Origin: Bradyrhizobiaceae bacterium PARB1
GTDB lineage: Bacteria > Pseudomonadota > Alphaproteobacteria > Rhizobiales > Xanthobacteraceae
Reading direction: 5' to 3'
Assembly (NCBI GenBank): GCA_002256345.1
Contig: NKIY01000005.1
Coordinates: forward strand, 252,485-316,484
DNA: 64,000 nucleotides
The notes below the pieces were generated by a model that searched no databases, was not told where the DNA came from, and saw only the letters and a program-made list of their open reading frames with translations. The position numbers and the translations under genes were made by a program. This document shows, one piece after another, positions 1 through 64,000 of this stretch. How positions within the stretch are numbered: the first letter of the stretch is position 1; each line of letters begins with the position of its first letter.

Positions 1-497
1 GCTTCTTCCCCGGCTCCACGCTCGGCAATTTCGATCCGCACGAAGCATGCGCCTTCCTCCGTTCGGCGGGAGACATCCTCGGCAAGGGCGCCCTGATGCT
101 GATCGGCATCGATCTCGAAAAGGACGAGCGCATTTTGCAGGCCGCCTATAACGATGCTGCGGGCGTTACGGGCGAGTTCAACAAGAACGTGCTGGTGCGC
201 ATCAATCGCGAACTCGGCGCCGACTTCGATCTCGGCGCATTCGTGCATCGCGCGATCTACAACAAGGAGCGCCACCGCATCGAGATGCACCTGATCGCCA
301 AGAAGCCGCAGACCGTGCATCTGCTCGGCCGCAGCTTCAACTTCCGCGCTGGCGAAAGCATTCATACCGAGAGCAGCTATAAATACAGTTTGGAGCGCTT
401 TGCAGCGCTGGCCCGCGGAGCCGGCTGGGAATCGAAATCGTCATGGACCGATGCGGAGGAGCAGTTTTCGGTGCATGCACTGAGGGCGGTGGAGTAA
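1..497 (+). CDS. egtD: L-histidine N(alpha)-methyltransferase, C-terminal part (5' truncated by window edge)
   Basis: The reading frame is open from base 3 to the stop and begins with FFPGSTLGNF, the conserved SAM-binding motif of the EgtD/DUF2260 family. The visible part is about 164 residues of a protein that is usually near 320. EgtD trimethylates histidine to hercynine with SAM in the cytosol, the first step of ergothioneine synthesis. The C-terminal IHTESSYKYS segment, which helps bind the substrate, is present. The partner gene egtB would be expected upstream, outside the window. The gene is followed by a palindromic repeat and then by bolA on the other strand. Confidence 0.9.
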   Translation, partial: FFPGSTLGNFDPHEACAFLRSAGDILGKGALMLIGIDLEKDERILQAAYNDAAGVTGEFNKNVLVRINRELGADFDLGAFVHRAIYNKERHRIEMHLIAKKPQTVHLLGRSFNFRAGESIHTESSYKYSLERFAALARGAGWESKSSWTDAEEQFSVHALRAVE

Positions 498-516
498 GAG
501 GCCGCCACACTCACTC

Positions 517-629
517 CCCTCATCCTGAGGAGCCGCGCCATTGCGCGGCATCTCGAAGGATGGCGGCACGCTCAGGCGCGTTACATCTCATGGTTCGAGA
601 CGGCGCTACGCGCCTCCTCACCATGAGGG
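517..629. repeat. Intergenic palindromic repeat, CCTCATCCTGAGGA type
   Basis: The outer ends CCCTCAT and ATGAGGG are inverted. The element contains two internal hairpins, one built on gagccgcgccattgcgcggc and one on gagacggcgctacgcgcctc. It lies between the 3' ends of egtD (+) and bolA (-), where a bidirectional terminator or an inert mobile palindrome is typical. I recall similar elements as abundant in Bradyrhizobium-group genomes. No other copy of this type was seen in the window. Confidence 0.75.
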
Positions 630-635
630 CAAGTG

Positions 636-872
636 TTAGCTTTCCGGCACACCCGTCTGTAGCGCCAGGGCGTGCAATACCCCGCCCATCTGGCCCTTCA
701 GCGACTGATAGACGATCTGATGCTGGGCCACGCGGGACTTGCCGCGAAAACTCTCCGAAATCACCGTGGCCGCATAGTGATCGCCGTCGCCGGCGAGGTC
801 GCGGATCGTCACCTGCGCGTCGGGAATCGCGGCCTTGATCATGGTCTCGATATCGCGGGCGTCCATCGGCAT
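636..872 (-). CDS. bolA: BolA family protein
   Basis: This encodes a small protein of 78 residues starting MPMDARDIETMI. The family motif around HQIVYQSLKG and the C-terminal GGVLHALALQT fit the short BolA/IbaG type. BolA proteins pair with monothiol glutaredoxins to carry [2Fe-2S] clusters and take part in iron homeostasis. The track's longer start is unlikely: a GGAG sits about 8 nt before the start chosen here, and conserved sequence begins there. In relatives bolA is usually next to grxD and purL. Here purL is about 4.5 kb away and grxD is absent, with egtD downstream instead. Confidence 0.88.
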   Translation of the reverse strand: MPMDARDIETMIKAAIPDAQVTIRDLAGDGDHYAATVISESFRGKSRVAQHQIVYQSLKGQMGGVLHALALQTGVPES

Positions 873-1045
873 TAATCGGGTCTCCAGAAGTCTCGAATCG
901 CGGGCTGATCGCGCCGCCGGATGGTCCACCCTATCGTGTGCAGCGCGGCATTCCCACCATGATAATCCGTGACGCGCCCCTTTTAAAGGCAGGCAGGGTG
1001 TCACATCTGAGGGGACAGGAATTTGACCGCCACGAGGATCAGCCC

Positions 1046-1408
1046 ATGAAAGTCCCCGGCCCGGACCACCCGATCTCCATCACGCCTTCCGGCAAGCATA
1101 TTCGCGTCACCGCTGGCGATATTGTGATCGCCGACACCACCAAGGCGGTGACGCTCAAGGAAGCGAGCTATCCCGCGGTGTTCTACATCCCCCGGGCCGA
1201 CGCCAATATGGATGTCGTTACACGCACCGAACGCGTGACCCACTGCCCCTACAAGGGCGATGCGAATTATTACAGCATCAAGACCGCAGACGAGCTGCTC
1301 GACAACGCGATCTGGACCTATGAGACGCCCTATCCGGCCATGGCCGAGATCAAGGACTATCTCGCCTTTTATCCGGACAAGGTGAAGATCGAGGTTCTTC
1401 CCACCTGA
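1046..1408 (+). CDS. DUF427 domain-containing protein
   Basis: This is a 120-residue cytosolic protein matching the single-domain DUF427 family, a compact beta fold of unknown enzymatic role. Family features visible are GDIVIADTTKAVTLKE near the N-terminus, the FYIPRADA segment and the THCPYKGDANYYSI core with a conserved Cys-Pro. The start was placed at MKVPGPDH because a GAGG lies about 9 nt upstream and because the preceding in-frame codons show no family similarity. It stands alone, divergent from bolA, and no function is proposed. Confidence 0.85.
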   Translation: MKVPGPDHPISITPSGKHIRVTAGDIVIADTTKAVTLKEASYPAVFYIPRADANMDVVTRTERVTHCPYKGDANYYSIKTADELLDNAIWTYETPYPAMAEIKDYLAFYPDKVKIEVLPT

Positions 1409-1511
1409 CGCACGGCGAATTGCCGGGACCGGTTCCGCCCCCTATTATGGCAGCACATCGATGATGCGATGGCCGCGCGTTGCGCGGCACAGCCGGGGCT
1501 CGCCGTACCAC

Positions 1512-2684
1512 ATGTCAGACCGTAACGCTGCGCTCGACCGCGCCCGCACCTTCGTCACGCTGCTCGTGCTCGCGAACCACGCGGTGGTCGCCTACACCGC
1601 TTTCGGCCGCTATTACCCGAACCACTATCTTTGGTCGACGGCGCCCATCGTCGACGACCAGCGCTGGATCGGCTTCAATTTCCTGACACTGTTCAACGAC
1701 ACATTCTTCATGTGTCTGATGTTCATGCTGTCCGGCCTGTTCGTATGGCCCAGCCTGAAGCGGAAGAGCGTCGGCCACTTCCTGCGCGACCGCGCACTGC
1801 GGCTCGGCTTGCCCTTTCTGGCCATGATCTTCGTGCTGATGCCGGTTGCCTATTACGCATCGTTCAGCCTCTCGACCCACAAGACCGGCTTCTTCGAGTT
1901 TTACGTCAATAATTTCAGACAGGGCCAATGGTTCGCCGGTCCGGGCTGGTTCATCTGGTATCTGCTGTTCCTCGATCTCGTGGCGATCCCGGTTTTCCTG
2001 TTCGCACCGAAACTTGTCGACGCCATCAATCGGCTGTCGATCCGCGCCTTTGAGCGCCCCTGGCTGTTCGTCGCCGCGCTCGCGGTCGTTGCCGTGATTT
2101 CCTATGTCCCGTTCCTGTTCACCGTCGGCGCCGTGCGCTGGTTCAGCCTGGGACCGCTGCAGGTGCAGTTCAGCCGCATGGCGATCTATGGCGTGTTCTT
2201 CTTCGCCGGCATGGGCATCGGCGCCGCCAATATCGACCAGGGCCTGCTCGCCCGCACCGGCGCGCTGGCGCGGCAATGGCTGTGGTGGACTATCGCTGCG
2301 GCCGTCGCTTTCGGCTCGCTGACCTATCTCATCAACTTTCGCCGCATGAAACTCACCAACCTCACGGGCGCACCGCCCTTCTGGTGGCAGTCGAGCTATG
2401 GCGTGATCTATGCCGTCGCCTGCACGCTGATCTGCGTCGCGGTGCTGGCGTTATTCCTGCGCTTCGGCCAGCGGGAGAAGAGCATCTTCGATCCGCTGCG
2501 CGCCGATGCCTATGGCATCTTCGTGATCCACTATCTGCCGGTGCTGTGGTTGCAATGGGCAATGCTCAAAATGCCCTGGGGCGCGCAGCCGAAGGCATTG
2601 ATCGCCTTTGCCGGGACACTCGCGGTGAGCTGGGCGGCGACGCGGGCGCTGCGGCAGATCCCGGGCGCCACGCGCGTGCTGTAG
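1512..2684 (+). CDS. Acyltransferase family membrane protein (acyltransferase 3 / OpgC-like)
   Basis: This is a polytopic inner-membrane protein of about 390 residues with roughly ten hydrophobic segments. The N-terminal RARTFVTLLVLANHAVVAY matches the first helix of acyltransferase 3 proteins, with the conserved His in the NH pair. Members transfer acetyl, succinyl or similar groups to extracytoplasmic glycans or lipids; the acceptor here cannot be inferred. The start at MSDRNAALDRAR was preferred over the track's earlier Met because the extra 17 residues are Arg-rich and unlike the family. No operon partner is evident, and the next gene starts about 50 bp downstream with its own strong RBS. 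Confidence 0.82.
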   Translation: MSDRNAALDRARTFVTLLVLANHAVVAYTAFGRYYPNHYLWSTAPIVDDQRWIGFNFLTLFNDTFFMCLMFMLSGLFVWPSLKRKSVGHFLRDRALRLGLPFLAMIFVLMPVAYYASFSLSTHKTGFFEFYVNNFRQGQWFAGPGWFIWYLLFLDLVAIPVFLFAPKLVDAINRLSIRAFERPWLFVAALAVVAVISYVPFLFTVGAVRWFSLGPLQVQFSRMAIYGVFFFAGMGIGAANIDQGLLARTGALARQWLWWTIAAAVAFGSLTYLINFRRMKLTNLTGAPPFWWQSSYGVIYAVACTLICVAVLALFLRFGQREKSIFDPLRADAYGIFVIHYLPVLWLQWAMLKMPWGAQPKALIAFAGTLAVSWAATRALRQIPGATRVL

Positions 2685-2735
2685 CCTCGCTCCCGTCCCA
2701 CATTCAAACAAGAACGGCACTTGCAGGAGGCCACC

Positions 2736-3692
2736 ATGCGTGCGCGCAACGGCAACAAGATCAATCTTCTTTTCAACGTCACACCGGCCGTGCTCGAAGA
2801 ATATCGCGATCCCATTCTGGCGGCCCTTCAGCACAAAAACATCGACGCGCATACCGGCCTCCTCGGCGACATCGCGCCTGAAGATGTGGACTACATCATC
2901 CACGCGACCGGCGGCCCCATCACCGACTTCGCGCCTTTCAACCATACGCGTGCCGTCCTGAGCTTGTGGGCCGGAGTCGAGAAGATCGTCGGGAACACCA
3001 CGCTGACACAGCCGCTGTGTCGCATGGTCGATGACGGCCTCCGTCAGGGCATGGTCGAGTGGGTCGTCGGCCACGTCCTGCGCGCGCATCTCGGAATGGA
3101 CCGATATGTCTGCCAAAAGCCCCGAGCTTGGGAGCAGCATGTGCCACCGCTCGCGACGGATCGCTCGGTTACGGTGCTGGGCCTCGGCGAATTGGGATCG
3201 GCTGCAGCGACAGCGCTGGCGCAACTCGGCTTCCGCGTCACCGGCTGGAGCCGCAGCCCCCGTCATGTCGCAGGCGTGCACTGTCTCGCAGGACAGGAGA
3301 ACCTCCCGCATGCACTGGCTTCGGCGGAGATCGTCGTCGGGCTATTGCCGCAGACCCCGGAGACCATCGATCTCCTGAATGCCGAACGGCTGGCGCTATT
3401 GCCAAAGGGCAGCTTCATCGTGAATGCCGGGCGCGGCACGCTGATCGTCGATGAGGCGTTGGTCGCGGCACTCGATAGCGGACAGATCGCACAGGCGACG
3501 CTGGATGTGTTTCGTACCGAGCCGGTGCCGCCGGATCACCCGTTCTGGTCGCATCCGCGCGTGACAATCTCGCCGCATATCGCAGCGGCAACGCGCGCAT
3601 CGACGGCCGCGGAAAAGATCGCGGAGAATATCGCGCGCGCAGAGAGCGGACAGCCGCTGCACCATGTGGTGGATCGGACGCTGAGCTACTGA
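2736..3692 (+). CDS. ghrA: D-isomer-specific 2-hydroxyacid dehydrogenase, glyoxylate/hydroxypyruvate reductase A type
   Basis: This 318-residue cytosolic NAD(P)H-dependent reductase belongs to the GhrA-like group that reduces glyoxylate or hydroxypyruvate. The Rossmann motif GLGELGSAAA lies in the middle, followed by VNAGRGTLIVDEAL with the substrate-binding Arg. The C-terminal DVFRTEP carries the active-site Glu, and SPHIAAAT has the catalytic His. An AGGAGG 6 nt before the ATG at 2736 fixes the start inside the track ORF. The true substrate could be another short 2-keto acid. The symbol rests on family resemblance only. Confidence 0.82.
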   Translation: MRARNGNKINLLFNVTPAVLEEYRDPILAALQHKNIDAHTGLLGDIAPEDVDYIIHATGGPITDFAPFNHTRAVLSLWAGVEKIVGNTTLTQPLCRMVDDGLRQGMVEWVVGHVLRAHLGMDRYVCQKPRAWEQHVPPLATDRSVTVLGLGELGSAAATALAQLGFRVTGWSRSPRHVAGVHCLAGQENLPHALASAEIVVGLLPQTPETIDLLNAERLALLPKGSFIVNAGRGTLIVDEALVAALDSGQIAQATLDVFRTEPVPPDHPFWSHPRVTISPHIAAATRASTAAEKIAENIARAESGQPLHHVVDRTLSY

Positions 3693-3927
3693 CGCATCGA
3701 CTGCTATCGCCCGCCTTGACGCAGCGATCCAATATGCGTCGCAGCCGGTGTATTGAATAGCCCCCGGCCACGCGGGCTGTCGTCGCCCGGCCATTACAGA
3801 AATTTAACCCGGTTTCGGAGGCAACACGGCGCGATTCAAGGGAACACGCATGTTGGCGGCGAGTTCCTTCACAAATCATGTGCTGCAATGTCGCATACTC
3901 ACATCGCAGCGTTTCGGAGGTACGTCT

Positions 3928-5262
3928 ATGGCCGCCACCGATACCGTCCTCACCAATCTCTCTCCTGCCGAACACCAGGTCCAGCTTCGTCGCGCGGTAC
4001 TTGCATCCACCGTCGGTACCGCGATCGAGTGGTACGATTTCTTCCTCTACAGCACCGTCACCGGTCTGGTCTTCGCCAAGCTGTTCTTCCCGCATTCCGA
4101 CCCATGGGTCGGTACCCTCGAAGCTTTCGCGATCTACGCGGTCGGCTTCATTGCCCGGCCCATCGGCGCTGCGATCTTCGGTCATTACGGCGACCGCATC
4201 GGCCGCAAATCGACACTGATCGCAACGCTTCTGCTGATGGGACTGGCGACCTTTGCCGTCGCGCTGGTCCCGACCTATGCCAGCATCGGCATCTGGGGCG
4301 CGGTGATTTTGACGGTGCTGCGCTTCATCCAGGGCATCGGCGTCGGCGGCGAATGGGGCGGCTCGGTGCTCATGTCGATGGAATGGGCCCGCTCCAATCA
4401 ATCGCGCGGGCTGATCGCCTCGTGGCCGCAATTCGGCGTGCCCTGCGGGCTGTTCCTAGCCAATCTCGCCGTCCTCGCATTCAGCCAGATGTCCGGCGAA
4501 CAGTTCCTGTCCTGGGGCTGGCGCGTGCCGTTCCTGCTCAGCCTGCTGCTTGTCGGCGTCGGTCTCTATATCCGTCTCGGCATTCTGGAAACGCCGGTGT
4601 TCACCAAGCTGCTCGCCGAACGGAAGATCGAGCGCACGCCGATCCTCGAGGTGATCAAGCGCCAGCCGAAGGAGATTCTGCTGTCCGCCTTCGCACGCAT
4701 GGGTGAACAAGCGCCGTTCTACATCTTCACCGCTTTCATCTTCTCCTACGGGATCGGCACGTTGCAGGTCTCGCGCGATTTCCTGCTCACGGCGGTGCTT
4801 GCCGCCTCCGTGGTCTCCTTCGCCTCGATCCCGTTCTTCGGCTATGTCTCCGACCGCATCGGACGCAAGGCCATGTACATGATTGGCGCTCTGGCAACCG
4901 GCGTGTTCGGGTTCATCTATTTCGGCATGGTGAATACCGGCATAGCGTGGGTCATCTTCTTCGCCATCGTGCTGTCGTTGATCCCGCATGACATGATGTA
5001 CGGCCCGCAAGCCGCATTGATCGCGGAAAGCTTCACCGGCAGGCTGCGCTACAGCGGAGCATCCCTCGGTTATCAGCTCGCATCGGTGATCGCCGGCGGC
5101 CCGGCCCCGCTGATCGCGACCTGGCTGTTCGGCAGGTACCATTCGTCCTACGCGATCGCTATCTATATCGCCGCTTGTGCGCTGCTCAGCCTGATCGCAA
5201 CCGCCATGATGACCGACTACACCGGCAAGGATATTAGCAGCGAATACAAGATCGCGGCATGA
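3928..5262 (+). CDS. MFS transporter, metabolite:H+ symporter (MHS) family
   Basis: This is a 444-residue, 12-helix inner-membrane transporter. VGTAIEWYDFFLY in helix 1 and the GHYGDRIGRKSTL loop 2-3 motif are hallmarks of the MHS family (ShiA, ProP, KgtP relatives), which import organic acids, betaines or shikimate with protons. GIGVGGEWGGSVLMSMEW in helix 4-5 is equally typical. The ATG at 3928 follows CGGAGG with good spacing; the track start upstream adds unrelated residues. The substrate cannot be assigned. The preceding hydroxyacid dehydrogenase gene hints at a hydroxy or keto acid, but this is only suggestive. Confidence 0.88.
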   Translation: MAATDTVLTNLSPAEHQVQLRRAVLASTVGTAIEWYDFFLYSTVTGLVFAKLFFPHSDPWVGTLEAFAIYAVGFIARPIGAAIFGHYGDRIGRKSTLIATLLLMGLATFAVALVPTYASIGIWGAVILTVLRFIQGIGVGGEWGGSVLMSMEWARSNQSRGLIASWPQFGVPCGLFLANLAVLAFSQMSGEQFLSWGWRVPFLLSLLLVGVGLYIRLGILETPVFTKLLAERKIERTPILEVIKRQPKEILLSAFARMGEQAPFYIFTAFIFSYGIGTLQVSRDFLLTAVLAASVVSFASIPFFGYVSDRIGRKAMYMIGALATGVFGFIYFGMVNTGIAWVIFFAIVLSLIPHDMMYGPQAALIAESFTGRLRYSGASLGYQLASVIAGGPAPLIATWLFGRYHSSYAIAIYIAACALLSLIATAMMTDYTGKDISSEYKIAA

Positions 5263-5282
5263 TCGGTTGGGCGAAGACAAAA

Positions 5283-5311
5283 GGTCTGGTTCAGCTTTGC
5301 TGAGCCAGACC
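5283..5311 (+). terminator. Hairpin downstream of the MHS transporter gene
   Basis: ggtctggttcagc and gctgagccagacc form a 13-bp stem with one mismatch around a 3-nt loop, 21 bp after the transporter stop. No long T run follows, only aaattt, so efficiency is uncertain. Its position between convergent genes (transporter +, purL -) suits a terminator serving either direction. Confidence 0.6.
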
Positions 5312-5369
5312 CTGAAATTTCTATCGGAGCACGATCTGAAAACCGGTCTCCGCCTTTCGAAATCGCGCG

Positions 5370-7574
5370 TTAGCCGCGACCTGCCATATAGTTCGGCAGC
5401 CAACTTTCATGCGCGTGAACCAGCGCCTTGATGTCCACCGCCCGCTCGCCGTCGATGGCAACCGCATGGCCGCCGGTCTTGCCGATCTGCACGCAGGGCA
5501 CGCCGACATTCTTCAGCTTCGACAGCACGGTGAGCAACTGATCTTCCGCCACGGTGACGACGTAGCGCGCCTGATCCTCGCCGAACCAGAACGCGTGCGG
5601 CACGATCGATGACGGTGCGGCATCGAGCTTGGCGCCGATGCCGGAGGCCATCGCCATTTCGGCAATCGCGACCAGCAGGCCACCATCGGCAACGTCATGC
5701 ACTGCGGTCGCGGTGCCGGCATGAATCATGCCGCGGACCACATCACCATTGCGCTTCTCGGTGGCAAGATCGACCGGCGGCGGAGCGCCCTCTTCCTTGC
5801 CACAGATATCGCGCAGATAGACGGACTGACCGAGCCAGCCTTCGGTGGCGCCGATCAGCAGGATGGCTTCACCCTCTTTTTTGAACGCCAGCGTCGCCGA
5901 CTTGGTGAAGTCATCGAGGACGCCAACGCCTCCGATCGACGGGGTCGGGAGAATGCCGCGGCCGTTGGTTTCGTTATAGAGCGAGACATTGCCGGACACG
6001 ATCGGGAAATCGAGCGCGATACAGGCTTCGCCGATGCCCTTTAGGCAGCCGACCAGTTGGCCCATGATCTCGGGCCGCTCGGGATTGCCAAAGTTCAGAT
6101 TATCGGTGACCGCCAGCGGCTTGCCGCCGACAGCCGTGATGTTGCGCCAGGCTTCTGCAACAGCCTGCTTGCCGCCCTCGACCGGATCGGCCTCGCAATA
6201 GCGCGGCGTCACGTCCACCGACATGGCGATGCCCTTCGGGCCGTCCTCGATGCGCACCACCGCGGCATCGCCGCCGGGGCGCTGCACGGTGTTGCCGCCA
6301 ATGACATGGTCATACTGCTCCCACACCCAGCGCTTCGAGCACAGGTCCGGCGTGCCGATCAGCTTGACCAGCGCATCGACCAGCGAGGTCGGCGCCTTGA
6401 CGTCGCGCGCAGCAATCACCGGCAGCACCGGCGACGGCACATGCGGGCGATCATAAAGCGGTGCCTCGTCGCCGAGCTCCTTGATCGGCAGGTCGGCCAT
6501 GGTCTTGCCGCCATGCTTGACGACGAAACGCAGGGTCGGCGTGGTGTGGCCGACAATCGCGAAGTCGAGGCCCCACTTCTTGAAGATGGCCTCGGCCTCT
6601 TGTTCCTTCTCGGGCTTCAGCACCATGAGCATGCGCTCCTGGCTTTCCGAGAGCATCATCTCATAGGCGGTCATGCCCTCTTCGCGCGTCGGCACCGCAT
6701 CGAGATTGAGTTCGACGCCGAGGTCGCCCTTGGCGCCCATTTCAACCGCCGAACAGGTAAGACCCGCTGCGCCCATGTCCTGGATCGCGATGACGCAATC
6801 GGCGGCCATGATTTCGAGGCAGGCTTCCAGCAGCAATTTTTCGGCGAAGGGATCGCCGACCTGTACGGTCGGGCGCTTCTCCTCCGACGCATCGTCGAAT
6901 TCGGCAGAGGCCATCGAGGCGCCATGGATGCCATCGCGGCCGGTCTTGGAGCCGAGATAGACGATCGGCATATTCACGCCCGACGCCGCGGCGAGGAAGA
7001 TTTTGTCCGCATCCGCAAGGCCGACGGCCATCGCATTGACGAGGTTGTTGCCGTCATACCGGGTGTGGAAGCGGGTCTGGCCGCCCACGGTGGGCACGCC
7101 GAACGAATTCCCGTAGCCGCCGATGCCGGCGACGACGCCCGACACGAGATGGCGCGTCTTCGGATGCTCCGGTGCCCCAAAGCTGATGGCGTTCAGGCAG
7201 GCGATTGGCCGCGCGCCCATGGTGAATACGTCGCGCAGGATGCCTCCGACACCCGTGGTCGCGCCCTGATAGGGCTCGATATAGCTGGGGTGGTTGTGGC
7301 TCTCCATCTTGAAGACGATGGCCTGATTGTCGCCGATATCGATCACGCCGGCGTTTTCGCCCGGTCCCTGCAGCACCCACGGCGCTTTGGTCGGCAGACC
7401 GCGCAGATGGATGCGCGAGGACTTGTACGAGCAGTGCTCGTTCCACATGGCCGAGAAGATGCCGAGTTCGGTGAAGGTCGGCTCGCGCCCGATCAGTTTC
7501 AGGATGCGCTCATACTCGTCGGGCTTGAGGCCGTGGGAAGCGACGAGTTCGGGAGTGATCTGAGGCTCGGTCAT
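5370..7574 (-). CDS. purL: Phosphoribosylformylglycinamidine synthase subunit PurL (FGAM synthase II)
   Basis: This 734-residue protein is the standard length for the small-type PurL. It converts FGAR, ATP and glutamine-derived ammonia to FGAM in purine synthesis, in a complex with PurQ (glutaminase) and PurS. Family signatures include [10 protein letters not shown] near residue 45, [13 protein letters not shown], and the repeated AIRS-like ATP-binding cores. The start at [10 protein letters not shown] is where family similarity begins; the extra 34 codons in the track ORF are upstream sequence. PurQ and PurS are encoded about 12 kb away on the same strand, so the complex is split over two loci within the window. 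Confidence 0.97.
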
Positions 7575-7804
7575 GGGGTCCAGTCGTCGAAGTCTTGGGT
7601 CTGGGAAGGCACCTTCATAGAAAGATCGGACCAGCCGGAAAAGGCCCTTTTCAGGCCCGTTCCCTGCATGTCCCAAGCTTTGCCGGAATATTGCCTTTGA
7701 GGCCGTCGATCGGCCCGCATATCGCCCTGCGCGGAGGCTGGATTGCGCCCGCCGGACGGATCGGATTTAACACTTTTTGCCGACAATCCAAGGAGTTCCC
7801 CACC

Positions 7805-8290
7805 GTGAATGTGCCCGCCGACGCCGTCATCCCGTTCAGTTCCGACGTCTATACCGAAACCGAGGGGGAATTCGCGGGCTGGTCGACCTGGAAGCGGGAT
7901 TCCTTCGAATCGCTGTCCGGCCCGTTCTGGCACAAGGTCGAGGCCAACGGCTCCATCCGCTGCGCCTTCCGGGTCGAGCAGCGGCATCTCAACGGCATGA
8001 AGAATGTCCATGGTGGCTGCTTCATGACCTTTGCGGATTACTGCCTGTTCGCCCTCTCCTCGCGCGAACTGGCCGGCCCCGGCATCACCGTCTCCTTCGC
8101 CTGCGAATTCCTCGATGCCGGCCGTGTCGGCGATCTCATCGAATGCGACGGCGAAATGACCCGTATCGGTGGCTCGCTGATCTTCCTGCGCGGCGTCCTG
8201 CATACGGGCGGGCGAAAACTGTTCATGTTCTCGGGCACGATCAAGCGCGTGAAGAAGCGCGACAAGCCTGCGGCGCTGGCAGCGGAGTAA
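7805..8290 (+). CDS. PaaI-type hotdog-fold thioesterase
   Basis: The protein is about 161 residues. The core RHLNGMKNVHGGCFMTFADY matches the PaaI/4HBT hotdog fold, with the HGG loop and downstream acidic residue used in thioester hydrolysis. The partner acyl-CoA is unknown. No suitable ATG exists near the conserved start; a GTG at 7805 preceded by AAGGAG is chosen, and the GTG at 7811 is an alternative. The gene is divergent from purL with about 230 bp between them. Confidence 0.8.
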   Translation: MNVPADAVIPFSSDVYTETEGEFAGWSTWKRDSFESLSGPFWHKVEANGSIRCAFRVEQRHLNGMKNVHGGCFMTFADYCLFALSSRELAGPGITVSFACEFLDAGRVGDLIECDGEMTRIGGSLIFLRGVLHTGGRKLFMFSGTIKRVKKRDKPAALAAE

Positions 8291-8456
8291 AGCGAGGCAG
8301 TAACAACCATTAAACCGCTGCGGCCTACTGGTTGGTGCTTGCTATGAAGCGCCGATCTATCCCGACAAGGGACAGATTGAGCCGGAAAACACCGGAGTCT
8401 CGATGGTATTCTTGCGCCGAACACAATCGGCCGCGCATGCGTGAAAGAATGAGATC

Positions 8457-9383
8457 ATGCCTCTCCACCTCGACACACCGCTGATCCAGTCCCGCCAACT
8501 CAGTCTCCTCGCCGACCGGCGCATCTGGCTGAAATTTGATGCGCTTCAACCTTCGGGCTCCTTCAAGCTCAGAGGAATTGGCGCGGCCTGCGAAGAGTAT
8601 AAGCGACAAGGCAGGACACGCTTCGTTTCATCGTCCGGCGGCAATGCAGGGCTCGCTGTGGCCTATGCAGGGCGTGTCCTCGACATTCCCGTCACCGTGG
8701 TCATTCCGGAGTCGACACCTGTCCACGCCAGGAAATTGCTGGAACAGGAGGGCGCAACCGTCATCGTTCACGGCGCGGCATGGGTCCAGGCAAATGAACT
8801 CGCACAATCGCTGCTGGATGAAACGACAGCCTTTCTTCATCCTTTCGACAATCCGCTACTGTGGACCGGACACGCAACCGTCATTGATGAGGTGGTACGC
8901 GCCGGCACCGAATTCGACGCGGTGGTCCTCTCCGTGGGCGGCGGCGGCCTTCTCTCGGGCGTCGTCGAAGGACTGGAGCGCAATGGTCTGAGCCACGTTC
9001 CTGTCATCGCTATCGAGACCGAGGGCGCCGATTGCCTCGCGAGAGCCCTGGCGGCAGGCGAGAACATCCCACTTTCGGCGATCACCAGCGTGGCGACCTC
9101 GCTGGGCGCAAACAAGGTTGCCGAGCATGCCTTCAAGATCGCGCAAAGTCGTGACGTGCGTAGCGTGGTTGTCTCGGATCTGGAGGCGCTCGACGCCTGT
9201 GAGCAGTTTCTCCACGACCATCGTGTACTTGTCGAACCCGCCTGCGGGGCATCGTTGGCCACCATCTATAATCCACAACGTCGGACGGTTCTGGATGGCT
9301 TCCAATCGCCCCTGGTCATCGTCTGCGGCGGGGCAACAGCAACGATCGACAAAATACGCGAATGGCGGGCTGCGGCGGCATGA
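8457..9383 (+). CDS. PLP-dependent serine/threonine dehydratase-like enzyme
   Basis: This 308-residue fold-type II PLP enzyme carries PSGSFKLRG near residue 32, with Lys37 as the expected Schiff-base lysine. It also has SSSGGNAGLA, which grips the PLP phosphate or substrate carboxylate, and a late SVGGGGLLSG glycine loop. The short length and lack of an ACT domain fit the catabolic serine dehydratase (SDS/CHA1) type, giving pyruvate or 2-oxobutyrate plus ammonia. Related 3-hydroxyaspartate dehydratases cannot be excluded. It is the first gene of a same-strand group with an AraC regulator, a PhzF-like protein and a serine hydrolase. Confidence 0.82.
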   Translation: MPLHLDTPLIQSRQLSLLADRRIWLKFDALQPSGSFKLRGIGAACEEYKRQGRTRFVSSSGGNAGLAVAYAGRVLDIPVTVVIPESTPVHARKLLEQEGATVIVHGAAWVQANELAQSLLDETTAFLHPFDNPLLWTGHATVIDEVVRAGTEFDAVVLSVGGGGLLSGVVEGLERNGLSHVPVIAIETEGADCLARALAAGENIPLSAITSVATSLGANKVAEHAFKIAQSRDVRSVVVSDLEALDACEQFLHDHRVLVEPACGASLATIYNPQRRTVLDGFQSPLVIVCGGATATIDKIREWRAAAA

Positions 9384-9518
9384 AGAATGTCCTTCGCAGC
9401 TGCCTCATAATCTCGGCCGATTCTTGCTTCTTCGCTTTCGGCGCTGGCGGCGGAGTATCCCCGCACCAATTGCCGGGTGCAGGTGCATGCTGCTAGCCTC
9501 GCCCGCAACAGATTGGGC

Positions 9519-10400
9519 ATGGACATGCTGAGTTCATTCGAACGGCTACGCCATCCGGCGAATCCGGATCTTCTGATCGCTGCGGACGACGAACATGCGA
9601 GCATCGCCGGCAGCGGCGACTATGCCATGCCGTGGCATTGGCACGATTGCATGATGTTCATTCTGCCGAGCCGCGGGACCATCGAGCTCAAGCACGAAGC
9701 CCGGCGCGAAGGGACCTGGTTGTCGAAGGATCGGTTTGCGGTCGTTCCCGCGAACCAGGCTCACGAGACCCATGCGGGCATCGGCCGTCACAGCCATCTG
9801 GCGATCTACGCAACCGGCGCATTGCTCGACAGAGTTGAAAGGCAGAACGGATCGCTCACGGAATTTCGCCGGAAGACCTCGCGGACCACCATCTTCCGGC
9901 GGAAACCGGCGCTACGCGCACTGCACGAGGTCCTTGTGCGGAGCGACACAGGGTCATATGGCAACGCCCATATGCGGCAAGTGCTATCCTCCGCCTTTCT
10001 CATTCAATGCATCGCCGAAACCCTTGCCGGCGAAGCTGCATCGAGCGCATCCCCTCGTGAACACGGCATGGTGGTCGTCGAGGAGCTGAAGGATTACCTC
10101 ACCCTCAACGCCGATCGCGATGTCCCGCTCGATGCGCTGGAAGAGCGTTTCGGCATCTCGCGACGACACATCACGCGGTTGTTCCGTGCTGGTACCGGTG
10201 CTTCCATCGGCGATTTCCAGCAGCGCGTTCGCCTGACCAATGCGGCCGAGCTACTGGCGGGAACCGATCTTCAGGTCGGAGAGATCGCGCATCGTGTCGG
10301 CTTCGAGAGCGGAGCGGCGCTGGCGCGCGCGATGCGCCGGACCGACGGCCTGTCGCCGACCGAAATACGCAGGCGGGTGGCCCGATCGGCCAAGAAATAA
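9519..10400 (+). CDS. AraC family transcriptional regulator with N-terminal cupin domain
   Basis: This is a regulator of about 293 residues. The N-terminal half contains a cupin-like stretch, YAMPWHWHDCMMFI, with the His pair common in ligand-binding AraC arms. The last hundred residues carry the double helix-turn-helix, seen as LEERFGISRRHITRLFRAGTG and IAHRVGFESGAALARAMRR. It probably senses a small molecule and controls the flanking dehydratase and PhzF/hydrolase genes. The start is uncertain: ATG codons at 9519 and 9525 and a GTG at 9477 all lack a strong RBS. No operator could be identified. Confidence 0.85.
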   Translation: MDMLSSFERLRHPANPDLLIAADDEHASIAGSGDYAMPWHWHDCMMFILPSRGTIELKHEARREGTWLSKDRFAVVPANQAHETHAGIGRHSHLAIYATGALLDRVERQNGSLTEFRRKTSRTTIFRRKPALRALHEVLVRSDTGSYGNAHMRQVLSSAFLIQCIAETLAGEAASSASPREHGMVVVEELKDYLTLNADRDVPLDALEERFGISRRHITRLFRAGTGASIGDFQQRVRLTNAAELLAGTDLQVGEIAHRVGFESGAALARAMRRTDGLSPTEIRRRVARSAKK

Positions 10401-10543
10401 GGCCCGCCGGAACGCGCCCGAAAGCGGCGCTCGACCTAACCTCAGCCAATAAATTGCAGGCAACCCGGATTGTCCGGGTTGGCCCGGCCCGTGCGCGATC
10501 TCGCGCCGCCGGCTCGCGCGAAACCGACCGAGGGATAGACAAC

Positions 10544-11449
10544 ATGACGACGACGAATCGTGAGCCGGATGTTCAATTCGTCAGCGTCTTCGGCGCAGGC
10601 CCCAATGGCGGCAATCCGGCGCCCATCGTCATCGACGCTGCGGGCATGACCGATGCAGAGATGCAGAAGGTCGCGCAGACTTACGGCCATGAAAGCGGCT
10701 TCGTGTTGGCGCCTCCGGCTGGCTCGGATGACGATTTCGAGTTTCGCTTCTGGGTGCCCAATCACGAAATGTCCATGTGCGGGCATGCCACCGTCGGCAC
10801 GGTTTGGCTGCTCCAAGAACTCGGCAAGCTGCATAAGGATCGCTTTTCCATTCTGACCAAGAGCGGCCGCGTGCATGCGCGTATCGGAGTGTCGGCAAAC
10901 CGGGGCGTATCGGTGGAAGTGTCGCAGCCTGCCGGCATCGTCGAGCCCCTCCCCGACGCCGCGCGAAGCGCTGATGAAATTCTGGAGGTGCTTGGCATCG
11001 ACAAGGATGACCTTGCGCCCTTTCCGATCCAGAACGCCCGCACTAGCCGGATCAAGACGCTCATACCGCTGAAGAGCGCGGCCATTCTCGACGGCCTGAA
11101 ACCCGACTTCACGAAGATCGAGCAACTGTGCAATCGCATCGACTCGACCGGGCTCTATCCCTATGCCGTTGTCGACCGGGAAGCCCAGATTGTCGATGCC
11201 CGCCAGTTTCCGAGTTCGTCCGGATATCCGGAAGATGCCGCGACGGGCATCGCAGCATCCGCCCTCTCGTTCGGCCTTCTGGCGAACGGGATCGTCGAGG
11301 CATCGGAACGCCTTATCACCATTCGCCAGGGACGCGCGATGCAGCGCCCGTCCGCCATCCACGTACGCTTCAGCCTCGACGGCACGACCCCGAACGGCTG
11401 CTGGCTCGGCGGCGCCGTCCAGCGCACCGTATGCGAGAAGGTCGCGTGA
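10544..11449 (+). CDS. PhzF family isomerase/epimerase-like protein
   Basis: This 301-residue cytosolic protein belongs to the PhzF/diaminopimelate-epimerase-like superfamily. The N-terminal FGAGPNGGNPAPIV loop, a likely catalytic Glu at residue 50 in YGHESGFVL, the MCGHATVGTVW motif and the late PEDAATGIAASALS motif are all present. PhzF proteins catalyse proton shifts on small acids, but most members have no known substrate. The ATG chosen at 10544 is where similarity starts; the track start is upstream. Its TGA overlaps the ATG of the next gene (ATGA), indicating translational coupling with the serine hydrolase. Confidence 0.85.
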   Translation: MTTTNREPDVQFVSVFGAGPNGGNPAPIVIDAAGMTDAEMQKVAQTYGHESGFVLAPPAGSDDDFEFRFWVPNHEMSMCGHATVGTVWLLQELGKLHKDRFSILTKSGRVHARIGVSANRGVSVEVSQPAGIVEPLPDAARSADEILEVLGIDKDDLAPFPIQNARTSRIKTLIPLKSAAILDGLKPDFTKIEQLCNRIDSTGLYPYAVVDREAQIVDARQFPSSSGYPEDAATGIAASALSFGLLANGIVEASERLITIRQGRAMQRPSAIHVRFSLDGTTPNGCWLGGAVQRTVCEKVA

Positions 11450-12645
11450 TGACGAAGTCGGCGCACCCATCCGTTTTCGAATCCGACTACGGCTTTCCGA
11501 GAACCGACGTTCATCTCGGTAACTGGCGTCAGGCTCCATGGAATGTATGGGCCTTTCGCAATGTGTCCGAATTCATTCCGACCGCACGCATCGCGGCGAC
11601 ATCGGGACTGACGGAGGATCCCCTCGTCGATCCGTCCGATCTCATCGATCAGGCATTCCCGTTCGACGGGCAACGAATGACGCTCGCGGACGCCTTGCGC
11701 CTGACGTCGACCGACGCGCTTTTGGTGATGAAGTCCGGCCGCATCGTTGCCGACTGGCATGCACCCAATTTTACCCTGCAATCCCGGCACATCCTGTTCT
11801 CCGCCAGCAAGTCGGTCACCGCCATCGTTGCCGGGATCGTGCACGGCGACGGCCTGATCGATCTCGAGCGCACTGTCTCACACTACATTCCCGAGCTGGC
11901 GTCTTCCGCCTTTGCGGATGCGCGCGTTCGCGACGTCCTCGACATGCGCGTGAGCCTCGATTTCTCGGAGACCTATCAGGACCCGAAAGGCGATTTCGCA
12001 AGATATCGCCGCGCCGGACTGCTTGAGCCGCCGGCAGCCGGCGGGATAGCAGAACCGCTGATCTCGTTTCTTGCCTCGCTGGAGAAAGCTGCAGGCGATC
12101 ACGGCGGACCGTTTCACTATTGCTCGCCGAATTCGGATGTCCTCGGGCTCGTCGTCGAACGTGCCACCGGGCGACGTTTCGTCGACATCGTCACCGAGCG
12201 CCTGTGGCAACCGCTGGGCGCGCGGCAGGACGGCTACATCACCGTCGATGCCACGGGCATCGCCCGGACCGGCGGCGGCTTCTGCATGACGCCGCGCGAC
12301 CTTGCGCGCATCGGCGAGATGATGCGGCAGGGCGGCGTCGCGAACGACCGCCGCATCGTCCCGCAGGCCTGGGTCGAGGATACGATCATGAACGGCTCGG
12401 TCGAGGCGTGGCAGGCAGGACCAGCTGTCAGCTGGTTGCCCACCGGCCGCTATCGCAACAAATGGTACCAGACCGGCAAGCCCAGCAACGCATACTTCGC
12501 CCTCGGCATTCACGGCCAGTATCTCTATGTCGATCCCGTCGCCGAAATGGTCGTGGCAAAGTTCTCGTCGCAGCCCGAGCCCGTCAACAATGCATTGAAA
12601 GGCCTCAATCTCGCTCTGTTCGATGCACTCGCAAATCTGACCTGA
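11449..12645 (+). CDS. Serine hydrolase, beta-lactamase / 6-aminohexanoate-dimer hydrolase-like
   Basis: This protein has 398 residues with the class C beta-lactamase fold. The SASK tetrad at residues 118-121 supplies the nucleophilic Ser and base Lys, and FHYCSPNSD contains the expected Tyr. Overall shape is closest to the NylB/EstB group, which cleaves small amides or esters rather than acting as an antibiotic resistance enzyme. No signal peptide is seen, so it is likely cytosolic. It overlaps the PhzF-like gene by 4 bp. A hairpin covers its stop codon. The natural substrate is unknown. Confidence 0.82.
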   Translation: MTKSAHPSVFESDYGFPRTDVHLGNWRQAPWNVWAFRNVSEFIPTARIAATSGLTEDPLVDPSDLIDQAFPFDGQRMTLADALRLTSTDALLVMKSGRIVADWHAPNFTLQSRHILFSASKSVTAIVAGIVHGDGLIDLERTVSHYIPELASSAFADARVRDVLDMRVSLDFSETYQDPKGDFARYRRAGLLEPPAAGGIAEPLISFLASLEKAAGDHGGPFHYCSPNSDVLGLVVERATGRRFVDIVTERLWQPLGARQDGYITVDATGIARTGGGFCMTPRDLARIGEMMRQGGVANDRRIVPQAWVEDTIMNGSVEAWQAGPAVSWLPTGRYRNKWYQTGKPSNAYFALGIHGQYLYVDPVAEMVVAKFSSQPEPVNNALKGLNLALFDALANLT

Positions 12646-12672
12646 AGCACGATCCCGAGGATCATGCTTCAG
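12642..12672 (+). terminator. Hairpin at the stop codon of the serine hydrolase gene
   Basis: ctgaagcacgatcc and ggatcatgcttcag pair with one mismatch around cga, and the arm includes the TGA stop. No T run follows. It lies between convergent genes, as expected for a bidirectional terminator or a short palindromic repeat. Confidence 0.5.
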
Positions 12673-12697
12673 TAGAGAGAACGCGAGCGCGCGGAAT

Positions 12698-14179
12698 TCA
12701 CTGACGGGTCACATGCACCGCCGGCACCTTGCCGGCATTCCATTTGCCGTCGATCGCGCCCTCGATCTGCGCCGCGAGCTGCAGCAGCAGGCCGTCATTC
12801 GCCTGACGCGCCTGCGCCTGGATGCCAAGCGGCAGGCCATGCTCCTGGCTCGCCAGCGGCAGCGAGATGCCGGGAATGCCGCACAGATTGGCAAGCGGCG
12901 TATAGGCGAAGAACTGCCAAAGATTGGCGAACCAGTCATGCACCGACGGATTGTCGCTCATGGTGAGATATTCGCGCGTGCCGATCTTCGGCGTGGGCTT
13001 GGCCGTGATCGGCGTCAGGATGATGTCCCACTGTTCGAAGAAGTTGCCGAAGGCGCGCGATGTCGTGTTGAATACCGCCTGCATTGCCGCACGTTCGGTG
13101 TAGGACGTGTTCAGACCGCTTTCCCAGATCTTGATGTTGATCGGCTCGAGCAGCTCGGTGGTCGGCTCCTTCAGCCCGAGCCGCGCCAGATGGCCGGCGA
13201 TCACCTGCGCGAAATTGCTGATATAGCAGGTCGTCTGCGCCGCGAAGGCAGCGTGGAAGTCGACCTGGGGCACCACCCACTCGACATGATGCCCGAGCCC
13301 TTCGAGCAATTTTCCGACGCGCTCCAGTTCGGCCACGAAATGCGCTGGCGCTTTGTAGTCACCCCATTCATGCGAGAGCGCGATGCGCAGCTTGCCCGGA
13401 TCGCGCTTGATCAGTTCGCTATAGGGCTCCGCCGGTGACCAGAACGGCATGAACTCGCCCGGCGCGCCGCCGCGGCAATTGTCCACGAACGCTGCGGTGT
13501 CGCGCACGCTGCGGCTGGTGCAGCCCTGGATCGATACCAGGCCGGAGAGATCGGACAGAGCCGGCGCCAGCGAATAGACGCCGCGCGACACTTTCAGGCC
13601 GATGGTGCCGCAGACGCCGGCAGGAATGCGGATCGATCCGCCGCCATCGGTCGCATGCGCGATCGGCAGCGCGCCTGCCCCGACCATCGCGGACGAGCCG
13701 GCAGATGAACCGCAGCTGGAATAATCCGCATTCCACGGATTACGCGTGACATAGAACTTGTTCTCGGCGGAGCTGCACACACCAAATTCCGGCGTGGTGC
13801 TGCGGCCGATGATGTTGAGGCCGGCATTGCGGATCTTGCCGGTGAGGAAGTTGTCCTGTGCGGGGCGATGCCCCTGCATGATCTGCGAGCCAAATTCCTG
13901 CAGGCGTCCCTTCAGCGTCGGCCCCAGGTCCTTCATCAGATAGGGCACACCACCGAACACGCCGTCCGGATTCATGCCGTCTTTCAGGGGATCGGCCACG
14001 ACATCGTCAAACACTTCGACGACAGCATCGAGGGCGGGATTGGTCTTGGCAATGCCGGCGGCAGCCTGCGCCGCCAGTTCCGACGGCTTGAGCTCGCCTT
14101 TGCGCACACGCTCGGCCAGTCCGACCGCATCGTGCTTCGCCCATTCATCCCAGCTCATCGCCAAAGTCATGCCGTGCAT
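12698..14179 (-). CDS. Amidase (amidase signature family)
   Basis: This 493-residue cytosolic amidohydrolase has the Ser-cisSer-Lys triad laid out as expected. The Lys is in VPYLMKDLG (about residue 83), the cis-Ser in SSCGSSAGSS (about 158) and the nucleophile in DGGGSIRIPAG (about 182). Members hydrolyse amides of varied carboxylates, and the substrate cannot be told from sequence. Three in-frame starts lie close together (14179, 14170, 14158), none with a clear RBS, so the N-terminus is uncertain by a few residues. It is convergent with the serine hydrolase, another C-N bond hydrolase. Confidence 0.88.
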   Translation of the reverse strand: MHGMTLAMSWDEWAKHDAVGLAERVRKGELKPSELAAQAAAGIAKTNPALDAVVEVFDDVVADPLKDGMNPDGVFGGVPYLMKDLGPTLKGRLQEFGSQIMQGHRPAQDNFLTGKIRNAGLNIIGRSTTPEFGVCSSAENKFYVTRNPWNADYSSCGSSAGSSAMVGAGALPIAHATDGGGSIRIPAGVCGTIGLKVSRGVYSLAPALSDLSGLVSIQGCTSRSVRDTAAFVDNCRGGAPGEFMPFWSPAEPYSELIKRDPGKLRIALSHEWGDYKAPAHFVAELERVGKLLEGLGHHVEWVVPQVDFHAAFAAQTTCYISNFAQVIAGHLARLGLKEPTTELLEPINIKIWESGLNTSYTERAAMQAVFNTTSRAFGNFFEQWDIILTPITAKPTPKIGTREYLTMSDNPSVHDWFANLWQFFAYTPLANLCGIPGISLPLASQEHGLPLGIQAQARQANDGLLLQLAAQIEGAIDGKWNAGKVPAVHVTRQ

Positions 14180-14279
14180 CCGTTCAACAGGGTTGTTGTT
14201 GAACGAAGCCTAAGCCGCCGGCGTCGCCGCTGTAAACCTGCGGCGAGCAGCTGCATGGACAGTATGCGATGGCAACGCT

Positions 14280-15560
14280 CTAACGCGTCACCGGCTCGCT
14301 GGTCGGATTCAGGAAGGCCTTGATGTCGGCCGCCGCCTCGTTGAGCTGCGCATCCTGATCGTAGATGTCGTTGCGAAACTGGACGATGTGATCGCGCGAT
14401 TCCCAGGCCGTGAGATAGATCCAGGCCACCGGCACGCTCTTGCTCAGCTTGATGTCCTGGCGCAGCCCCGTCGCGATCCCGAGATCGATCTGGGTGCGAT
14501 CCCAATTCGCCGTATCCTTCAGCAGCCATGCCGCGAGATCGCGCACATTATCGACGCGCACGCAGCCATGGGAGTCGAAGCGGTAGTCATTGGCGAACAA
14601 ATTGCGCTGATTTGTATCGTGCATATAGACGGCGTAGGAATTCGGCATGTCGATGCGCAGACGACCGAGCGCATTCCACTCGCCGGGATCCTGGCGCACG
14701 GTGACATCCGGCACCTTGTCTTCGCTCCAGTCGATGCTGGCGGGATCGAGCGCGTTGCCCCGTCCGTCCAGCACCTGCATATGCATGCGCGTGAGATAAC
14801 CGGGGTCCTTGCGCATGCGCGCAGCGATCTCATGCTTGGTGATCGACGCCGGCACTGTCCAGGTCGGATTGAGATTGACGTTGTTGATCTGCGACGTCAC
14901 CGTCGGCGATGGTTTCTCGCTCTTGCCGACCACCACACGATAGCGTCGCACCACCTTGTCGCCTTCGATGGCTTCTGCGTAAGCGGCGGGAATGTTCACC
15001 ACCACATAGCGCTCGCCAAACTTGAAACCGATGGCCTGCATCCGCTGCAGCGAAGCTTCCAGCTGCTGGATACGCTTCTCGACCGGCACATTGAGCGCCG
15101 CCAGCGTGCGCGGGCCGACGAGGCCGGTGGCGAGCAGCCCGTTGCGCAGCTGATAACGCTTCACGCCAGCAATGAGTTCGTCGTTATACGGGCCACTGCT
15201 TTCCACCGTAAACAGATCGCCGGTAATCACCAGCCGCCGGCGCAGCAATTCGACATCCGGCCCTTCCGCGCCCGCTGCATATTTGGCGCTCGCGGGAATG
15301 AGCGGCCAGCCGCCTTTGGCGGCGATCGTCTTGTAGCGCTTGAGAGCTTCCTCGGTGCGTTGCGCGGATTCCGGATCGAACACCGGCTCGCCATATTGCG
15401 CGAGAATGGCGGCGGAGCGCTGCTCCGGCGTCATGGCCTTGGCATCGATGATCGCATTGGCACTCGGCGATCTGGCCGGCGCCTGCATGGGCGCCTGTGC
15501 AAATGCCGCCGACGCCCCCGCCGCCACGGCGACGATCATGGTGGTAAAGCGCAATGTCAT
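14280..15560 (-). CDS. L,D-transpeptidase (YkuD domain) with peptidoglycan-binding-like domain
   Basis: This exported protein has 426 residues. A signal peptide covers about residues 1-22 (ends AAFAQA). A PG_binding_1-like helical stretch is near 125-160, and the YkuD catalytic domain spans about 180-365. The active site is seen as VYMHDT (His314) and DSHGCVRVDN (Cys333). The arrangement resembles the E. coli YcbB/LdtD family, which makes 3-3 cross-links in peptidoglycan in the periplasm. Its neighbour is a second, differently built L,D-transpeptidase on the same strand. Alpha-rhizobia rely heavily on such cross-links. Confidence 0.9.
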   Translation of the reverse strand: MTLRFTTMIVAVAAGASAAFAQAPMQAPARSPSANAIIDAKAMTPEQRSAAILAQYGEPVFDPESAQRTEEALKRYKTIAAKGGWPLIPASAKYAAGAEGPDVELLRRRLVITGDLFTVESSGPYNDELIAGVKRYQLRNGLLATGLVGPRTLAALNVPVEKRIQQLEASLQRMQAIGFKFGERYVVVNIPAAYAEAIEGDKVVRRYRVVVGKSEKPSPTVTSQINNVNLNPTWTVPASITKHEIAARMRKDPGYLTRMHMQVLDGRGNALDPASIDWSEDKVPDVTVRQDPGEWNALGRLRIDMPNSYAVYMHDTNQRNLFANDYRFDSHGCVRVDNVRDLAAWLLKDTANWDRTQIDLGIATGLRQDIKLSKSVPVAWIYLTAWESRDHIVQFRNDIYDQDAQLNEAAADIKAFLNPTSEPVTR

Positions 15561-15685
15561 TGTTCAAATCCGGTGTTGCCGCAGCAATAATCCGAGCATG
15601 AAAAGAAATGTTCACGCTTTGATTAAGATCTGAACAAATGCGGTTACCGGAAGGTTAACATCCGTAACGCTACGGGCGGCTGGCG

Positions 15686-17230
15686 TTATTCCCACCAGCC
15701 CCGCTGCATCCTCGGCACTTCATTCTGGCCGCTGCGACGACGTACGGCATTGCCCTGCGGGGCGCGCTCGCGCGGGAAGAACATGCTGAAGCCGTCGTCA
15801 TAACTATCATCGCCGCTGGCAACATCCACATCAGGCCGCGGCGTCGGCTTGCGCGTAACGAATCCGCCCTGCGGATGGTTATTGAGCACCGCGACGAACT
15901 CGGTGCGGTAATTGGTTTCGGCGCTCAGCGGCTCGTCGGAAATCACGATGGAAGACCGCGGCAACGCCGTCGGTCCGATCCGATCCAGCACTTCCTGCGG
16001 AATGGTGATGCGGTCGAGCGCTGCCTTCGCATCGTCGCCATCGTCGATGGTCACCGCGCTCCAGCGCAGGCCAGCACCATCGCGCGCCATCGCGGTGAAC
16101 ACATGCGTGCCGATCGGCTTGCCGGGATCGCGGATGGTGACCGGCACTTCGATGCTGAAGTCGAACACCTCGCCGCCGCCATCCGGCGCCGGCCTATGGG
16201 TGTTGCGGCGAACATAAAGCCTCTGCGTTTCACGGCTGATATAGATCGAGACGGGTTCGTTCGCGAGCTTGGCGTCAAGGGACGCAGTCGCCGTGGCGGC
16301 CTTCTTCGCTTCGGCAGCCTTCGCCGCGTCCTTCGCAGCGGCGGCCGCATCGAGCTTGGCAGCCGTATCGGCCCTGGCGGCTTCGAACTGTGTCGTGAGC
16401 TCTGCAGCTTTCGCAGCCGCCTTCTGCTGCACGGCCTCGGCTTTGGCTTTGCCATCATCCGTCGTCGCGGCGGCCAGCGCCTTGTCCGCGGATGCCAGTT
16501 CGGCGTCGGCGCGCTTCTTGGCCAGTTCCAGCTTGCGCAGCGCCGCCGGCATCGGCTTCGCCTCACGCGCCGTAGCCGTCGCCAGTTTCTTCGCCTCGGC
16601 CGCCGCTGTCGCAGCCTCCGCCGCCTCGCGGGTCAGCGTCTCGGCGCGCGCCGGTGCGGCCGCGATGATCTCAGGCTTCGGCACCAGCAGCGCCGGATGG
16701 GAGATATCGACCGGCGCCGCGTCGATCGGTGAAACGATCACCCGCATCCCGATCCGCGTCTTGTCGAACATCTTGTCTGCAAAGCCATAGGGCATGCGCA
16801 CGCAGCCATGGGACGCGGCATAGCCGGGCAGCGGTCCGCCATGGAGCGCGACCCCGTTCCAGGTGATGCGCTGCATGTTCGGCATGTGCGCATCGTCATA
16901 CATGTTAGAGCGGTGATCCTTGTTCTTCTCGAGGATCGCGAACACGCCGGCGGGCGTCTCGCGCCCTCCCACCCCGGTCGAGACAGGCGCGCGCACGATC
17001 CAGCCATCGGCATCGTAGAACGTCACCTGCTGACTCTTGATCGACACGATCGCCATGATCGGCTCGCCGGCCTCGCGCGGCGCCACGGCCTCGACCGTCC
17101 TCGCCGGCCGCCCCTGCTTGGCGGCCATTGCGGAAAACGGCATCGCCACCGCTGCGAGCGCCACGACGGCAGATGCCATCCAGCACCGCGTTGCCATGGA
17201 GGATCGCGCCGTCGCCAACCGAATTTTCAT
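15686..17230 (-). CDS. L,D-transpeptidase with Ala/Lys-rich coiled coil and a second, degenerate YkuD-like region
   Basis: This exported protein has 514 residues when started at MKIRLATARS; the track's longer start lies in upstream DNA. A signal peptide ends near residue 36. The first YkuD domain (about 57-170) has WNGVALHGGP and ASHGCVRMPY with the catalytic Cys143. Residues 195-320 are an Ala/Lys/Glu-rich predicted coiled coil. Residues 326-455 again resemble a YkuD domain (GTHVFTAMARDGAGLRW) but have no SHGC motif. It probably cross-links peptidoglycan or anchors envelope proteins. The role of the inactive-looking second half is unknown. Confidence 0.85.
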   Translation of the reverse strand: MKIRLATARSSMATRCWMASAVVALAAVAMPFSAMAAKQGRPARTVEAVAPREAGEPIMAIVSIKSQQVTFYDADGWIVRAPVSTGVGGRETPAGVFAILEKNKDHRSNMYDDAHMPNMQRITWNGVALHGGPLPGYAASHGCVRMPYGFADKMFDKTRIGMRVIVSPIDAAPVDISHPALLVPKPEIIAAAPARAETLTREAAEAATAAAEAKKLATATAREAKPMPAALRKLELAKKRADAELASADKALAAATTDDGKAKAEAVQQKAAAKAAELTTQFEAARADTAAKLDAAAAAKDAAKAAEAKKAATATASLDAKLANEPVSIYISRETQRLYVRRNTHRPAPDGGGEVFDFSIEVPVTIRDPGKPIGTHVFTAMARDGAGLRWSAVTIDDGDDAKAALDRITIPQEVLDRIGPTALPRSSIVISDEPLSAETNYRTEFVAVLNNHPQGGFVTRKPTPRPDVDVASGDDSYDDGFSMFFPRERAPQGNAVRRRSGQNEVPRMQRGWWE

Positions 17231-17437
17231 GCAATGCCCCAAATCGAATCTCTGGCCGGATGCCAGTCTTGCAAATGTTGATTGCGATTTTATCAATTCG
17301 CGCCGACGCTCGAGGAAGACGGCCGGCACCAAATCACCTGCGAAACCTCTTATATGACCGGGCGCCCTGGAGGAAGATGGCCCACCGCCACACCCGGCGC
17401 CCGAAGCGCCGACAAAGATCGAAACGACGGCAGCCGC

Positions 17438-18412
17438 CTATTTCTCCTGCAGCAGCTTGTTGTATTTGGCGACGTCGCGCGTCACCAGTTGCTGCAAGAC
17501 ATCTGGCGCGTGCTCATTCGCACCCGGCGCCACCGTGGAGAGATCGCGGAACCGCTTCTTCACCGGCTCGCTTTCCACCGCCACGCGCGCCGCTGCATTC
17601 AGCTTCGCGATGATTTCCGTCGGCGTCCCCTTCGGCGCGAACAATCCGTTCCAGCCTTGCGCCTCGAATTCAGGCAGGCCTGCCTCTGCCGAGGTCGGCA
17701 GATCGGGCAGCGATCCGAGCCGTACATCGGAGCCGACCACGATCCCTCTCACCAGCTTGTCGTCGATGGCCTGCGACACGGACGCAGCGCTGTCGCAGAC
17801 GCCGTCGATCTGGCCGCCGATCGCATCGGTGAGCGCCGGCGCAGCGCCGCGATAACCGACCAGCGTGACATCGATCCCTGCCGCCTGCACGAAACTCTTG
17901 CAGATCAGGTAATTCGACGAGCCGACACCGGCATGGCCGAGATTGATTTTGCCGGGATTGGCCTTGGCGTAAGCGATGAACGCCTTGAGATCGGCCGCGG
18001 GAAAATCCTTGCGTAGCGCTACGATTCCGAACGTCTTGGCCACCATGCCGATGGTGACGAAGGAATCCGGCTTGAATGTCAGCTTCGGATAGATCGTATA
18101 GGTCGCCGCACTGGTACCGGCATTGCCGATGGCAATCGTATAGCCATCGGGCGCGGCATGCGCCGCGCGGGCCAATGCGGTTGAGCCGCCGGCACCGGTC
18201 ACGTTCTCGATAATGATCGTCTGGCCGAGCGGGATCGCCATCTGTTCGGCGACGACGCGGGCGATGACATCGGATGTGCCGCCAGCCGCGAACGGCACGA
18301 TCATGGTGATCGGGCGCGACGGATAAGTCTGCGCCTGAGCCACCGCAGCGGGTGACACCAAGATCAGCGAGACGGCCGCACGACCGATCCAGCGGTAAAT
18401 CACATTCCTCAC
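17438..18412 (-). CDS. Bug/TctC-type tripartite tricarboxylate transporter substrate-binding protein
   Basis: This periplasmic receptor is about 324 residues long. An N-terminal signal ends at VAQAQTYPSRPI, followed by the family-typical TMIVPFAAGGTSDVIARVVAE. GHAGVGSSNYL and the late APKGTPTEIIAKLN are also characteristic. Bug proteins bind small carboxylates for TctAB transporters, but here no tctA or tctB is next to it, as is common for the large Bug families. The start is set at a GTG (18412) preceded by GGAG with 8-nt spacing; the track's ATG at 18484 adds an Arg-rich leader before the signal peptide. The ligand is unknown. Confidence 0.85.
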   Translation of the reverse strand: MRNVIYRWIGRAAVSLILVSPAAVAQAQTYPSRPITMIVPFAAGGTSDVIARVVAEQMAIPLGQTIIIENVTGAGGSTALARAAHAAPDGYTIAIGNAGTSAATYTIYPKLTFKPDSFVTIGMVAKTFGIVALRKDFPAADLKAFIAYAKANPGKINLGHAGVGSSNYLICKSFVQAAGIDVTLVGYRGAAPALTDAIGGQIDGVCDSAASVSQAIDDKLVRGIVVGSDVRLGSLPDLPTSAEAGLPEFEAQGWNGLFAPKGTPTEIIAKLNAAARVAVESEPVKKRFRDLSTVAPGANEHAPDVLQQLVTRDVAKYNKLLQEK

Positions 18413-18473
18413 GTCGCACGCTCCGTATCGATCCCAACGGCCAAATGATCGTTCGAGACTGCGGTGACATCGC

Positions 18474-19211
18474 CTAGGTCGCAAGCGATTTCTCGGCGAT
18501 GGACAGCCATTCGGCCTGGGCCTTGCGGGCGAATTTCGGCGCGCGCTTCATCTGCACGACCAGTTCCGCAAACACCACTTTCGCTTCGGAAGGCCGCCCC
18601 ATGGCCTGCAGCAATTGGCCATAACGAACGCTGGCCTCGGCGCTCGACGCATAACCGAGCAGAGCTTGATATTCGCTCAGCGCATCCTCGCTGCGCCCCG
18701 CCTCTGCCAGCGCCCGCGCATAAAGCAGATGCGCTTCTGCGGACTCGAAGTCGGGCCATTGCTTCTGCAGTTCATCGAGCGTCACGATCGCGTCCAGCGG
18801 GCGCCCGGCGCCGAACTGCGCCCTGGCCTTGACCAGTGCATATTTCGCCTCCTTGCCGAGCGGCAGCGCCAGGATGTGATCGTAATGCTGTACGGCTTCG
18901 TCGAAGCGGCCGATCTCGAGGCACTCGGCCGCCAGCGCGGCGCGATTGGTGATGGTGTCGGTCGCTGCGAGCTGATCGACGAGCCCGCGATAGGTTTTTT
19001 CAGGATCGATGCGTTTGGCGACATTGCGGCGTGCCTGCTGCGCCGTGCGTCCGCCGATGATCTCCGGGAGCAGTTCGATCACCACATAGGCAACCGCACC
19101 GGCCACTGGAACCATCAGGATGATATAGGCCCATGGCTGCATCCGCCCGGTGCGGGCGGCGTGATAGACCAGCATGATATCAAGCAGAACAATGACCAGA
19201 GCCAGCGGCAT
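18474..19211 (-). CDS. Tetratricopeptide repeat protein with N-terminal PLD-N-like membrane segment
   Basis: This is a 245-residue protein starting MPLALVIVLL after GAGGGG. Two hydrophobic helices (about residues 1-17 and 27-48) resemble the short phospholipase-D nuclease N-terminal membrane domain. From about residue 80 to the end the sequence is helical with TPR-like pairs, for example AAECLEIGRFDEAVQHYDHI and LLYARALAEAGRSEDALSEY. It should be anchored in the inner membrane with the TPR part acting as a protein-binding scaffold. Family members are annotated as hypothetical TPR proteins, and no function is claimed. It sits just downstream of purQ on the same strand. Confidence 0.78.
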   Translation of the reverse strand: MPLALVIVLLDIMLVYHAARTGRMQPWAYIILMVPVAGAVAYVVIELLPEIIGGRTAQQARRNVAKRIDPEKTYRGLVDQLAATDTITNRAALAAECLEIGRFDEAVQHYDHILALPLGKEAKYALVKARAQFGAGRPLDAIVTLDELQKQWPDFESAEAHLLYARALAEAGRSEDALSEYQALLGYASSAEASVRYGQLLQAMGRPSEAKVVFAELVVQMKRAPKFARKAQAEWLSIAEKSLAT

Positions 19212-19320
19212 GAGCGTCCCCTCAAGCAATGAGCTGCACGCGCCGGCGAGGCCGGCGACGTGTCATCCTATGCCGTTATGGACGCAGTGAAATGACGCTG
19301 GGTTCAAACGCGCGGTGCAG

Positions 19321-20022
19321 TTATGCAGCGCGCGCCAGATGGGCTGTGAGACCGACAAAGAGACCGCGGCCGTCGGTATTGCCCATGATGTCTTCGACGT
19401 GGTTTTCCGGATGCGGCATCATGCCGAGCACATTGCCGTTCTCGCTGACGATGCCGGCGATCGACGCGGCCGCGCCGTTGATATTGTGCAGATCGCCGAC
19501 CTCGCCCGACGGCGAGCAATAGCGATAGAGCACACGGCCATCGCCTTCGAGGCGCTTCAGCGTCTCTTCGTCCGCCGTGTAGTTGCCTTCGCCATGGGCG
19601 ACGGGCACGCGGATCACCTGCCCGGCATTGTAGCCGCGGGTGAACGGTGTGTCGGAACGCTCGACGCGCAGATGCACGTCCTGGCAGATGAATTTCAGTC
19701 TGTTATTGCGCATCAGGATGCCCGGCAGAAGACCGCTTTCGCACAGGATCTGGAAACCGTTGCAGACGCCAAGCACGAGCCCGCCATCAGCCGCGAACTT
19801 TCGCACGGCGTCCATGACAGGGGACCGCGCCGCGATGGCGCCACAGCGCAGATAGTCGCCATAGGAGAAGCCACCGGGGACAACGACAAGATCGGTGCCG
19901 GCGGGGAGCGATGTCTCGGCATGCCAGACCATTTTCGACTCGGTGCCCGAAGCAAGCTTCAGCGCCCGCGCCATGTCGCGCTCGCGATTGATTCCGGGGA
20001 AGACGAGAACAGCGGATTTCAT
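19321..20022 (-). CDS. purQ: Phosphoribosylformylglycinamidine synthase subunit PurQ (glutamine amidotransferase)
   Basis: This 233-residue class I glutaminase supplies ammonia to PurL. It opens with [30 protein letters not shown] carries the nucleophilic Cys, and the C-terminal [11 protein letters not shown] has the catalytic His and Glu. PurS lies 9 bp upstream on the same strand and purC just before that, so purC-purS-purQ is likely one transcript, though a repeat element interrupts purC and purS. Confidence 0.97.
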
Positions 20023-20031
20023 AGCAGCGAC

Positions 20032-20277
20032 CTAGCTCAGCACTTCGACACGGTAATTCTCGATCACCGTATTCGCCAGCAGCCTGTCCGCTGCGGCCTT
20101 CAGCGCTTCCTCGGCCTTCGCCTTGTCAGCGCCGGCAGCGAGTTCGATGTCGAACACCTTGCCCTGGCGGACCGAGGCGATGCCGTCGACGCCGAGTGAC
20201 TTCAGCGCGCCCTCGATCGCCTTGCCCTGCGGATCGAGGATGCCGTTCTTCAATGTGACTGTGACGCGGGCTTTCAT
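20032..20277 (-). CDS. purS: Phosphoribosylformylglycinamidine synthase subunit PurS
   Basis: This 81-residue protein begins MKARVTVTLKNGILDPQGKA and has the small ferredoxin-like PurS fold that bridges PurQ and PurL. The length and the LDPQGKAIEGAL motif are standard for the family. It is followed after 9 bp by purQ. Confidence 0.96.
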   Translation of the reverse strand: MKARVTVTLKNGILDPQGKAIEGALKSLGVDGIASVRQGKVFDIELAAGADKAKAEEALKAAADRLLANTVIENYRVEVLS

Positions 20278-20286
20278 TTTGACTCC

Positions 20287-20384
20287 GTCATTCCGGACGA
20301 TCCGCCCCGCGGATCGATCCGGAATCTCGACATGTGACTATCAATTCCAGATCCCGGGTTCGCGAAGGCGCGCCCCGGGATGAC
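20287..20384. repeat. Intergenic palindromic repeat, GTCATTCCGG type (copy 1)
   Basis: The element opens with gtcattccgg and closes with the near-complement ccgggatgac. Inside are ggatccggaatctcga-like and ccagatcccgggttcgc segments. It sits between purC and purS inside the presumed operon. A second copy of the same plan occurs at 50321-50438. I recall similar elements as very common in Bradyrhizobium-group genomes. Confidence 0.75.
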
Positions 20385-20397
20385 CGCCTTACGGCGG

Positions 20398-21165
20398 TCA
20401 GCTCTTCACCAATACCGGACCGGTGCCCATCGGGCGCTCGTTCTCTGCCAGAATGCCGAGACGCTTGGCAACCTCGGTATAGGCCTCCAGCACGCCGCCG
20501 AGATCACGGCGGAAGCGATCCTTGTCCAGCTTCTCGTTCGACTTGATGTCCCACAGCCGGCACGAATCCGGCGAGATCTCGTCGGCGACGATGATGCGCA
20601 TCATGTCGTTCTCGAACAGGCGGCCGCATTCCATCTTGAAGTCGACCAGACGGATGCCGATGCCCAAAAACAGTCCGGTCAGGAAGTCGTTGACGCGGAT
20701 GGCCAGCGCCATGATGTCGTCGATCTCCTGGGGCGTCGCCCAGCCGAACGCCGTGATGTGCTCCTCGGAGACCATCGGATCGTTGAGCTGGTCGTTCTTG
20801 TAGTAGAATTCGATGATCGAGCGCGGCAGCTGGGTGCCTTCCTCGATGCCGAGGCGCTGCGACAGCGAGCCGGCGGCGACATTGCGCACCACCACTTCGA
20901 GCGGCACGATCTCGACCTCGCGAATCAACTGCTCGCGCATGTTGAGCCGGCGGATGAAATGGGTGGGCACGCCGATATCGTTCAGGTGCTGGAACAGGTA
21001 TTCCGAAATCCGGTTGTTGAGGACGCCCTTGCCCTCGATCACCTGATGCTTCTTCGCATTGAACGCAGTCGCGTCGTCCTTGAAGTGCTGAATCAAAGTG
21101 CCGGGCTCGGGGCCTTCATACAGAACCTTGGCCTTGCCTTCATAAATGCGACGTCGACGGCTCAT
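20398..21165 (-). CDS. purC: Phosphoribosylaminoimidazole-succinocarboxamide synthase (SAICAR synthetase)
   Basis: This 255-residue enzyme joins CAIR and aspartate using ATP in purine synthesis. The start [18 protein letters not shown] gives the usual length; upstream in-frame Met codons (21195, 21282) precede the conserved region and are unlikely. [18 protein letters not shown] and [11 protein letters not shown] are family signatures. It is probably first in purC-purS-purQ and is divergent from the zeta-subunit gene. Confidence 0.96.
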
Positions 21166-21539
21166 GGGGATGTACCGTGTGTTGTTGAAATCCATGGATT
21201 TGGTTGCTCCGGAGTAACGGGATTGACCCACGACGGAGCTGCCGTGAAGGCCGGGAAGCGATCTGCGAACCAGTCTTTGCACAGATTCTGAATACAGAAC
21301 TGTGTATCCGAAACAGAACGAGAACCCAGCCTCTCGGCAACCTAGCCGATCCCCCCCGCCGATACAATCGATCCGGCCGAAGATGGGCGTGTTTTACCCG
21401 GTCTCACTGTTGTCACGGGCGTGTCCTTAACCTGCGACCTTGCGGCCGATTGTCCGGCCGATTCAGCCCACTTATCTAAGCCCGGAACCGGCGGTTACAA
21501 CGTCGCCGGCCCACATGCCAACCAGACGGGAACTCGACC
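21166..21539. other. Divergent promoter region between purC and the DUF1476 gene
   Basis: This 374-bp stretch has no convincing gene; the track ORFs over it lack any family character. It should hold the purC promoter and the promoter of the zeta-subunit gene. ACAGAAC occurs twice (atacagaactg and aaacagaacga) about 20 bp apart, which could be a protein site. No clear purine-regulator operator or riboswitch was recognised. Confidence 0.5.
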
Positions 21540-21863
21540 ATGTCATCGATGGACAAGCGCGGACAGGATTTTGAACGCAAATTCGCGCTCGACGAAGAGC
21601 AGAAGTTCAAGGCGATGAACCGCCGCAACAAGCTGCTCGGCCTGTGGGCCGCGGAAAAGATGGGCCAGAGCGGCGATGCGGCGGCCGCCTATGCCAAGGA
21701 AGTTGTCGCTGCGGACTTCGAGGAAGCCGGCGACGACGACGTGCTGCGCAAGGTGCTGACCGATCTGACCGCCAAGGGGGTGTCGATCACCGAAGCGGAA
21801 CTGCGCACCAAGATGGACGCGCTGATCGCGGAAGCCGTCGCCCAGGTGAAGGCCGGCGTCTAA
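21540..21863 (+). CDS. DUF1476 protein, ATPase inhibitor subunit zeta homologue
   Basis: This 107-residue protein has the core DKRGQDFERKFALDEEQKFK, which matches the alphaproteobacterial zeta inhibitor of F1-ATPase described in Paracoccus. The N-terminal helix is the inhibitory part, and the rest is a four-helix bundle. It would bind F1 in the cytosol and block ATP hydrolysis. Its place next to purC fits the conserved neighbourhood as I recall it. An ATG at 21549 (MDKRG) is an alternative start that would remove three residues. Confidence 0.88.
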   Translation: MSSMDKRGQDFERKFALDEEQKFKAMNRRNKLLGLWAAEKMGQSGDAAAAYAKEVVAADFEEAGDDDVLRKVLTDLTAKGVSITEAELRTKMDALIAEAVAQVKAGV

Positions 21864-21929
21864 GCAGGAATCGCCACGACAACCGCGCAGCGCAGTTCGG
21901 AGAACGAACACGCGCTGCGCGTATTTCGT

Positions 21930-21946
21930 AGCTTTATCATAAAGCT
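21930..21946. promoter_or_regulatory. Perfect 17-bp dyad upstream of the TonB-dependent receptor gene
   Basis: agctttat-c-ataaagct is a perfect 8+1+8 inverted repeat, about 160 bp before the receptor start and 67 bp after the zeta gene stop. It does not match the Irr ICE motif or a RirA box that I know. It could be an iron-regulator operator or a weak terminator for the upstream gene, as no T run follows. Confidence 0.4.
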
Positions 21947-22103
21947 GCCTGCGCAACTGTCCGGCACAAGTGCCCGGGTAGTGTGCAAAACGATGCCCCC
22001 GATGCCCGGTTAGAGTGATTCAATCCCGGGCGTTATTCTGTTCGGCGTTACGGCCTGATACAGCGCCACTTTCCGACCTTAATTCCGAAAGTGACGGGGC
22101 GAC

Positions 22104-24461
22104 GTGACGATCAGCATCCATTCCGGCTCCGGCAAGAGCCGAAGCAGCGCAGTCCAACGCAACGCATTCAATACACGCCGTGCGCGCTGGCTGATCGGCG
22201 CCGCATTCATCGTGGGCGACCTGATGGCCTGCGCCTCGATTGCCCAGGCGCAGACGTCACTGCCCGCCGTGACCGTGGAATCGTCGACACAGTCCCGCCG
22301 CCCGGCCCGCGCCAGCACGGCGCCGAGCCGCGCCCGTCCGGTCGCCGCCCGCCGCAACGCCACGCCGCCGCCTGCGCCGCCCACCGCCACCGAGCGGGCG
22401 ATTGCTGCCGCAGCCGTGCGCTACGAGCAGGTGCTCGGCTATCGCGCGATGCCGAGCGCCACGACGCTGCGCTCCGGCCAGCCACCGCTCAACTCGTCGC
22501 AGACGGTCAATGTCGTTCCCGAGCAGGTGCTCAAGGATCAGTTGCCGCGCAACCTCGACGATGCGCTCTCCAATATCAGCGGCATCACCCAGACCAATAC
22601 GCTCGCCGGCACACAGGATGCCGTGATGCGCCGCGGCTTTGGCGACAACCGCGACGGCTCGATCATGCGCAACGGCCTGCCGCTGGTGCAGGGCCGCAGC
22701 CTCAATCCCGCGGTCGAAAGCGTTGAAGTGCTCAAGGGCCCCGCCTCGCTGCTCTACGGCATCATCGATCCCGGCGGCATCGTCAACACGATCAGCAAGC
22801 GCCCCGATCTCTACCAGCACGGCTCCGTCAAGCTGCTCGGCTCGACCTTCGGCAATGGCAAGAACGGCATCGATGGCATTGTCGATGTCACCGGTCCGAT
22901 CGGCAAGGATGGCCTCGCCTATCGCTTCATCGCCTACGGCACCAACGAAGACTACTGGCGCAATTTCGGTACCCGCAAGGAAACGCTGATCGCGCCCTCG
23001 CTTTCCTGGTATGGCGACGACACCACGGTACACCTGAATTACGAGTATCGCGATTTCAACTATCCGTTCGATCGCGGCACTTCGTTCATTCCCAACACGT
23101 CGACTCCGCTGCAGATTCCGCGCGAGCGCCGGCTGGACGAGCCCTTCAACAACATGTGGGGCAAGTCCCACCTGATCCAGGCTTCCGTGGATCACCGCAT
23201 CAACGAGAACTGGAAGCTCTACGCGGCCTATAGCTACAACACCGAAATGTTCGATGCGAACCAGCTGCGCATCACGAGTTTCAATACGACCACGGGCGCG
23301 GTGGCCCGCCAGAATGACGGTACCAAGGGCTCGCTCAGCAATGTCAGCTCAGGCGTCGCCTATCTGCGCGGCGACCTCTCCATCGGCGGCTTCCGCAACG
23401 AAGTGGTGTTCGGCGGCGACGCACAGTATCGCACCATCTATCGCGAATATCTGATCCGCGGCGGCGCAACGCCCGCTTTCAACATGTACAATCCGATCTA
23501 TGACCGCATTCAGCCGGGCACGATCGTTGGAGCGCCGGATAGCGCCCAGACCGACCAATTGGCCATGAGCGGCCTGTTCTTCCAGGACACGTTCTATCTC
23601 ACCAATCAGTTACTGCTCGTGGGCGGCATACGCTGGATGGAGTTTGATCAATTCGCCGGCCGCGGCAGGTTGCCCGCCGGATTCACGGTCAACACTAATC
23701 TCTCCGGAGACAAGGTGCTGCCGCTCGGCGGCGTGATCTACAAATTCACCGACCAAGTGTCATGGTATCTCAGCTACACGGAATCGCTGAAGCCGACCTC
23801 GACCATCAACACGTTCGCTGGTGCGGGGGTCGGCTTCATCATCGGTTCGGATCTGGCACCGGAAGAAGGCGTACAGTGGGAAACGGGCATCAAGTTCGAC
23901 TTCAACAAGCGGCTATCCGGCAATATCGCAGTCTATGATATCGAGAAGAAGAACGTTCTGGTCGCCATTCCTGTCGCGGGCGGCGTCAATGCGATCCGCA
24001 CCGCCGGCAAGGTGCGCTCGCGCGGTGTCGAGCTCGACATCACGGGCCGCCTTACCGACAATATCAGCATGATCGGCAGCTACGGCTACACCGATGCCCG
24101 CGTCACCGAAGATCCGACGCTGATCGGCAAGTCATTGCAGAACGTCGCGCTGAATACGGCCTCGCTGTTCATGGTCTATGATTTCGGCACCGCGCTGCCC
24201 GGCCGTCTGCGTCTCGGCGGCGGCGCCCGCTATGTCGGTGACCGCGCCGGCGATGGTCCCAACAGCTTCTATCTGCCGTCCTATGTGGTCGCCGACGCTT
24301 TTGCCAGCTATGAGGTGAAACAGAATGGCTTCCCGGTGATTTACCAGTTCAACGTGAAGAACATGTTCGACAACATCTACTACCCGTCGGCGGTCAACAA
24401 TCTGAACGTGGCCATCGGCGATGCCCGTCGCTTCTCGCTGGAGGCGACGGTCAAGTTCTAA
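22104..24461 (+). CDS. TonB-dependent siderophore receptor
   Basis: This outer-membrane protein has 785 residues. A long N-terminal leader holds a hydrophobic segment ending near ASIAQAQTSLPA, followed by an Arg/Pro/Ala-rich linker. The plug domain is marked by VNVVPEQVLKDQLPRNLDDAL and VEVLKGPASLLYGIIDPGG. The 22-strand barrel follows and ends FSLEATVKF with the usual terminal Phe. The plan fits the FhuE/FoxA/FpvA-like group of hydroxamate or mixed siderophore receptors; the ligand is not assignable. The start is a GTG with a weak GGGG upstream, so the N-terminus is uncertain. The Fe-type binding protein gene follows. Confidence 0.9.
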   Translation: MTISIHSGSGKSRSSAVQRNAFNTRRARWLIGAAFIVGDLMACASIAQAQTSLPAVTVESSTQSRRPARASTAPSRARPVAARRNATPPPAPPTATERAIAAAAVRYEQVLGYRAMPSATTLRSGQPPLNSSQTVNVVPEQVLKDQLPRNLDDALSNISGITQTNTLAGTQDAVMRRGFGDNRDGSIMRNGLPLVQGRSLNPAVESVEVLKGPASLLYGIIDPGGIVNTISKRPDLYQHGSVKLLGSTFGNGKNGIDGIVDVTGPIGKDGLAYRFIAYGTNEDYWRNFGTRKETLIAPSLSWYGDDTTVHLNYEYRDFNYPFDRGTSFIPNTSTPLQIPRERRLDEPFNNMWGKSHLIQASVDHRINENWKLYAAYSYNTEMFDANQLRITSFNTTTGAVARQNDGTKGSLSNVSSGVAYLRGDLSIGGFRNEVVFGGDAQYRTIYREYLIRGGATPAFNMYNPIYDRIQPGTIVGAPDSAQTDQLAMSGLFFQDTFYLTNQLLLVGGIRWMEFDQFAGRGRLPAGFTVNTNLSGDKVLPLGGVIYKFTDQVSWYLSYTESLKPTSTINTFAGAGVGFIIGSDLAPEEGVQWETGIKFDFNKRLSGNIAVYDIEKKNVLVAIPVAGGVNAIRTAGKVRSRGVELDITGRLTDNISMIGSYGYTDARVTEDPTLIGKSLQNVALNTASLFMVYDFGTALPGRLRLGGGARYVGDRAGDGPNSFYLPSYVVADAFASYEVKQNGFPVIYQFNVKNMFDNIYYPSAVNNLNVAIGDARRFSLEATVKF

Positions 24462-24463
24462 AG

Positions 24464-24503
24464 GATCTCTTCGAAAAGCGGCCTCCGCTTTTCGAGAGGG
24501 ATC
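24464..24503 (+). terminator. Hairpin after the TonB-dependent receptor gene
   Basis: gatctcttcgaaaagcgg and ccgcttttcgagagggatc pair over about 17 bp with one mismatch, starting 3 bp after the stop codon. No T run follows. It is likely a terminator or a short palindromic repeat. Confidence 0.55.
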
Positions 24504-24527
24504 ATCCTCAACCAAATAAAAGCCACT

Positions 24528-24559
24528 GGTTTCTGCTTCATCGAGATGAAGCAGAAACC
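24528..24559 (+). promoter_or_regulatory. Perfect 15-bp stem, 2-nt loop hairpin just upstream of the Fe-type SBP gene
   Basis: ggtttctgcttcatc-ga-gatgaagcagaaacc is a perfect inverted repeat ending 12 nt before the ATG at 24572. The RBS (AAGGAGC) follows directly. It could be a terminator of the receptor transcript, an RNA element affecting ribosome access, or a protein-binding palindrome. No T run is present. Confidence 0.5.
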
Positions 24560-24571
24560 AAGGAGCAAGAC

Positions 24572-25600
24572 ATGCGAGCACGAGATCGGAACAGACTTCT
24601 CTCCCTCCTGCTCGCAATTTCCGCAACGCTTTTCGTCTCGGCGGCTTCCGCGGAGGAGATCAATCTTTACTCGACGCGCGAAGCTGCTCTGGTCAAACCG
24701 GTCACCGACGCCTTTACCAAGGCGACCGGGATCGCAGTCAATACCACCTTCATCGAAGACAATCTCAGCAAGCGGGTGACTGGCGAAGGCAAAACCTCGC
24801 CGGCCGATGTGCTGCTGACCATCGGCCTCGACAAGACCTCGCAATTCGCGACGCTCGGCCTCACCCAGCCGATCAAATCCGCCGTGCTCGAAAAGGCGAT
24901 CCCGTTCGAGCTGCGCGACCGCGGCAATATGTGGTTCGGCATCGCCATGCGCCCGCGCGTGGTCGTCGCGCGGAATGAAAGTGCGTTATCCTCGATCACC
25001 TATGAGGATCTGGCCAAGCCGGAATGGCGCGGCAAGCTCTGCATGCGCACGGTGCTGCATCAGAACAATGTCGCACTGGTCGCCGCTTTCCTGCTGCACA
25101 ACGGCGCACCGGCGACGGAGGCGTGGCTCAGGGGGCTCAAGACCAATCTCGCAGGAGTTCCGGAAGGCAAGGACAACGATGTCATCCGCCGGATCGCGCA
25201 AGGCCACTGCGAGGTCGGCATCGCCAACACCGTGGCGCTGGCGCAATTGCGCGACGGCCGCGAGGGCGCCGACTGGAAGGCCAATGCGGACAGAGTGAAG
25301 GCCGTGCCGATCACCTTCCGCAATCGCGGCACGCATATGAACGTGACAGCGGTAGGAATCGCAAAATACGCGTCACACAAGTCGGCGGCATTGAAGTTCG
25401 TCGAATTCCTCGTCACCGACGAAGCGCAAAAACTCTTCGCTGCAGCCGAGCTGGAATATCCCGTGACGAAGACCGGCGAACGCGCCGCCATCGTCGCCGG
25501 CCTCGGCACCTTCCCCATCGACGACCGACCCGTCGATCAGATCGCCACCACGCAGAAGGCGGCGGTGGATCTGATCAGGAAGGCGGGGTTTACGAAATAG
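24572..25600 (+). CDS. Periplasmic iron-type ABC transporter substrate-binding protein (FbpA/FutA-like)
   Basis: This is a 342-residue exported protein. A signal peptide ends near SAASAEEINLYSTRE, and the INLYSTREAALV opening is typical of ferric-iron binding proteins of the FbpA/FutA/AfuA group. PVTKTGERA near the C-terminus is also shared. AAGGAG precedes the ATG. No permease or ATPase gene adjoins it, so it must work with components elsewhere. Its place after a siderophore receptor suggests iron uptake, but related proteins bind thiamine or other ligands. Confidence 0.82.
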   Translation: MRARDRNRLLSLLLAISATLFVSAASAEEINLYSTREAALVKPVTDAFTKATGIAVNTTFIEDNLSKRVTGEGKTSPADVLLTIGLDKTSQFATLGLTQPIKSAVLEKAIPFELRDRGNMWFGIAMRPRVVVARNESALSSITYEDLAKPEWRGKLCMRTVLHQNNVALVAAFLLHNGAPATEAWLRGLKTNLAGVPEGKDNDVIRRIAQGHCEVGIANTVALAQLRDGREGADWKANADRVKAVPITFRNRGTHMNVTAVGIAKYASHKSAALKFVEFLVTDEAQKLFAAAELEYPVTKTGERAAIVAGLGTFPIDDRPVDQIATTQKAAVDLIRKAGFTK

Positions 25601-25608
25601 CTGCTGCC

Positions 25609-26004
25609 TCACTCCTTCTTCAGCTTGATGCTGAAGGTGAGCGTGCCATTGACCGTGTAGCCTTCCGGCTGGCTCGATTGATAGCGTGGGGTCGCATTGA
25701 GATTGTTGTTCACCTGCTCCAGCACGCATTCCTGCGCCAAAGTCTCGCGGAGGATGTCGCATTCGCGTGCGGCCGTGCTGTAGACGATGCGACGAGCGCG
25801 ATCGCGGAGCTTTTCAGCCTCTTCGCTGTCACCCGTGGGGCCTGGCACGAAGATGTTGAGGTTCGCGGTAACGCGCGTATAGCCCTCCGGCACGCCGTTC
25901 GGGCCGAGTACGCGGCGACTCTGCACCTGCGCATGCACTGCCGTGGCCGCAGAAGCCGCCAGCAGCAATGCGGCGGTCGCAGCGATATAGAGCTTCGATG
26001 GCAT
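25609..26004 (-). CDS. Small exported protein of unknown function
   Basis: This 131-residue protein has a clear signal peptide (LYIAATAALLLAASAATAVHA) and a mature part of about 105 residues. Two Cys in ARECDILRETLAQECVLEQ could form a disulfide. The spacing recalls the UrcA-type small exported proteins of alphaproteobacteria, but the match is weak and no function is claimed. Its stop is only 8 bp from the convergent binding-protein gene. No motif for catalysis is seen. Confidence 0.7.
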   Translation of the reverse strand: MPSKLYIAATAALLLAASAATAVHAQVQSRRVLGPNGVPEGYTRVTANLNIFVPGPTGDSEEAEKLRDRARRIVYSTAARECDILRETLAQECVLEQVNNNLNATPRYQSSQPEGYTVNGTLTFSIKLKKE

Positions 26005-26114
26005 TTCGCACTTCTCCCTGTGAGAAGCGCATCATACCCACCTCAGATTGCAGCCATATAAATGCACGCGCCGGAATCCATCCGGCACGTTCATTCCGGG
26101 TTAACCGTGACGGC

Positions 26115-27134
26115 TCACCGCCAACCCATGCCCGGCGCGACATGCTTGAGGATCGCCTCGATCACATGGGCGTTGTAGTCGACGCCGAGCTGGTTCGGCA
26201 CCGTCAGCAGCAGCGTATCCGCCTCCGCAATCGCCTCGTCGCCCTTGAGCTGGTCGATGAGCTTGTCGGGCTCCGCAGCAAAACTGCGGCCGAAGATGGC
26301 GCGCTCGGTGGCGCTCAGCATGCCCACCTTGTCCTCGTCGCCGGAGCGGCCGAAATACATGCGGTCCTGATCGTTCACCAGCGCGAACATGCTGCGCGAC
26401 ACCGACACCCGCGGCGTGCCCGCATGACCCGCCGCCTTCCATGCGTCGCGATAGAGCCGGATCTGCTCGGCCTGCTGGACATGAAACGGCTTGCCGCTCT
26501 CGTCGATCTTCAGCGTCGACGACTGCAGGTTCATGCCCATCTTGGCCGCCCATTCCGCCGTCGCGTTGGTCGCCGCGCCCCACCAGATGCGCTCGCGCAG
26601 CCCCTCGCTATGCGGCTCAAGCCGCAGCAGGCCCGGCGGATTCGGAAACATCGGCGACGGATTCGGCTGCGCAAACCCCTTGCCCTTCAACACGTCGAGA
26701 AACACCTCGGTGTGCCTGCGCGCCATGTCGGCATCGGTCTGCCCTTCCGCAGGCGCGTAGCCGAAATAGCGATAGCCGTCGATCACCTGCTCCGGCGAGC
26801 CGCGCGAGATGCCGAGCTGCAACCGCCCGCCAGCGATGAGGTCTGCCGCGCCGGCATCCTCCGCCATATAAAGCGGGTTCTCATAGCGCATGTCGATCAC
26901 GGCAGTGCCGATCTCGATCTTCTTCGTCCGCGCGCCGATGGCGGCGAGCAGCGGAAACGGCGCCGCGAGCTGGCGCGCGAAATGATGCACGCGGACATAG
27001 GCGCCATCAGCGCCCAGCTCCTCGGCGGCGACCGCGAGATCGATGGATTGCAACAACGCATCGCCGGCCGAGCGCGTCTGCGACGACGCCGACGGCGTCC
27101 AGTGGCCGAAAGAGAGAAAGCCAATCTTTTTCAT
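26115..27134 (-). CDS. LLM-class flavin-dependent oxidoreductase (luciferase-like)
   Basis: This protein is about 339 residues long, starting MKKIGFLSFGHWTP. EELGADGAYVRVHHF at about residue 38 is the typical second strand and helix of bacterial luciferase-like TIM barrels. Later segments include RLQLGISRGSPEQVIDGYRYFG. Such enzymes use reduced FMN or F420 for monooxygenation; the substrate is not visible here. The track ORF starts 23 codons earlier in non-family sequence. The gene lies singly between a small exported protein gene and a regulator gene on the same strand. Confidence 0.85.
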   Translation of the reverse strand: MKKIGFLSFGHWTPSASSQTRSAGDALLQSIDLAVAAEELGADGAYVRVHHFARQLAAPFPLLAAIGARTKKIEIGTAVIDMRYENPLYMAEDAGAADLIAGGRLQLGISRGSPEQVIDGYRYFGYAPAEGQTDADMARRHTEVFLDVLKGKGFAQPNPSPMFPNPPGLLRLEPHSEGLRERIWWGAATNATAEWAAKMGMNLQSSTLKIDESGKPFHVQQAEQIRLYRDAWKAAGHAGTPRVSVSRSMFALVNDQDRMYFGRSGDEDKVGMLSATERAIFGRSFAAEPDKLIDQLKGDEAIAEADTLLLTVPNQLGVDYNAHVIEAILKHVAPGMGWR

Positions 27135-27238
27135 GGGAGATACTCGGTGTGGATCTGTTGCGTCCAATCTAGGCACTTTCGGCGACGGGAACAGCACACG
27201 CATAGAAACGATGCGTTTCCGGGTGACACCTTACTGCA

Positions 27239-27334
27239 CGTCGTCCCCGGGCCCGACCCGGGGACCCAACTTTGCCCGGCGCTCGACCAACAGATGGATG
27301 GCCGGATCAAGTCCGGCCATGACGTGGAGAGAGC
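27239..27334. repeat. Intergenic palindromic repeat, CGTCGTCCCCGGG type
   Basis: Two GC-rich hairpins are visible. One is cccgggcccgacccgggg, and the other is atggccggatcaagtccggccat. The element lies between the flavin oxidoreductase gene and the AraC/GyrI gene. No second copy was seen in the window. Confidence 0.65.
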
Positions 27335-27341
27335 AGAGCCA

Positions 27342-28214
27342 TCACACCACCACCGGCAGATAGAAATCGATCACCGCGCCCTTTATCGTCGGATCGAACT
27401 TGCCGTCATAACGCTCGAAATCCGGCCCTTCCGCCACCTGCAATCCAGCGGCCGGCACCAAATCGCCCCAGATCTTCGCCATCGCGCTTTTCAGTTGCGG
27501 ATGCACCGCGCCGCCATTCAGCGTGATGCGAAACACCGCGTAACTCCCGCCGGGAATCCGCAGCGCTGAAAATCCCGCCGGCAACGCCGCGCCCTCTTCA
27601 ACACCGACGCCCGCCATATAATCGAAATGCCCTTCCGCGCGATCGACATTCCAGACCACGCCATAGGTCGTCCAGGCCGGCGTCTGTCCGGGAAACGGCA
27701 GCGCGCCCAGCATCTGCGACCACAGCTTTGGAATCTCCGCCTTATTGCTCTCATCGAACCGCCGCTGCGCCCCTGCCACGGTGAACGCCTCCAGCGTCAC
27801 AAGCTGCGGCAGTTGCGTCACGGTGACTTCGGTCTCGGGCATGGTCATGGGATACTGTCCTTCGATGGGCGTGAGGTTGAAGCCGCGGCGAAACCGTCCG
27901 GGCGCGACGCCAAAGGTGCGCGAGAAAGCGCGGGTGAATGCCTCCTGCGAGTCGAAGCCGCAATCGGCCGCGAGATCGATCAGCCGCAGCGCGGGATCGG
28001 CGGCGAGCCGCTGCGCCGCGCGCACCAGCCGCCGCCCCCGCACATGCGCCATCACGCCCCGTCCCATGGCTGCGGAAAACAGACGCGAGAAATGATAGGG
28101 CGACAGCCCGGCCACCTCAGAGATCACTTCGACGCTGAGCGGCGCATCGAGATGATGTTCGATCCATTGCACGGTGGCGAGGAGATCAAGTGGCTTGGGG
28201 CGCGGCGTGGTCAT
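27342..28214 (-). CDS. AraC family regulator with GyrI-like effector domain
   Basis: This is a 290-residue protein. The N-terminal AraC HTH pair is seen as ISEVAGLSPYHFSRLFSAAMG and LAADCGFDSQEAFTRAFSRTFG. From about residue 125 a GyrI/SbmC-like domain runs to the end (VTVTQLPQLVTLEAFTVAG to GAVIDFYLPVVV). The layout is that of Rob-like or SAV-type regulators, in which the C-terminal half binds small cationic or amphipathic ligands. It probably regulates an efflux or modification gene, possibly the adjacent flavin oxidoreductase; that link is inferred from position only. Confidence 0.88.
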   Translation of the reverse strand: MTTPRPKPLDLLATVQWIEHHLDAPLSVEVISEVAGLSPYHFSRLFSAAMGRGVMAHVRGRRLVRAAQRLAADPALRLIDLAADCGFDSQEAFTRAFSRTFGVAPGRFRRGFNLTPIEGQYPMTMPETEVTVTQLPQLVTLEAFTVAGAQRRFDESNKAEIPKLWSQMLGALPFPGQTPAWTTYGVVWNVDRAEGHFDYMAGVGVEEGAALPAGFSALRIPGGSYAVFRITLNGGAVHPQLKSAMAKIWGDLVPAAGLQVAEGPDFERYDGKFDPTIKGAVIDFYLPVVV

Positions 28215-28378
28215 GCCGGGTGTATGGCATGACGGGAGATGGGCGTCTTGATCGGTCTTGCTGCGTTACCGCACGAGTTTCAGCGGAACTCGGCCACGCT
28301 TTTTGAAGCCCGGCGTGTGCGATCCGCGTACGGGTGACGCCCGATCGCACAACGAGACCGGGCAACAGTCCACTCACC

Positions 28379-28888
28379 TCACCCGCAACAAGGCTCGCTC
28401 GTCTTCGATCCACAACACGATGACTGCTGCTGCTCCAGCCAGCGATCGCGCGGCTTGCAGCTGCTCGGGCGCGCCGACAGCGGCACGCGCACGATCTCGC
28501 CATCGATGCCGATCGCATCGGCCTTGTAGAGCTGCATCGGCACGACGCCATCGCTCACTTCGAAGGTCAGGCGGGCATCGTCCGGAAACGGCACGCTCTC
28601 GGCGACCTTGCCCATGATCGCGAGAAATTTCCGAACAGGCATATGGCCGCGGTGATCCTCGACGATATCCCAGAGCTGGATGAACGTTTCCTGCCAGCTC
28701 TCCGGATTGGCGCCGCAATCGAGCGCATGGAAGGCGCCGGTCTTGACCTCGGTCACATGATAGCTCGGCCGCACGTCCCGGCCGTCATAGTGAAACACGA
28801 GCGCCTTGTCCTCGTGACCGGCCAGGGCGCGAAACAGCGAGGCCATCGACAGCTCATCGGTTGAAAGGGGGTTGGCAGCAGCATCCAT
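28379..28888 (-). CDS. DUF6428 family protein with Cys-rich C-terminus, divergent from arsR
   Basis: This 169-residue protein is assigned to DUF6428, a family I recall near arsR genes in rhizobia. The central region has FHALDCGANPESWQETFIQLWD. The C-terminus SSCCGSKTSEPCCG carries four cysteines in two pairs, a plausible As(III) or metal thiol site. The start MDAAANPLST follows GAGGAT; the ORF-track start 136 codons earlier runs through arsR on the other strand and is rejected. Function is unknown, but position suggests arsenic response. Confidence 0.8.
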   Translation of the reverse strand: MDAAANPLSTDELSMASLFRALAGHEDKALVFHYDGRDVRPSYHVTEVKTGAFHALDCGANPESWQETFIQLWDIVEDHRGHMPVRKFLAIMGKVAESVPFPDDARLTFEVSDGVVPMQLYKADAIGIDGEIVRVPLSARPSSCKPRDRWLEQQQSSCCGSKTSEPCCG

Positions 28889-28907
28889 ATCGCCTATCCT
28901 CATTTTG

Positions 28908-28923
28908 ATATTTATTGAAATAT
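28908..28923. promoter_or_regulatory. Candidate ArsR operator dyad in the DUF6428/arsR intergenic region
   Basis: atattt-attg-aaatat is a perfect 6+4+6 inverted repeat in the 45-bp gap between two divergent starts. The AT-rich dyad is typical of ArsR/SmtB operators and would let one ArsR dimer repress both directions. The pairing with this ArsR is inferred. Confidence 0.6.
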
Positions 28924-28933
28924 AGGATCGTCG

Positions 28934-29305
28934 ATGGACGAACGTCAAGCCACCCTCGCCTTCGGCGCGCTCGCGCAGGAGACGCGCCTGAACATCGTGC
29001 GGATGCTGGTCATCGCCGGGCCGGCCGGCATGGCGGCCGGCGCCATTGCGGAGAAAGCGGGCGTCGCGCCTTCGAACGTCTCGTTTCACCTCAAGGACCT
29101 CGAACACGCCGGCATGGTCGGTTCGCGCCGCGAGGCCCGCTCGATCATCTATTCGGCGAACTACGACACGCTGTCCGGCCTGATCCAGTTTCTCATGAAG
29201 GACTGCTGCGCGGGCCACCCGGAGATCTGCACCCCGGCGCTCGCCGCCTCGTGCTGTCCGCCGGCGAAAACGACAAAGCGCAGGAAGGTTCTGCAACCGT
29301 CATGA
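28934..29305 (+). CDS. arsR: ArsR family transcriptional repressor
   Basis: This 123-residue winged-helix repressor has an HTH region EKAGVAPSNVSFHLKDLEHAG. The metal site is not the classical ELCVCDL motif in the DNA-binding helix. Cysteines lie in the C-terminal part: KDCCAGHPEIC (Cys91, 92, 99) and a further pair at 107-108. This spacing resembles the C-terminal three-Cys As(III) site known from the Acidithiobacillus ArsR type. It should release DNA when As(III) binds. The stop overlaps the ATG of the ACR3 gene. Confidence 0.93.
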   Translation: MDERQATLAFGALAQETRLNIVRMLVIAGPAGMAAGAIAEKAGVAPSNVSFHLKDLEHAGMVGSRREARSIIYSANYDTLSGLIQFLMKDCCAGHPEICTPALAASCCPPAKTTKRRKVLQPS

Positions 29306-30351
29306 CCACGTTCGAACGATATCTCTCCGTCTGGGTAGCTCTTTGCATCCTCGCCGGCATCGCGCTCGGCTATGTCATTCCCGGCGCGTTTCAGGTGATT
29401 GCCGCAGCTGAAATCGCCCGCGTGAACATCCCCGTCGCGCTGCTGATCTGGCTGATGATCATTCCGATGCTGCTGAAGATCGATTTCGCGGCGCTCGGCC
29501 AAGTCCGCGAACACTGGCGCGGCGTCGGCGTAACGGTCTTCATCAATTGGGCGGTCAAGCCGTTCTCGATGGCGCTGCTCGGCTCGTTCTTCATCGGGCA
29601 TCTTTTTGCCCCGCTGCTGCCAGCCGACCAGATTTCGAGCTACATCGCCGGCCTGATCCTGCTCGCCGCCGCGCCTTGCACGGCGATGGTCTTTGTATGG
29701 TCCAATCTGTGCGACGGCGAACCGCATTTCACGCTGTCGCAGGTTGCGCTGAACGACATCATCATGGTGTTTGCCTTCGCACCGCTGGTCGGATTGCTGC
29801 TTGGCGTCGCCGCGATCGCCGTTCCGTGGGGCACTCTGATGTTGTCGGTGGCCCTGTATATCGTCGTGCCCGTGGCCCTCGCACAATTGTGGCGCCGAAA
29901 ACTCGTCGCGGGCGATGCGCAGGCACTCCGCAGAACGCTCGATCTTCTGCAGCCGGTTTCGCTGATGGCGCTGCTTGCGACGCTGATCCTGCTGTTCGCA
30001 TTTCAGGGCGAACAGATTTTGGCGCAGCCGCTCGTCATCGCCCTGCTGGCGGTCCCCATCCTCATCCAGGTCTATTTCAACGCCGGCCTCGCTTACTGGC
30101 TCAGCCGCCGCTTCGGCGTCGCGTGGTGCGTCGCTGCGCCTGCCGCGCTGATCGGCGCCAGCAACTTCTTCGAACTCGCGGTGGCCGCCGCCATTTCCAT
30201 CTTCGGACTCAACTCCGGCGCCGCACTGGCGACCGTGGTCGGCGTTCTGGTCGAAGTGCCTGTCATGCTCTCTGTCGTCAGGATCGTCAAAGCCACGCGC
30301 GGCTGGTACGAAGCCGATCCGGCACAATCACCAAAGGCGGAGTTTCCCTGA
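29302..30351 (+). CDS. arsB: ACR3 family arsenite efflux permease
   Basis: This 349-residue inner-membrane protein has ten hydrophobic segments of the BART superfamily. AAAPCTAMVFVWS contains the conserved Cys (about residue 126) needed for As(OH)3 transport in ACR3 proteins, and SNFFELAVAAAISIFG is another family signature. It expels As(III), and sometimes Sb(III), using the proton gradient. It overlaps arsR by 4 bp (ATGA) and arsC by 1 bp, so translation is coupled. Some annotations call this gene acr3; it is not the ArsB-type carrier fold. Confidence 0.94.
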   Translation: MTTFERYLSVWVALCILAGIALGYVIPGAFQVIAAAEIARVNIPVALLIWLMIIPMLLKIDFAALGQVREHWRGVGVTVFINWAVKPFSMALLGSFFIGHLFAPLLPADQISSYIAGLILLAAAPCTAMVFVWSNLCDGEPHFTLSQVALNDIIMVFAFAPLVGLLLGVAAIAVPWGTLMLSVALYIVVPVALAQLWRRKLVAGDAQALRRTLDLLQPVSLMALLATLILLFAFQGEQILAQPLVIALLAVPILIQVYFNAGLAYWLSRRFGVAWCVAAPAALIGASNFFELAVAAAISIFGLNSGAALATVVGVLVEVPVMLSVVRIVKATRGWYEADPAQSPKAEFP

Positions 30352-30770
30352 TGCCTGTCACGATCTATCACAATCCCCAATGCGGAACGTCGCGCAATGT
30401 GCTGGCGATGATCCGGCAAAGCGGCGAGGAACCATCCGTCATCGCCTATCTGGAGACGCCGCCGTCGCGCGAAACGCTGGTGGCGCTCATCGCGGCGATG
30501 CAAATGACGCCGCGCGAGTTGCTGCGCGAGAAAGACACGCCCTATGCCGAACTCCGCCTGGGCGATCCCAAATGGAGCGACGACGAGATCATCGATTTCA
30601 TGATGCAGCATCCGATCCTGATCAACCGGCCCATCGTGGTCACGAACAAAGGCACCCGTCTGTGCCGGCCGTCGGAAGTCGTGCTCGAGATTCTGGATCG
30701 CCCGGTCGCGCATTTCGTGAAAGAGGACGGTGAAGTCGTCTCCTCCGCTCGGCCGTCCCCCAATTCATGA
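30351..30770 (+). CDS. arsC: Arsenate reductase, glutaredoxin-coupled
   Basis: This 139-residue protein has the catalytic Cys in YHNPQCGTSRN (Cys11). It is the glutathione/glutaredoxin-dependent type related to R773 ArsC and reduces As(V) to As(III) for export by ACR3. NRPIVVTNKGTRLCRPSE contains the later conserved Arg. Its last codons overlap the start of the MFS gene by 4 bp. Confidence 0.95.
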   Translation: MPVTIYHNPQCGTSRNVLAMIRQSGEEPSVIAYLETPPSRETLVALIAAMQMTPRELLREKDTPYAELRLGDPKWSDDEIIDFMMQHPILINRPIVVTNKGTRLCRPSEVVLEILDRPVAHFVKEDGEVVSSARPSPNS

Positions 30771-31960
30771 CTGCTCCCCATCCGCGACAGATCGTATTCA
30801 CGCTGGGGACCCTGCAAATCCTCGCATGGGGATCGTCCTTCTACCTGCTCAGCGTGCTCGCTCCCGCCATCGCCAGGGATACGGCATGGCCGACCGCATT
30901 CGTGGTCGGCGGCATCTCGCTCGCTTTGCTCGTGGCCGGGATTGCATCCCCGCGTATCGGCCATCTCATTCAGGCGCATGGCGGACGGCGCGTGCTCGCC
31001 GCCAGCTCGCTGCTATTCGCGGCCGGGCTCGCCGTGCTGGCCTCGGCGACTTTATTGCCCGCCTATTTCGCAGCCTGGACCTTGATCGGCCTTGGCATGG
31101 CCTCCGGCCTTTACGATCCCGCCTTCGCGACGCTGGGCCGCCAGTTCGGCCACGAGGCGCGCCGCATGATCACCACAGTGACGTTGTTCGGCGGTTTTGC
31201 CAGCACGCTATGCTGGCCGCTGACGGCGTGGCTGCTCGAGCAACATGGCTGGCGCATCACCTGCGCGACTTATGCGGGACTTCACCTCTTCATCGGCTTG
31301 CCCGCCTATCTCCTGCTGCTGCCGCGGCGCCCGCCCGCGCTGACGCCTGCCGCCGGCCCCGCCAGCCCGCAGGTCCGCGAATTGCCCCGCGATGCCCAGA
31401 AGACCGCGCTGGTCCTGCTCGGCGTCATCCTCACCATCGGCGCCGTCACGATGTCGCTGCTCTCGGCGCATCTCCTGATTCTGCTGCAGCTGCGCGGCAT
31501 CGATCTCGCCGCGGCTGTCGGCCTCGGCGCCTTGATCGGCCCGTCGCAGGTCGCCGCGCGCATCGTCGAGATGGCGTTCGGCCGCCGCCTTCATCCGCTC
31601 TGGACAATGCTCGCCGGCGTCGTGCTGGTGGCATCCGGAATTGCACTGCTCGCCACCGGCTTTCCCATCGTCGCGGTGTCGCTGATCGCCTATGGCGCCG
31701 GCAATGGCATCAGCTCGATCGTGCGCGGCGCGGTGCCGCTCGTGCTGTTCGGCCCCACCCGCTACGCGGTGCTGATGGGACGGCTCGGCCTCCCCATCCT
31801 GATCGGCATGGCCGCCGCCCCGACCGCCGGCGCGCTATTGCTCGATGCCGGCGGCACAGGTCTGGTCTTCTCCCTGCTCAGCGCGCTGTCGATCCTCAAC
31901 GTTGCGATCGCGGCGTATCTTGGCTGGTTCTGCATGAAGGCGGAAAGCGTCTCGCCATGA
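30767..31960 (+). CDS. MFS transporter in the ars operon (ArsK-like or organoarsenical efflux)
   Basis: This is a 397-residue protein with about twelve transmembrane segments, overlapping arsC by 4 bp (ATGA). LGTLQILAWGSSFYLLSVLAPAI at the start and the PRIGHLIQAHGGRRVL loop are MFS-like. Genes of this kind in rhizobial ars operons include ArsK, reported to export As(III), Sb(III) and organoarsenicals. Identity with ArsK is not proven here. Coupling to arsC argues that it serves arsenic or antimony resistance. Confidence 0.8.
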   Translation: MTAPHPRQIVFTLGTLQILAWGSSFYLLSVLAPAIARDTAWPTAFVVGGISLALLVAGIASPRIGHLIQAHGGRRVLAASSLLFAAGLAVLASATLLPAYFAAWTLIGLGMASGLYDPAFATLGRQFGHEARRMITTVTLFGGFASTLCWPLTAWLLEQHGWRITCATYAGLHLFIGLPAYLLLLPRRPPALTPAAGPASPQVRELPRDAQKTALVLLGVILTIGAVTMSLLSAHLLILLQLRGIDLAAAVGLGALIGPSQVAARIVEMAFGRRLHPLWTMLAGVVLVASGIALLATGFPIVAVSLIAYGAGNGISSIVRGAVPLVLFGPTRYAVLMGRLGLPILIGMAAAPTAGALLLDAGGTGLVFSLLSALSILNVAIAAYLGWFCMKAESVSP

Positions 31961-31972
31961 CGACGCGCTGAC

Positions 31973-32060
31973 CGTAGGGCGGATGAGGCGAAGCCGTCAT
32001 CCGCCGGCCGAGATCGTGGGGCGAAGGACGGCGGATGACGCTTCGCTGATCCGCCCTACG
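31973..32060. repeat. 88-bp palindromic repeat, CGTAGGGCGGATGA type (copy 1)
   Basis: The ends cgtagggcggat and atccgccctacg are perfect inverted repeats, with inner cgtcatccgcc and ggcggatgacg arms. It lies between convergent genes (MFS + and cynS -). A second copy of the same length is at 60886-60973. Possible bidirectional terminator. Confidence 0.8.
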
Positions 32061-32064
32061 CGCC

Positions 32065-32553
32065 TCAGTCTTCCTTGTAGCCATATTCCGGCACATTCCC
32101 GCTGGCGCCGTAATACTTGTACGGCAGGAACTTGCCCGACATCGTGATCTTCACACGATCGCCCTTCGGATTCGCCACGCGTTCGAAGTCGAAGTCGAAA
32201 TCGATGGCCGACATGATGCCGTCGCCGAACTCTTCCTCGATCAGCATCTTCCAGGCCGGACCGTTCACCATCACCATCTCGTAGAAGCGATAGATCAAGG
32301 GGTCCTGCGGCGGCATCTGCATGGTTTCAGCCCGCATCGGGATCTCGTTGAGCATCGCGGTCTCGGCCTTGGAGAGCCCGAACAGCTCGCCGGCATTGGC
32401 CGCCTGCGGCTTCGTGAGCTTCATGTTGCCGAGAATGGCGCCGACGATCAGAACGTCGGAATAACCGCCGATCTTTTCGCAGATATATTTCCAGGTCCAT
32501 TCCTTCTCGCGCTTGATGTCGAGCAGCTTTTCGGTGAGGTCGGATCGCAGCAT
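32065..32553 (-). CDS. cynS: Cyanate hydratase (cyanase)
   Basis: This 162-residue enzyme converts cyanate and bicarbonate to ammonia and CO2 as a cytosolic decamer. The catalytic Arg, Glu and Ser are present as Arg89 and Glu92 in YRFYEMVMVNG and Ser115 in GIMSAIDFDF, which correspond to E. coli Arg96, Glu99 and Ser122. The N-terminal part has the usual helical DNA-binding-like fold. It is last in the order binding protein, permease, ATPase, cynS, the same order as cyanobacterial cynABDS. Confidence 0.97.
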   Translation of the reverse strand: MLRSDLTEKLLDIKREKEWTWKYICEKIGGYSDVLIVGAILGNMKLTKPQAANAGELFGLSKAETAMLNEIPMRAETMQMPPQDPLIYRFYEMVMVNGPAWKMLIEEEFGDGIMSAIDFDFDFERVANPKGDRVKITMSGKFLPYKYYGASGNVPEYGYKED

Positions 32554-32577
32554 GGTCTTCTCCTTCGTGCTGTTGCG

Positions 32578-33471
32578 TTAGCGCATGGCGCTTTGAAGAG
32601 ACGGCATCGTTGGCGCCTCGGTGAATACAGGCCGCACCACGGGCACATTGCGCGGGTCGTGGTTCGGCGTGTTGGCGGTGAAGGTCTTGCTGCGCGTCAC
32701 CAAGAAATCGATGATGTGGTTGCGCAGCGCGTAGTAGTGCGGATGTTTGTGCAGATCGATGCGGGCGCGGTCCTTCGGCAGTGGGTTCTCGACGATCTCC
32801 GCCAGCACGGCGCCGGGGCCGTTGGTCATGAGAAAAATCTTGTCGGCGAGATACATCGCCTCGTCCACGTCATGGGTGATCATGAAGGTGGTCTGGCCTG
32901 TCTCCAGCGTCACACGCCTCACCTCGTCCTGCAGCGTGCCGCGCGTCAGTGCATCCAGCGCCGAGAACGGCTCGTCCATCAGCATGATCTTTGGCGTGAT
33001 CGACAGCGCCCGCGCGATACCGACGCGCTGCTTCATGCCGCCGGAGAGTTCGGACGGCCGCTTGTGCTCGGAGCCGGTGAGACCGACCTTGTCGATAAAG
33101 GTCTGCGCATGGGCGCGGATCTTTGCCTTGTCCCATTTGCGCCATTTCGACGAGACCGCATAGGCGATGTTGCCCATGACCGTCATCCAGGGCAGCAGCG
33201 CGTGGCTCTGGAAGATTACCGCACGATCGAGGCTGGTGCCGGCGATCGCCTGGCCGTCGACGATCACGGTGCCCTCCGTGGGCTCGTCGAGCCCGGCGAG
33301 AATGTTCAGCACCGTGGTCTTGCCGCACCCGGAATGACCGATGATGCAGCCGAACTCGCCGGGTGCCAGCGACAGCCAGAGATTTTCGAAGATCGTGGTG
33401 GCACCGCCCGATGGCTGCGGATAGCGTTTTGCGATGCCTTCGATGGAGATGAATTTGTTGCTGCTCATCAC
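32578..33471 (-). CDS. cynD: ABC transporter ATP-binding protein, nitrate/cyanate type
   Basis: This 297-residue ATPase has Walker A GHSGCGKTT near residue 45, the signature LSGGMKQRVGIARAL near 147 and Walker B IMLMDEPFSALDALTR. The C-terminal extension (YYALRNHIIDFLVTRS) is typical of NrtD/CynD/SsuB relatives. It would power cyanate (or nitrate-like anion) import with the permease and binding protein encoded upstream. cynS begins 24 bp after its stop. The symbol is given by context only. A repeat separates it from the permease gene. Confidence 0.88.
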   Translation of the reverse strand: MMSSNKFISIEGIAKRYPQPSGGATTIFENLWLSLAPGEFGCIIGHSGCGKTTVLNILAGLDEPTEGTVIVDGQAIAGTSLDRAVIFQSHALLPWMTVMGNIAYAVSSKWRKWDKAKIRAHAQTFIDKVGLTGSEHKRPSELSGGMKQRVGIARALSITPKIMLMDEPFSALDALTRGTLQDEVRRVTLETGQTTFMITHDVDEAMYLADKIFLMTNGPGAVLAEIVENPLPKDRARIDLHKHPHYYALRNHIIDFLVTRSKTFTANTPNHDPRNVPVVRPVFTEAPTMPSLQSAMR

Positions 33472-33483
33472 GCGTTTCTTTCG

Positions 33484-33626
33484 TGTCCCGGACGCGGTGC
33501 GGCCTGGCGATGCGAAGCATCGCTTGGAAGTGCCGCTCCGCTGAGCCGGGACCGCCCCAGGCGCCGGAGTTTTGTGCGGTCCCGGTTCTGCAAAGCAGCG
33601 CTACGCGCCGCATTGCGCCCGGGACA
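33484..33626. repeat. Intergenic repeat, TGTCCCGG type (copy 1), inside the cyn operon
   Basis: The element begins tgtcccgga, ends gcccgggaca and has an inner inverted pair gagccgggaccg / cggtcccggttctg. Copies at 38099-38221 and 44464-44609 share the plan and much sequence. Here it lies between the permease and ATPase genes. Confidence 0.8.
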
Positions 33627-33655
33627 AGAGATCTGAGTAACTTGCTTCATCGCAT

Positions 33656-34495
33656 TCACTCCGGAAACGTGACCATGCGGGTGAAGCGGGCAAGGATCTG
33701 GTCGAGCAGCATGCCGACCAGGCCGATCATCAAAATCGCGATGATCACATTGGTGATCGACAGGTTGTTCCATTCGTTCCAGACGAAGTAACCGATGCCG
33801 GTGCCCCCCACGAGCATCTCGGCAGCGACGATGACCAGCCAGGCGATGCCGATGGAGATGCGCATGCCGGTGAGAATGGTGGGCGCCGCCGCAGGCAGGA
33901 TCACGGTGAAGGCGCGGCGGAAGGTGCCGACTTCCAGCGTGCGCGCGACATTCACCCATTCCTTGCGCACGGACGCGACGCCAAACGCCGTATTCAGCAG
34001 CATCGGCCACACCGAGCAGATGAAGATCACGAAGATAGCGGAGAGCGAGGAATCCTTGATCGTGTAGAGCGCCAGCGGCATCCAGGCCAGCGGCGAGATC
34101 GGCTTCAGCACCTGGATGAAAGGATCGAGCGCCTTGTTCATCAGCGGTGACATGCCGATGAGAAAGCCGAGCGGGATCGCGACCAGGACGGCAATGAGAT
34201 AGCCGAGCCCGACGCGGCCGATGGAATAAGCGAGCTGGATGCCGAGGCCCTTGTCATTCGGCCCGTTGTCATAGAACGGCCGCTTGAGGTGCTCCCAGAG
34301 CTTTGCGCCGACATCGAGCGGACCGGGCATGGCGGATTTGCCCTGGGTCGCGGTGATGCCCATCAGCCGCGCATATTCCGGCGACATGGTCGTGGTAGCA
34401 GCGCTCTGGCGCGTGGCGAGATGCCAGGTGCCGAGGAATGCAAGGAACAGCGCGAGCGATACGACGGCAGCGCGGAAGCGGAGGGATTTTGTCAT
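33656..34495 (-). CDS. cynB: ABC transporter permease, nitrate/cyanate type
   Basis: This 279-residue membrane protein has about six helices. The cytoplasmic EAA-like loop is seen as EVGTFRRAFTVILPAAAPTILTGMRISIG, which contacts the ATPase. PFIQVLKPISPLAWMPLALYTI is the family-typical stretch in NrtB/SsuC-like permeases. It works with the adjacent binding protein and ATPase to import a small anion, most likely cyanate given cynS. Palindromic repeats sit on both sides of the gene within the operon. Confidence 0.88.
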   Translation of the reverse strand: MTKSLRFRAAVVSLALFLAFLGTWHLATRQSAATTTMSPEYARLMGITATQGKSAMPGPLDVGAKLWEHLKRPFYDNGPNDKGLGIQLAYSIGRVGLGYLIAVLVAIPLGFLIGMSPLMNKALDPFIQVLKPISPLAWMPLALYTIKDSSLSAIFVIFICSVWPMLLNTAFGVASVRKEWVNVARTLEVGTFRRAFTVILPAAAPTILTGMRISIGIAWLVIVAAEMLVGGTGIGYFVWNEWNNLSITNVIIAILMIGLVGMLLDQILARFTRMVTFPE

Positions 34496-34532
34496 CTAAT
34501 TGGGTCTCTTAACGTCACCGAGCATTCAGCCT

Positions 34533-34634
34533 GTCATCCCCGCGAAAGCGGGGATCCAGTAGACACTGCACTCTCCATTGGAGCGCAGGCCTCACCACCT
34601 GCGTGTACTGGGTCCCCGCTTTCGCGGGGACGAC
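34533..34634. repeat. Intergenic palindromic repeat, GTCATCCCCGCGAAAGCGGGGA type
   Basis: gtcatccccgcgaaagcgggga at one end is mirrored by tccccgctttcgcggggacgac at the other, and each end is itself a hairpin. It lies between the binding-protein gene and the permease gene of the cyn operon. It may lower expression of downstream genes or stabilise the upstream mRNA end. Confidence 0.8.
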
Positions 34635-34654
34635 AAACGGAACGCGTGGCATCA

Positions 34655-36034
34655 TCACGACGCCTTCTTGATCTTGAAGCTCGCCACATAGTCCTCCGGC
34701 TTGGTCGGATCGAAGGTCTTGCCCATCACCGCGAACGACTTGTAGGCGGTCGCCGGCGGGCTCAAGCCCATCTCCTTCATCACCTTGCCGGTATCGGTCG
34801 CGAGATAGATCTGCTCCGCCACGGCCTTGTAATCCACATCGCCCTTGATCTGCCCCCAGCGCTTCATCTGGGTCATCATCCACACGGCAAAGCTCTGCCA
34901 GGGGAATGGATCGAAATCGACGCGCTTCGGATCGGTCTTGATGCCGCCGAGGCCGTCCGCATAGGTGCCGGTGAGCACCTGCTCCAGCACCACCGGCGGT
35001 GCATTGAGATAGGCCGCAGGCGCGATGGCTTCGGCGATCGACTTGCGGTTCTCCGCCTTCGACGCATAGGCCGTGGCATCGACGATGGCACGCGTCAGTG
35101 CGGCGAAAGAATTCGGCGAGTTTGTGATGAATTCGCGGCTGGCAGCAAAACTGCAGCACGGATGCCCGTCCCAGATTTCCTTCGACAGGATATGCATGAA
35201 GCCGACGCCGTCATAGATCGCGCGCTGGCAGATATTGTCGGGGGCGAGGAAGCCGTCGATATTGTCGGCGCGCAGATTGGCGACCATTTCCGGCGGCGGC
35301 ACCGAGCGGATCTGGATATCCGCATCGGGATCGATGCCGTGCTCGGCGAGATAATAGCGCAGCAGGTAGTTGTGCATCGAATAGTCGAACGGAACGGCGA
35401 TCTTGAAGCCTTTCCAGTCCTTCGGATCGCGCTTGTCCTTGTGCTTCATGGCGAGCGTGATGCCCTGCCCGTTGATATTCTCGATCGCCGGCACGGTGAA
35501 CGGGATCGGCTGCGAGCCGAGCCCGAGCGAAATCGCGATCGGCATCGGCGCCAGCATATGCGCGGCGTCGTATTCCTTGTTGATGGTCTTGTCGCGAATG
35601 ACGGCCCAGCCGGCGGTCTTCACCACTTCCACCTTCAGCCCCTGCTTCTGATAGAAGCCGAGCGGATCCGCCATGATGATCGGCGTCGCACAGGTGATCG
35701 GAATGAAGCCGACCTTGAGGTCGGTCTTTTCCAGCTTGCCCGCGCCTTGCGCGAACACTTCGGTCGCCGTCTTGATCGGGAAGAACTGCGACAGCGCCGC
35801 CAGCGCGCTGGAGGCACCGACCGACTGCAGGAAAGCGCGGCGGGTAGCCTGCTGCGGAAATAGCTGGCGCATCACGGCGGAGGCGACGACGCCCTCGTAG
35901 CGCTTCTCCGCGCTATCCGGGACATCGCACTGCAGGCGCAACGCGGCCTCGTGGGCGGACTGGCTGTCGTGCTGCCCGCAGTCACAGGCGCCGAGGCGCT
36001 TATTCGGGTCGAACGGATTGTCGAATGTGGACAT
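34655..36034 (-). CDS. cynA: ABC transporter substrate-binding protein, nitrate/cyanate type, with Tat signal
   Basis: This is a 459-residue exported receptor. Residues 1-60 form an unusual N-terminal extension with RLGACDCGQHDSQ (Cys17, Cys19, His22) before the twin-arginine signal ATRRAFLQSVGASSALAAL (Arg65-Arg66). The mature part resembles NrtA/CmpA/CynA receptors (LKVGFIPITCATPIIMADPLGF). Its ligand is inferred as cyanate from the cluster. GGAGGAG precedes the ATG and a candidate sigma-54 promoter lies about 35-50 bp upstream. It is the first gene of the operon and is divergent from the PAS/sigma-54 activator. Confidence 0.88.
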   Translation of the reverse strand: MSTFDNPFDPNKRLGACDCGQHDSQSAHEAALRLQCDVPDSAEKRYEGVVASAVMRQLFPQQATRRAFLQSVGASSALAALSQFFPIKTATEVFAQGAGKLEKTDLKVGFIPITCATPIIMADPLGFYQKQGLKVEVVKTAGWAVIRDKTINKEYDAAHMLAPMPIAISLGLGSQPIPFTVPAIENINGQGITLAMKHKDKRDPKDWKGFKIAVPFDYSMHNYLLRYYLAEHGIDPDADIQIRSVPPPEMVANLRADNIDGFLAPDNICQRAIYDGVGFMHILSKEIWDGHPCCSFAASREFITNSPNSFAALTRAIVDATAYASKAENRKSIAEAIAPAAYLNAPPVVLEQVLTGTYADGLGGIKTDPKRVDFDPFPWQSFAVWMMTQMKRWGQIKGDVDYKAVAEQIYLATDTGKVMKEMGLSPPATAYKSFAVMGKTFDPTKPEDYVASFKIKKAS

Positions 36035-36068
36035 TGTGACTCCTCCGGTGATGCTCCCGAGGAGTATT

Positions 36069-36084
36069 CAAGGAGTGTGCCAGC
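36069..36084 (-). promoter_or_regulatory. Candidate sigma-54 (-24/-12) promoter for the cyn operon
   Basis: On the minus strand the sequence reads TGGCAC-ACTCC-TTGAA. This matches the sigma-54 consensus TGGCAC-N5-TTGCW except for one base in the -12 element (GA for GC). The expected start site would be about 25 nt before the first cyn gene, and a strong RBS follows. Confidence 0.6.
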
Positions 36085-36139
36085 CTCGGCCGGTGCGAGA
36101 AGTCCAAGTGCCGCAGGCGTTTTTCGGATTCGTTGGAAA

Positions 36140-36172
36140 CTACGAAATTTCGTGCTACACGAAATTTCGTAG
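36140..36172. promoter_or_regulatory. Tandem palindromes, probable activator (UAS) sites for the sigma-54 regulator
   Basis: ctacgaaatttcgtg-cta-cacgaaatttcgtag is a perfect 15+3+15 inverted repeat. Each arm contains the 12-bp palindrome ACGAAATTTCGT, with centres 17 bp apart. A third, imperfect copy (tacgaaatctcgg) follows at 36179-36191, just before the regulator's RBS. The spacing upstream of the -24/-12 site fits enhancer sites, and the overlap with the regulator's leader suggests autoregulation. Confidence 0.7.
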
Positions 36173-36199
36173 CCAGATTACGAAATCTCGGAGTCCGCC

Positions 36200-38092
<1,893 letters not shown>

Positions 38093-38098
38093 TCACTT

Positions 38099-38221
38099 TG
38101 TCCCGGGCGCGCTGCAGCACGAAATGCTGCCGCGCAGAACCGGGACCGCCACAAGCTCCGAGTCCGCTACGGTCCCGGTTCTGCGAAGCAGCGCAAGAGC
38201 GCCGCATCGCGCCCGGGACAA
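38099..38221. repeat. Intergenic repeat, TGTCCCGG type (copy 2)
   Basis: It begins tgtcccgggcgcg and ends gcgcccggga ca, with an inner pair gcagaaccgggacc / ggtcccggttctgc. It sits between the convergent sigma-54 regulator gene and GlcG-like gene. See copies at 33484 and 44464. Confidence 0.8.
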
Positions 38222-38231
38222 GTAGGCGCCC

Positions 38232-38717
38232 CTACTTCAGCGCCGCCTCCACCTTGGCGATGCCCGCCAGCGCGCACACCTCATCCTTCTCGCCGCCCGG
38301 CGCACCCGACACACCAACCGCGCCGATCACTTCATTCCCCGCCTTGATCGGCACGCCACCGCCGACGGCCACCACATGCGGGATCTGCTTCAGATAGGCA
38401 TTGGCCGGATCGGCCGTGAGCTTCATGAATTCCAGCGAGGTCTGGCCGCGGGTGCGCGAGGTGTAGGCCTTGAGCCGGCTGAATTCCATCGTATGCGGAT
38501 TGGTGCCGTCACCGCGGATCTGCGCGGCCACATTGCCGGCCTTGTCGACGATGGTGACCGACACCTTGTAGCCATCCTTGGTGCATTGATCGATCGTGCC
38601 CTGCATGATGGCCATGGCGAGGCCCATGGAGATGTTCTTCTCCATCTGCGGCGCCTGCGCGAAAGCCGGCATGGCAAATCCAGCGGCCAGGGCGGCCGCG
38701 AGTGTCAGTGAACGCAT
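38232..38717 (-). CDS. Exported GlcG/HbpS family protein (heme-binding-like, DUF336)
   Basis: This 161-residue protein has a signal peptide ending near MPAFAQAPQ. The rest is one GlcG/HbpS domain: SVTIVDKAGNVAAQIRGDG, then the conserved helix SRLKAYTSRTRG and finally GGGVPIKAGNEVIGAVGVSG. Members bind heme or corrinoid-like ligands or have unknown roles in glycolate and other loci. The heme link is by family only. The gene stands alone, so no pathway is suggested. Confidence 0.85.
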   Translation of the reverse strand: MRSLTLAAALAAGFAMPAFAQAPQMEKNISMGLAMAIMQGTIDQCTKDGYKVSVTIVDKAGNVAAQIRGDGTNPHTMEFSRLKAYTSRTRGQTSLEFMKLTADPANAYLKQIPHVVAVGGGVPIKAGNEVIGAVGVSGAPGGEKDEVCALAGIAKVEAALK

Positions 38718-38859
38718 GTGTTTCCCCTCGGGTTTGTTGTTTTGTTGGAAACACTGAGTGTCGCGGTTTCATCCGCGCGCGTCTCGCAAATTCGTTGCTG
38801 CGATGCGGCCGTTTGCTCGTGCCGCTTGCAACCTTCGCGGATAGGCATATAATCCCCTC

Positions 38860-39561
38860 ATGGCGCATCCCCTCAATCCTCTCTTCAACAACAGGCCGTA
38901 CGTCCGCGACTCCTCGTCGGAGCCTGTGCTGCGGCTGCGGATCCAGCCCGATGTGGACGACGGACCGCCGCCCGTTCCCGGCCGTCCCAAAGGCTGCAAG
39001 CGGCTGCACACCAATGCCACGGTGGCCGCGACGCGCCGACTGATCGAGGAGACGACGCTGAGCTACAAGCAGATCGCGGCGCGGACCGGCGCGACCGCCG
39101 GCACCGTCGGCCGCTGGGCCCGCGAATTCGGCTGGCAGCGCCATCCCTTCGCGCCCCGTGCCTGCGACACGGTGCCGACCGCCCGCGCCGGCCGCCGGCT
39201 GAAGCTGCGCATGCTGGGCGTGAAGCTGCAGGAGGTGGCCGAGCGCTGCGTCAACGAGCTGTGGGCCAGCCCCACGGTGGACTACGACCGGCTGATCAAG
39301 GCCATGGAGGCATTCAAGGTGGCGCGCCTGATGGCCATGGGCAGCCGCCGCCCGCGCCGCCATCCCGAGCCCAAGGCGCACAGCGCCCAGGACTGGCTCG
39401 ACCGCAACGCCGCCATCGCGAAGGCGCTGAAGGACCTGCGCTGGGGCGGCGTCAATATCGAGCACATCCCCGAGGAAGCGATGGCCCTGCTGGAAGAGGC
39501 GCACACGCCGCCGGAGGATCATCCGGCTTTGAGGCCGAGGGGGAAAAGAAGAAGAAAGTAG
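38860..39561 (+). CDS. Helix-turn-helix protein of unknown function
   Basis: This 233-residue protein is basic. An HTH of the resolvase/terminase-small-subunit-like kind is seen at about 67-93 (LSYKQIAARTGATAGTVGRWA). The rest is helical (ERCVNELWASPTVDYDRLIKAMEAFKVARLM) and ends in a KRRRK tail. It could be a DNA-binding regulator or a remnant of a mobile element. Base composition is like the host. It lies tail to tail with the low-GC methylase/nuclease insert, but there is no evidence that they act together. Confidence 0.7.
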   Translation: MAHPLNPLFNNRPYVRDSSSEPVLRLRIQPDVDDGPPPVPGRPKGCKRLHTNATVAATRRLIEETTLSYKQIAARTGATAGTVGRWAREFGWQRHPFAPRACDTVPTARAGRRLKLRMLGVKLQEVAERCVNELWASPTVDYDRLIKAMEAFKVARLMAMGSRRPRRHPEPKAHSAQDWLDRNAAIAKALKDLRWGGVNIEHIPEEAMALLEEAHTPPEDHPALRPRGKRRRK

Positions 39562-39638
39562 GGCTTAAAGATCGCCATAACACTTGCTTCGAAGACGAAG
39601 ACAACGAGCGAGAACCGGTTCAGCTAGTCAAGTAGCCT

Positions 39639-40298
39639 TTACGCCACACAGCTTCCCACGGGCAGAAAAGCGTGGTTCAGCTCGATGCTCGTAAAATTCG
39701 TCCGCGGATGCTGACTTAGCCAAAACGCCTGACCGTTAAGACTCAGCTGCTCTGGTGTTCTTTTACTCTTCTTCAGAAAGGCGTTTATCTGTTCGACAAT
39801 AACGTTTGGTGCGCCAGCCAACACATATCCTGTCATAAATCCTCGGCTATGAGCAGCACCATATTTTCTTGAACAGAAGCGATCCATCCCTTCCTTCACG
39901 TACTCGCGAATAAGATTAGCGTCTCCCGCTGCGACCCTCTTACATTCGATAATCGCGTGAGGATCGTGCTGCCCAAGCTTCAGGAATATCTCGATGAACA
40001 GTATCGGAATATCGGTTCTTCCGTCAGGAACCGGAAACTCCGTAGATCTAGATTCTGTTCCTGGCAAAACGACCATTGACCTTCGCCAAGGAAGTTTCCG
40101 CGCTTTAAGCGCCTCTCTCATCCCATCGCGCAGGCGTTCTGTAATTACAATCTCTTTTGCATCCGAAGCCAAATCGTGATGTTTTCTAGCTATTTCCCAT
40201 CCAAATTCGACTGTCTGTAGAATGGCGGCCGCAATATCCGGCGCAAGATCGATAAGTGCCTCTCCTATTACTGCGGGCTTCTCAAACGGGATGCTCAC
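39639..40298 (-). CDS. Putative PD-(D/E)XK nuclease partner of the upstream DNA methylase
   Basis: This 219-residue protein carries RTDIPILFIEIF and HAIIECKRV, with Asp96, Glu118 and Lys120 in the D...ExK pattern of PD-(D/E)XK nucleases. No family name is recognised with certainty. It starts at a GTG overlapping the methylase stop (GTGA), so the two are translationally coupled. Codon use is AT-richer than the neighbours, which suggests transfer. The likely role is DNA cleavage in a restriction or anti-phage module; a non-catalytic role is possible. Confidence 0.65.
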   Translation of the reverse strand: MSIPFEKPAVIGEALIDLAPDIAAAILQTVEFGWEIARKHHDLASDAKEIVITERLRDGMREALKARKLPWRRSMVVLPGTESRSTEFPVPDGRTDIPILFIEIFLKLGQHDPHAIIECKRVAAGDANLIREYVKEGMDRFCSRKYGAAHSRGFMTGYVLAGAPNVIVEQINAFLKKSKRTPEQLSLNGQAFWLSQHPRTNFTSIELNHAFLPVGSCVA

Positions 40299-43261
40299 CT
40301 CGAAGCTCCCGAGAAACTTTCTGCCACAATCGCGTCGGCATCTTCTAGCGCCGCGCTCCTCATCCAGAATCTTCGTGCCGCAGGTTTGATGAGAACAACC
40401 TCTGACCGAGAGTGAATCCGCAGCTCCCGCTCGCCGATTAATGAAGCCGCGAGGGGCACACGCAAACGATCACCGATAGCTTTGATTGTGCTACCGAGAC
40501 TTCCCTCAGGCTTTATAATGTCAACGCGAGATTTTCGAGCAGCATCCAAAAGGATGAAGCGGATAATGCGAAGGGGCGACTGCTGCGGCAGATCATAAAT
40601 TTCTGCCTTCATGCTGCGCTTATTGGAAACGCTGAACCACGGCTGGATACCAGCCAAAAAAGCGTCAGCATATGCGCGCAGATCACCGTCAACACTCGCC
40701 GGTTCTGCAGCTCTTTGACGACCTTCATCCCATTGCCATTCAGCCCGGAGAAAACCGTCTTGCACCACTAATCGATCAATCGCATCCAGATCGTAGATAT
40801 CGCAAACTAATCTATCTAGGTTAGACCAATCATCTGGGGTCACATCTTTTCGCTTTAGCTTTCGCTCTAAAGCGAGGAGCTCCTTTCCAGCCGGAGACGC
40901 AAGAGTCCTATCAAGGCGCGGAATAGGCAGAAGACCAACATCGTTGGTCAAAAGCCTTCTCTTCCACAGACCAAATTCAGATGCTGTCATCAAAAAAAAC
41001 CAAGTCGCAAACGAGGAACTAAGAATCATTGAGAGCAGACGGCCGCTCTCCTGATTTTTCACTCCCAACGCAGCGCCAAAGTACGCATCCGTATAGACAA
41101 GGTCGCGCGTAGACAAAGCTGTCATCGGCCGAGGACTTGCTTTTAGAAACTCCTTCACAAGCAGCAATGGCGCGCGATACGTTTCTCTGGATCGCGGCCA
41201 CTGAGCCTCGCCTTCTTCGAAGCTCTCAAGATTTGATGGCAGCTTAAAGTAATCAAGTGATTTGGTCGTCAGTATTTCAAGACCACGCAGATGGGACGCG
41301 GCCCGCGTCCGGCTTTCTGGCTTACCTAAGATCAGACCATCGCGCCAAACGGAGCCGATCGATTCCAACCATTTATTCAAGGACGAATACTCGGCTTTCA
41401 TTTCGTCGAGCAGAGCTATATCGCGAGATCGCCCGAATGCGACTGACTTAAGACGCTCTGGATCTTTCGCCCATTCATCAAGAGATAGTGTCGACACGTC
41501 GCTAGGGGATATCTCAAACGTTTGAGACCGCTCTCCTGCAGGAGACCAAGGAACGTTTACAACAGTTAGCTGCCCTTCACGCTGCTTTCTACAGTTAGCT
41601 AAAAGTATAACGGCTGGCATTTTTGCCGTTGGGAAAAGCCAACGAATAAGCGGCGCAAGATTTACGATTGTCGCAGGAGACAGCCGTTCAACGACGTTTC
41701 TAGCTGCCGCCGCTCCAGTCTTACTGCCGGAAAAGAAAGGCATAGCACTTAGCACAATACCATAGCGCGTCTTATCGTGCGCAAAGTCCATCGCGCGCAT
41801 CACGAAGTCGAGCCCTTCGCCGCGAGGCTGGAGGGGCACTGCTTTCGAAGCATGAGAATGTCGTTCGGCAGTTCCCCGCTTACCCTTAAAAGTCCACGGG
41901 GGATTACCCACGACCAAGTCGAATTGGCGCCTAGTGCCTTCGACTAGTAGGGCCGCCCCGGCAGGAGTTGTTTCTACGTCCCGAGCATTTCCAACGAACA
42001 AAGTCCGCCCTATCAGCTCTTGAAATTTGAGAGATTCTGGCGGCTGCGGCTCGGGATCGAGCTCAAGCGCCGCGAGATAAAGACTAAAAGCGGCAACGCG
42101 TACAGCAGCCTCGCTGATATCAACTCCGAATATCTGCTCGTACAACGTTGCTCTAATGACGGCTCGGGTCGGCTTTCCCTTACTTCGTATCAATACGAGC
42201 CGCCGAAACGACTCCACGAGAAAAATACCGGACCCGCACGTTAAGTCTAAGATAGTCTCTTTGCCACTTACGCCATCCAAAACTTCATCGAGCACAAGCG
42301 AGACAACGGGCAAACGTGTGTAATGCACACCAAGCTTCTTGGCGCTACCTTCTGAAGTGCCATCGGCGTCTTCATCAGACTTTGAATGAGCGAATTGCTC
42401 ATAAATCGAACTTATAAGCTCGACGGGAATAATATCAAACCGATACGGAAACAACGAATGTTGTCCCGTTTCAGGATCCACCGCCTCGAGAAAATCAGCC
42501 ACTCTCGCGAAATGTTTCTGGCGTAGTTGAGCCATCGGCATTGACGCAGGAAACATATCGCCATTGAAAGAATCGCGCAGCCACGAAAACAACGACTGCG
42601 CGGACGCCGAAACGCGCAATGCATCAGGCAGAGTTTCTTTACCGCAGTGTTGGACTAGCTTCTTAGTATCAACGATACCACGATCGACTAGGTACTGCGT
42701 AAAAATGGCACGCCCAATTAAACCTTGAGCGGCTCCCCGATCCACTCCCTCAGCGACCAAATCTCTTTCGAGAGCAGAAAGTTCGAGCAAGAGCTGCTGA
42801 TCGACTGTCGATTTACGATTGATAGTCTCGTTGTGCAGCCAAAATTGCCCGCTCTCCATAGCAAATCGGCCCGCCAGTTGATCGAGTTCAACGAGCTGAT
42901 TATCGATTGCTTGAAAGGTATGTAGGCGATGAAGATCGGCATCTCCCTCTGCTTGCGGACGGCCGAAACCGTTGTAAAGATCAATTCTATTTGGGCTCAC
43001 AACCCAAAGAAGCGGCGCAAAGCCCTCATTCCAAATTTCACGGCGCCATACACTTACCTCGTCTGCCGAAGGCGGTACTGATTTGTACTTGAAGTACACA
43101 GTTAGAGCAGACGGGCCCCGCCAAAGGGCATCTGGTGAAAAATATGAACCGCGGCGCCCGGCTCGCGCCTCTCGGGCCACTCGAACGCCGGGAGCGGGCC
43201 GCCCGTTGTTTAGGAAGCCCGTTGCCTCAAGAACTTTCCCGAGCGGGCCCGGTATTGCCAT
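40295..43261 (-). CDS. Large N6-adenine DNA methylase (Eco57I-like), restriction-modification type
   Basis: This is a 988-residue protein. Residues 1-110 form an uncharacterised N-terminal domain (VWRREIWNEGFAPLLWVVSP). The methylase core has GVHYT (motif X) at about 311, LDLTCGSGIFLVES (motif I) at about 338 and LVVGNPPW (motif IV) at about 449. The second half (about 600-988) resembles target-recognition and helical regions of type IIG enzymes, but no nuclease motif is obvious, matching the separate nuclease gene. It would protect host DNA by adenine methylation. GC is lower than the host from about codon 60 on. Confidence 0.85.
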   Translation of the reverse strand: MAIPGPLGKVLEATGFLNNGRPAPGVRVAREARAGRRGSYFSPDALWRGPSALTVYFKYKSVPPSADEVSVWRREIWNEGFAPLLWVVSPNRIDLYNGFGRPQAEGDADLHRLHTFQAIDNQLVELDQLAGRFAMESGQFWLHNETINRKSTVDQQLLLELSALERDLVAEGVDRGAAQGLIGRAIFTQYLVDRGIVDTKKLVQHCGKETLPDALRVSASAQSLFSWLRDSFNGDMFPASMPMAQLRQKHFARVADFLEAVDPETGQHSLFPYRFDIIPVELISSIYEQFAHSKSDEDADGTSEGSAKKLGVHYTRLPVVSLVLDEVLDGVSGKETILDLTCGSGIFLVESFRRLVLIRSKGKPTRAVIRATLYEQIFGVDISEAAVRVAAFSLYLAALELDPEPQPPESLKFQELIGRTLFVGNARDVETTPAGAALLVEGTRRQFDLVVGNPPWTFKGKRGTAERHSHASKAVPLQPRGEGLDFVMRAMDFAHDKTRYGIVLSAMPFFSGSKTGAAAARNVVERLSPATIVNLAPLIRWLFPTAKMPAVILLANCRKQREGQLTVVNVPWSPAGERSQTFEISPSDVSTLSLDEWAKDPERLKSVAFGRSRDIALLDEMKAEYSSLNKWLESIGSVWRDGLILGKPESRTRAASHLRGLEILTTKSLDYFKLPSNLESFEEGEAQWPRSRETYRAPLLLVKEFLKASPRPMTALSTRDLVYTDAYFGAALGVKNQESGRLLSMILSSSFATWFFLMTASEFGLWKRRLLTNDVGLLPIPRLDRTLASPAGKELLALERKLKRKDVTPDDWSNLDRLVCDIYDLDAIDRLVVQDGFLRAEWQWDEGRQRAAEPASVDGDLRAYADAFLAGIQPWFSVSNKRSMKAEIYDLPQQSPLRIIRFILLDAARKSRVDIIKPEGSLGSTIKAIGDRLRVPLAASLIGERELRIHSRSEVVLIKPAARRFWMRSAALEDADAIVAESFSGASR

Positions 43262-43387
43262 TTTGTCTTTCGCATAAGCCTGGCCCGAGGGGGCCGATGA
43301 GCGGTCTTAGTTTCACGAAGCGAGTCCCAATATAGAACATATCGTGAACAAAACAATTATCTCCGCGAACAACAGTGCCGCAATTAT

Positions 43388-43410
43388 GGTTAACATCTTA
43401 TTAACCATAT
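43388..43410. promoter_or_regulatory. Inverted repeat in the AT-rich promoter region of the methylase/nuclease operon
   Basis: atggttaa-catctta-ttaaccat is a perfect 8+7+8 dyad about 130 bp upstream of the methylase start. It is in the most AT-rich part of the window. It may be an operator for a controller protein or part of the promoter. No controller gene is seen beside it. Confidence 0.5.
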
Positions 43411-43469
43411 GATTTATAAGCATTAATTGAGACCAAGACTTCAGCGACAACGCGGCGAAATAAAAGGGC

Positions 43470-44288
43470 TCAGCTTCCAAACAACTTGTTCAACTCCCCG
43501 CCCTTCGCCCCATTCGCGAAGCTCGTGAATGTCCCCTGCCCGGCGATCTCCTGCGAGGCATGCATGAAGCCGGCCCAGGCCATGCGGGCCAGTGCGCCGC
43601 CGACGCTGATGCGGCGGACGCCGAGCGAGGCCAGATGCTGGACGGTCATGGTCGGCTGCACGGTGAGGACATTGAGCGGCTTGCCGCCCAGCGCCTTCAC
43701 CAGCGTGGTGATCTCCGCGTCCGAGGCAACGCCGGGCGCATAGAGGCAATCGGCGCCGGCCTCGGCAAAGGCGACCAGCCGCGCGGTGGTCTTCTTCAGG
43801 TCGCGCTCGCCATGCAGAAAGCCTTCGCAGCGCGCCACCAGCATGACGGCGGGATCGACGCCGTCGATGGCGGCGCGGGCGGCCTTGATGCGCTCCACCG
43901 CGAGCGTGTCGTCATAAAGCGGCTGGTCGGCGCGGCCGGTGGAATTCTCGATGGACAGGCCGGAGATGCCGCTCTTCGCCGCGCGGGCGACATGGGCGGC
44001 GACGCCTGCGGGGTCATCGGCAAAGCCGTTCTCGAAATCGGCATTCACGGGCAGATCGGTGGCGGCGGAGAGCAGCGCGAGATGCTCGATGACGTCGTCG
44101 GCCGTGACCTTGTTGTCGGGGCGGCCGGTGGACCAGGCATAGCCGGCGGAGGTCGAGGCCAGCGCCTTGAAGCCGAGATGGGCGAGATAACGCGCGGAGC
44201 CGACATCCCAGGGATTGGGGAGGACGAAACAGCCGGACGCGTGGAGCTTGCGGAAATTGGCGTGCTTCTCGGCGGGGGAAAGGGGCAT
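43470..44288 (-). CDS. Isocitrate lyase / PEP mutase superfamily protein
   Basis: This 272-residue TIM-barrel enzyme has LPVNADFENGFADDP, the acidic metal-binding segment, and ISGLSIENSTG. The Cys of the isocitrate-lyase KKCGH motif is absent, so it is not an isocitrate lyase. Possible reactions are oxaloacetate decarboxylation, 2-methylisocitrate-like cleavage or carboxyphosphonoenolpyruvate chemistry. It is probably soluble. No neighbouring gene points to the substrate. It marks the return to host-like GC after the methylase insert. Confidence 0.83.
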   Translation of the reverse strand: MPLSPAEKHANFRKLHASGCFVLPNPWDVGSARYLAHLGFKALASTSAGYAWSTGRPDNKVTADDVIEHLALLSAATDLPVNADFENGFADDPAGVAAHVARAAKSGISGLSIENSTGRADQPLYDDTLAVERIKAARAAIDGVDPAVMLVARCEGFLHGERDLKKTTARLVAFAEAGADCLYAPGVASDAEITTLVKALGGKPLNVLTVQPTMTVQHLASLGVRRISVGGALARMAWAGFMHASQEIAGQGTFTSFANGAKGGELNKLFGS

Positions 44289-44313
44289 GAGCGGGTCTCC
44301 CGGTTTTGTTTTT

Positions 44314-44404
44314 GTAGCCTGGGTGGAGCGTAGCGTAACCCAGGGACCGGCGGTTCAACTATCTCGCCGGTCCCCGGATTGCGCTGCGCTCCATCCGGGC
44401 TACG
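44314..44404. repeat. Intergenic repeat, GTAGCCTGGGTGGAGCG type
   Basis: gtagcctgggtggagcgtagcg at one end is mirrored imperfectly by cgctgcgctccatccgggctac at the other. An inner accggcggttcaactatctcgccggt hairpin is present. It shares the 327-bp gap between the PEP-mutase-like and trmJ-like genes with another repeat. No gene is seen in that gap. Confidence 0.75.
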
Positions 44405-44463
44405 GACCGCCCGCGCGGCCCGCCACCCGATTTCCGATCAGCCCTGCCCTTGCATCATCACTG

Positions 44464-44609
44464 TGTCCCGGGCGCGATGCAGCACTCAGGCGAAGCGCAG
44501 CTTCGCCGCAAGTGCTGCTGCGCAGAACCGGGACCGTAGCGAACGCCGGTGCCCGTCACGGTCCCGGCTCTGCGAAGCGGCATAAGCATGCCGCATCGCG
44601 TCCGGGACA
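44464..44609. repeat. Intergenic repeat, TGTCCCGG type (copy 3)
   Basis: It begins tgtcccgggcgcgatgcagc and ends atcgcgtccgggaca, with an additional inner gcgaagcgcagcttcgccgc hairpin. It has the same plan as the copies at 33484 and 38099. It lies just after the stop of the trmJ-like gene. Confidence 0.8.
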
Positions 44610-44615
44610 AGAGAA

Positions 44616-45830
44616 TTACCCCCGTCCGGGCATTCCGCTGTCCAGCAGAACCGCCAGACGATCCAGCTCCGGCGCGATATCCCGCGTCACGTCATCGGCG
44701 CGGATCGCCAGCACGCGGTAGCCGCGCTCCTCCAGCCAGGCTTTTCGCGACGCGCGATCGGCCACGATCACCTCGGTCTCGCCGGGATTGACCAACTCCA
44801 CCGCGATGCGCTCGGGGAAACTGACGAAATCCGGGATGTGGCGGCCCACCGGGGTCTGGCGCTTGAACTGGCCGGCGAAGCGGCGGTCGGCGCGCAGATG
44901 CTCCCACAGGATCCGCTCGGCATCGGTGGGGTTGCGGCGGAGCATGCGGGCGAGGCCGCGGACGGTGCCGCTCTCATGCTCCTTCGCCTTGCCGCCGTGT
45001 TCGGCCAGCAGCGCGCGCAGGCGCGTGGCCTGTTCGCCATCGAGCACGCCGCCCTTGGCCGGGCCCTTGCGGCCCTCGGCGATGGCCATCACCACGCCGT
45101 GCAGCGTGTGCATGTCCTGCTTGGACGGCTCCATGCGGGTGAAGATGTTGCGCAGGTTCACCAGCATGGTGTCGCGTTTTTCCGGCGGGCGGAGGAATTC
45201 GACCTTGTCGAGCTCGGCGACCAGATTGTCGAAGAAGGCCGTCATCTGGTGCTGCGAGGCGCGCTCGGAGCGCTCGGGCATGGCGTATGGCAGCGCGTTG
45301 GAGGTCGCCTGCTTGAACCATTCATAGCCGCAGAGCAGCACCGCCTGGGCGAGGTTCAGCGAGGAAAAGCCGGGATTGACCGGGAAGGTCATGATCCGGT
45401 TGGCCAGCGCCACCTCCTCGTTCTGCAGGCCGTAGCGCTCGCGGCCGAACAGGATGCCGGCCGTGGCACCCGTCTTGATATGGGCGATGGTCTCGGCGGC
45501 GGCGGCCTCGGGGGCGACCACCGGCTTGGCCTGGTCATGGGCGCGGGCGGTGGTGGCGTAAAGGAGGGTGCAGTCGGCGACGGCCTCCTCGACCGTGTCG
45601 AAGATCTCGACGGCGTTCAGCACATGGTCGGCGCCGGAGGCGGCGCGCTGGGCATGGACATTGGGCCAGCCGTCGCGCGGCTTGACGAGGCGCAGGCGGG
45701 TCAGGCCGAAATTGCCCATGGCGCGCGCGGCGGTGCCGATATTCTCGCCGAGCTGCGGCTCGACCAGAATGACAACGGGGCCTGTCAGATCGCTCATGGT
45801 CTTGCTGCGATCGGTGCCGGAGCCGGTCAT
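44616..45830 (-). CDS. TrmJ-type RNA methyltransferase fused to a C-terminal DUF559 nuclease-like domain
   Basis: This 404-residue protein has residues 16-260 forming a SPOUT methyltransferase: VVILVEPQLGENIGTAARAM, ILFGRERYGLQNEEV and the knot segment FSSLNLAQAVLLCGYEW. TrmJ 2'-O-methylates position 32 of tRNA. Residues about 288-398 match DUF559, a Vsr-like PD-(D/E)XK fold: ARMLRRNPTDAERILWEHLR and IPDFVSFPERIAVELVNPG. The usual ELDG acidic residue is replaced (ELVN), so nuclease activity is doubtful. An ATG at 45797 (MSDLTGP) is an alternative start. Competing hairpins precede the gene. Confidence 0.87.
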   Translation of the reverse strand: MTGSGTDRSKTMSDLTGPVVILVEPQLGENIGTAARAMGNFGLTRLRLVKPRDGWPNVHAQRAASGADHVLNAVEIFDTVEEAVADCTLLYATTARAHDQAKPVVAPEAAAAETIAHIKTGATAGILFGRERYGLQNEEVALANRIMTFPVNPGFSSLNLAQAVLLCGYEWFKQATSNALPYAMPERSERASQHQMTAFFDNLVAELDKVEFLRPPEKRDTMLVNLRNIFTRMEPSKQDMHTLHGVVMAIAEGRKGPAKGGVLDGEQATRLRALLAEHGGKAKEHESGTVRGLARMLRRNPTDAERILWEHLRADRRFAGQFKRQTPVGRHIPDFVSFPERIAVELVNPGETEVIVADRASRKAWLEERGYRVLAIRADDVTRDIAPELDRLAVLLDSGMPGRG

Positions 45831-46209
45831 GTCTTCACTTTCTGATTCAATCTCTGAAGAACTTGAATCAACCTGCGGAGGACTGGATTCAAGACTTTAA
45901 CCTGTGTTCGCGCGATGTCTCGCGGGGCGGCGTTTTCCCGAATGATATGAGGAACTTGGCCGGAACCGTGAATCCTTAAGCGGATGCCGCCGTGGGATCG
46001 GCGCAAATCGCCGCAGCGGGGCTTATGGGAGGATCGCCGGGAGCGCAAGACGGGCGTTTTCGGCCATGGATTCGGGCTGTTCTATCACATTGCATTCCGG
46101 CATGAATTTTGGGCCGAAACTGCATAGCGGCTGCGCTTTCACCGGATCATGCACGGTGCTATAGCCCCGGACATCCACCCTCCCGCAACGCGCTAAAGGC
46201 CCGAACCAC
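45831..46209. other. Divergent promoter region between the trmJ-like gene and icd
   Basis: This 379-bp region contains no supported gene. It holds the promoters of both flanking genes and the two competing hairpins upstream of the trmJ-like gene (45844-45893). No sigma-54 or riboswitch signature was recognised in the rest. Confidence 0.5.
45844..45893 (-). promoter_or_regulatory. Two mutually exclusive hairpins in the leader of the trmJ-like gene
   Basis: Read on the minus strand, CTTGAATC-(16 nt)-GATTCAAG-(11 nt)-TTGAATC ends 13 nt before the ATG. The middle arm can pair with either neighbour: 8 bp with the first or 7 bp with the last. The second pairing sits next to the ribosome site. It may be a translational control element, or a set of three protein-binding sites. 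Confidence 0.4.
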
Positions 46210-47424
46210 ATGGCAAAGATCAAGGTAGCCAACCCGGTCGTCGAACTCGACGGCGACGAGATGACCCGTATCATCTGGCAGTACATCAAGGACAAGCTGA
46301 TCAACCCGTTCCTTGACGTCAACCTGATGTATTACGACCTCGGGATGGAATACCGCGACAAGACCGACGATCAGGTCACCGTGGATGCGGCCAACGCGAT
46401 CAAGAAGTATGGCGTCGGCGTCAAGTGCGCCACCATCACTCCGGACGAAGCCCGCGTGAAGGAGTTCGGCCTCAAGCAGATGTGGAAGTCGCCGAACGGC
46501 ACCATCCGCAACATTCTCGGCGGTGTGATCTTCCGCGAGCCGATCATCTGCTCGAACGTGCCGCGCCTCGTGCCCGGCTGGACCAAGCCGATCATCATCG
46601 GCCGCCACGCCTTCGGCGACCAGTACCGCGCCACCGACATCAAGTTCCCGGGCAAGGGCACGCTGACGATGAAGTTCGTCGGTGAGGACGGCACCACCAT
46701 CGAGCGCGAAGTGTTCCAGGCTCCGGGCGCTGGCGTCGCGCTCAGCATGTACAATCTCGACGACTCGATCCGCGACTTCGCCCGCGCCTCGATGAATTAC
46801 GGCCTGACCCGCAAGGTCCCGGTCTACCTGTCGACCAAGAACACGATCCTCAAGGTCTATGACGGTCGCTTCAAGGACATCTTCCAGGAAATCTACGACA
46901 ACGAGTTCAAGACCAAGTTCGAAGCGGCCGGCCTCACCTATGAGCACCGCCTGATCGACGACATGGTCGCCGCGGCGATGAAGTGGTCGGGTGGCTATGT
47001 CTGGGCCTGTAAGAACTATGACGGCGACGTGCAGTCCGACACGGTTGCGCAGGGCTACGGCTCGCTCGGCCTGATGACCTCGGTGCTCCTGACGCCGGAT
47101 GGCCAGGTGGTGGAAGCCGAAGCCGCCCACGGCACGGTGACCCGTCACTACCGCGAGCACCAGAAGGGCAAGGAAACCTCGACCAACTCGATCGCGTCGA
47201 TCTTCGCCTGGACCCAGGGCCTCGCCCACCGCGCCAAGCTCGACAACAATGCCGAGCTGGCCAAGTTCGCCAAGACCCTCGAAAAGGTCTGCGTCGACAC
47301 CGTCGAAGCCGGCTTCATGACCAAGGATCTGGCCCTGCTGGTCGGCGCCGACCAGCGCTGGCTGTCGACCACGGGCTTCCTCGACAAGGTCGCCGAGAAC
47401 CTGACCAAGGAACTGGCGGCCTGA
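46210..47424 (+). CDS. icd: NADP-dependent isocitrate dehydrogenase
   Basis: This 404-residue enzyme is of the eukaryote-like, homodimeric type common in rhizobia. It starts [39 protein letters not shown], the substrate-binding [12 protein letters not shown] segment and the NADP-binding [11 protein letters not shown] motif are present. It oxidises isocitrate to 2-oxoglutarate in the TCA cycle and supplies NADPH. A stem with a T-rich tail follows the stop. The gene appears to be transcribed alone. Confidence 0.97.
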
Positions 47425-47453
47425 TTTTAGCCGCCAGCTGACTGCATGATCGG

Positions 47454-47494
47454 AAAGTCCGGGTCGCCCATGGCACCCGGGCTTTCTTTTTGCG
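47454..47494 (+). terminator. Rho-independent terminator after icd
   Basis: aaagtccgggt and acccgggcttt pair around a short loop, followed by ctttttg. This is the clearest intrinsic terminator in the window. A second hairpin (ctggcgg/ccgccag) covers the icd stop codon at 47412-47437. Confidence 0.8.
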
Positions 47495-47515
47495 ACGATG
47501 CTTTCGAGGTGAGTG

Positions 47516-49579
47516 ATGACGGCACCAAATCCCGCTGACGGCCACGACGATCCCTATCTCTGGCTCGAAGAGATCGAGGGCGAAAAGGCGGTCGGCTGGG
47601 TCGAGGCGCAGAACGCCCGTACTGACGGCTTTCTGGTCGATGACGGGTACAAGCGCGATTTCGATGCGGTGCTGAAGATCCTCGATGCCGACGACCGCAT
47701 CCCCTTCGTGGGCAAATCCGGCGACTTCCTCTACAATTTCTGGAAGGACGCGAAGCATCCGCGCGGCCTGTGGCGACGGACGACACTGGAGAGCTATCGC
47801 ACCGACAAGCCGGACTGGGACGTGCTGCTCGATATCGACGCACTGAACGAAGCCGAGGGCGTGGCATGGGCCTTTGCCGGCGCGGCACGCTCGCCGGACA
47901 AGACGCGGGCGCTGGTGAGCCTGTCCTTCAACGGCACCGATGCCATCGAAGTGCGAGAATTCGACATCGCGGCGAAGAGCTTTGTCACGGATGGCTTCGT
48001 GATCCCGAAGGCGAAGACGCAGGTGGCGTGGGTCGACAACGACACGCTGCTGGTCGGCAGTGCGCAGACGCCCGATGACAGCACCGAGGCCGGCTATACC
48101 CGCAAGGTGCGGCGCTGGACGCGCGGCACCCCGCTGGCAGCCGCTGAAACCGTGTTCGAGGTCGAGCGGCAGGACGTCGCAGCCTGGTTCGGCGTCAATC
48201 GCCGGCCGGGCCATGAAGGCCTGATGTTCTGGCGCGCGCTGGATTTCACCCGCTCGCAGATTTTTGTCGAGCGCAAGCACGGCCCCCATGCGGGCAAGCG
48301 GTTGCGACTGGAATTGCCCGAGGAAGTCAGCGTTGGCGCCGAGGCCGAAGATCTGCTGATCAGCCCGAAGCAGGACTGGACGGTCGGCAAGCAGACGATC
48401 CCGGCCGGCGCGCTCGCCGTTATCGATCTCGATCGCTTCCTGTCCGGCGCCCGCGATTTCGACATCGTATTCGCGCCGGCGCCGACGCGCGCGCTGCAGT
48501 CATGGGCGGAAACGCGGCATGGCATCGTGCTCGAACTGCTCGACAATGTCCGCGGCCGCCTCGTGCTGATGCAGCGGAGCGAAGCCGGCTGGCAGGAGAC
48601 GCCCCTGCCCGGCCTGCCCGACAATGCCTCGATCTCGGCACAGAATTTTGGCGGCGAGGACGACCCCGATCTCGGCACCGAACTGCTGCTCACCGTCACC
48701 GGATTCGACCGGCCGACGACGACGGCGCTGTGGGACGGCCACGGCGCGCCGGAGCCGCTGAAGAGCGCGCCTGTCAATTTCGATCCCGCGGGAATCGAGG
48801 TGCAGCAGCGCCATGCGGTCGCGGAAGACGGCACCAGGATCCCGTATTTCCTGATCGGCAAGCACCTGTCGTCATCCACCGCGCCGCGGCCGACGATCCT
48901 TTATGGCTATGGCGGTTTCGAAGTATCGCTGACGCCATCCTATATGGCGATCGCCGGCAAGCTGTGGCTCGAACACGGCCATGTCTATGCCATTGCCAAT
49001 ATCCGCGGCGGCGGCGAATTCGGCCCGGGCTGGCACCTGGCGTCGCGCAAAAACACCAAGCATGTGGCCCATGATGATTTCGCAGCGGTCGCGCGCGATC
49101 TCGCGGCGTCGGGCGTAACGACGGCGGCGAAGCTCGCATGCCACGGCGGCAGCAATGGCGGGCTGCTCGTCGGCAACATGCTGACGCGCTATCCAAACCT
49201 GTTCGGCGCGATCTGGTGCAGCGTGCCGCTGCTCGACATGGCGCGCTACACAAAGCTGCTCGCGGGCCAGAGCTGGATCGCCGAATATGGCGATCCAGAG
49301 ATTCCGGATGAGTGGGCCTATCTGCAGAAATTCTCGCCCTATCATCTGGCGAAGGGCGGCCAGAACTATCCGCCGATCCTGATCACCACCAATCGCACCG
49401 ACGACCGCGTGCATCCCGGCCATGCCCGCAAGATGGTCGCGCGATTGCAGGAACTGGGCTGCCCGGCCTGGTTCAACGAGACCGTGGCCGGCGGCCATTC
49501 CGGCGCGGTGGATAACAGCAAGCAGGCACAGAGCCAGGCGCTGGGTTATGCCTTCCTGCGGCGAACGATCGCGAGCTAA
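47516..49579 (+). CDS. S9 family serine peptidase (prolyl oligopeptidase-like)
   Basis: This 687-residue protein has an N-terminal beta-propeller and a C-terminal alpha/beta-hydrolase domain (about 445 to the end). The nucleophile is Ser546 in CHGGSNGGLLVG, with Asp in TNRTDDRVHPGH and His in VAGGHSGAVD. The start is taken at the ATG at 47516 after GAGG; the track uses the GTG immediately before. The opening DPYLWLEEIEGEKA is typical. It cleaves short peptides in the cytosol or possibly outside it; no signal peptide is seen. It lies between icd and an SDR gene on the same strand. Confidence 0.9.
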   Translation: MTAPNPADGHDDPYLWLEEIEGEKAVGWVEAQNARTDGFLVDDGYKRDFDAVLKILDADDRIPFVGKSGDFLYNFWKDAKHPRGLWRRTTLESYRTDKPDWDVLLDIDALNEAEGVAWAFAGAARSPDKTRALVSLSFNGTDAIEVREFDIAAKSFVTDGFVIPKAKTQVAWVDNDTLLVGSAQTPDDSTEAGYTRKVRRWTRGTPLAAAETVFEVERQDVAAWFGVNRRPGHEGLMFWRALDFTRSQIFVERKHGPHAGKRLRLELPEEVSVGAEAEDLLISPKQDWTVGKQTIPAGALAVIDLDRFLSGARDFDIVFAPAPTRALQSWAETRHGIVLELLDNVRGRLVLMQRSEAGWQETPLPGLPDNASISAQNFGGEDDPDLGTELLLTVTGFDRPTTTALWDGHGAPEPLKSAPVNFDPAGIEVQQRHAVAEDGTRIPYFLIGKHLSSSTAPRPTILYGYGGFEVSLTPSYMAIAGKLWLEHGHVYAIANIRGGGEFGPGWHLASRKNTKHVAHDDFAAVARDLAASGVTTAAKLACHGGSNGGLLVGNMLTRYPNLFGAIWCSVPLLDMARYTKLLAGQSWIAEYGDPEIPDEWAYLQKFSPYHLAKGGQNYPPILITTNRTDDRVHPGHARKMVARLQELGCPAWFNETVAGGHSGAVDNSKQAQSQALGYAFLRRTIAS

Positions 49580-49608
49580 GCTCGGCGCATCGAAGAAGGA
49601 GCATCATA

Positions 49609-50313
49609 ATGTCAGCAGGAAAAGTCGCCGTCATCACCGCGGGCGGAAGTGGAATGGGCGCCGCCGCAGCGCGGCGGCTTGCAGCCGATGGTTTTCACGT
49701 CGCGATCCTGTCCTCGTCGGGCAAAGGCGAAACGCTCGCGCAGGAGCTAGGCGGCCTCGGCATCACCGGCTCGAACCAGTCGAATGACGACCTCAAGCGT
49801 CTTGTCGATGGCGCGATGGACAAGTGGGGCCGTATCGATGCGCTGGTGAACAGCGCCGGCCATGGCCCGCGCGCGCCGGTGCTCGAACTCACTGACGAGC
49901 AGTGGCATACCGGCATGAACGTCTATCTGATGAATGTGATCCGGCCGACCCGGCTGGTCGCACCGATCATGCAGGCGCAAAAGGCGGGCAGCATCATCAA
50001 TATCTCGACGGCCTGGGCATTCGAACCCTCGGCGATGTTTCCGACGTCAGCGGTGTTTCGCGCGGGGCTGGCGTCCTACACAAAACTGTTCGCGGATGCT
50101 TTTGCGGCTTCGAATGTGCGCATGAACAATGTGCTGCCGGGCTGGATCGACAGCCTGCCGGCGACGGAAGAGCGTCGCGCGAGCGTGCCGATGCAGCGCT
50201 ACGGCAAGAGCGAGGAGATTGCGGCGACGGTAGCTTTCCTGGCTTCGGAAGGCGCCGGCTACATCACCGGCCAGAACATCCGGGTCGACGGCGGCATGAC
50301 GCGCTCGGTATAG
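49609..50313 (+). CDS. SDR family protein with non-canonical catalytic residues
   Basis: This 234-residue Rossmann protein has VITAGGSGMGAAAA, the nucleotide-binding motif (usually TGxxxGxG). It also has NSAGHG (usual NNAG) and INISTAWAF with the catalytic-position Ser. Where YxxxK is expected, the sequence is PTSAVFRAGLASYTKL, so the Tyr appears replaced by Ser and the Lys by Arg. The C-terminal GAGYITGQNIRVDGGM is typical. It may be a binding protein or use a shifted active site (a Tyr/Lys pair occurs later in ASYTK, out of register). The substrate is unknown. Confidence 0.85.
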   Translation: MSAGKVAVITAGGSGMGAAAARRLAADGFHVAILSSSGKGETLAQELGGLGITGSNQSNDDLKRLVDGAMDKWGRIDALVNSAGHGPRAPVLELTDEQWHTGMNVYLMNVIRPTRLVAPIMQAQKAGSIINISTAWAFEPSAMFPTSAVFRAGLASYTKLFADAFAASNVRMNNVLPGWIDSLPATEERRASVPMQRYGKSEEIAATVAFLASEGAGYITGQNIRVDGGMTRSV

Positions 50314-50320
50314 CAAACTC

Positions 50321-50438
50321 GTCATTCCAGGGCGCTCACGCATCTTCGCGTGAGCGAATCCGGAATCTCGATAGATTCGAGCTCCATTCCCTCACACACC
50401 GGGATTCCGTGTTCGCGCTGCGCGCGCCCCGGAACGAC
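50321..50438. repeat. Intergenic palindromic repeat, GTCATTCCGG type (copy 2)
   Basis: It opens gtcattccag and ends ccccggaacgac. An inner gcgctcacgcatcttcgcgtgagcg hairpin is present, as are the aatccggaatctcga and accgggattccgtgttcgc segments. It has the same plan as 20287-20384. It lies between the convergent SDR and antiporter genes. Confidence 0.78.
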
Positions 50439-50450
50439 AGCGTAAGAGGC

Positions 50451-52124
50451 TCAAACCGCCATCGTCGCGCCGATCTTCAGCAGCATCGCTTTCGCAATTT
50501 CCTGCTCGCCCATGATCACGACATTGGCGCCGTGATACTTGAGATGCGCGACTTCCTCGTCGGAATGCGCGCGGGCGATGATCGGCAAAGTCGGATTGAG
50601 CGCACGCGCCTTGGCGACAATCTGCCCGCCCTCGAACGCATCGGGGATCGCGACCAAAAGCCCGCTGGCGTGACCAATATTCGCAGCCTGCAGCATGTCC
50701 GGCGCTGCGGCATTGCCGGTGATCACGTCCACATGGTTTTCACGCAGACGCTCGACGACGCCCGGCGTATCCTCGATGACGAGGAACGGCATCTTCGCCG
50801 CACGCAGCGCCGTGCTCACCACGCTTCCGACGCGACCGTGACCGACCAGAATGACGTGATTGACGAGTTCGGACACCGGCGGCGGATCGCGGGACACAAC
50901 CTTCGGATCGGCCGGCCCTGCCGGCTTCGGCGCGGCCTCTTCATTCTCGACCATGCGATCGAGAATGGCGAAGAACAGCGGATTGATCATGATCGAGATG
51001 ATCGCGCCGGCCAGCACCAGATCGCGGCCGCGATCGGGTAGCAGCCCGAGGCTGACTCCGAGGCCGACGAGGATGAAGGAGAATTCGCCGATCTGCGCGA
51101 GCGAAGCCGAGATCGTCAGTGCGGTGGATTGCGGATAGCCGAACAGGCGGACGATGCCGAAGGCGGCCACAGACTTGCCGACCAGAATGATGAACACCGT
51201 GGCCAGCAGCGGCAGCGGATCGCGCAGAATGATGGAGGGATCGACCAGCATGCCGACCGAGACGAAGAACAGCACCGCGAAGGCGTCGCGCAGCGGCAGC
51301 GTCTCATTGGCGGCGCGCTGGCTCAGCTCGGATTCACTGAGGATCATGCCGGCGAAGAAGGCGCCGAGCGCGAAGGAGACGTCGAACACGATGGCCGCAC
51401 CGAAGGCGACGCCGAGCGAGATGGCGAACACCGCAAGGCGGAACAGCTCCCGCGAGCCGGTATGCGCCACGTAGTGCAGCATCGCGGGAATCACACGGCG
51501 ACCGACCACCAGCATGAAGATGACGAAGCCGGCGACCTTGCCGAGCGTCACCAGCACCGGCATCGCCAGCGCCGACAGGTCGCCGCCGCCCTGCCCCAGC
51601 AGCAGCGGCGCGATGGCCGGCAGCAACACCAGCGTCAGCACCATCGCGAGATCTTCGACGATCAGCCAGCCGACGGCGATGCGCCCGCGTTCGCTATCGA
51701 TCAGACGGCGCTCCTGCAGCGCGCGCAGCAGCACGACGGTCGATGCAACGGAGAGTGCGAGGCCGAACACGAGGCCGCCGCCAAGACCCCAGCCCAGCGC
51801 CTCGCCGAGACCGATGCCGAGCAGCGTCGCTACCGCGATCTGCACAACCGCGCCGGGAATGGCGATGTTTTTGACAGAGAGCAGATCCTTCAGCGAGAAA
51901 TGCAGGCCGACACCGAACATCAGGAGAATGATGCCGATCTCGGCGAGTTCGTTGGCGAGCTTCTGATCCGCCACATAGCCCGGCGTGAACGGGCCCATCA
52001 GCACGCCAGCAAGCAGATAGCCCACCAGGGGCGAGACGCGAATACGCTGCGCAACTACACCGAGAATGAATGCCAGCACGAGGCCAACGACGACAGTCGA
52101 AATCAGAGGGGTATTGTGCTCCAT
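50451..52124 (-). CDS. Cation:proton antiporter of the YbaL/KefB type with TrkA-N domain
   Basis: This is a 557-residue inner-membrane protein. About twelve hydrophobic segments of a CPA2 exchanger occupy residues 1-390; LAEIGIILLMFGVGLHF and SFALGAFFAGMILSESELSQRA are conserved. A linker rich in Pro/Ala leads to the TrkA-N domain (about 418-540), which starts VNHVILVGHGRVGSVVSTA with the NAD-binding GxGxxG. It likely exchanges K+ or Na+ for H+ under nucleotide control. The E. coli relative is ybaL. No partner gene is next to it. Confidence 0.9.
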   Translation of the reverse strand: MEHNTPLISTVVVGLVLAFILGVVAQRIRVSPLVGYLLAGVLMGPFTPGYVADQKLANELAEIGIILLMFGVGLHFSLKDLLSVKNIAIPGAVVQIAVATLLGIGLGEALGWGLGGGLVFGLALSVASTVVLLRALQERRLIDSERGRIAVGWLIVEDLAMVLTLVLLPAIAPLLLGQGGGDLSALAMPVLVTLGKVAGFVIFMLVVGRRVIPAMLHYVAHTGSRELFRLAVFAISLGVAFGAAIVFDVSFALGAFFAGMILSESELSQRAANETLPLRDAFAVLFFVSVGMLVDPSIILRDPLPLLATVFIILVGKSVAAFGIVRLFGYPQSTALTISASLAQIGEFSFILVGLGVSLGLLPDRGRDLVLAGAIISIMINPLFFAILDRMVENEEAAPKPAGPADPKVVSRDPPPVSELVNHVILVGHGRVGSVVSTALRAAKMPFLVIEDTPGVVERLRENHVDVITGNAAAPDMLQAANIGHASGLLVAIPDAFEGGQIVAKARALNPTLPIIARAHSDEEVAHLKYHGANVVIMGEQEIAKAMLLKIGATMAV

Positions 52125-52376
52125 GCCGCTTTTTGCCGCATGGGAGCCTGGGATGCCAGACTCATGTGAGGCTACTCATGGTCGCAGCCTCAAACGATGT
52201 CGTTATCGGGATGAGCGGTTGCGGCGAGGCGATACGGTTCCTACCTGTTGAGGTCAGCGGCCGATGAGCCAAAGAATCCCGGAAAACGTGCAATGACTGG
52301 AGCTGCTGCGCCCAACCGCCGCCTCTGATTGGCCGCAAAGGCCCTCGATGTGAGCACTGTGAGATCGGGGGTGGGG

Positions 52377-53348
52377 ATGCGACTGTTACGCTACGCTTTT
52401 GTGGTCTGTGTGGTTGTTTCTGCTGCGCTGTGGTTCAACAATACATCGCTATGGAGTCCGGGTGGACAACCCCTGCTGCTCGCCCATCGAGGTTTGGCGC
52501 AGACCTACCAAACCAGGGGGCTCGATGCGCAGACATGCACCGCCTCTCGTATTCACCCACCCGAGCATCGCTATATCGAGAATACGATCGCTTCGATGGC
52601 GGCTGCGTTCGAGGCCGGTGCCGACATTGTGGAATTCGACATTCACCCCACCACGGACAAGCAATTCGCCGTCTTCCACGACTGGACGCTGGACTGCCGA
52701 ACCGACGGCCATGGTGTCACCCGCCAAGCGAGCATGGCGGATTTGCGGAAACTCGATCTCGGCCATGGCTACACGTCCGATGGCGGCAAGACCTACCCTT
52801 TCCGCGGCGAGTTCGTTGGTCAGATGCCGACCATGGATGATGTCCTGACTCGCTTTCCGGACAAACGCTTTCTTATTCACGTGAAGAGCAACGATCCGAA
52901 GGAAGGAGAGCTGCTGGCAGACCGCCTGATGGCACTGCCGACGCCCCGATTGCGGCAATTGATCGTCTATGGCGGCAATGCTCCGATCAACGTGCTACGT
53001 CAGCGCATGCCGGGCCTGCGCACCGCCAGCCGCAACACGATGAAGCAGTGCGCCACCCAGTATCTGGCGCTGAGCTGGTCCGGCCACGTGCCGGCCGACT
53101 GTGCCAATAGCATGATCATGCTGCCGACAAACTATGGGCGCTGGGCATGGGGCTGGCCCAACCTGCTGGTTGCCCGGCTGAGATCAGTGAACACAGAAGT
53201 GTTCGTGATCGGCGCTAACGCGGGCGAAGATTTTTCCAGCGGCATCGACAGCCCCGTCGATGCCTTGCAGATCCCGCAAGGCTTTGCCGGCGGAATCTGG
53301 ACCAATCGCGTCGACCGCATTGCGCCGCTCTTCGCGGCGCGCAAATAG
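52377..53348 (+). CDS. Glycerophosphodiester phosphodiesterase family protein
   Basis: This is a 323-residue protein. An N-terminal hydrophobic helix (about 3-20) anchors or exports it. The GDPD core begins PLLLAHRGLAQ with the catalytic His, followed by DIVEFDIHPTTDKQFAVFHDWTLDCRTDG, carrying the metal-binding Glu and Asp and the second His. The end is more divergent than in UgpQ. It hydrolyses glycerophosphodiesters in the periplasm to give glycerol-3-phosphate. The ATG at 52377 is chosen over the track start upstream. The gene is divergent from the antiporter. Confidence 0.82.
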   Translation: MRLLRYAFVVCVVVSAALWFNNTSLWSPGGQPLLLAHRGLAQTYQTRGLDAQTCTASRIHPPEHRYIENTIASMAAAFEAGADIVEFDIHPTTDKQFAVFHDWTLDCRTDGHGVTRQASMADLRKLDLGHGYTSDGGKTYPFRGEFVGQMPTMDDVLTRFPDKRFLIHVKSNDPKEGELLADRLMALPTPRLRQLIVYGGNAPINVLRQRMPGLRTASRNTMKQCATQYLALSWSGHVPADCANSMIMLPTNYGRWAWGWPNLLVARLRSVNTEVFVIGANAGEDFSSGIDSPVDALQIPQGFAGGIWTNRVDRIAPLFAARK

Positions 53349-53358
53349 CGATCACTGA

Positions 53359-56034
53359 TCAACCCGCAATCTTCGCTTCGATTGCCTTCAGCGCATCATC
53401 GGCCTTGCTGCCATCCGGACCACCGGCCTGCGCCATATCCGGCCGACCGCCGCCGCCCTTGCCGCCAAGGGCTTCGGAGGCAAGCTTGACGAGATCGACA
53501 GCGGAAAAGCGCGACGTCAGATCTTCGGTGACGCCGACCACTACGCCGGCCTTGCCATCCTCGCCGACATTGATGATCGCGACCACGCCAGAGCCGAGCT
53601 GCTTCTTGCCGGCGTCGGCAAGGCTCTTGAGATCCTTCATCTCGATGCCCGAGACCGACTTCGCCATCAGCTTGGTGCCACCGACATCGCGGACATCGCT
53701 GGCGCCTGCGCCAGCCGCAGCGCCGCTGCCACCGCCCATCGCAATGGTCTTCTTCGCTTCGGACAGTTCGCGCTCGAGCTTCTTGCGCTCTTCCATCAGC
53801 GCGGCAATGCGCGCCGGCATGTCGTCGATGGTCGTGCGCAACTCGTTGGCCGCAGACTTCGCGAGAGCCATCGTCTCATTGGCCTGGCGACGCGCCTGGT
53901 TTCCGGTCAGCGCCTCGATACGACGCACGCCGGACGCCACGGCGCTCTCGGCCGTGACCGAGATCATGCCGATATCGCCGGTGCGCTTCACATGGGTGCC
54001 GCCGCAGAGTTCGACCGACCAGCCAAGTGCATTGCTGCCGCTATCGCGCGGCATCTTGCCCATGGAGACGACGCGAACTTCGTCGCCATACTTCTCTCCG
54101 AACAAAGCACGGGCGCCAGCCTCGCGAGCATCATCCACTGCCATCAGGCGCGTGGTCACCTCGTCGTTCTCGAGCACGACATTGTTGGCGATGTCCTCGA
54201 CCTGGCGCAGCTCGTCCGCCGTGATCGGCTTCTGATGCACGAAATCGAAGCGCAGGCGCTTGTCGTCCACCGACGAGCCCTTCTGCGCGATGTGATCGCC
54301 GAGTACCTGACGCAGCGCTTCATGCAGCAGATGCGTCGCCGAGTGATTGGCGCGGATCGCTGAACGGCGGCCATGATCGACATCGAGCGCGAGCGCGGTG
54401 CCAAGCTTGAGTTCGCCGCTCTCGACGGTGCCGAGATGCACGAACAGATCGCCGGCGCGCTTCTGGGTGTCTGTCACGCGGAAGCTGACGCCCTCGCCTG
54501 TCAGCACCCCGAGATCGCCGACCTGACCGCCGGACTCCGCATAGAATGGAGTCTGGTTGAGAACGATGGCACCGGTCTCGCCGGCCTTGAGGCTCTCGAC
54601 CTCGTTGCCGTCTTTCACAAGCGCGGTCACAGCGCCTTCGGCGCTTTCGGTCTCGTAGCCGAGGAATTCAGTGGCGCCGAGCTTTTCGCGCAGGCCGAAC
54701 CACACGGTCTCGGTCGCGGCTTCGCCCGAACCGGACCACGAGGCGCGCGCCTTCTGCTTCTGCCGCTCCATCGCATCGGTGAAGGATGCGAGATCGACAG
54801 AGATGCCGCGATTACGCAGCGCGTCCTGCGTCAAATCGAGTGGGAAGCCGAACGTGTCGTACAGCGTGAATGCCGTCTCGCCGTCGAACATATCGCCCTT
54901 CTTGAGCGACGCGCTCTTGTCGTCGAGGATTGCGAGGCCGCGATCCAGCGTCTTGCGGAAGCGCGTCTCTTCGAGACGCAGCGTCTCTTCGATGAGCGAA
55001 CGCGCGCGCTGCAATTCCGGATAGGCCTCGCCCATCTCGCGCACCAGCACCGGGACGAGCTTCCACATCAAGGGCTCGCGGGCGCCGAGCAACTGACCGT
55101 GGCGCATGGCGCGGCGCATGATGCGGCGGAGCACATAGCCGCGGCCCTCATTCGACGGCAGCACACCATCGGCAATGAGGAACGACGACGCGCGCAGGTG
55201 ATCGGCGATTACGCGAAGCGAGGCCTTCATCGGGCCGTCAGGATCGGCGCCGGTGAGATCGGCGATGGCGCGGATCAGCGCGACGAACAGGTCGATGTCG
55301 TAATTGTCGTGCTTGCCCTGCAGCACCGCGGCGATGCGCTCGAGGCCCATGCCGGTGTCGATGGACGGTTTTGGCAGCGACAGCCGGTTGCCCGGTGCGA
55401 TCTGCTCGAACTGCATGAAGACGAGATTCCAGATCTCGATGAAACGGTCGCCGTCTTCATCGGGCGAGCCGGGAGGACCACCGGGAATCTTGTCGCCGTG
55501 GTCGAAGAAGATTTCCGAGCACGGACCGCAGGGGCCGGTATCACCCATCTGCCAGAAATTGTCCGAGGTCGGGATGCGGATGATCTTCGACTCGGAAAGG
55601 CCGGCGACCTTCTTCCACAGACCGAAGGCTTCGTCGTCTTCCGAATAGACGGTGACGAGCAGCTTGTCCTTCGGCAGGCCGTATTCCTTGGTGATCAGAT
55701 TCCAGGCGAGCTCGATGGCCCGTTCCTTGAAGTAATCGCCGAACGAGAAATTGCCGAGCATCTCGAAGAAGGTGTGGTGGCGCGCGGTATAGCCGACATT
55801 GTCGAGGTCGTTATGCTTGCCGCCGGCGCGCACACATTTCTGCGAGGTGGTGGCGCGCTGATAGGAACGTTTCTCGATACCGGTAAAAACATTCTTGAAT
55901 TGCACCATGCCGGCATTAGTGAACATCAGCGTGGGGTCGTTGCGCGGCACCAGCGGCGACGACGACACGATCTCGTGGCCGTTCTTGGCGAAGTAATTCA
56001 GAAATGCCGACCTGATCTCGTTAACGCCGCTCAT
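53359..56034 (-). CDS. alaS: Alanine-tRNA ligase
   Basis: This 891-residue enzyme starts [23 protein letters not shown]. The class II catalytic core follows, with [18 protein letters not shown] and [19 protein letters not shown]. The editing domain contains [11 protein letters not shown] and [13 protein letters not shown] (zinc ligands), and the C-terminal oligomerisation domain has Gly/Ala-rich linkers. It charges tRNA-Ala and edits mischarged Ser or Gly. The track start 45 codons upstream is not conserved. Confidence 0.97.
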
Positions 56035-56246
56035 ACCCGTCCAATCGCGCTCAAAAAGCGGCCACGGCAAATCCCGCGGCCTGCAGCCACAACCGCTAGC
56101 TTTTAGACCGGGGGCCCCGCGCCTGTCCAGAAACTGTGCAGGTGAATCATGGGGTTGCCGCGCTCGCAAAGGTCTGGTGACAGATGCTGCAACCGCGTTG
56201 ACAGTTACAGGGAACGTGTGGTCTTTTGCCGGCGTTGAACGACGTC

Positions 56247-56423
56247 ACGTCGGGAGAGACCGGTCCCACCGTTTTCGGGATCGGCGCCGAAGGAGCAACC
56301 GCCCCGGAAACTCTCAGGCAAAAGGACCGTGTGACGGACTAAGCATCTGGAAAGAGGCGCTGCGGAGCATCCGCGAGCGTCCGCCGACGGGATAATACTC
56401 TCAGGCACAGCGACAGATGGGGC
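56247..56423 (+). promoter_or_regulatory. Tandem glycine riboswitch upstream of gcvT
   Basis: Two aptamers lie in tandem. The first runs cgggagagacc ... gcgccgaaggagcaacc ... actctcaggcaaaaggacc, and the second runs ctggaaagagg ... gcgtccgccgacgggataa ... actctcaggcacagcgacag. Both carry the conserved cgccga-gg and ctctcaggca core strings. The tandem layout is that described for cooperative glycine binding, which turns on the gcv operon. Upstream (56035-56246) is the alaS/gcvT divergent region, in which I see nothing else definite. Confidence 0.95.
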
Positions 56424-56475
56424 TTTCGGCGACATCTCCGGGAATCGGCCCGGGGAACCGCGAGGGCTCCATGCG

Positions 56476-57624
56476 ATGCTTGCAAGCGACAAAACCTCAA
56501 TTTTGAAACAAACGCCGCTCCACGCGCTGCATGTTGCGCGCGGTGGCAAGATGGTGCCGTTCGCCGGCTATGACATGCCGGTGCAATATGCCACCGGCGT
56601 GCTGAAGGAGCATCTTCACACCCGCGCGGCAGCCGGCCTGTTCGATGTGTCCCACATGGGCCAGATCGTGCTGCGGGCGAAATCCGGCAGGATCGAGGAC
56701 GCAGCGCTGGCGCTCGAAAAGCTGGTGCCGATGGACATCCTGGCGCTCGCCCCTGGCCGCCAGCGCTACGCCCAGTTCACGAATGAGAGCGGCGGCATTC
56801 TCGACGACCTGATGGTGGCGAATTTCGGCGACCATCTCTTTCTGGTGGTCAACGCCGCCTGCAAGGACGAGGACGAGGCCCATCTGCGCCAGCATCTGTC
56901 GGATACCTGCATCACCGAGTCCCTCACCGACCGCGCGCTGATCGCGCTGCAGGGACCGAAGGCAGCGGATGTGTTGGCGAAATTCTGCCCGGAAGCGCCC
57001 GACATGAAGTTCATGGATGCCGGTCCGCATCGGGTGAATGGCGTCGCCTGCTTTGTCTCCCGCTCGGGCTACACCGGCGAGGATGGCTACGAAATCTCGA
57101 TCCCGAACGATCAGGCCGAAGCGCTCGCTACTGCCCTGCTCGAACATCCCGACGTGCTGCCGATCGGCCTTGGCGCCCGCGATAGCCTGCGTCTGGAAGC
57201 CGGCATGTGCCTTTACGGCCATGACATCGATACGACCACCACGCCCGTCGAAGGCAATCTGATCTGGTCAATCCAGAAGAGCCGTCGCACCGGCGGCGCG
57301 CGCGCCGGCGGGTTCTTCGGCAGCGACACGATTCTCGCCCAGCTCGATGGCGGCGCATCGCGCCAGCGCGTCGGGCTGAAGCCCGAAGGCCGCGCTCCGG
57401 TGCGCGAAGGCGTGCCACTGTTTGCCGACACGACCTCCACCGACGCCATCGGCACCGTCACCTCCGGCGGCTTCGGCCCCAGCATCTCGGCGCCGATTGC
57501 CATGGGCTACCTGCCCACGTCGCTCGCCAAAAATGGAACTACGGTGCTTGCCGAATTGCGCGGGCAACGTTTGCCGATGACCGTCGCCCCCATGCCTTTC
57601 GTCCCGAACAACTACAAGCGTTGA
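56476..57624 (+). CDS. gcvT: Aminomethyltransferase, glycine cleavage system T protein
   Basis: This 382-residue protein starts at the ATG at 56476 ([19 protein letters not shown]), about 50 bp after the riboswitch. It takes the aminomethyl group from the H protein lipoyl arm to tetrahydrofolate, releasing ammonia. [29 protein letters not shown] and [13 protein letters not shown] with the folate-binding residues are conserved. gcvH follows 11 bp later, so gcvT-gcvH-gcvP is one operon. Confidence 0.96.
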
Positions 57625-57635
57625 GGAACTGCCCC

Positions 57636-58001
57636 ATGACGACCCTCTACACCGAAGACCACGAATGGCTTGCAATCGATGGCGACATCGTCACCGTCGG
57701 GATCACCGATTTTGCGCAGTCGCAGCTCGGCGACGTCGTCTTCGTCGAACTACCCAAAGTAGGCCGCGCCTTGAAGAAGGCCGAGGCCGCCGCTGTGGTG
57801 GAATCGGTGAAGGCCGCTTCCGATGTCTATGCGCCGATCTCCGGTGAGGTGGTCGAGATCAATGACGGCCTCGCCGCCGAGCCCGCGCTGGTGAACAGCG
57901 ATGCCGAGAGCAAGGCCTGGTTCTTCAAGCTGAAGCTCGCCGACAAGAGCGAACTCGACGGCCTGATGGATGCCGAGGCCTACAAAGCGCACAGCGCCTG
58001 A
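57636..58001 (+). CDS. gcvH: Glycine cleavage system H protein
   Basis: This 121-residue protein starts at the ATG at 57636 after TGAGGA. The lipoyl-lysine lies in [18 protein letters not shown], the classical motif. It shuttles the aminomethyl intermediate between GcvP, GcvT and dihydrolipoamide dehydrogenase (encoded elsewhere). gcvP begins 9 bp after its stop. Confidence 0.96.
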
Positions 58002-58010
58002 GGACGTATC

Positions 58011-60872
<2,862 letters not shown>

Positions 60873-60885
60873 ACCGTCGTTGCGG

Positions 60886-60973
60886 CGTAGGGCGGATGAG
60901 CCGAAGGCCTCATCCGCCGGCCGACGTCATGTGGCGAAGAACGGCGGATGACGCTTTGCTCATCCGCCCTACG
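60886..60973. repeat. 88-bp palindromic repeat, CGTAGGGCGGATGA type (copy 2)
   Basis: The sequence opens cgtagggcggatgag and closes ctcatccgccctacg, a perfect inverted terminal pair of 15 bp. It has the same length and inner arms as the copy at 31973-32060. It is again between convergent genes (gcvP + and the M20 gene -). Confidence 0.82.
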
Positions 60974-60984
60974 CTTGGCGGCTC

Positions 60985-62148
60985 TTACGCTGCCAGCGAC
61001 GTCTCCACCAGCTTCACCCAATAGGACGAGCCATAGACGATCGCATCGTCGTTGAAGTTGTAGGCGGGGTGATGCAGGCCGGCGCTGTCGCCGTTGCCCA
61101 TGAAAATGAAGGCGCCCGGCCGCGCCTCGAGCATATAGGCGAAGTCCTCGGCGCCCATCACCGGCTCCATGTCGGTGGCGACATTGGCCGCACCGCCGAC
61201 TTCGCCGGCGATCTTGGCCGCCAGCCTGGTTTCCTCGGGATGATTGACCACGACGGGATAACCGCGGTCGTAGTTCAGCGTGATACGCGCGCCGGTCTGC
61301 AACGCAACGCCGGCGCAGACCTCGTTCATGCGCTTCTCGACGAGATCGCGGACCTCCTTGCGGAGCGTGCGCACCGTGCCGCGCAGTTCGGCGCTAGCCG
61401 GAATGACGTTGCTCGCATGGCCCGCGTGAAACTCGCATATGGAAATGACGGCAGAATCGAGCGGGCTGACGGTGCGCGAAACGATCGACTGGAACGCCAT
61501 GATGAGTTGCGAGCCTGCCATCACCGGGTCGATGGTCTTGTGCGGATAGGCGGCGTGGCCACCGACGCCTTCGATCGTGATGCCGATGCGATCCATGGCG
61601 GCCATGATCGGGCCGGAGCGCATCGAGAACGACCCGATCGGCATGCCCGGGTTGTTGTGCATGCCATAGACCTTCTGGATGCCGAAGCGATCCATCAGTC
61701 CGTCCTTGATCATGGCATCGGCGCCGGCGCCGCCTTCTTCTGCCGGCTGGAAGATCACCACCGCATCGCCGGCGAAGTTGCGGGTCTCGGCGAGATATTG
61801 CGCGGCGCCCAGCAGCATCGAGGTGTGGCCGTCATGGCCGCAGGCATGCATCTTGCCGGGCGTCTTCGAGGCATAAGGCAGGTTGGTCTGCTCCTCTATC
61901 GGCAACGCGTCCATGTCGGCGCGCAGGCCGATGACACCGCCCGTGCCCTTCTTGCCTTTGATCACGCCGACCACGTCGGTGCGGCCCATGCCCTCCACAA
62001 CCTCGTCGCAGCCGAATGCCTTCAGTTTCTCCGCCACGAAGGCCGCGGTGCGGTGCACATCGTAGAGCAGCTCCGGATGCTGGTGCAAATCGCGGCGCCA
62101 GGCCGTGATCTCAGGCTGCAATTCGGCGATGCGGTCAATGATCGACAT
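60985..62148 (-). CDS. M20 family amidohydrolase (hippurate hydrolase / aminoacylase-like)
   Basis: This metallohydrolase is about 387 residues long. Metal ligands appear in MHACGHDGHTSMLLG, the catalytic Glu pair in IFQPAEEGGAGA and the later His in MEPVMGAEDFAYML. The RRDLHQHPELLYD opening is characteristic of the HipO/AmaA group, which splits N-acyl or N-benzoyl amino acids in the cytosol. The track uses a TTG 18 bp upstream; the ATG at 62148 is more likely although its RBS is weak. The substrate is not known. Confidence 0.9.
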   Translation of the reverse strand: MSIIDRIAELQPEITAWRRDLHQHPELLYDVHRTAAFVAEKLKAFGCDEVVEGMGRTDVVGVIKGKKGTGGVIGLRADMDALPIEEQTNLPYASKTPGKMHACGHDGHTSMLLGAAQYLAETRNFAGDAVVIFQPAEEGGAGADAMIKDGLMDRFGIQKVYGMHNNPGMPIGSFSMRSGPIMAAMDRIGITIEGVGGHAAYPHKTIDPVMAGSQLIMAFQSIVSRTVSPLDSAVISICEFHAGHASNVIPASAELRGTVRTLRKEVRDLVEKRMNEVCAGVALQTGARITLNYDRGYPVVVNHPEETRLAAKIAGEVGGAANVATDMEPVMGAEDFAYMLEARPGAFIFMGNGDSAGLHHPAYNFNDDAIVYGSSYWVKLVETSLAA

Positions 62149-62313
62149 AGTTGGGCTCGCTGGCAATGAAATCTGCTGGCATCAGCCTAGCATGCGACGT
62201 GCCAACTGCCCAAGCCGGCTGGCTGTGCCCTCTATGCGATGGTCGTCTGTACATCGCAGCGCCCGGCCGCTAAGGCGTCATAATACGGCAATGAACCGTG
62301 ATGGCAGGGAACG

Positions 62314-63930
62314 ATGACGCGGCTCGAGGGCGATTTTGACTATATCGTGGTTGGCGCAGGCACCGCAGGTTGCATCGTCGCCAATCGTCTTTCTGTCGAT
62401 CCGCGCAAGCGCGTCCTGCTCCTGGAAGCCGGCGGCCGGGACAACTGGATCTGGTTTCACATCCCTGTCGGCTATCTCTTCGCCATCGGCAATCCCCGCT
62501 CCGACTGGATGTTTCGCACCGAGCCCGAGCCCGGCCTCAATGGGCGCTCCCTGGCCTATCCCCGCGGCAAGGTGATCGGCGGCTCATCCGCCATCAATGC
62601 GATGATCTCCATGCGCGGCCAGGCCGCGGACTACGACCACTGGCGTCAGCTCGGCCTCACCGGCTGGGGCTATGACGACGTGCTGAAATCCTTCCTCAGG
62701 CTGGAAGATCATTTCCTCGGTGCGAGCGAGCATCACGGCGTCGGCGGCGGCTGGCGCATCGAGGCGCCGCGGCTGTCATGGGCGGTGCTGGATGCGGTGG
62801 CGGATGCAGCGTCAGAGATGGGCATCCGCCGAACTGATGATTTCAACACCGGCGACAATGAAGGCATCGGCTATTTCCATGTCAATCAGAAGCGCGGCCG
62901 GCGCTGGTCGTCAGCGCGTGGCTTTCTCAAGCCGGTGCTGAACCGCCCTAACCTCCGTCTCGAAACCAATGTGATGGTCGATCGGCTCATCGTTGAGAAC
63001 GGCCGTGCCGTCGGCGTGCGCTTCCGACAGAACGGCCGGGAGATCGAGGCGCGTGCCAAGGGCGAAGTCGTGCTCTGCGCCGGCGCTGTCGGCTCGCCGC
63101 ATCTGTTGCAGCGCTCCGGCATCGGTCCGGCCGAATGGCTTGCCGATGCGGGCGTCGATGTCGTGCTCGACAAGCCCGGCGTCGGCCGCAATCTGCAGGA
63201 CCATCTGCAACAGCGCGCGATCTACAAGGTCTCCGGCGTGCGCACGCTGAACGAGACCTACTACAATCTGTTCCGCCGCGGCTGGATGGGCATTGACTAT
63301 GCGCTGCGCCGTCGCGGGCCACTGACCATGGCGCCATCGCAGCTCGGTATCTTCACCCGCTCCGATTCCCATCGCGAGCGCGCCAATATCCAGTTTCACG
63401 TCCAGCCGCTGTCGCTCGACAAGTTCGGCGATCCACTGCACCGCTTCCCCGCGATCACCGTCAGTGCCTGCAATCTGCGACCGACCTCGCGCGGCGAGAT
63501 CAAGCTGCGCTCAAGCAAGCCTGATGAGGCACCGGCCATCGCGCCACACTATCTCTCGACGGACGAAGACCGTCAGGTCGCAGCCGATGCGATCCGCGTG
63601 ACGCGAAAACTGATGAAGCAGAAAGCGCTGAGCGCCTATCGGCCGGAAGAATATTTGCCGGGGCCGTCTGTGGGCGACGATGCGGAAGCCCTGGCCAAGG
63701 CGGCCGGCGATATCGGTACCACGATCTTCCACCCCGTCGGCACCGCGAAGATGGGCACGGCATCCGATCCGAATGCCGTCGTCGATGAGCGCTTGCGCTT
63801 CCACGGGATCGATGGATTGCGTGTGGTGGACGCCTCGGTGATGCCGACCATCACATCGGGCAACACAAACACCCCAACGGCGATGATCGCGGAAAAAGGC
63901 GCCGGGATGATCATCACGGATTCGCGATAA
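62314..63930 (+). CDS. GMC family FAD-dependent oxidoreductase (choline dehydrogenase-like)
   Basis: This 538-residue flavoenzyme has DYIVVGAGTAGCIVANRLS at the start, the FAD-binding Rossmann motif. It continues with YPRGKVIGGSSAINAMI (GMC signature 1) and GAVGSPHLLQRSGIGP (signature 2). The C-terminus has FHPVGTAKMG with the catalytic His and SGNTNTPTAMIAEKGA. It oxidises an alcohol to an aldehyde or acid; relatives act on choline, long-chain alcohols or polyethylene glycol. No betaine genes adjoin it, so choline is not favoured. About 70 bp after its stop reach the window end without another feature. Confidence 0.9.
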   Translation: MTRLEGDFDYIVVGAGTAGCIVANRLSVDPRKRVLLLEAGGRDNWIWFHIPVGYLFAIGNPRSDWMFRTEPEPGLNGRSLAYPRGKVIGGSSAINAMISMRGQAADYDHWRQLGLTGWGYDDVLKSFLRLEDHFLGASEHHGVGGGWRIEAPRLSWAVLDAVADAASEMGIRRTDDFNTGDNEGIGYFHVNQKRGRRWSSARGFLKPVLNRPNLRLETNVMVDRLIVENGRAVGVRFRQNGREIEARAKGEVVLCAGAVGSPHLLQRSGIGPAEWLADAGVDVVLDKPGVGRNLQDHLQQRAIYKVSGVRTLNETYYNLFRRGWMGIDYALRRRGPLTMAPSQLGIFTRSDSHRERANIQFHVQPLSLDKFGDPLHRFPAITVSACNLRPTSRGEIKLRSSKPDEAPAIAPHYLSTDEDRQVAADAIRVTRKLMKQKALSAYRPEEYLPGPSVGDDAEALAKAAGDIGTTIFHPVGTAKMGTASDPNAVVDERLRFHGIDGLRVVDASVMPTITSGNTNTPTAMIAEKGAGMIITDSR

Positions 63931-64000
63931 ACGCCGAATTCCGGGAATAAAGATCGCGCTCCCCCGATCCAGTCCCCGTTACCCAATCAAGGGTACAGGG

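Follow-up and report, generated by a model that had tools for sequence, protein, structure and literature searches.

Between a gene for a sigma-54 activator and a cyanate operon, Bradyrhizobiaceae bacterium PARB1 carries a set of closely spaced palindromes, which raises the question of which protein reads them and to what effect. We addressed this in a window of 64,000 nucleotides, the whole stretch of DNA that was analysed, in which the 165-bp gap between the cynA start (36034) and the regulator start (36200) reads ctACGAAATTTCGTgctacACGAAATTTCGTagccagattACGAAATCTCGGag. The genes on either side are:

36200..38092, plus strand: cynF-like regulator of 630 aa (Pfam, NCBIfam, orthologues)
34655..36034, minus strand: cynA, ABC substrate-binding protein (NMT1_2, PF13379 in Pfam)
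33656..34495, minus strand: cynB, ABC permease (TIGR01183 above cut-off)
32578..33471, minus strand: cynD, ABC ATPase (best NCBIfam match TIGR01184, slightly below cut-off)
32065..32553, minus strand: cynS, cyanase (PF02560; TIGR00673 above cut-off)

The regulator has a PAS domain at about residues 155-275, a sigma-54 AAA+ domain at 313-479 (PF00158, E 4.9e-74) and a Fis-type HTH at 578-619, where the HTH_8 match falls under the curated cut-off yet aligns with the HTH of FhlA; its recognition helix reads KPTTLASR. In the gap itself we placed the following elements:

36142..36153, no strand: predicted CynF site 1, ACGAAATTTCGT, consensus ACGA-N4-TCGT
36159..36170, no strand: predicted CynF site 2, ACGAAATTTCGT, centre 17 bp from that of site 1
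36180..36191, no strand: predicted CynF site 3, ACGAAATCTCGG, 2 mismatches, centre 21 bp from that of site 2
36068..36082, minus strand: predicted sigma-54 promoter of cynABDS, TGGCAC-N5-TTGA, 9/10 consensus, 59 bp from site 1

The locus has the make-up of a CynF-type system, with an activator that joins a sigma-54 AAA+ domain to a Fis-type HTH, a divergent cynABDS in that order on the minus strand and, before cynA, a sigma-54 promoter that departs from the consensus where the GC of the -12 element is replaced by GA.

The first-pass annotation had described two identical 12-bp palindromes in tandem, forming a perfect 15+3+15 inverted repeat, and an imperfect third copy 21 bp on. All of this was confirmed: read directly, the repeat is ctACGAAATTTCGTg-cta-cACGAAATTTCGTag, and the third copy, which orthologous loci retain, ends in G, within a TCGGAG that carries the cynF Shine-Dalgarno sequence. 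The distance to the cyn start site that it had given also holds, the three centres lying about 90, 107 and 128 bp upstream of the position expected from the sigma-54 promoter. Exact copies of ACGAAATTTCGT are limited to sites 1 and 2 in the window; at up to two mismatches there are five matches against 1.82 expected, and since 4 of 100 shuffles reach five, site 3 is not significant in the window when taken alone. We accept it as a true site on the strength of its retention, at the same distance from site 2, in orthologues. Genome-wide, the tandem 12-mer pair occupies a single place in 6.95 Mb, even at up to three mismatches, and ACGAN4TCGT-N5-ACGAN4TCGT has one exact match; this uniqueness, together with the shuffles and the multi-genome pattern scans presented below, rules out a chance repeat.

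CynF has been characterised in Pseudomonas pseudoalcaligenes (oleovorans) CECT5344, the one strain in which it is shown to be required: according to the passages found of PMC6627978, it is essential there for cynABDS expression, a cynF mutant lacks cyanase and the ability to grow on cyanate, and cynF lies 268 bp upstream of cynA. The same passages describe an organisation like that of the window, with a divergent activator of the sigma-54 Fis family, cynABDS and a sigma-54 promoter before cynA. The Pseudomonas proteins of our set are about 58% identical to the window regulator, and the gap is 268 bp as against 165 bp. Three Pseudomonas loci in our set (L117, L125 and L180) have a start-to-start gap between cynA and cynF of exactly 268 bp and contain the array, a match which, by way of these relatives, ties the array to the experimentally required regulator. 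No CynF operator is named in the main-text passages found of PMC6627978, the main texts, mostly open-access, that we could search for CynF and the control of cyanate use gave no description of one, and papers containing the motif strings were unrelated by title, suggesting that CynF is known and its operator apparently undescribed.

To see which letters matter we turned to the orthologues. Across 168 distinct three-site arrays the ACGA and TCGT letters are 97-100% conserved (98-100% at site 1), except for the last base of site 3, which is T in 71%, while the middle four bases are A/T-rich yet free, the site centres being self-complementary at just 0.39-0.41 of positions. The 12-bp palindrome of the first-pass annotation stands as a description of the window and falls as the conserved unit, which is ACGA-N4-TCGT: the AAATTT-core palindrome was rejected in that role, conservation being confined to the outer ACGA and TCGT, and since the middle bases are free the AAATTT core and the 15-bp arms represent a local accident. 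Spacing is equally strict, with sites 1 and 2 exactly 17 bp apart in 176 of 178 distinct arrays, and sites 2 and 3 separated by 21, 22 or 23 bp in 92, 63 and 14 arrays, respectively (169 with a third site). At a step of 17 bp, sites 1 and 2 do not share a face of the helix, unlike sites a 21-22-bp step apart, and this weighs against the three-dimer enhancer proposed below. Site 3 ends in TCGGAG in 30 of 168 arrays and in TCGTAG in another 30, and in the window and many relatives the cynF Shine-Dalgarno sequence seems to have claimed the last base of the site. Three sites are not always required, because one lineage (L043-L048, a single genus) has just two; the regulators of L039-L048 match from about residue 140 onward only, their N-terminal part being absent.

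The array follows the regulator across genomes. Within the family, sites 1 and 2 are recognisable at exactly 17 bp within the cynA-cynF gap in 46 of 47 CynF loci (window included; the exception is L028), and most loci also have site 3, spaced 21 or 22 bp from site 2. A two-site pattern with at most one mismatch occurred in 92 of 300 family genomes against 9 for a reversed control pattern, and 28 of the 30 two-site family loci examined lie between cynF and cynA, the other two being one-mismatch matches. When one genome from each of 84,980 species was searched for the exact three-site pattern, at least 118 stretches matched, 116 of which were analysed. Among the matches listed, these 116 arrays span seven phyla, mostly Alpha- and Gammaproteobacteria; the fetched DNA holds a CynF-like activator at 109 of them and cynA or cynS at 95, and a single one, L105, which is cut off by the end of its locus, lacks both the activator and cynA/cynS. 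At several arrays without cyn genes or activator the DNA ends at the locus edge. The array is also present in Tardiphaga robiniae (L158). The first-pass annotation had held that absence of the motif from orthologous cyn loci would count against it; instead the motif is there, at fixed spacing, throughout the family and beyond it, in further classes and phyla.

The protein that accompanies the array shares one part above all. Of the 137 complete downstream proteins that a script selected, 127 have the helix [KR][PA]TTLxxR, and several of the ten exceptions are mis-picked frames at two-site loci whose orientation was guessed wrong. The sensor that goes with the array is PAS in CynF and seemingly GAF in the activators of Planctomycetota, Verrucomicrobiota, Kiritimatiellota, Nitrospirota and Desulfosarcina. 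The helix is unchanged at L135, L149 and L213, where a GAF-type activator faces a CMD/AhpD-like gene (domains assigned with Pfam at L135). Since the HTH is the shared factor when sensor and target genes differ, the HTH protein would be the one that reads the array, and from the near-exclusive linkage and the conserved recognition helix we infer that the regulator itself binds it. The alternative that the array is the operator of another regulator (global for nitrogen, or unlinked) and that CynF binds elsewhere is very unlikely. It can draw on the ammonium repression seen in Pseudomonas, a further level of control in the passages found of PMC6627978, but among the matches listed the exact array sits essentially only beside this activator class, in seven phyla; moreover it is single-copy in the window genome and persists with changed targets, where a GAF activator faces a CMD-family gene and the HTH is shared.

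The distance of the array from the sigma-54 promoter of cynABDS follows a pattern. Compared among clusters of dissimilar loci, the number of base pairs from the -24 element to site 1 is about 48, 58, 69, 81 or 92 (ranges 46-49, 55-60, 66-71, 77-83 and 90-94 bp), giving a periodicity of about 11 bp (R 0.75 vs 0.24 for the null, 0/2000). Promoters were placed by their fit to the consensus, a criterion that takes no account of distance but is biased to conserved -12/-24 letters. Start-codon distances showed no periodicity (R 0.13 for promoter to target ATG, 0.12 for array to target ATG and 0.29 for array to regulator ATG). The regulator tree calls for a minimum of 14 changes of gap class, and helical phase was kept in 11 phylogenetically independent pairs (p=0.007). 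The promoter-to-array distance is constrained to whole helical turns and the start-codon distances are aperiodic, as in a looping sigma-54 enhancer. IHF-like sites lie between promoter and array at a minority of loci, with 11 perfect sites against 0 in both the reversed-pattern and the shuffled controls; none was seen between promoter and array in the window.

The window promoter has a peculiarity of its own. Its -12 element (36068-36069) reads TTGA, while the five nearest relatives all have TTGC; of the 170 promoters identified, 165 have GC at -12, and the window is the sole TTGA. Either the cyn promoter of this strain is weakened or contacts by CynF compensate, and the operon may be weakly transcribed owing to the TTGA.

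The fixed-spacing motif at orthologous cynF-cyn loci and its helical phasing to the promoter support the enhancer function that the first-pass annotation had assigned to these repeats, and we are highly confident that the three palindromes are the sigma-54 enhancer of CynF, on which three dimers would assemble to act on PcynA. In the mechanism we propose, each ACGA-N4-TCGT site would take one CynF dimer through the Fis-type HTH (helix KPTTLASR), and three dimers held 17 and 21-23 bp apart would build the hexameric AAA+ ring of six protomers. The PAS part would sense cyanate or a signal derived from it and bring about ring closure, after which the ring would contact the sigma-54 polymerase at PcynA through a short DNA loop and use ATP for opening. 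Occupancy by CynF would also cover the cynF start region and its ribosome-binding site, and so probably limit synthesis of CynF itself. Two elements bear on this last step:

36133..36161, plus strand: candidate sigma-70 promoter of cynF, low confidence (TTGGAA, 17 bp, TACACG), overlapping sites 1 and 2
36190..36193, plus strand: cynF Shine-Dalgarno sequence GGAG, read from the sequence, overlapping site 3

With site 3 lying across the ribosome-binding site and a TTGG ahead of site 1, bound CynF would be expected to hinder cynF transcription: in orthologues the best -35-like hexamer (TTGG) peaks 9 bp before site 1, in 31 arrays, with 10 at the next position. A consensus-promoter scan of the window did not pass the candidate sigma-70 cynF promoter. 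Judged from position, we lean towards autoregulation in which bound CynF hinders its own transcription.

The same facts could be taken further, to an array that serves mainly as the operator of a cynF autorepressor, with cynABDS activated via other contacts. In the window the array does lie a short way upstream of the cynF ATG and overlaps the Shine-Dalgarno sequence of that gene, and the -35-like TTGG stands before site 1 in many orthologues, yet it is the distance to the divergent sigma-54 promoter that is helically constrained and not that to the cynF ATG; sigma-54 activators of this class mostly work from enhancer sites, and we regard such a role as most improbable. Equally improbable is control of cynF expression or translation by a leader-mRNA hairpin that the 15+3+15 repeat would form. 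In its favour, the RNA of the window array has a stable predicted fold (-27.1 kcal/mol, z -3.88), and pairing between the free positions of sites 1 and 2 is slightly more frequent than under a permutation that ignores relatedness. Against it, the 15-bp stem is kept in just 5 of 176 arrays with G-U allowed, and its four middle pairs are present in roughly half of the sequences; a hairpin would not account for site 3 or for the helical phase to the promoter on the opposite side, and the window gave no Rfam match and no terminator-like tail. An RNA leader element or riboregulator was rejected on that unconserved stem, and no terminator was found at the window array.

An enhancer of three CynF sites resembles that of NorR at norVW, where three enhancer sites are all essential and act as a scaffold for a higher-order oligomer (PMC2941729; PMC6296734). 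Both systems place three palindromes in a divergent regulator-target gap, and the NorR enhancer offers a parallel for how the CynF array would work. The two differ in that the E. coli NorR sites are GT-N7-AC at a computed spacing of 21 and 24 bp, against ACGA-N4-TCGT at 17 and 21-23 bp, that NorR senses NO through a GAF domain where CynF has PAS, and that the HTH helices are unlike. The window regulator is not a NorR (365 bits against a cut-off of 476 for the NorR model, PAS without GAF, another site). FhlA of E. coli is 52% identical to it over AAA+ and HTH, and in the comparison of the HTHs GLKRTTLLSRMKRLGI and its 16-residue counterpart are closely similar. The published FhlA consensus, CATTTCGTACGAAATG, shares the half-site letters TTTCGT/ACGAAA, but these are arranged the other way round and abut (PMC4987338). 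FhlA differs also in its GAF-type sensor, ACGA-N4-TCGT was not found in the E. coli hyc-hyp gap, and the window regulator falls outside FhlA (362.6 bits against a cut-off of 830, consensus unmatched). CbrB of Pseudomonas putida likewise has three spaced subsites upstream of sigma-54 promoters, which differ from the CynF sites in being non-palindromic and variably spaced (PMC6296734).

Beyond cyanate, we think it likely that the triple ACGA-N4-TCGT array at 17 and 21-23 bp is a portable enhancer module, which one HTH type (KPTTLASR) would connect to different sensors and targets and in which full-turn changes of promoter distance would be the main variation tolerated. CynF gains a precise predicted operator, by which cyanate regulons can be annotated in any genome and cyanate-inducible promoters designed. 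The rigid three-site geometry with its phased promoter also provides a data set on activator hexamer assembly and looping, where spacing, site number and phase can all be varied within a compact 165-bp gap, and the array predicts the regulons of unstudied activators with the same HTH.

Seven loci combine a three-site array with a divergent CMD/AhpD-like gene (L105, L113, L129, L135, L149, L163 and L213), in Planctomycetota, Verrucomicrobiota, Kiritimatiellota, Nitrospirota and Acidobacteriota. PF02627 was confirmed with Pfam at L135 and the other genes are similar by eye; the activator is GAF-type at L135 and by eye alike where readable. We take these loci to be an undescribed second regulon. 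In four proteobacterial MAGs (L134, L161, L166 and L186) the array precedes a distinct activator, with a start like DDYQWLFRKAP, and no cyn genes were seen.

Other arrays come with variants of the cyanate locus. In L092 and L093 the array lies between the gene of a CynF homologue and a divergent gene of the formate/nitrite transporter family (PF01226, run on L092), a possible alternative cyanate transporter; in Vreelandella titanicae (L150) cynS lies about 1.1 kb away, leaving room for a transporter gene. Two Methylobacterium loci (L103 and L182) have cynS divergent from cynF with the array, and no cynA in the fetched DNA. At L087/L232 a CynF homologue with a perfect array, spaced 18 and 22 bp, faces an MSMEG_0572-family gene (TIGR04044) in a Nit1C-type cluster. 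Other MSMEG_0572/Nit1C-type loci are without the array, and the idea that it is a general feature of Nit1C clusters was rejected, 1 of 14 loci having it (L232, beside the L087 CynF homologue). Elsewhere in the window, a 988-aa open reading frame on the minus strand (40295-43261) has DNA methyltransferase-like motifs (GNPPW), adjoins one of 219 aa and is possibly a restriction-modification gene.

What the first reader, a model, noticed from the sequence alone, without database searches (positions are those of the whole stretch)
39639..43410. Low-GC two-gene DNA methylase plus small PD-(D/E)XK nuclease module, possibly an undescribed restriction or anti-phage system
Seen: a 988-residue adenine methylase (motifs LDLTCGSGIF and NPPW) and a 219-residue protein with a D...ExK pattern (RTDIPILF, IIECKRV) overlap by GTGA. 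The block is AT-richer than the rest of the window and has its own AT-rich upstream region. Known: type IIG enzymes keep nuclease and methylase in one chain, and other systems use a separate nuclease. Inferred: here cleavage may have been split off to a small separate subunit. I do not recognise this exact pair as a named system.
Basis: partly seen in the sequence, partly recalled or inferred. Interest (0 to 1): 0.75.

Follow-up and report, generated by a model that had tools for sequence, protein, structure and literature searches.

The report
Two-gene split methylase-nuclease restriction system
Two neighbouring bacterial genes encode a large DNA-marking enzyme whose built-in cutting domain has lost its catalytic residues, and a small separate DNA-cutting enzyme that almost always accompanies it; the pair recurs in many bacterial and some archaeal phyla and looks like an uncharacterised type of restriction-modification system that databases file as something simpler.

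Summary
The 988-aa protein is a gamma-class adenine methylase with an MmeI-like layout. The 219-aa protein is a PD-(D/E)XK nuclease: AlphaFold2 pLDDT 89, with D96, E118, K120 and H209 invariant in 78 relatives. The pair is a conserved unit. Of 83 close methylase loci, 78 have the small gene directly downstream; four others end at contig edges. Conversely, all 8 nuclease loci found in 398 Pseudomonadota genomes have the methylase directly upstream. Pfam and PADLOC have no model for the nuclease; PADLOC files the methylase as fused "Type IIG". Its N-terminal domain is homologous to the nuclease domain of fused Type IIG enzymes (hhalign score 49.7; shuffled maximum 19.5) but lacks the ExK residues, so it looks like a retained dead relic. 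The separate nuclease is not recognisably that domain split off; it appears to be another PD-(D/E)XK lineage working in trans. No translocase accompanies the pair. In congeneric genomes the same site carries other defence cargo. Best reading: an ATP-independent, Type IIG-like restriction-modification system with its nuclease in trans, a new variant of a known kind. Methylation, cleavage and phage defence are untested.

The parts
40295..43261 (-). M gene: 988-aa gamma-class N6-adenine DNA methyltransferase with target-recognition region (P0001)
   Evidence: Pfam N6_Mtase/Eco57I/MmeI_Mtase; AF2 pLDDT 89.6; residues 151-839 align with MmeI 159-894 at Z 21.3 and with BrxX at Z 23.8
42812..43261 (-). 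M residues 1-150: degenerate PD-(D/E)XK (Type IIG nuclease-like) domain without catalytic ExK
   Evidence: hhalign to fused Type IIG N-termini 94% probability, score 49.7 against at most 19.5 in 60 shuffles; no conserved E-x-K
42227..42247 (-). Motif I (SAM binding) DLTCGSG, residues 339-345
   Evidence: D339, G343, G345 invariant in 82 homologues
41894..41905 (-). Catalytic motif IV NPPW, residues 453-456
   Evidence: N453 and P455 invariant, W456 at least 90%
40742..41464 (-). Target-recognition region, about residues 600-840
   Evidence: Position by structural alignment to MmeI; sharp drop of identity here between otherwise close relatives
40298..40741 (-). Extra C-terminal domain, residues 841-988, function unknown (possible docking site)
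   Evidence: Confident fold, mostly outside the alignments to MmeI and BrxX; W966 at least 90% conserved
39639..40298 (-). R gene: 219-aa PD-(D/E)XK nuclease (P0002), GTG start overlapping the M stop codon by 4 nt
   Evidence: AF2 pLDDT 89; VIA-align rows dominated by PD-(D/E)XK nucleases; invariant D, E, K, H
40011..40013 (-). R catalytic D96
   Evidence: 78/78 homologues
39939..39947 (-). R catalytic E118-C119-K120
   Evidence: E and K 78/78 homologues
39672..39674 (-). R invariant H209 on the last strand, role unknown
   Evidence: 78/78 homologues
38860..39561 (+). Left flank of the hotspot: conserved gene (233 aa, weak HTH matches)
   Evidence: Nucleotide match in congeneric genomes ends near 39543
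43470..44288 (-). Right flank of the hotspot: PEP mutase family gene
   Evidence: Pfam PEP_mutase E=1e-71; match resumes near 43477 in congeners

Best explanation
The pair is an ATP-independent restriction-modification system of Type IIG-like (MmeI-like) build whose nuclease works in trans. M recognises an unknown, probably asymmetric site through its target-recognition region and methylates an adenine there (inferred from the NPPW class and the MmeI-like layout). R supplies the only intact PD-(D/E)XK cutting site and is expected to be brought to DNA by M, cutting near the site when it is unmethylated, probably when two M-R complexes meet (inferred). M keeps a catalytically dead copy of the Type IIG nuclease domain, which may be the docking or signalling surface for R (inferred). 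Shown here: the two predicted folds, residue conservation, tight gene pairing, loss of the catalytic ExK in the N-terminal domain, absence of a translocase or other constant third gene, and the defence-hotspot location. Not shown: methylation, cleavage, a complex of the two proteins, or phage defence.
For: Pairing in both directions: 78 of 83 MTase loci have R directly downstream on the same strand, 75 of 78 with overlap or a gap of at most 20 nt, the misses being four contig ends and one orphan; 8 of 8 R loci found in 398 Pseudomonadota genomes have M directly upstream. R fold and invariant E..D..ExK. M catalytic motifs invariant and MmeI/DrdV/BrxX-like fold. N-terminal domain homologous to the Type IIG nuclease domain but without ExK. 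R does not change like a specificity subunit when the recognition region does: Zunongwangia/Cloacibacterium copies (L089/L105) are 18-35% identical in the recognition region, about 45-87% elsewhere in M, and 70% in R. The same genomic gap holds a Type I R-M system, PD-Lambda-4, retron type VI and other defence-type cargo in congeners.
Against: No functional data. R is the size of an ordinary autonomous Type II enzyme, and R identity tracks the recognition region slightly more than other M domains do (partial r about 0.3 for R, 0.1-0.2 for the N-terminal domain, 0 for the C-terminal domain; pairs not independent), so R may carry some specificity. At most 4 of 82 relatives show a [DE]xK near the expected place in the N-terminal domain, so that domain may not be dead everywhere. 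Foldseek alone found no significant PDB match for R; the fold call rests on VIA-align rows at Z up to 7.5 plus the motif.
Confidence: 0.72

Rival explanations
1. Orthodox Type II system: R is an autonomous site-specific restriction enzyme with its own recognition, and M is merely an unusually large cognate methylase.
For: R is about 220 aa and resembles Type IIP enzymes best (OkrAI Z 7.5, BstYI Z 6.9); R covaries weakly with the recognition region.
Against: R stays about 70% identical, like the rest of M, between copies whose recognition regions are only 18-35% identical (L089/L105), and 90% identical between L051 and L052, whose recognition regions differ while most of the rest of M is 92-100% identical. 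A conserved dead nuclease domain in M is unexplained.
Confidence: 0.17
2. M is a fused Type IIG enzyme that does its own cutting, as databases label it; R is an accessory protein.
For: PADLOC scores M as REase_MTase_IIG (E=2.7e-53; 1.4e-129 for L106); the N-terminal domain is homologous to the Type IIG nuclease domain.
Against: The window protein reads LTVYFKYKSV where fused Type IIG relatives read FFVEAKKPSV; no E-x-K column is conserved in 82 members, whereas R keeps D, E and K of the active-site pattern in 78 of 78.
Confidence: 0.05
3. BREX-like or signalling use: the methylase marks self, and the partner acts through abortive infection or another non-cleaving or indiscriminate route rather than site-linked restriction.
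For: The core of M resembles BrxX/PglX structurally (Z 23.8).
Against: No BREX genes and no constant third gene in 101 loci; M scores 32.7 bits against a PglX cut-off of 400; R has a restriction-endonuclease-like fold.
Confidence: 0.06

Closest known systems
Type IIG / IIL restriction enzymes (MmeI, DrdV, BpuSI)
   Same: Helical connector, gamma-class N6 methylase and recognition region in the same order; homologous N-terminal domain; PADLOC files M here
   Different: The N-terminal nuclease site is lost; a separate small nuclease gene almost always lies next to it
Type IIG-like systems with separate endonuclease: AchA6III and OspHL35III (Blow et al. 2016, PMC4752239)
   Same: MmeI-like methylase/recognition protein lacking the nuclease motif, with the endonuclease on another polypeptide
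   Different: Those use a PLD nuclease fused to a translocase, or GIY-YIG plus a translocase; here the partner is a lone PD-(D/E)XK protein of about 220 aa with no translocase
Proposed split Type IIG pair HVO_A0006 / HVO_A0237 (PMC4389544)
   Same: Idea of a Type IIG nuclease part acting in trans
   Different: There the free part is the Type IIG N-terminal domain itself, a fragment rare among Halobacteria with the two genes at separate loci; here it is a different PD-(D/E)XK lineage in a widespread operon
BREX PglX/BrxX
   Same: Methylase and recognition fold
   Different: BrxX aligns from its first residue with residue 152 here, so it lacks this N-terminal domain; no BREX partner genes here

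Membership tests
Type IIG (fused restriction-modification enzyme) | Gamma-class methylase plus recognition region in one chain | tested here: met
Type IIG (fused restriction-modification enzyme) | Active nuclease domain in the same chain | tested here: not met
   Homologous domain present but the window sequence LTVYFKYKSV has no ExK and the column is not conserved in the family
Type II restriction-modification in general | Adjacent methylase and nuclease genes inherited together | tested here: met
Type II restriction-modification in general | Methylase and nuclease act on the same DNA site | not testable with these tools
   needs methylome and cleavage assays
Type IIG-like with separate endonuclease (AchA6III, OspHL35III) | Methylase/recognition protein without nuclease motif plus a separate nuclease | tested here: met
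   definition
Type IIG-like with separate endonuclease (AchA6III, OspHL35III) | PLD or GIY-YIG nuclease and a translocase | tested here: not met
   Nuclease fold and motif are PD-(D/E)XK; no constant third gene, only optional small HTH genes
BREX | PglZ, BrxC and other BREX genes with PglX | tested here: not met
   32.7 bits against cut-off 400; no recurrent partner genes of that kind
Type I restriction-modification | HsdR motor and HsdS subunit | tested here: not met
   Neither in the window module nor recurrent near homologues
[quoted passage not shown]
   Secondary structure H49-66, E75-77, E97-101, E115-123, H127-142, E152-161; invariant residues; VIA-align

The most novel reading that the evidence does not exclude
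A widespread, unnamed class of restriction-modification system in which the built-in Type IIG nuclease domain died but was kept as a docking or sensing module, and a PD-(D/E)XK protein of another lineage took over cleavage in trans under control of the methylase.
Probability: 0.45. Interest if true: 0.7.

Novelty: new variant of a known kind. Interest (0 to 1): 0.57.

Why it matters
Automatic annotation counts these methylases as self-sufficient Type IIG enzymes and leaves the partner a hypothetical protein, so a widespread restriction barrier is probably mis-described in many genomes and plasmids. A nuclease in trans is a convenient handle: the marking and cutting halves can be expressed, mutated and swapped separately, which would make the question of how Type IIG enzymes gate cleavage directly testable.

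Tried and rejected
The search for related loci with the small protein alone found nothing in genome contigs; the methylase alignment was needed. Hits L040 and L041 for the small protein were noise, out-of-frame ORFs inside other genes. Foldseek with the R model gave no significant match (best E 0.14); only the VIA-align second look showed the PD-(D/E)XK pattern. The idea that R is the split-off Type IIG domain was tested and not supported at profile level (2.5% probability, score 21 against a shuffled maximum of 17). Weak methylase hits in viral contigs (L134-L150) lack the partner, and those whose N-termini were inspected mostly carry an ExK there, so they served as the fused comparison set. 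No phage record in the INPHARED collection encodes a detectable relative of M. No sigma-70 promoter or terminator consensus near the start. The supplementary tables of PMC4752239, which may already list members, could not be read.

Full report
OBSERVATION. The two ORFs, their overlap and the motifs are as described. The block has 50-53% GC against 58-68% around it. The 988-aa protein matches Pfam N6_Mtase, Eco57I and MmeI_Mtase. The 219-aa protein matches no Pfam or PADLOC model, and across 78 homologues Pfam gives only weak PDDEXK_9 matches to four of them; PADLOC, NCBIfam and PHROGs give nothing usable.

THE PAIR IS A UNIT. Searching with the two proteins found the pair side by side in the same genome (a second copy on contig 12), in other genomes of the class, and on rhizobial and other plasmids. 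An alignment of nine methylases then brought in 80 loci from species-representative genomes and 23 from viral contigs. Of the 83 closest, 78 have the small gene immediately downstream on the same strand, 75 of them overlapping or within 20 nt; four of the remaining five end at contig edges and one (Symploca, L058) is a real orphan. In the other direction, a profile of the small protein found 8 loci in 7 of 398 Pseudomonadota genomes, and all 8 have the methylase directly upstream. Hosts include Pseudomonadota, Cyanobacteriota, Bacteroidota, Bacillota, Actinomycetota, Planctomycetota, Acidobacteriota, Chloroflexota, Gemmatimonadota and two archaea. In a tree of the helical plus catalytic region the split proteins fall on one side of a 100/100 branch from 13 viral-contig comparison proteins labelled fused; the sample was chosen by similarity, so this shows clustering, not origin. 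No fused methylase-nuclease ORF was seen.

THE SMALL PROTEIN. AlphaFold2 gives pLDDT 89 with the order helix 49-66, strands 75-77, 97-101 and 115-123, helix 127-142, strand 152-161. D96, E118, K120 and H209 are invariant, and E49 is nearly so. Foldseek is not significant, but in the VIA-align second look most of the top 29 rows are PD-(D/E)XK nucleases: OkrAI Z 7.5 (149 residues, 4.3 A), BstYI 6.9, McrC 6.6, NgoMIV 6.3, NucC, MunI, BglII and others. Z under 8 is not proof by itself; together with the motif it makes the assignment likely.

THE LARGE PROTEIN. AlphaFold2 gives pLDDT 89.6. Residues about 151-840 align with MmeI (Z 21.3), BrxX (23.8) and LlaGI (24.3), and 276-829 with CamA (27.2). 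Two further domains flank this core: residues 1-150 and about 841-988. The first is homologous to the N-terminal nuclease domain of fused Type IIG proteins (hhalign 94%, score 49.7; 60 column shuffles reach at most 19.5). Fused proteins read PDY...FFVEAKK; the window protein reads PDALWRGPSALTVYFKYKSV, and no E-x-K column is conserved in the family. A loose scan found [DEQ]xK somewhere in the region in 23 of 82 members, but by my reading at most four lie near the expected place (L067, L068, L108, L125), so the domain may be active in a few relatives. The small nuclease is not detectably close to either domain set, so the separate nuclease is better read as a different PD-(D/E)XK lineage than as the split-off domain. 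This inference is limited by the weak sensitivity of profile comparison in a very divergent superfamily.

WHO CARRIES SPECIFICITY? Between L051 and L052 most of the protein outside the recognition region is 92-100% identical, the recognition region 67-77%, and R 90%. Between L089 and L105 the recognition region is 18-35% identical, the rest about 45-87%, and R 70%. R therefore does not change as a specificity determinant would, although it covaries slightly with the recognition region. This favours M as the sequence reader. That the specificity differs between these pairs is inferred, not measured.

SURROUNDINGS. In nine congeneric genomes the two flanking genes are conserved but the gap of 3-7 kb between them holds different cargo. 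Type I hsdM/S/R is found in G303, N4/N6 methylase plus GHKL ATPase plus helicase in G290, methylase plus a DndB/DpdB-like protein in G302, PD-Lambda-4 A in G291, HTH plus reverse transcriptase of retron type VI in G292, a weak LmuB-like SMC protein in G305 and an HNH effector in G304. Cargo in G289 and G295 was not identified. The window module thus occupies a defence hotspot. Across 101 relatives no third gene is constant; 20 have an upstream MerR-like gene and 9 an XRE-like gene. The window copy has neither, as far as the search shows.

PRIOR KNOWLEDGE. Blow et al. 2016 (PMC4752239) described Type IIG-like systems whose endonuclease is on a separate peptide, AchA6III (PLD nuclease/translocase) and OspHL35III (translocase and GIY-YIG). 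They announced further work on classification in REBASE, and their supplementary tables were not readable here. Ouellette et al. 2015 (PMC4389544) speculated on a split Type IIG enzyme in Haloferax. Full-text searches found no description of the present pair, but only open-licence papers are held. PADLOC models PDLC03603 and PDLC03623 match the family over most of its length and call it a Type IIG REase-MTase. The verdict is a new variant of a known kind, with restriction function inferred.

Noticed in passing
window 39562-43469 and loci L169-L177: A chromosomal defence hotspot: between the same two genes nine congeneric genomes carry different cargo, including Type I R-M, PD-Lambda-4, retron type VI, methylase/GHKL/helicase and HNH effector genes.
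   Followed up: partly
window 44616-45830 (-): SpoU-type RNA methylase fused at its C-terminus to a DUF559 domain (Pfam E=1.7e-24 and 9.7e-19), an unusual-looking combination.
   Followed up: partly
L032 9818-13547 (same genome, contig 12): A second, diverged copy of the same two-gene system (about 34% identity) with a MerR-like gene upstream, so one genome may run two specificities.
   Followed up: partly
L046 4470-5624: On a Bradyrhizobium plasmid only an N-terminal methylase fragment (up to 64% identical to the window protein) remains, with no nuclease found: a decayed copy.
   Followed up: no
upstream of M in 20 of 101 loci, e.g. L051, L049, L048: A MerR-like HTH gene of about 155 aa, often overlapping the methylase start by ATGA, possibly a controller; XRE-like genes in 9 other loci. 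Absent in the window.
   Followed up: partly
P0002 residue 209 (window 39672-39674): An invariant histidine on the last strand of the nuclease, in addition to D, E and K; role unknown.
   Followed up: no
L068 N-terminal domain: One relative reads NPD...CEFK in the N-terminal domain, possibly a still active Type IIG-like nuclease site beside the separate nuclease.
   Followed up: no
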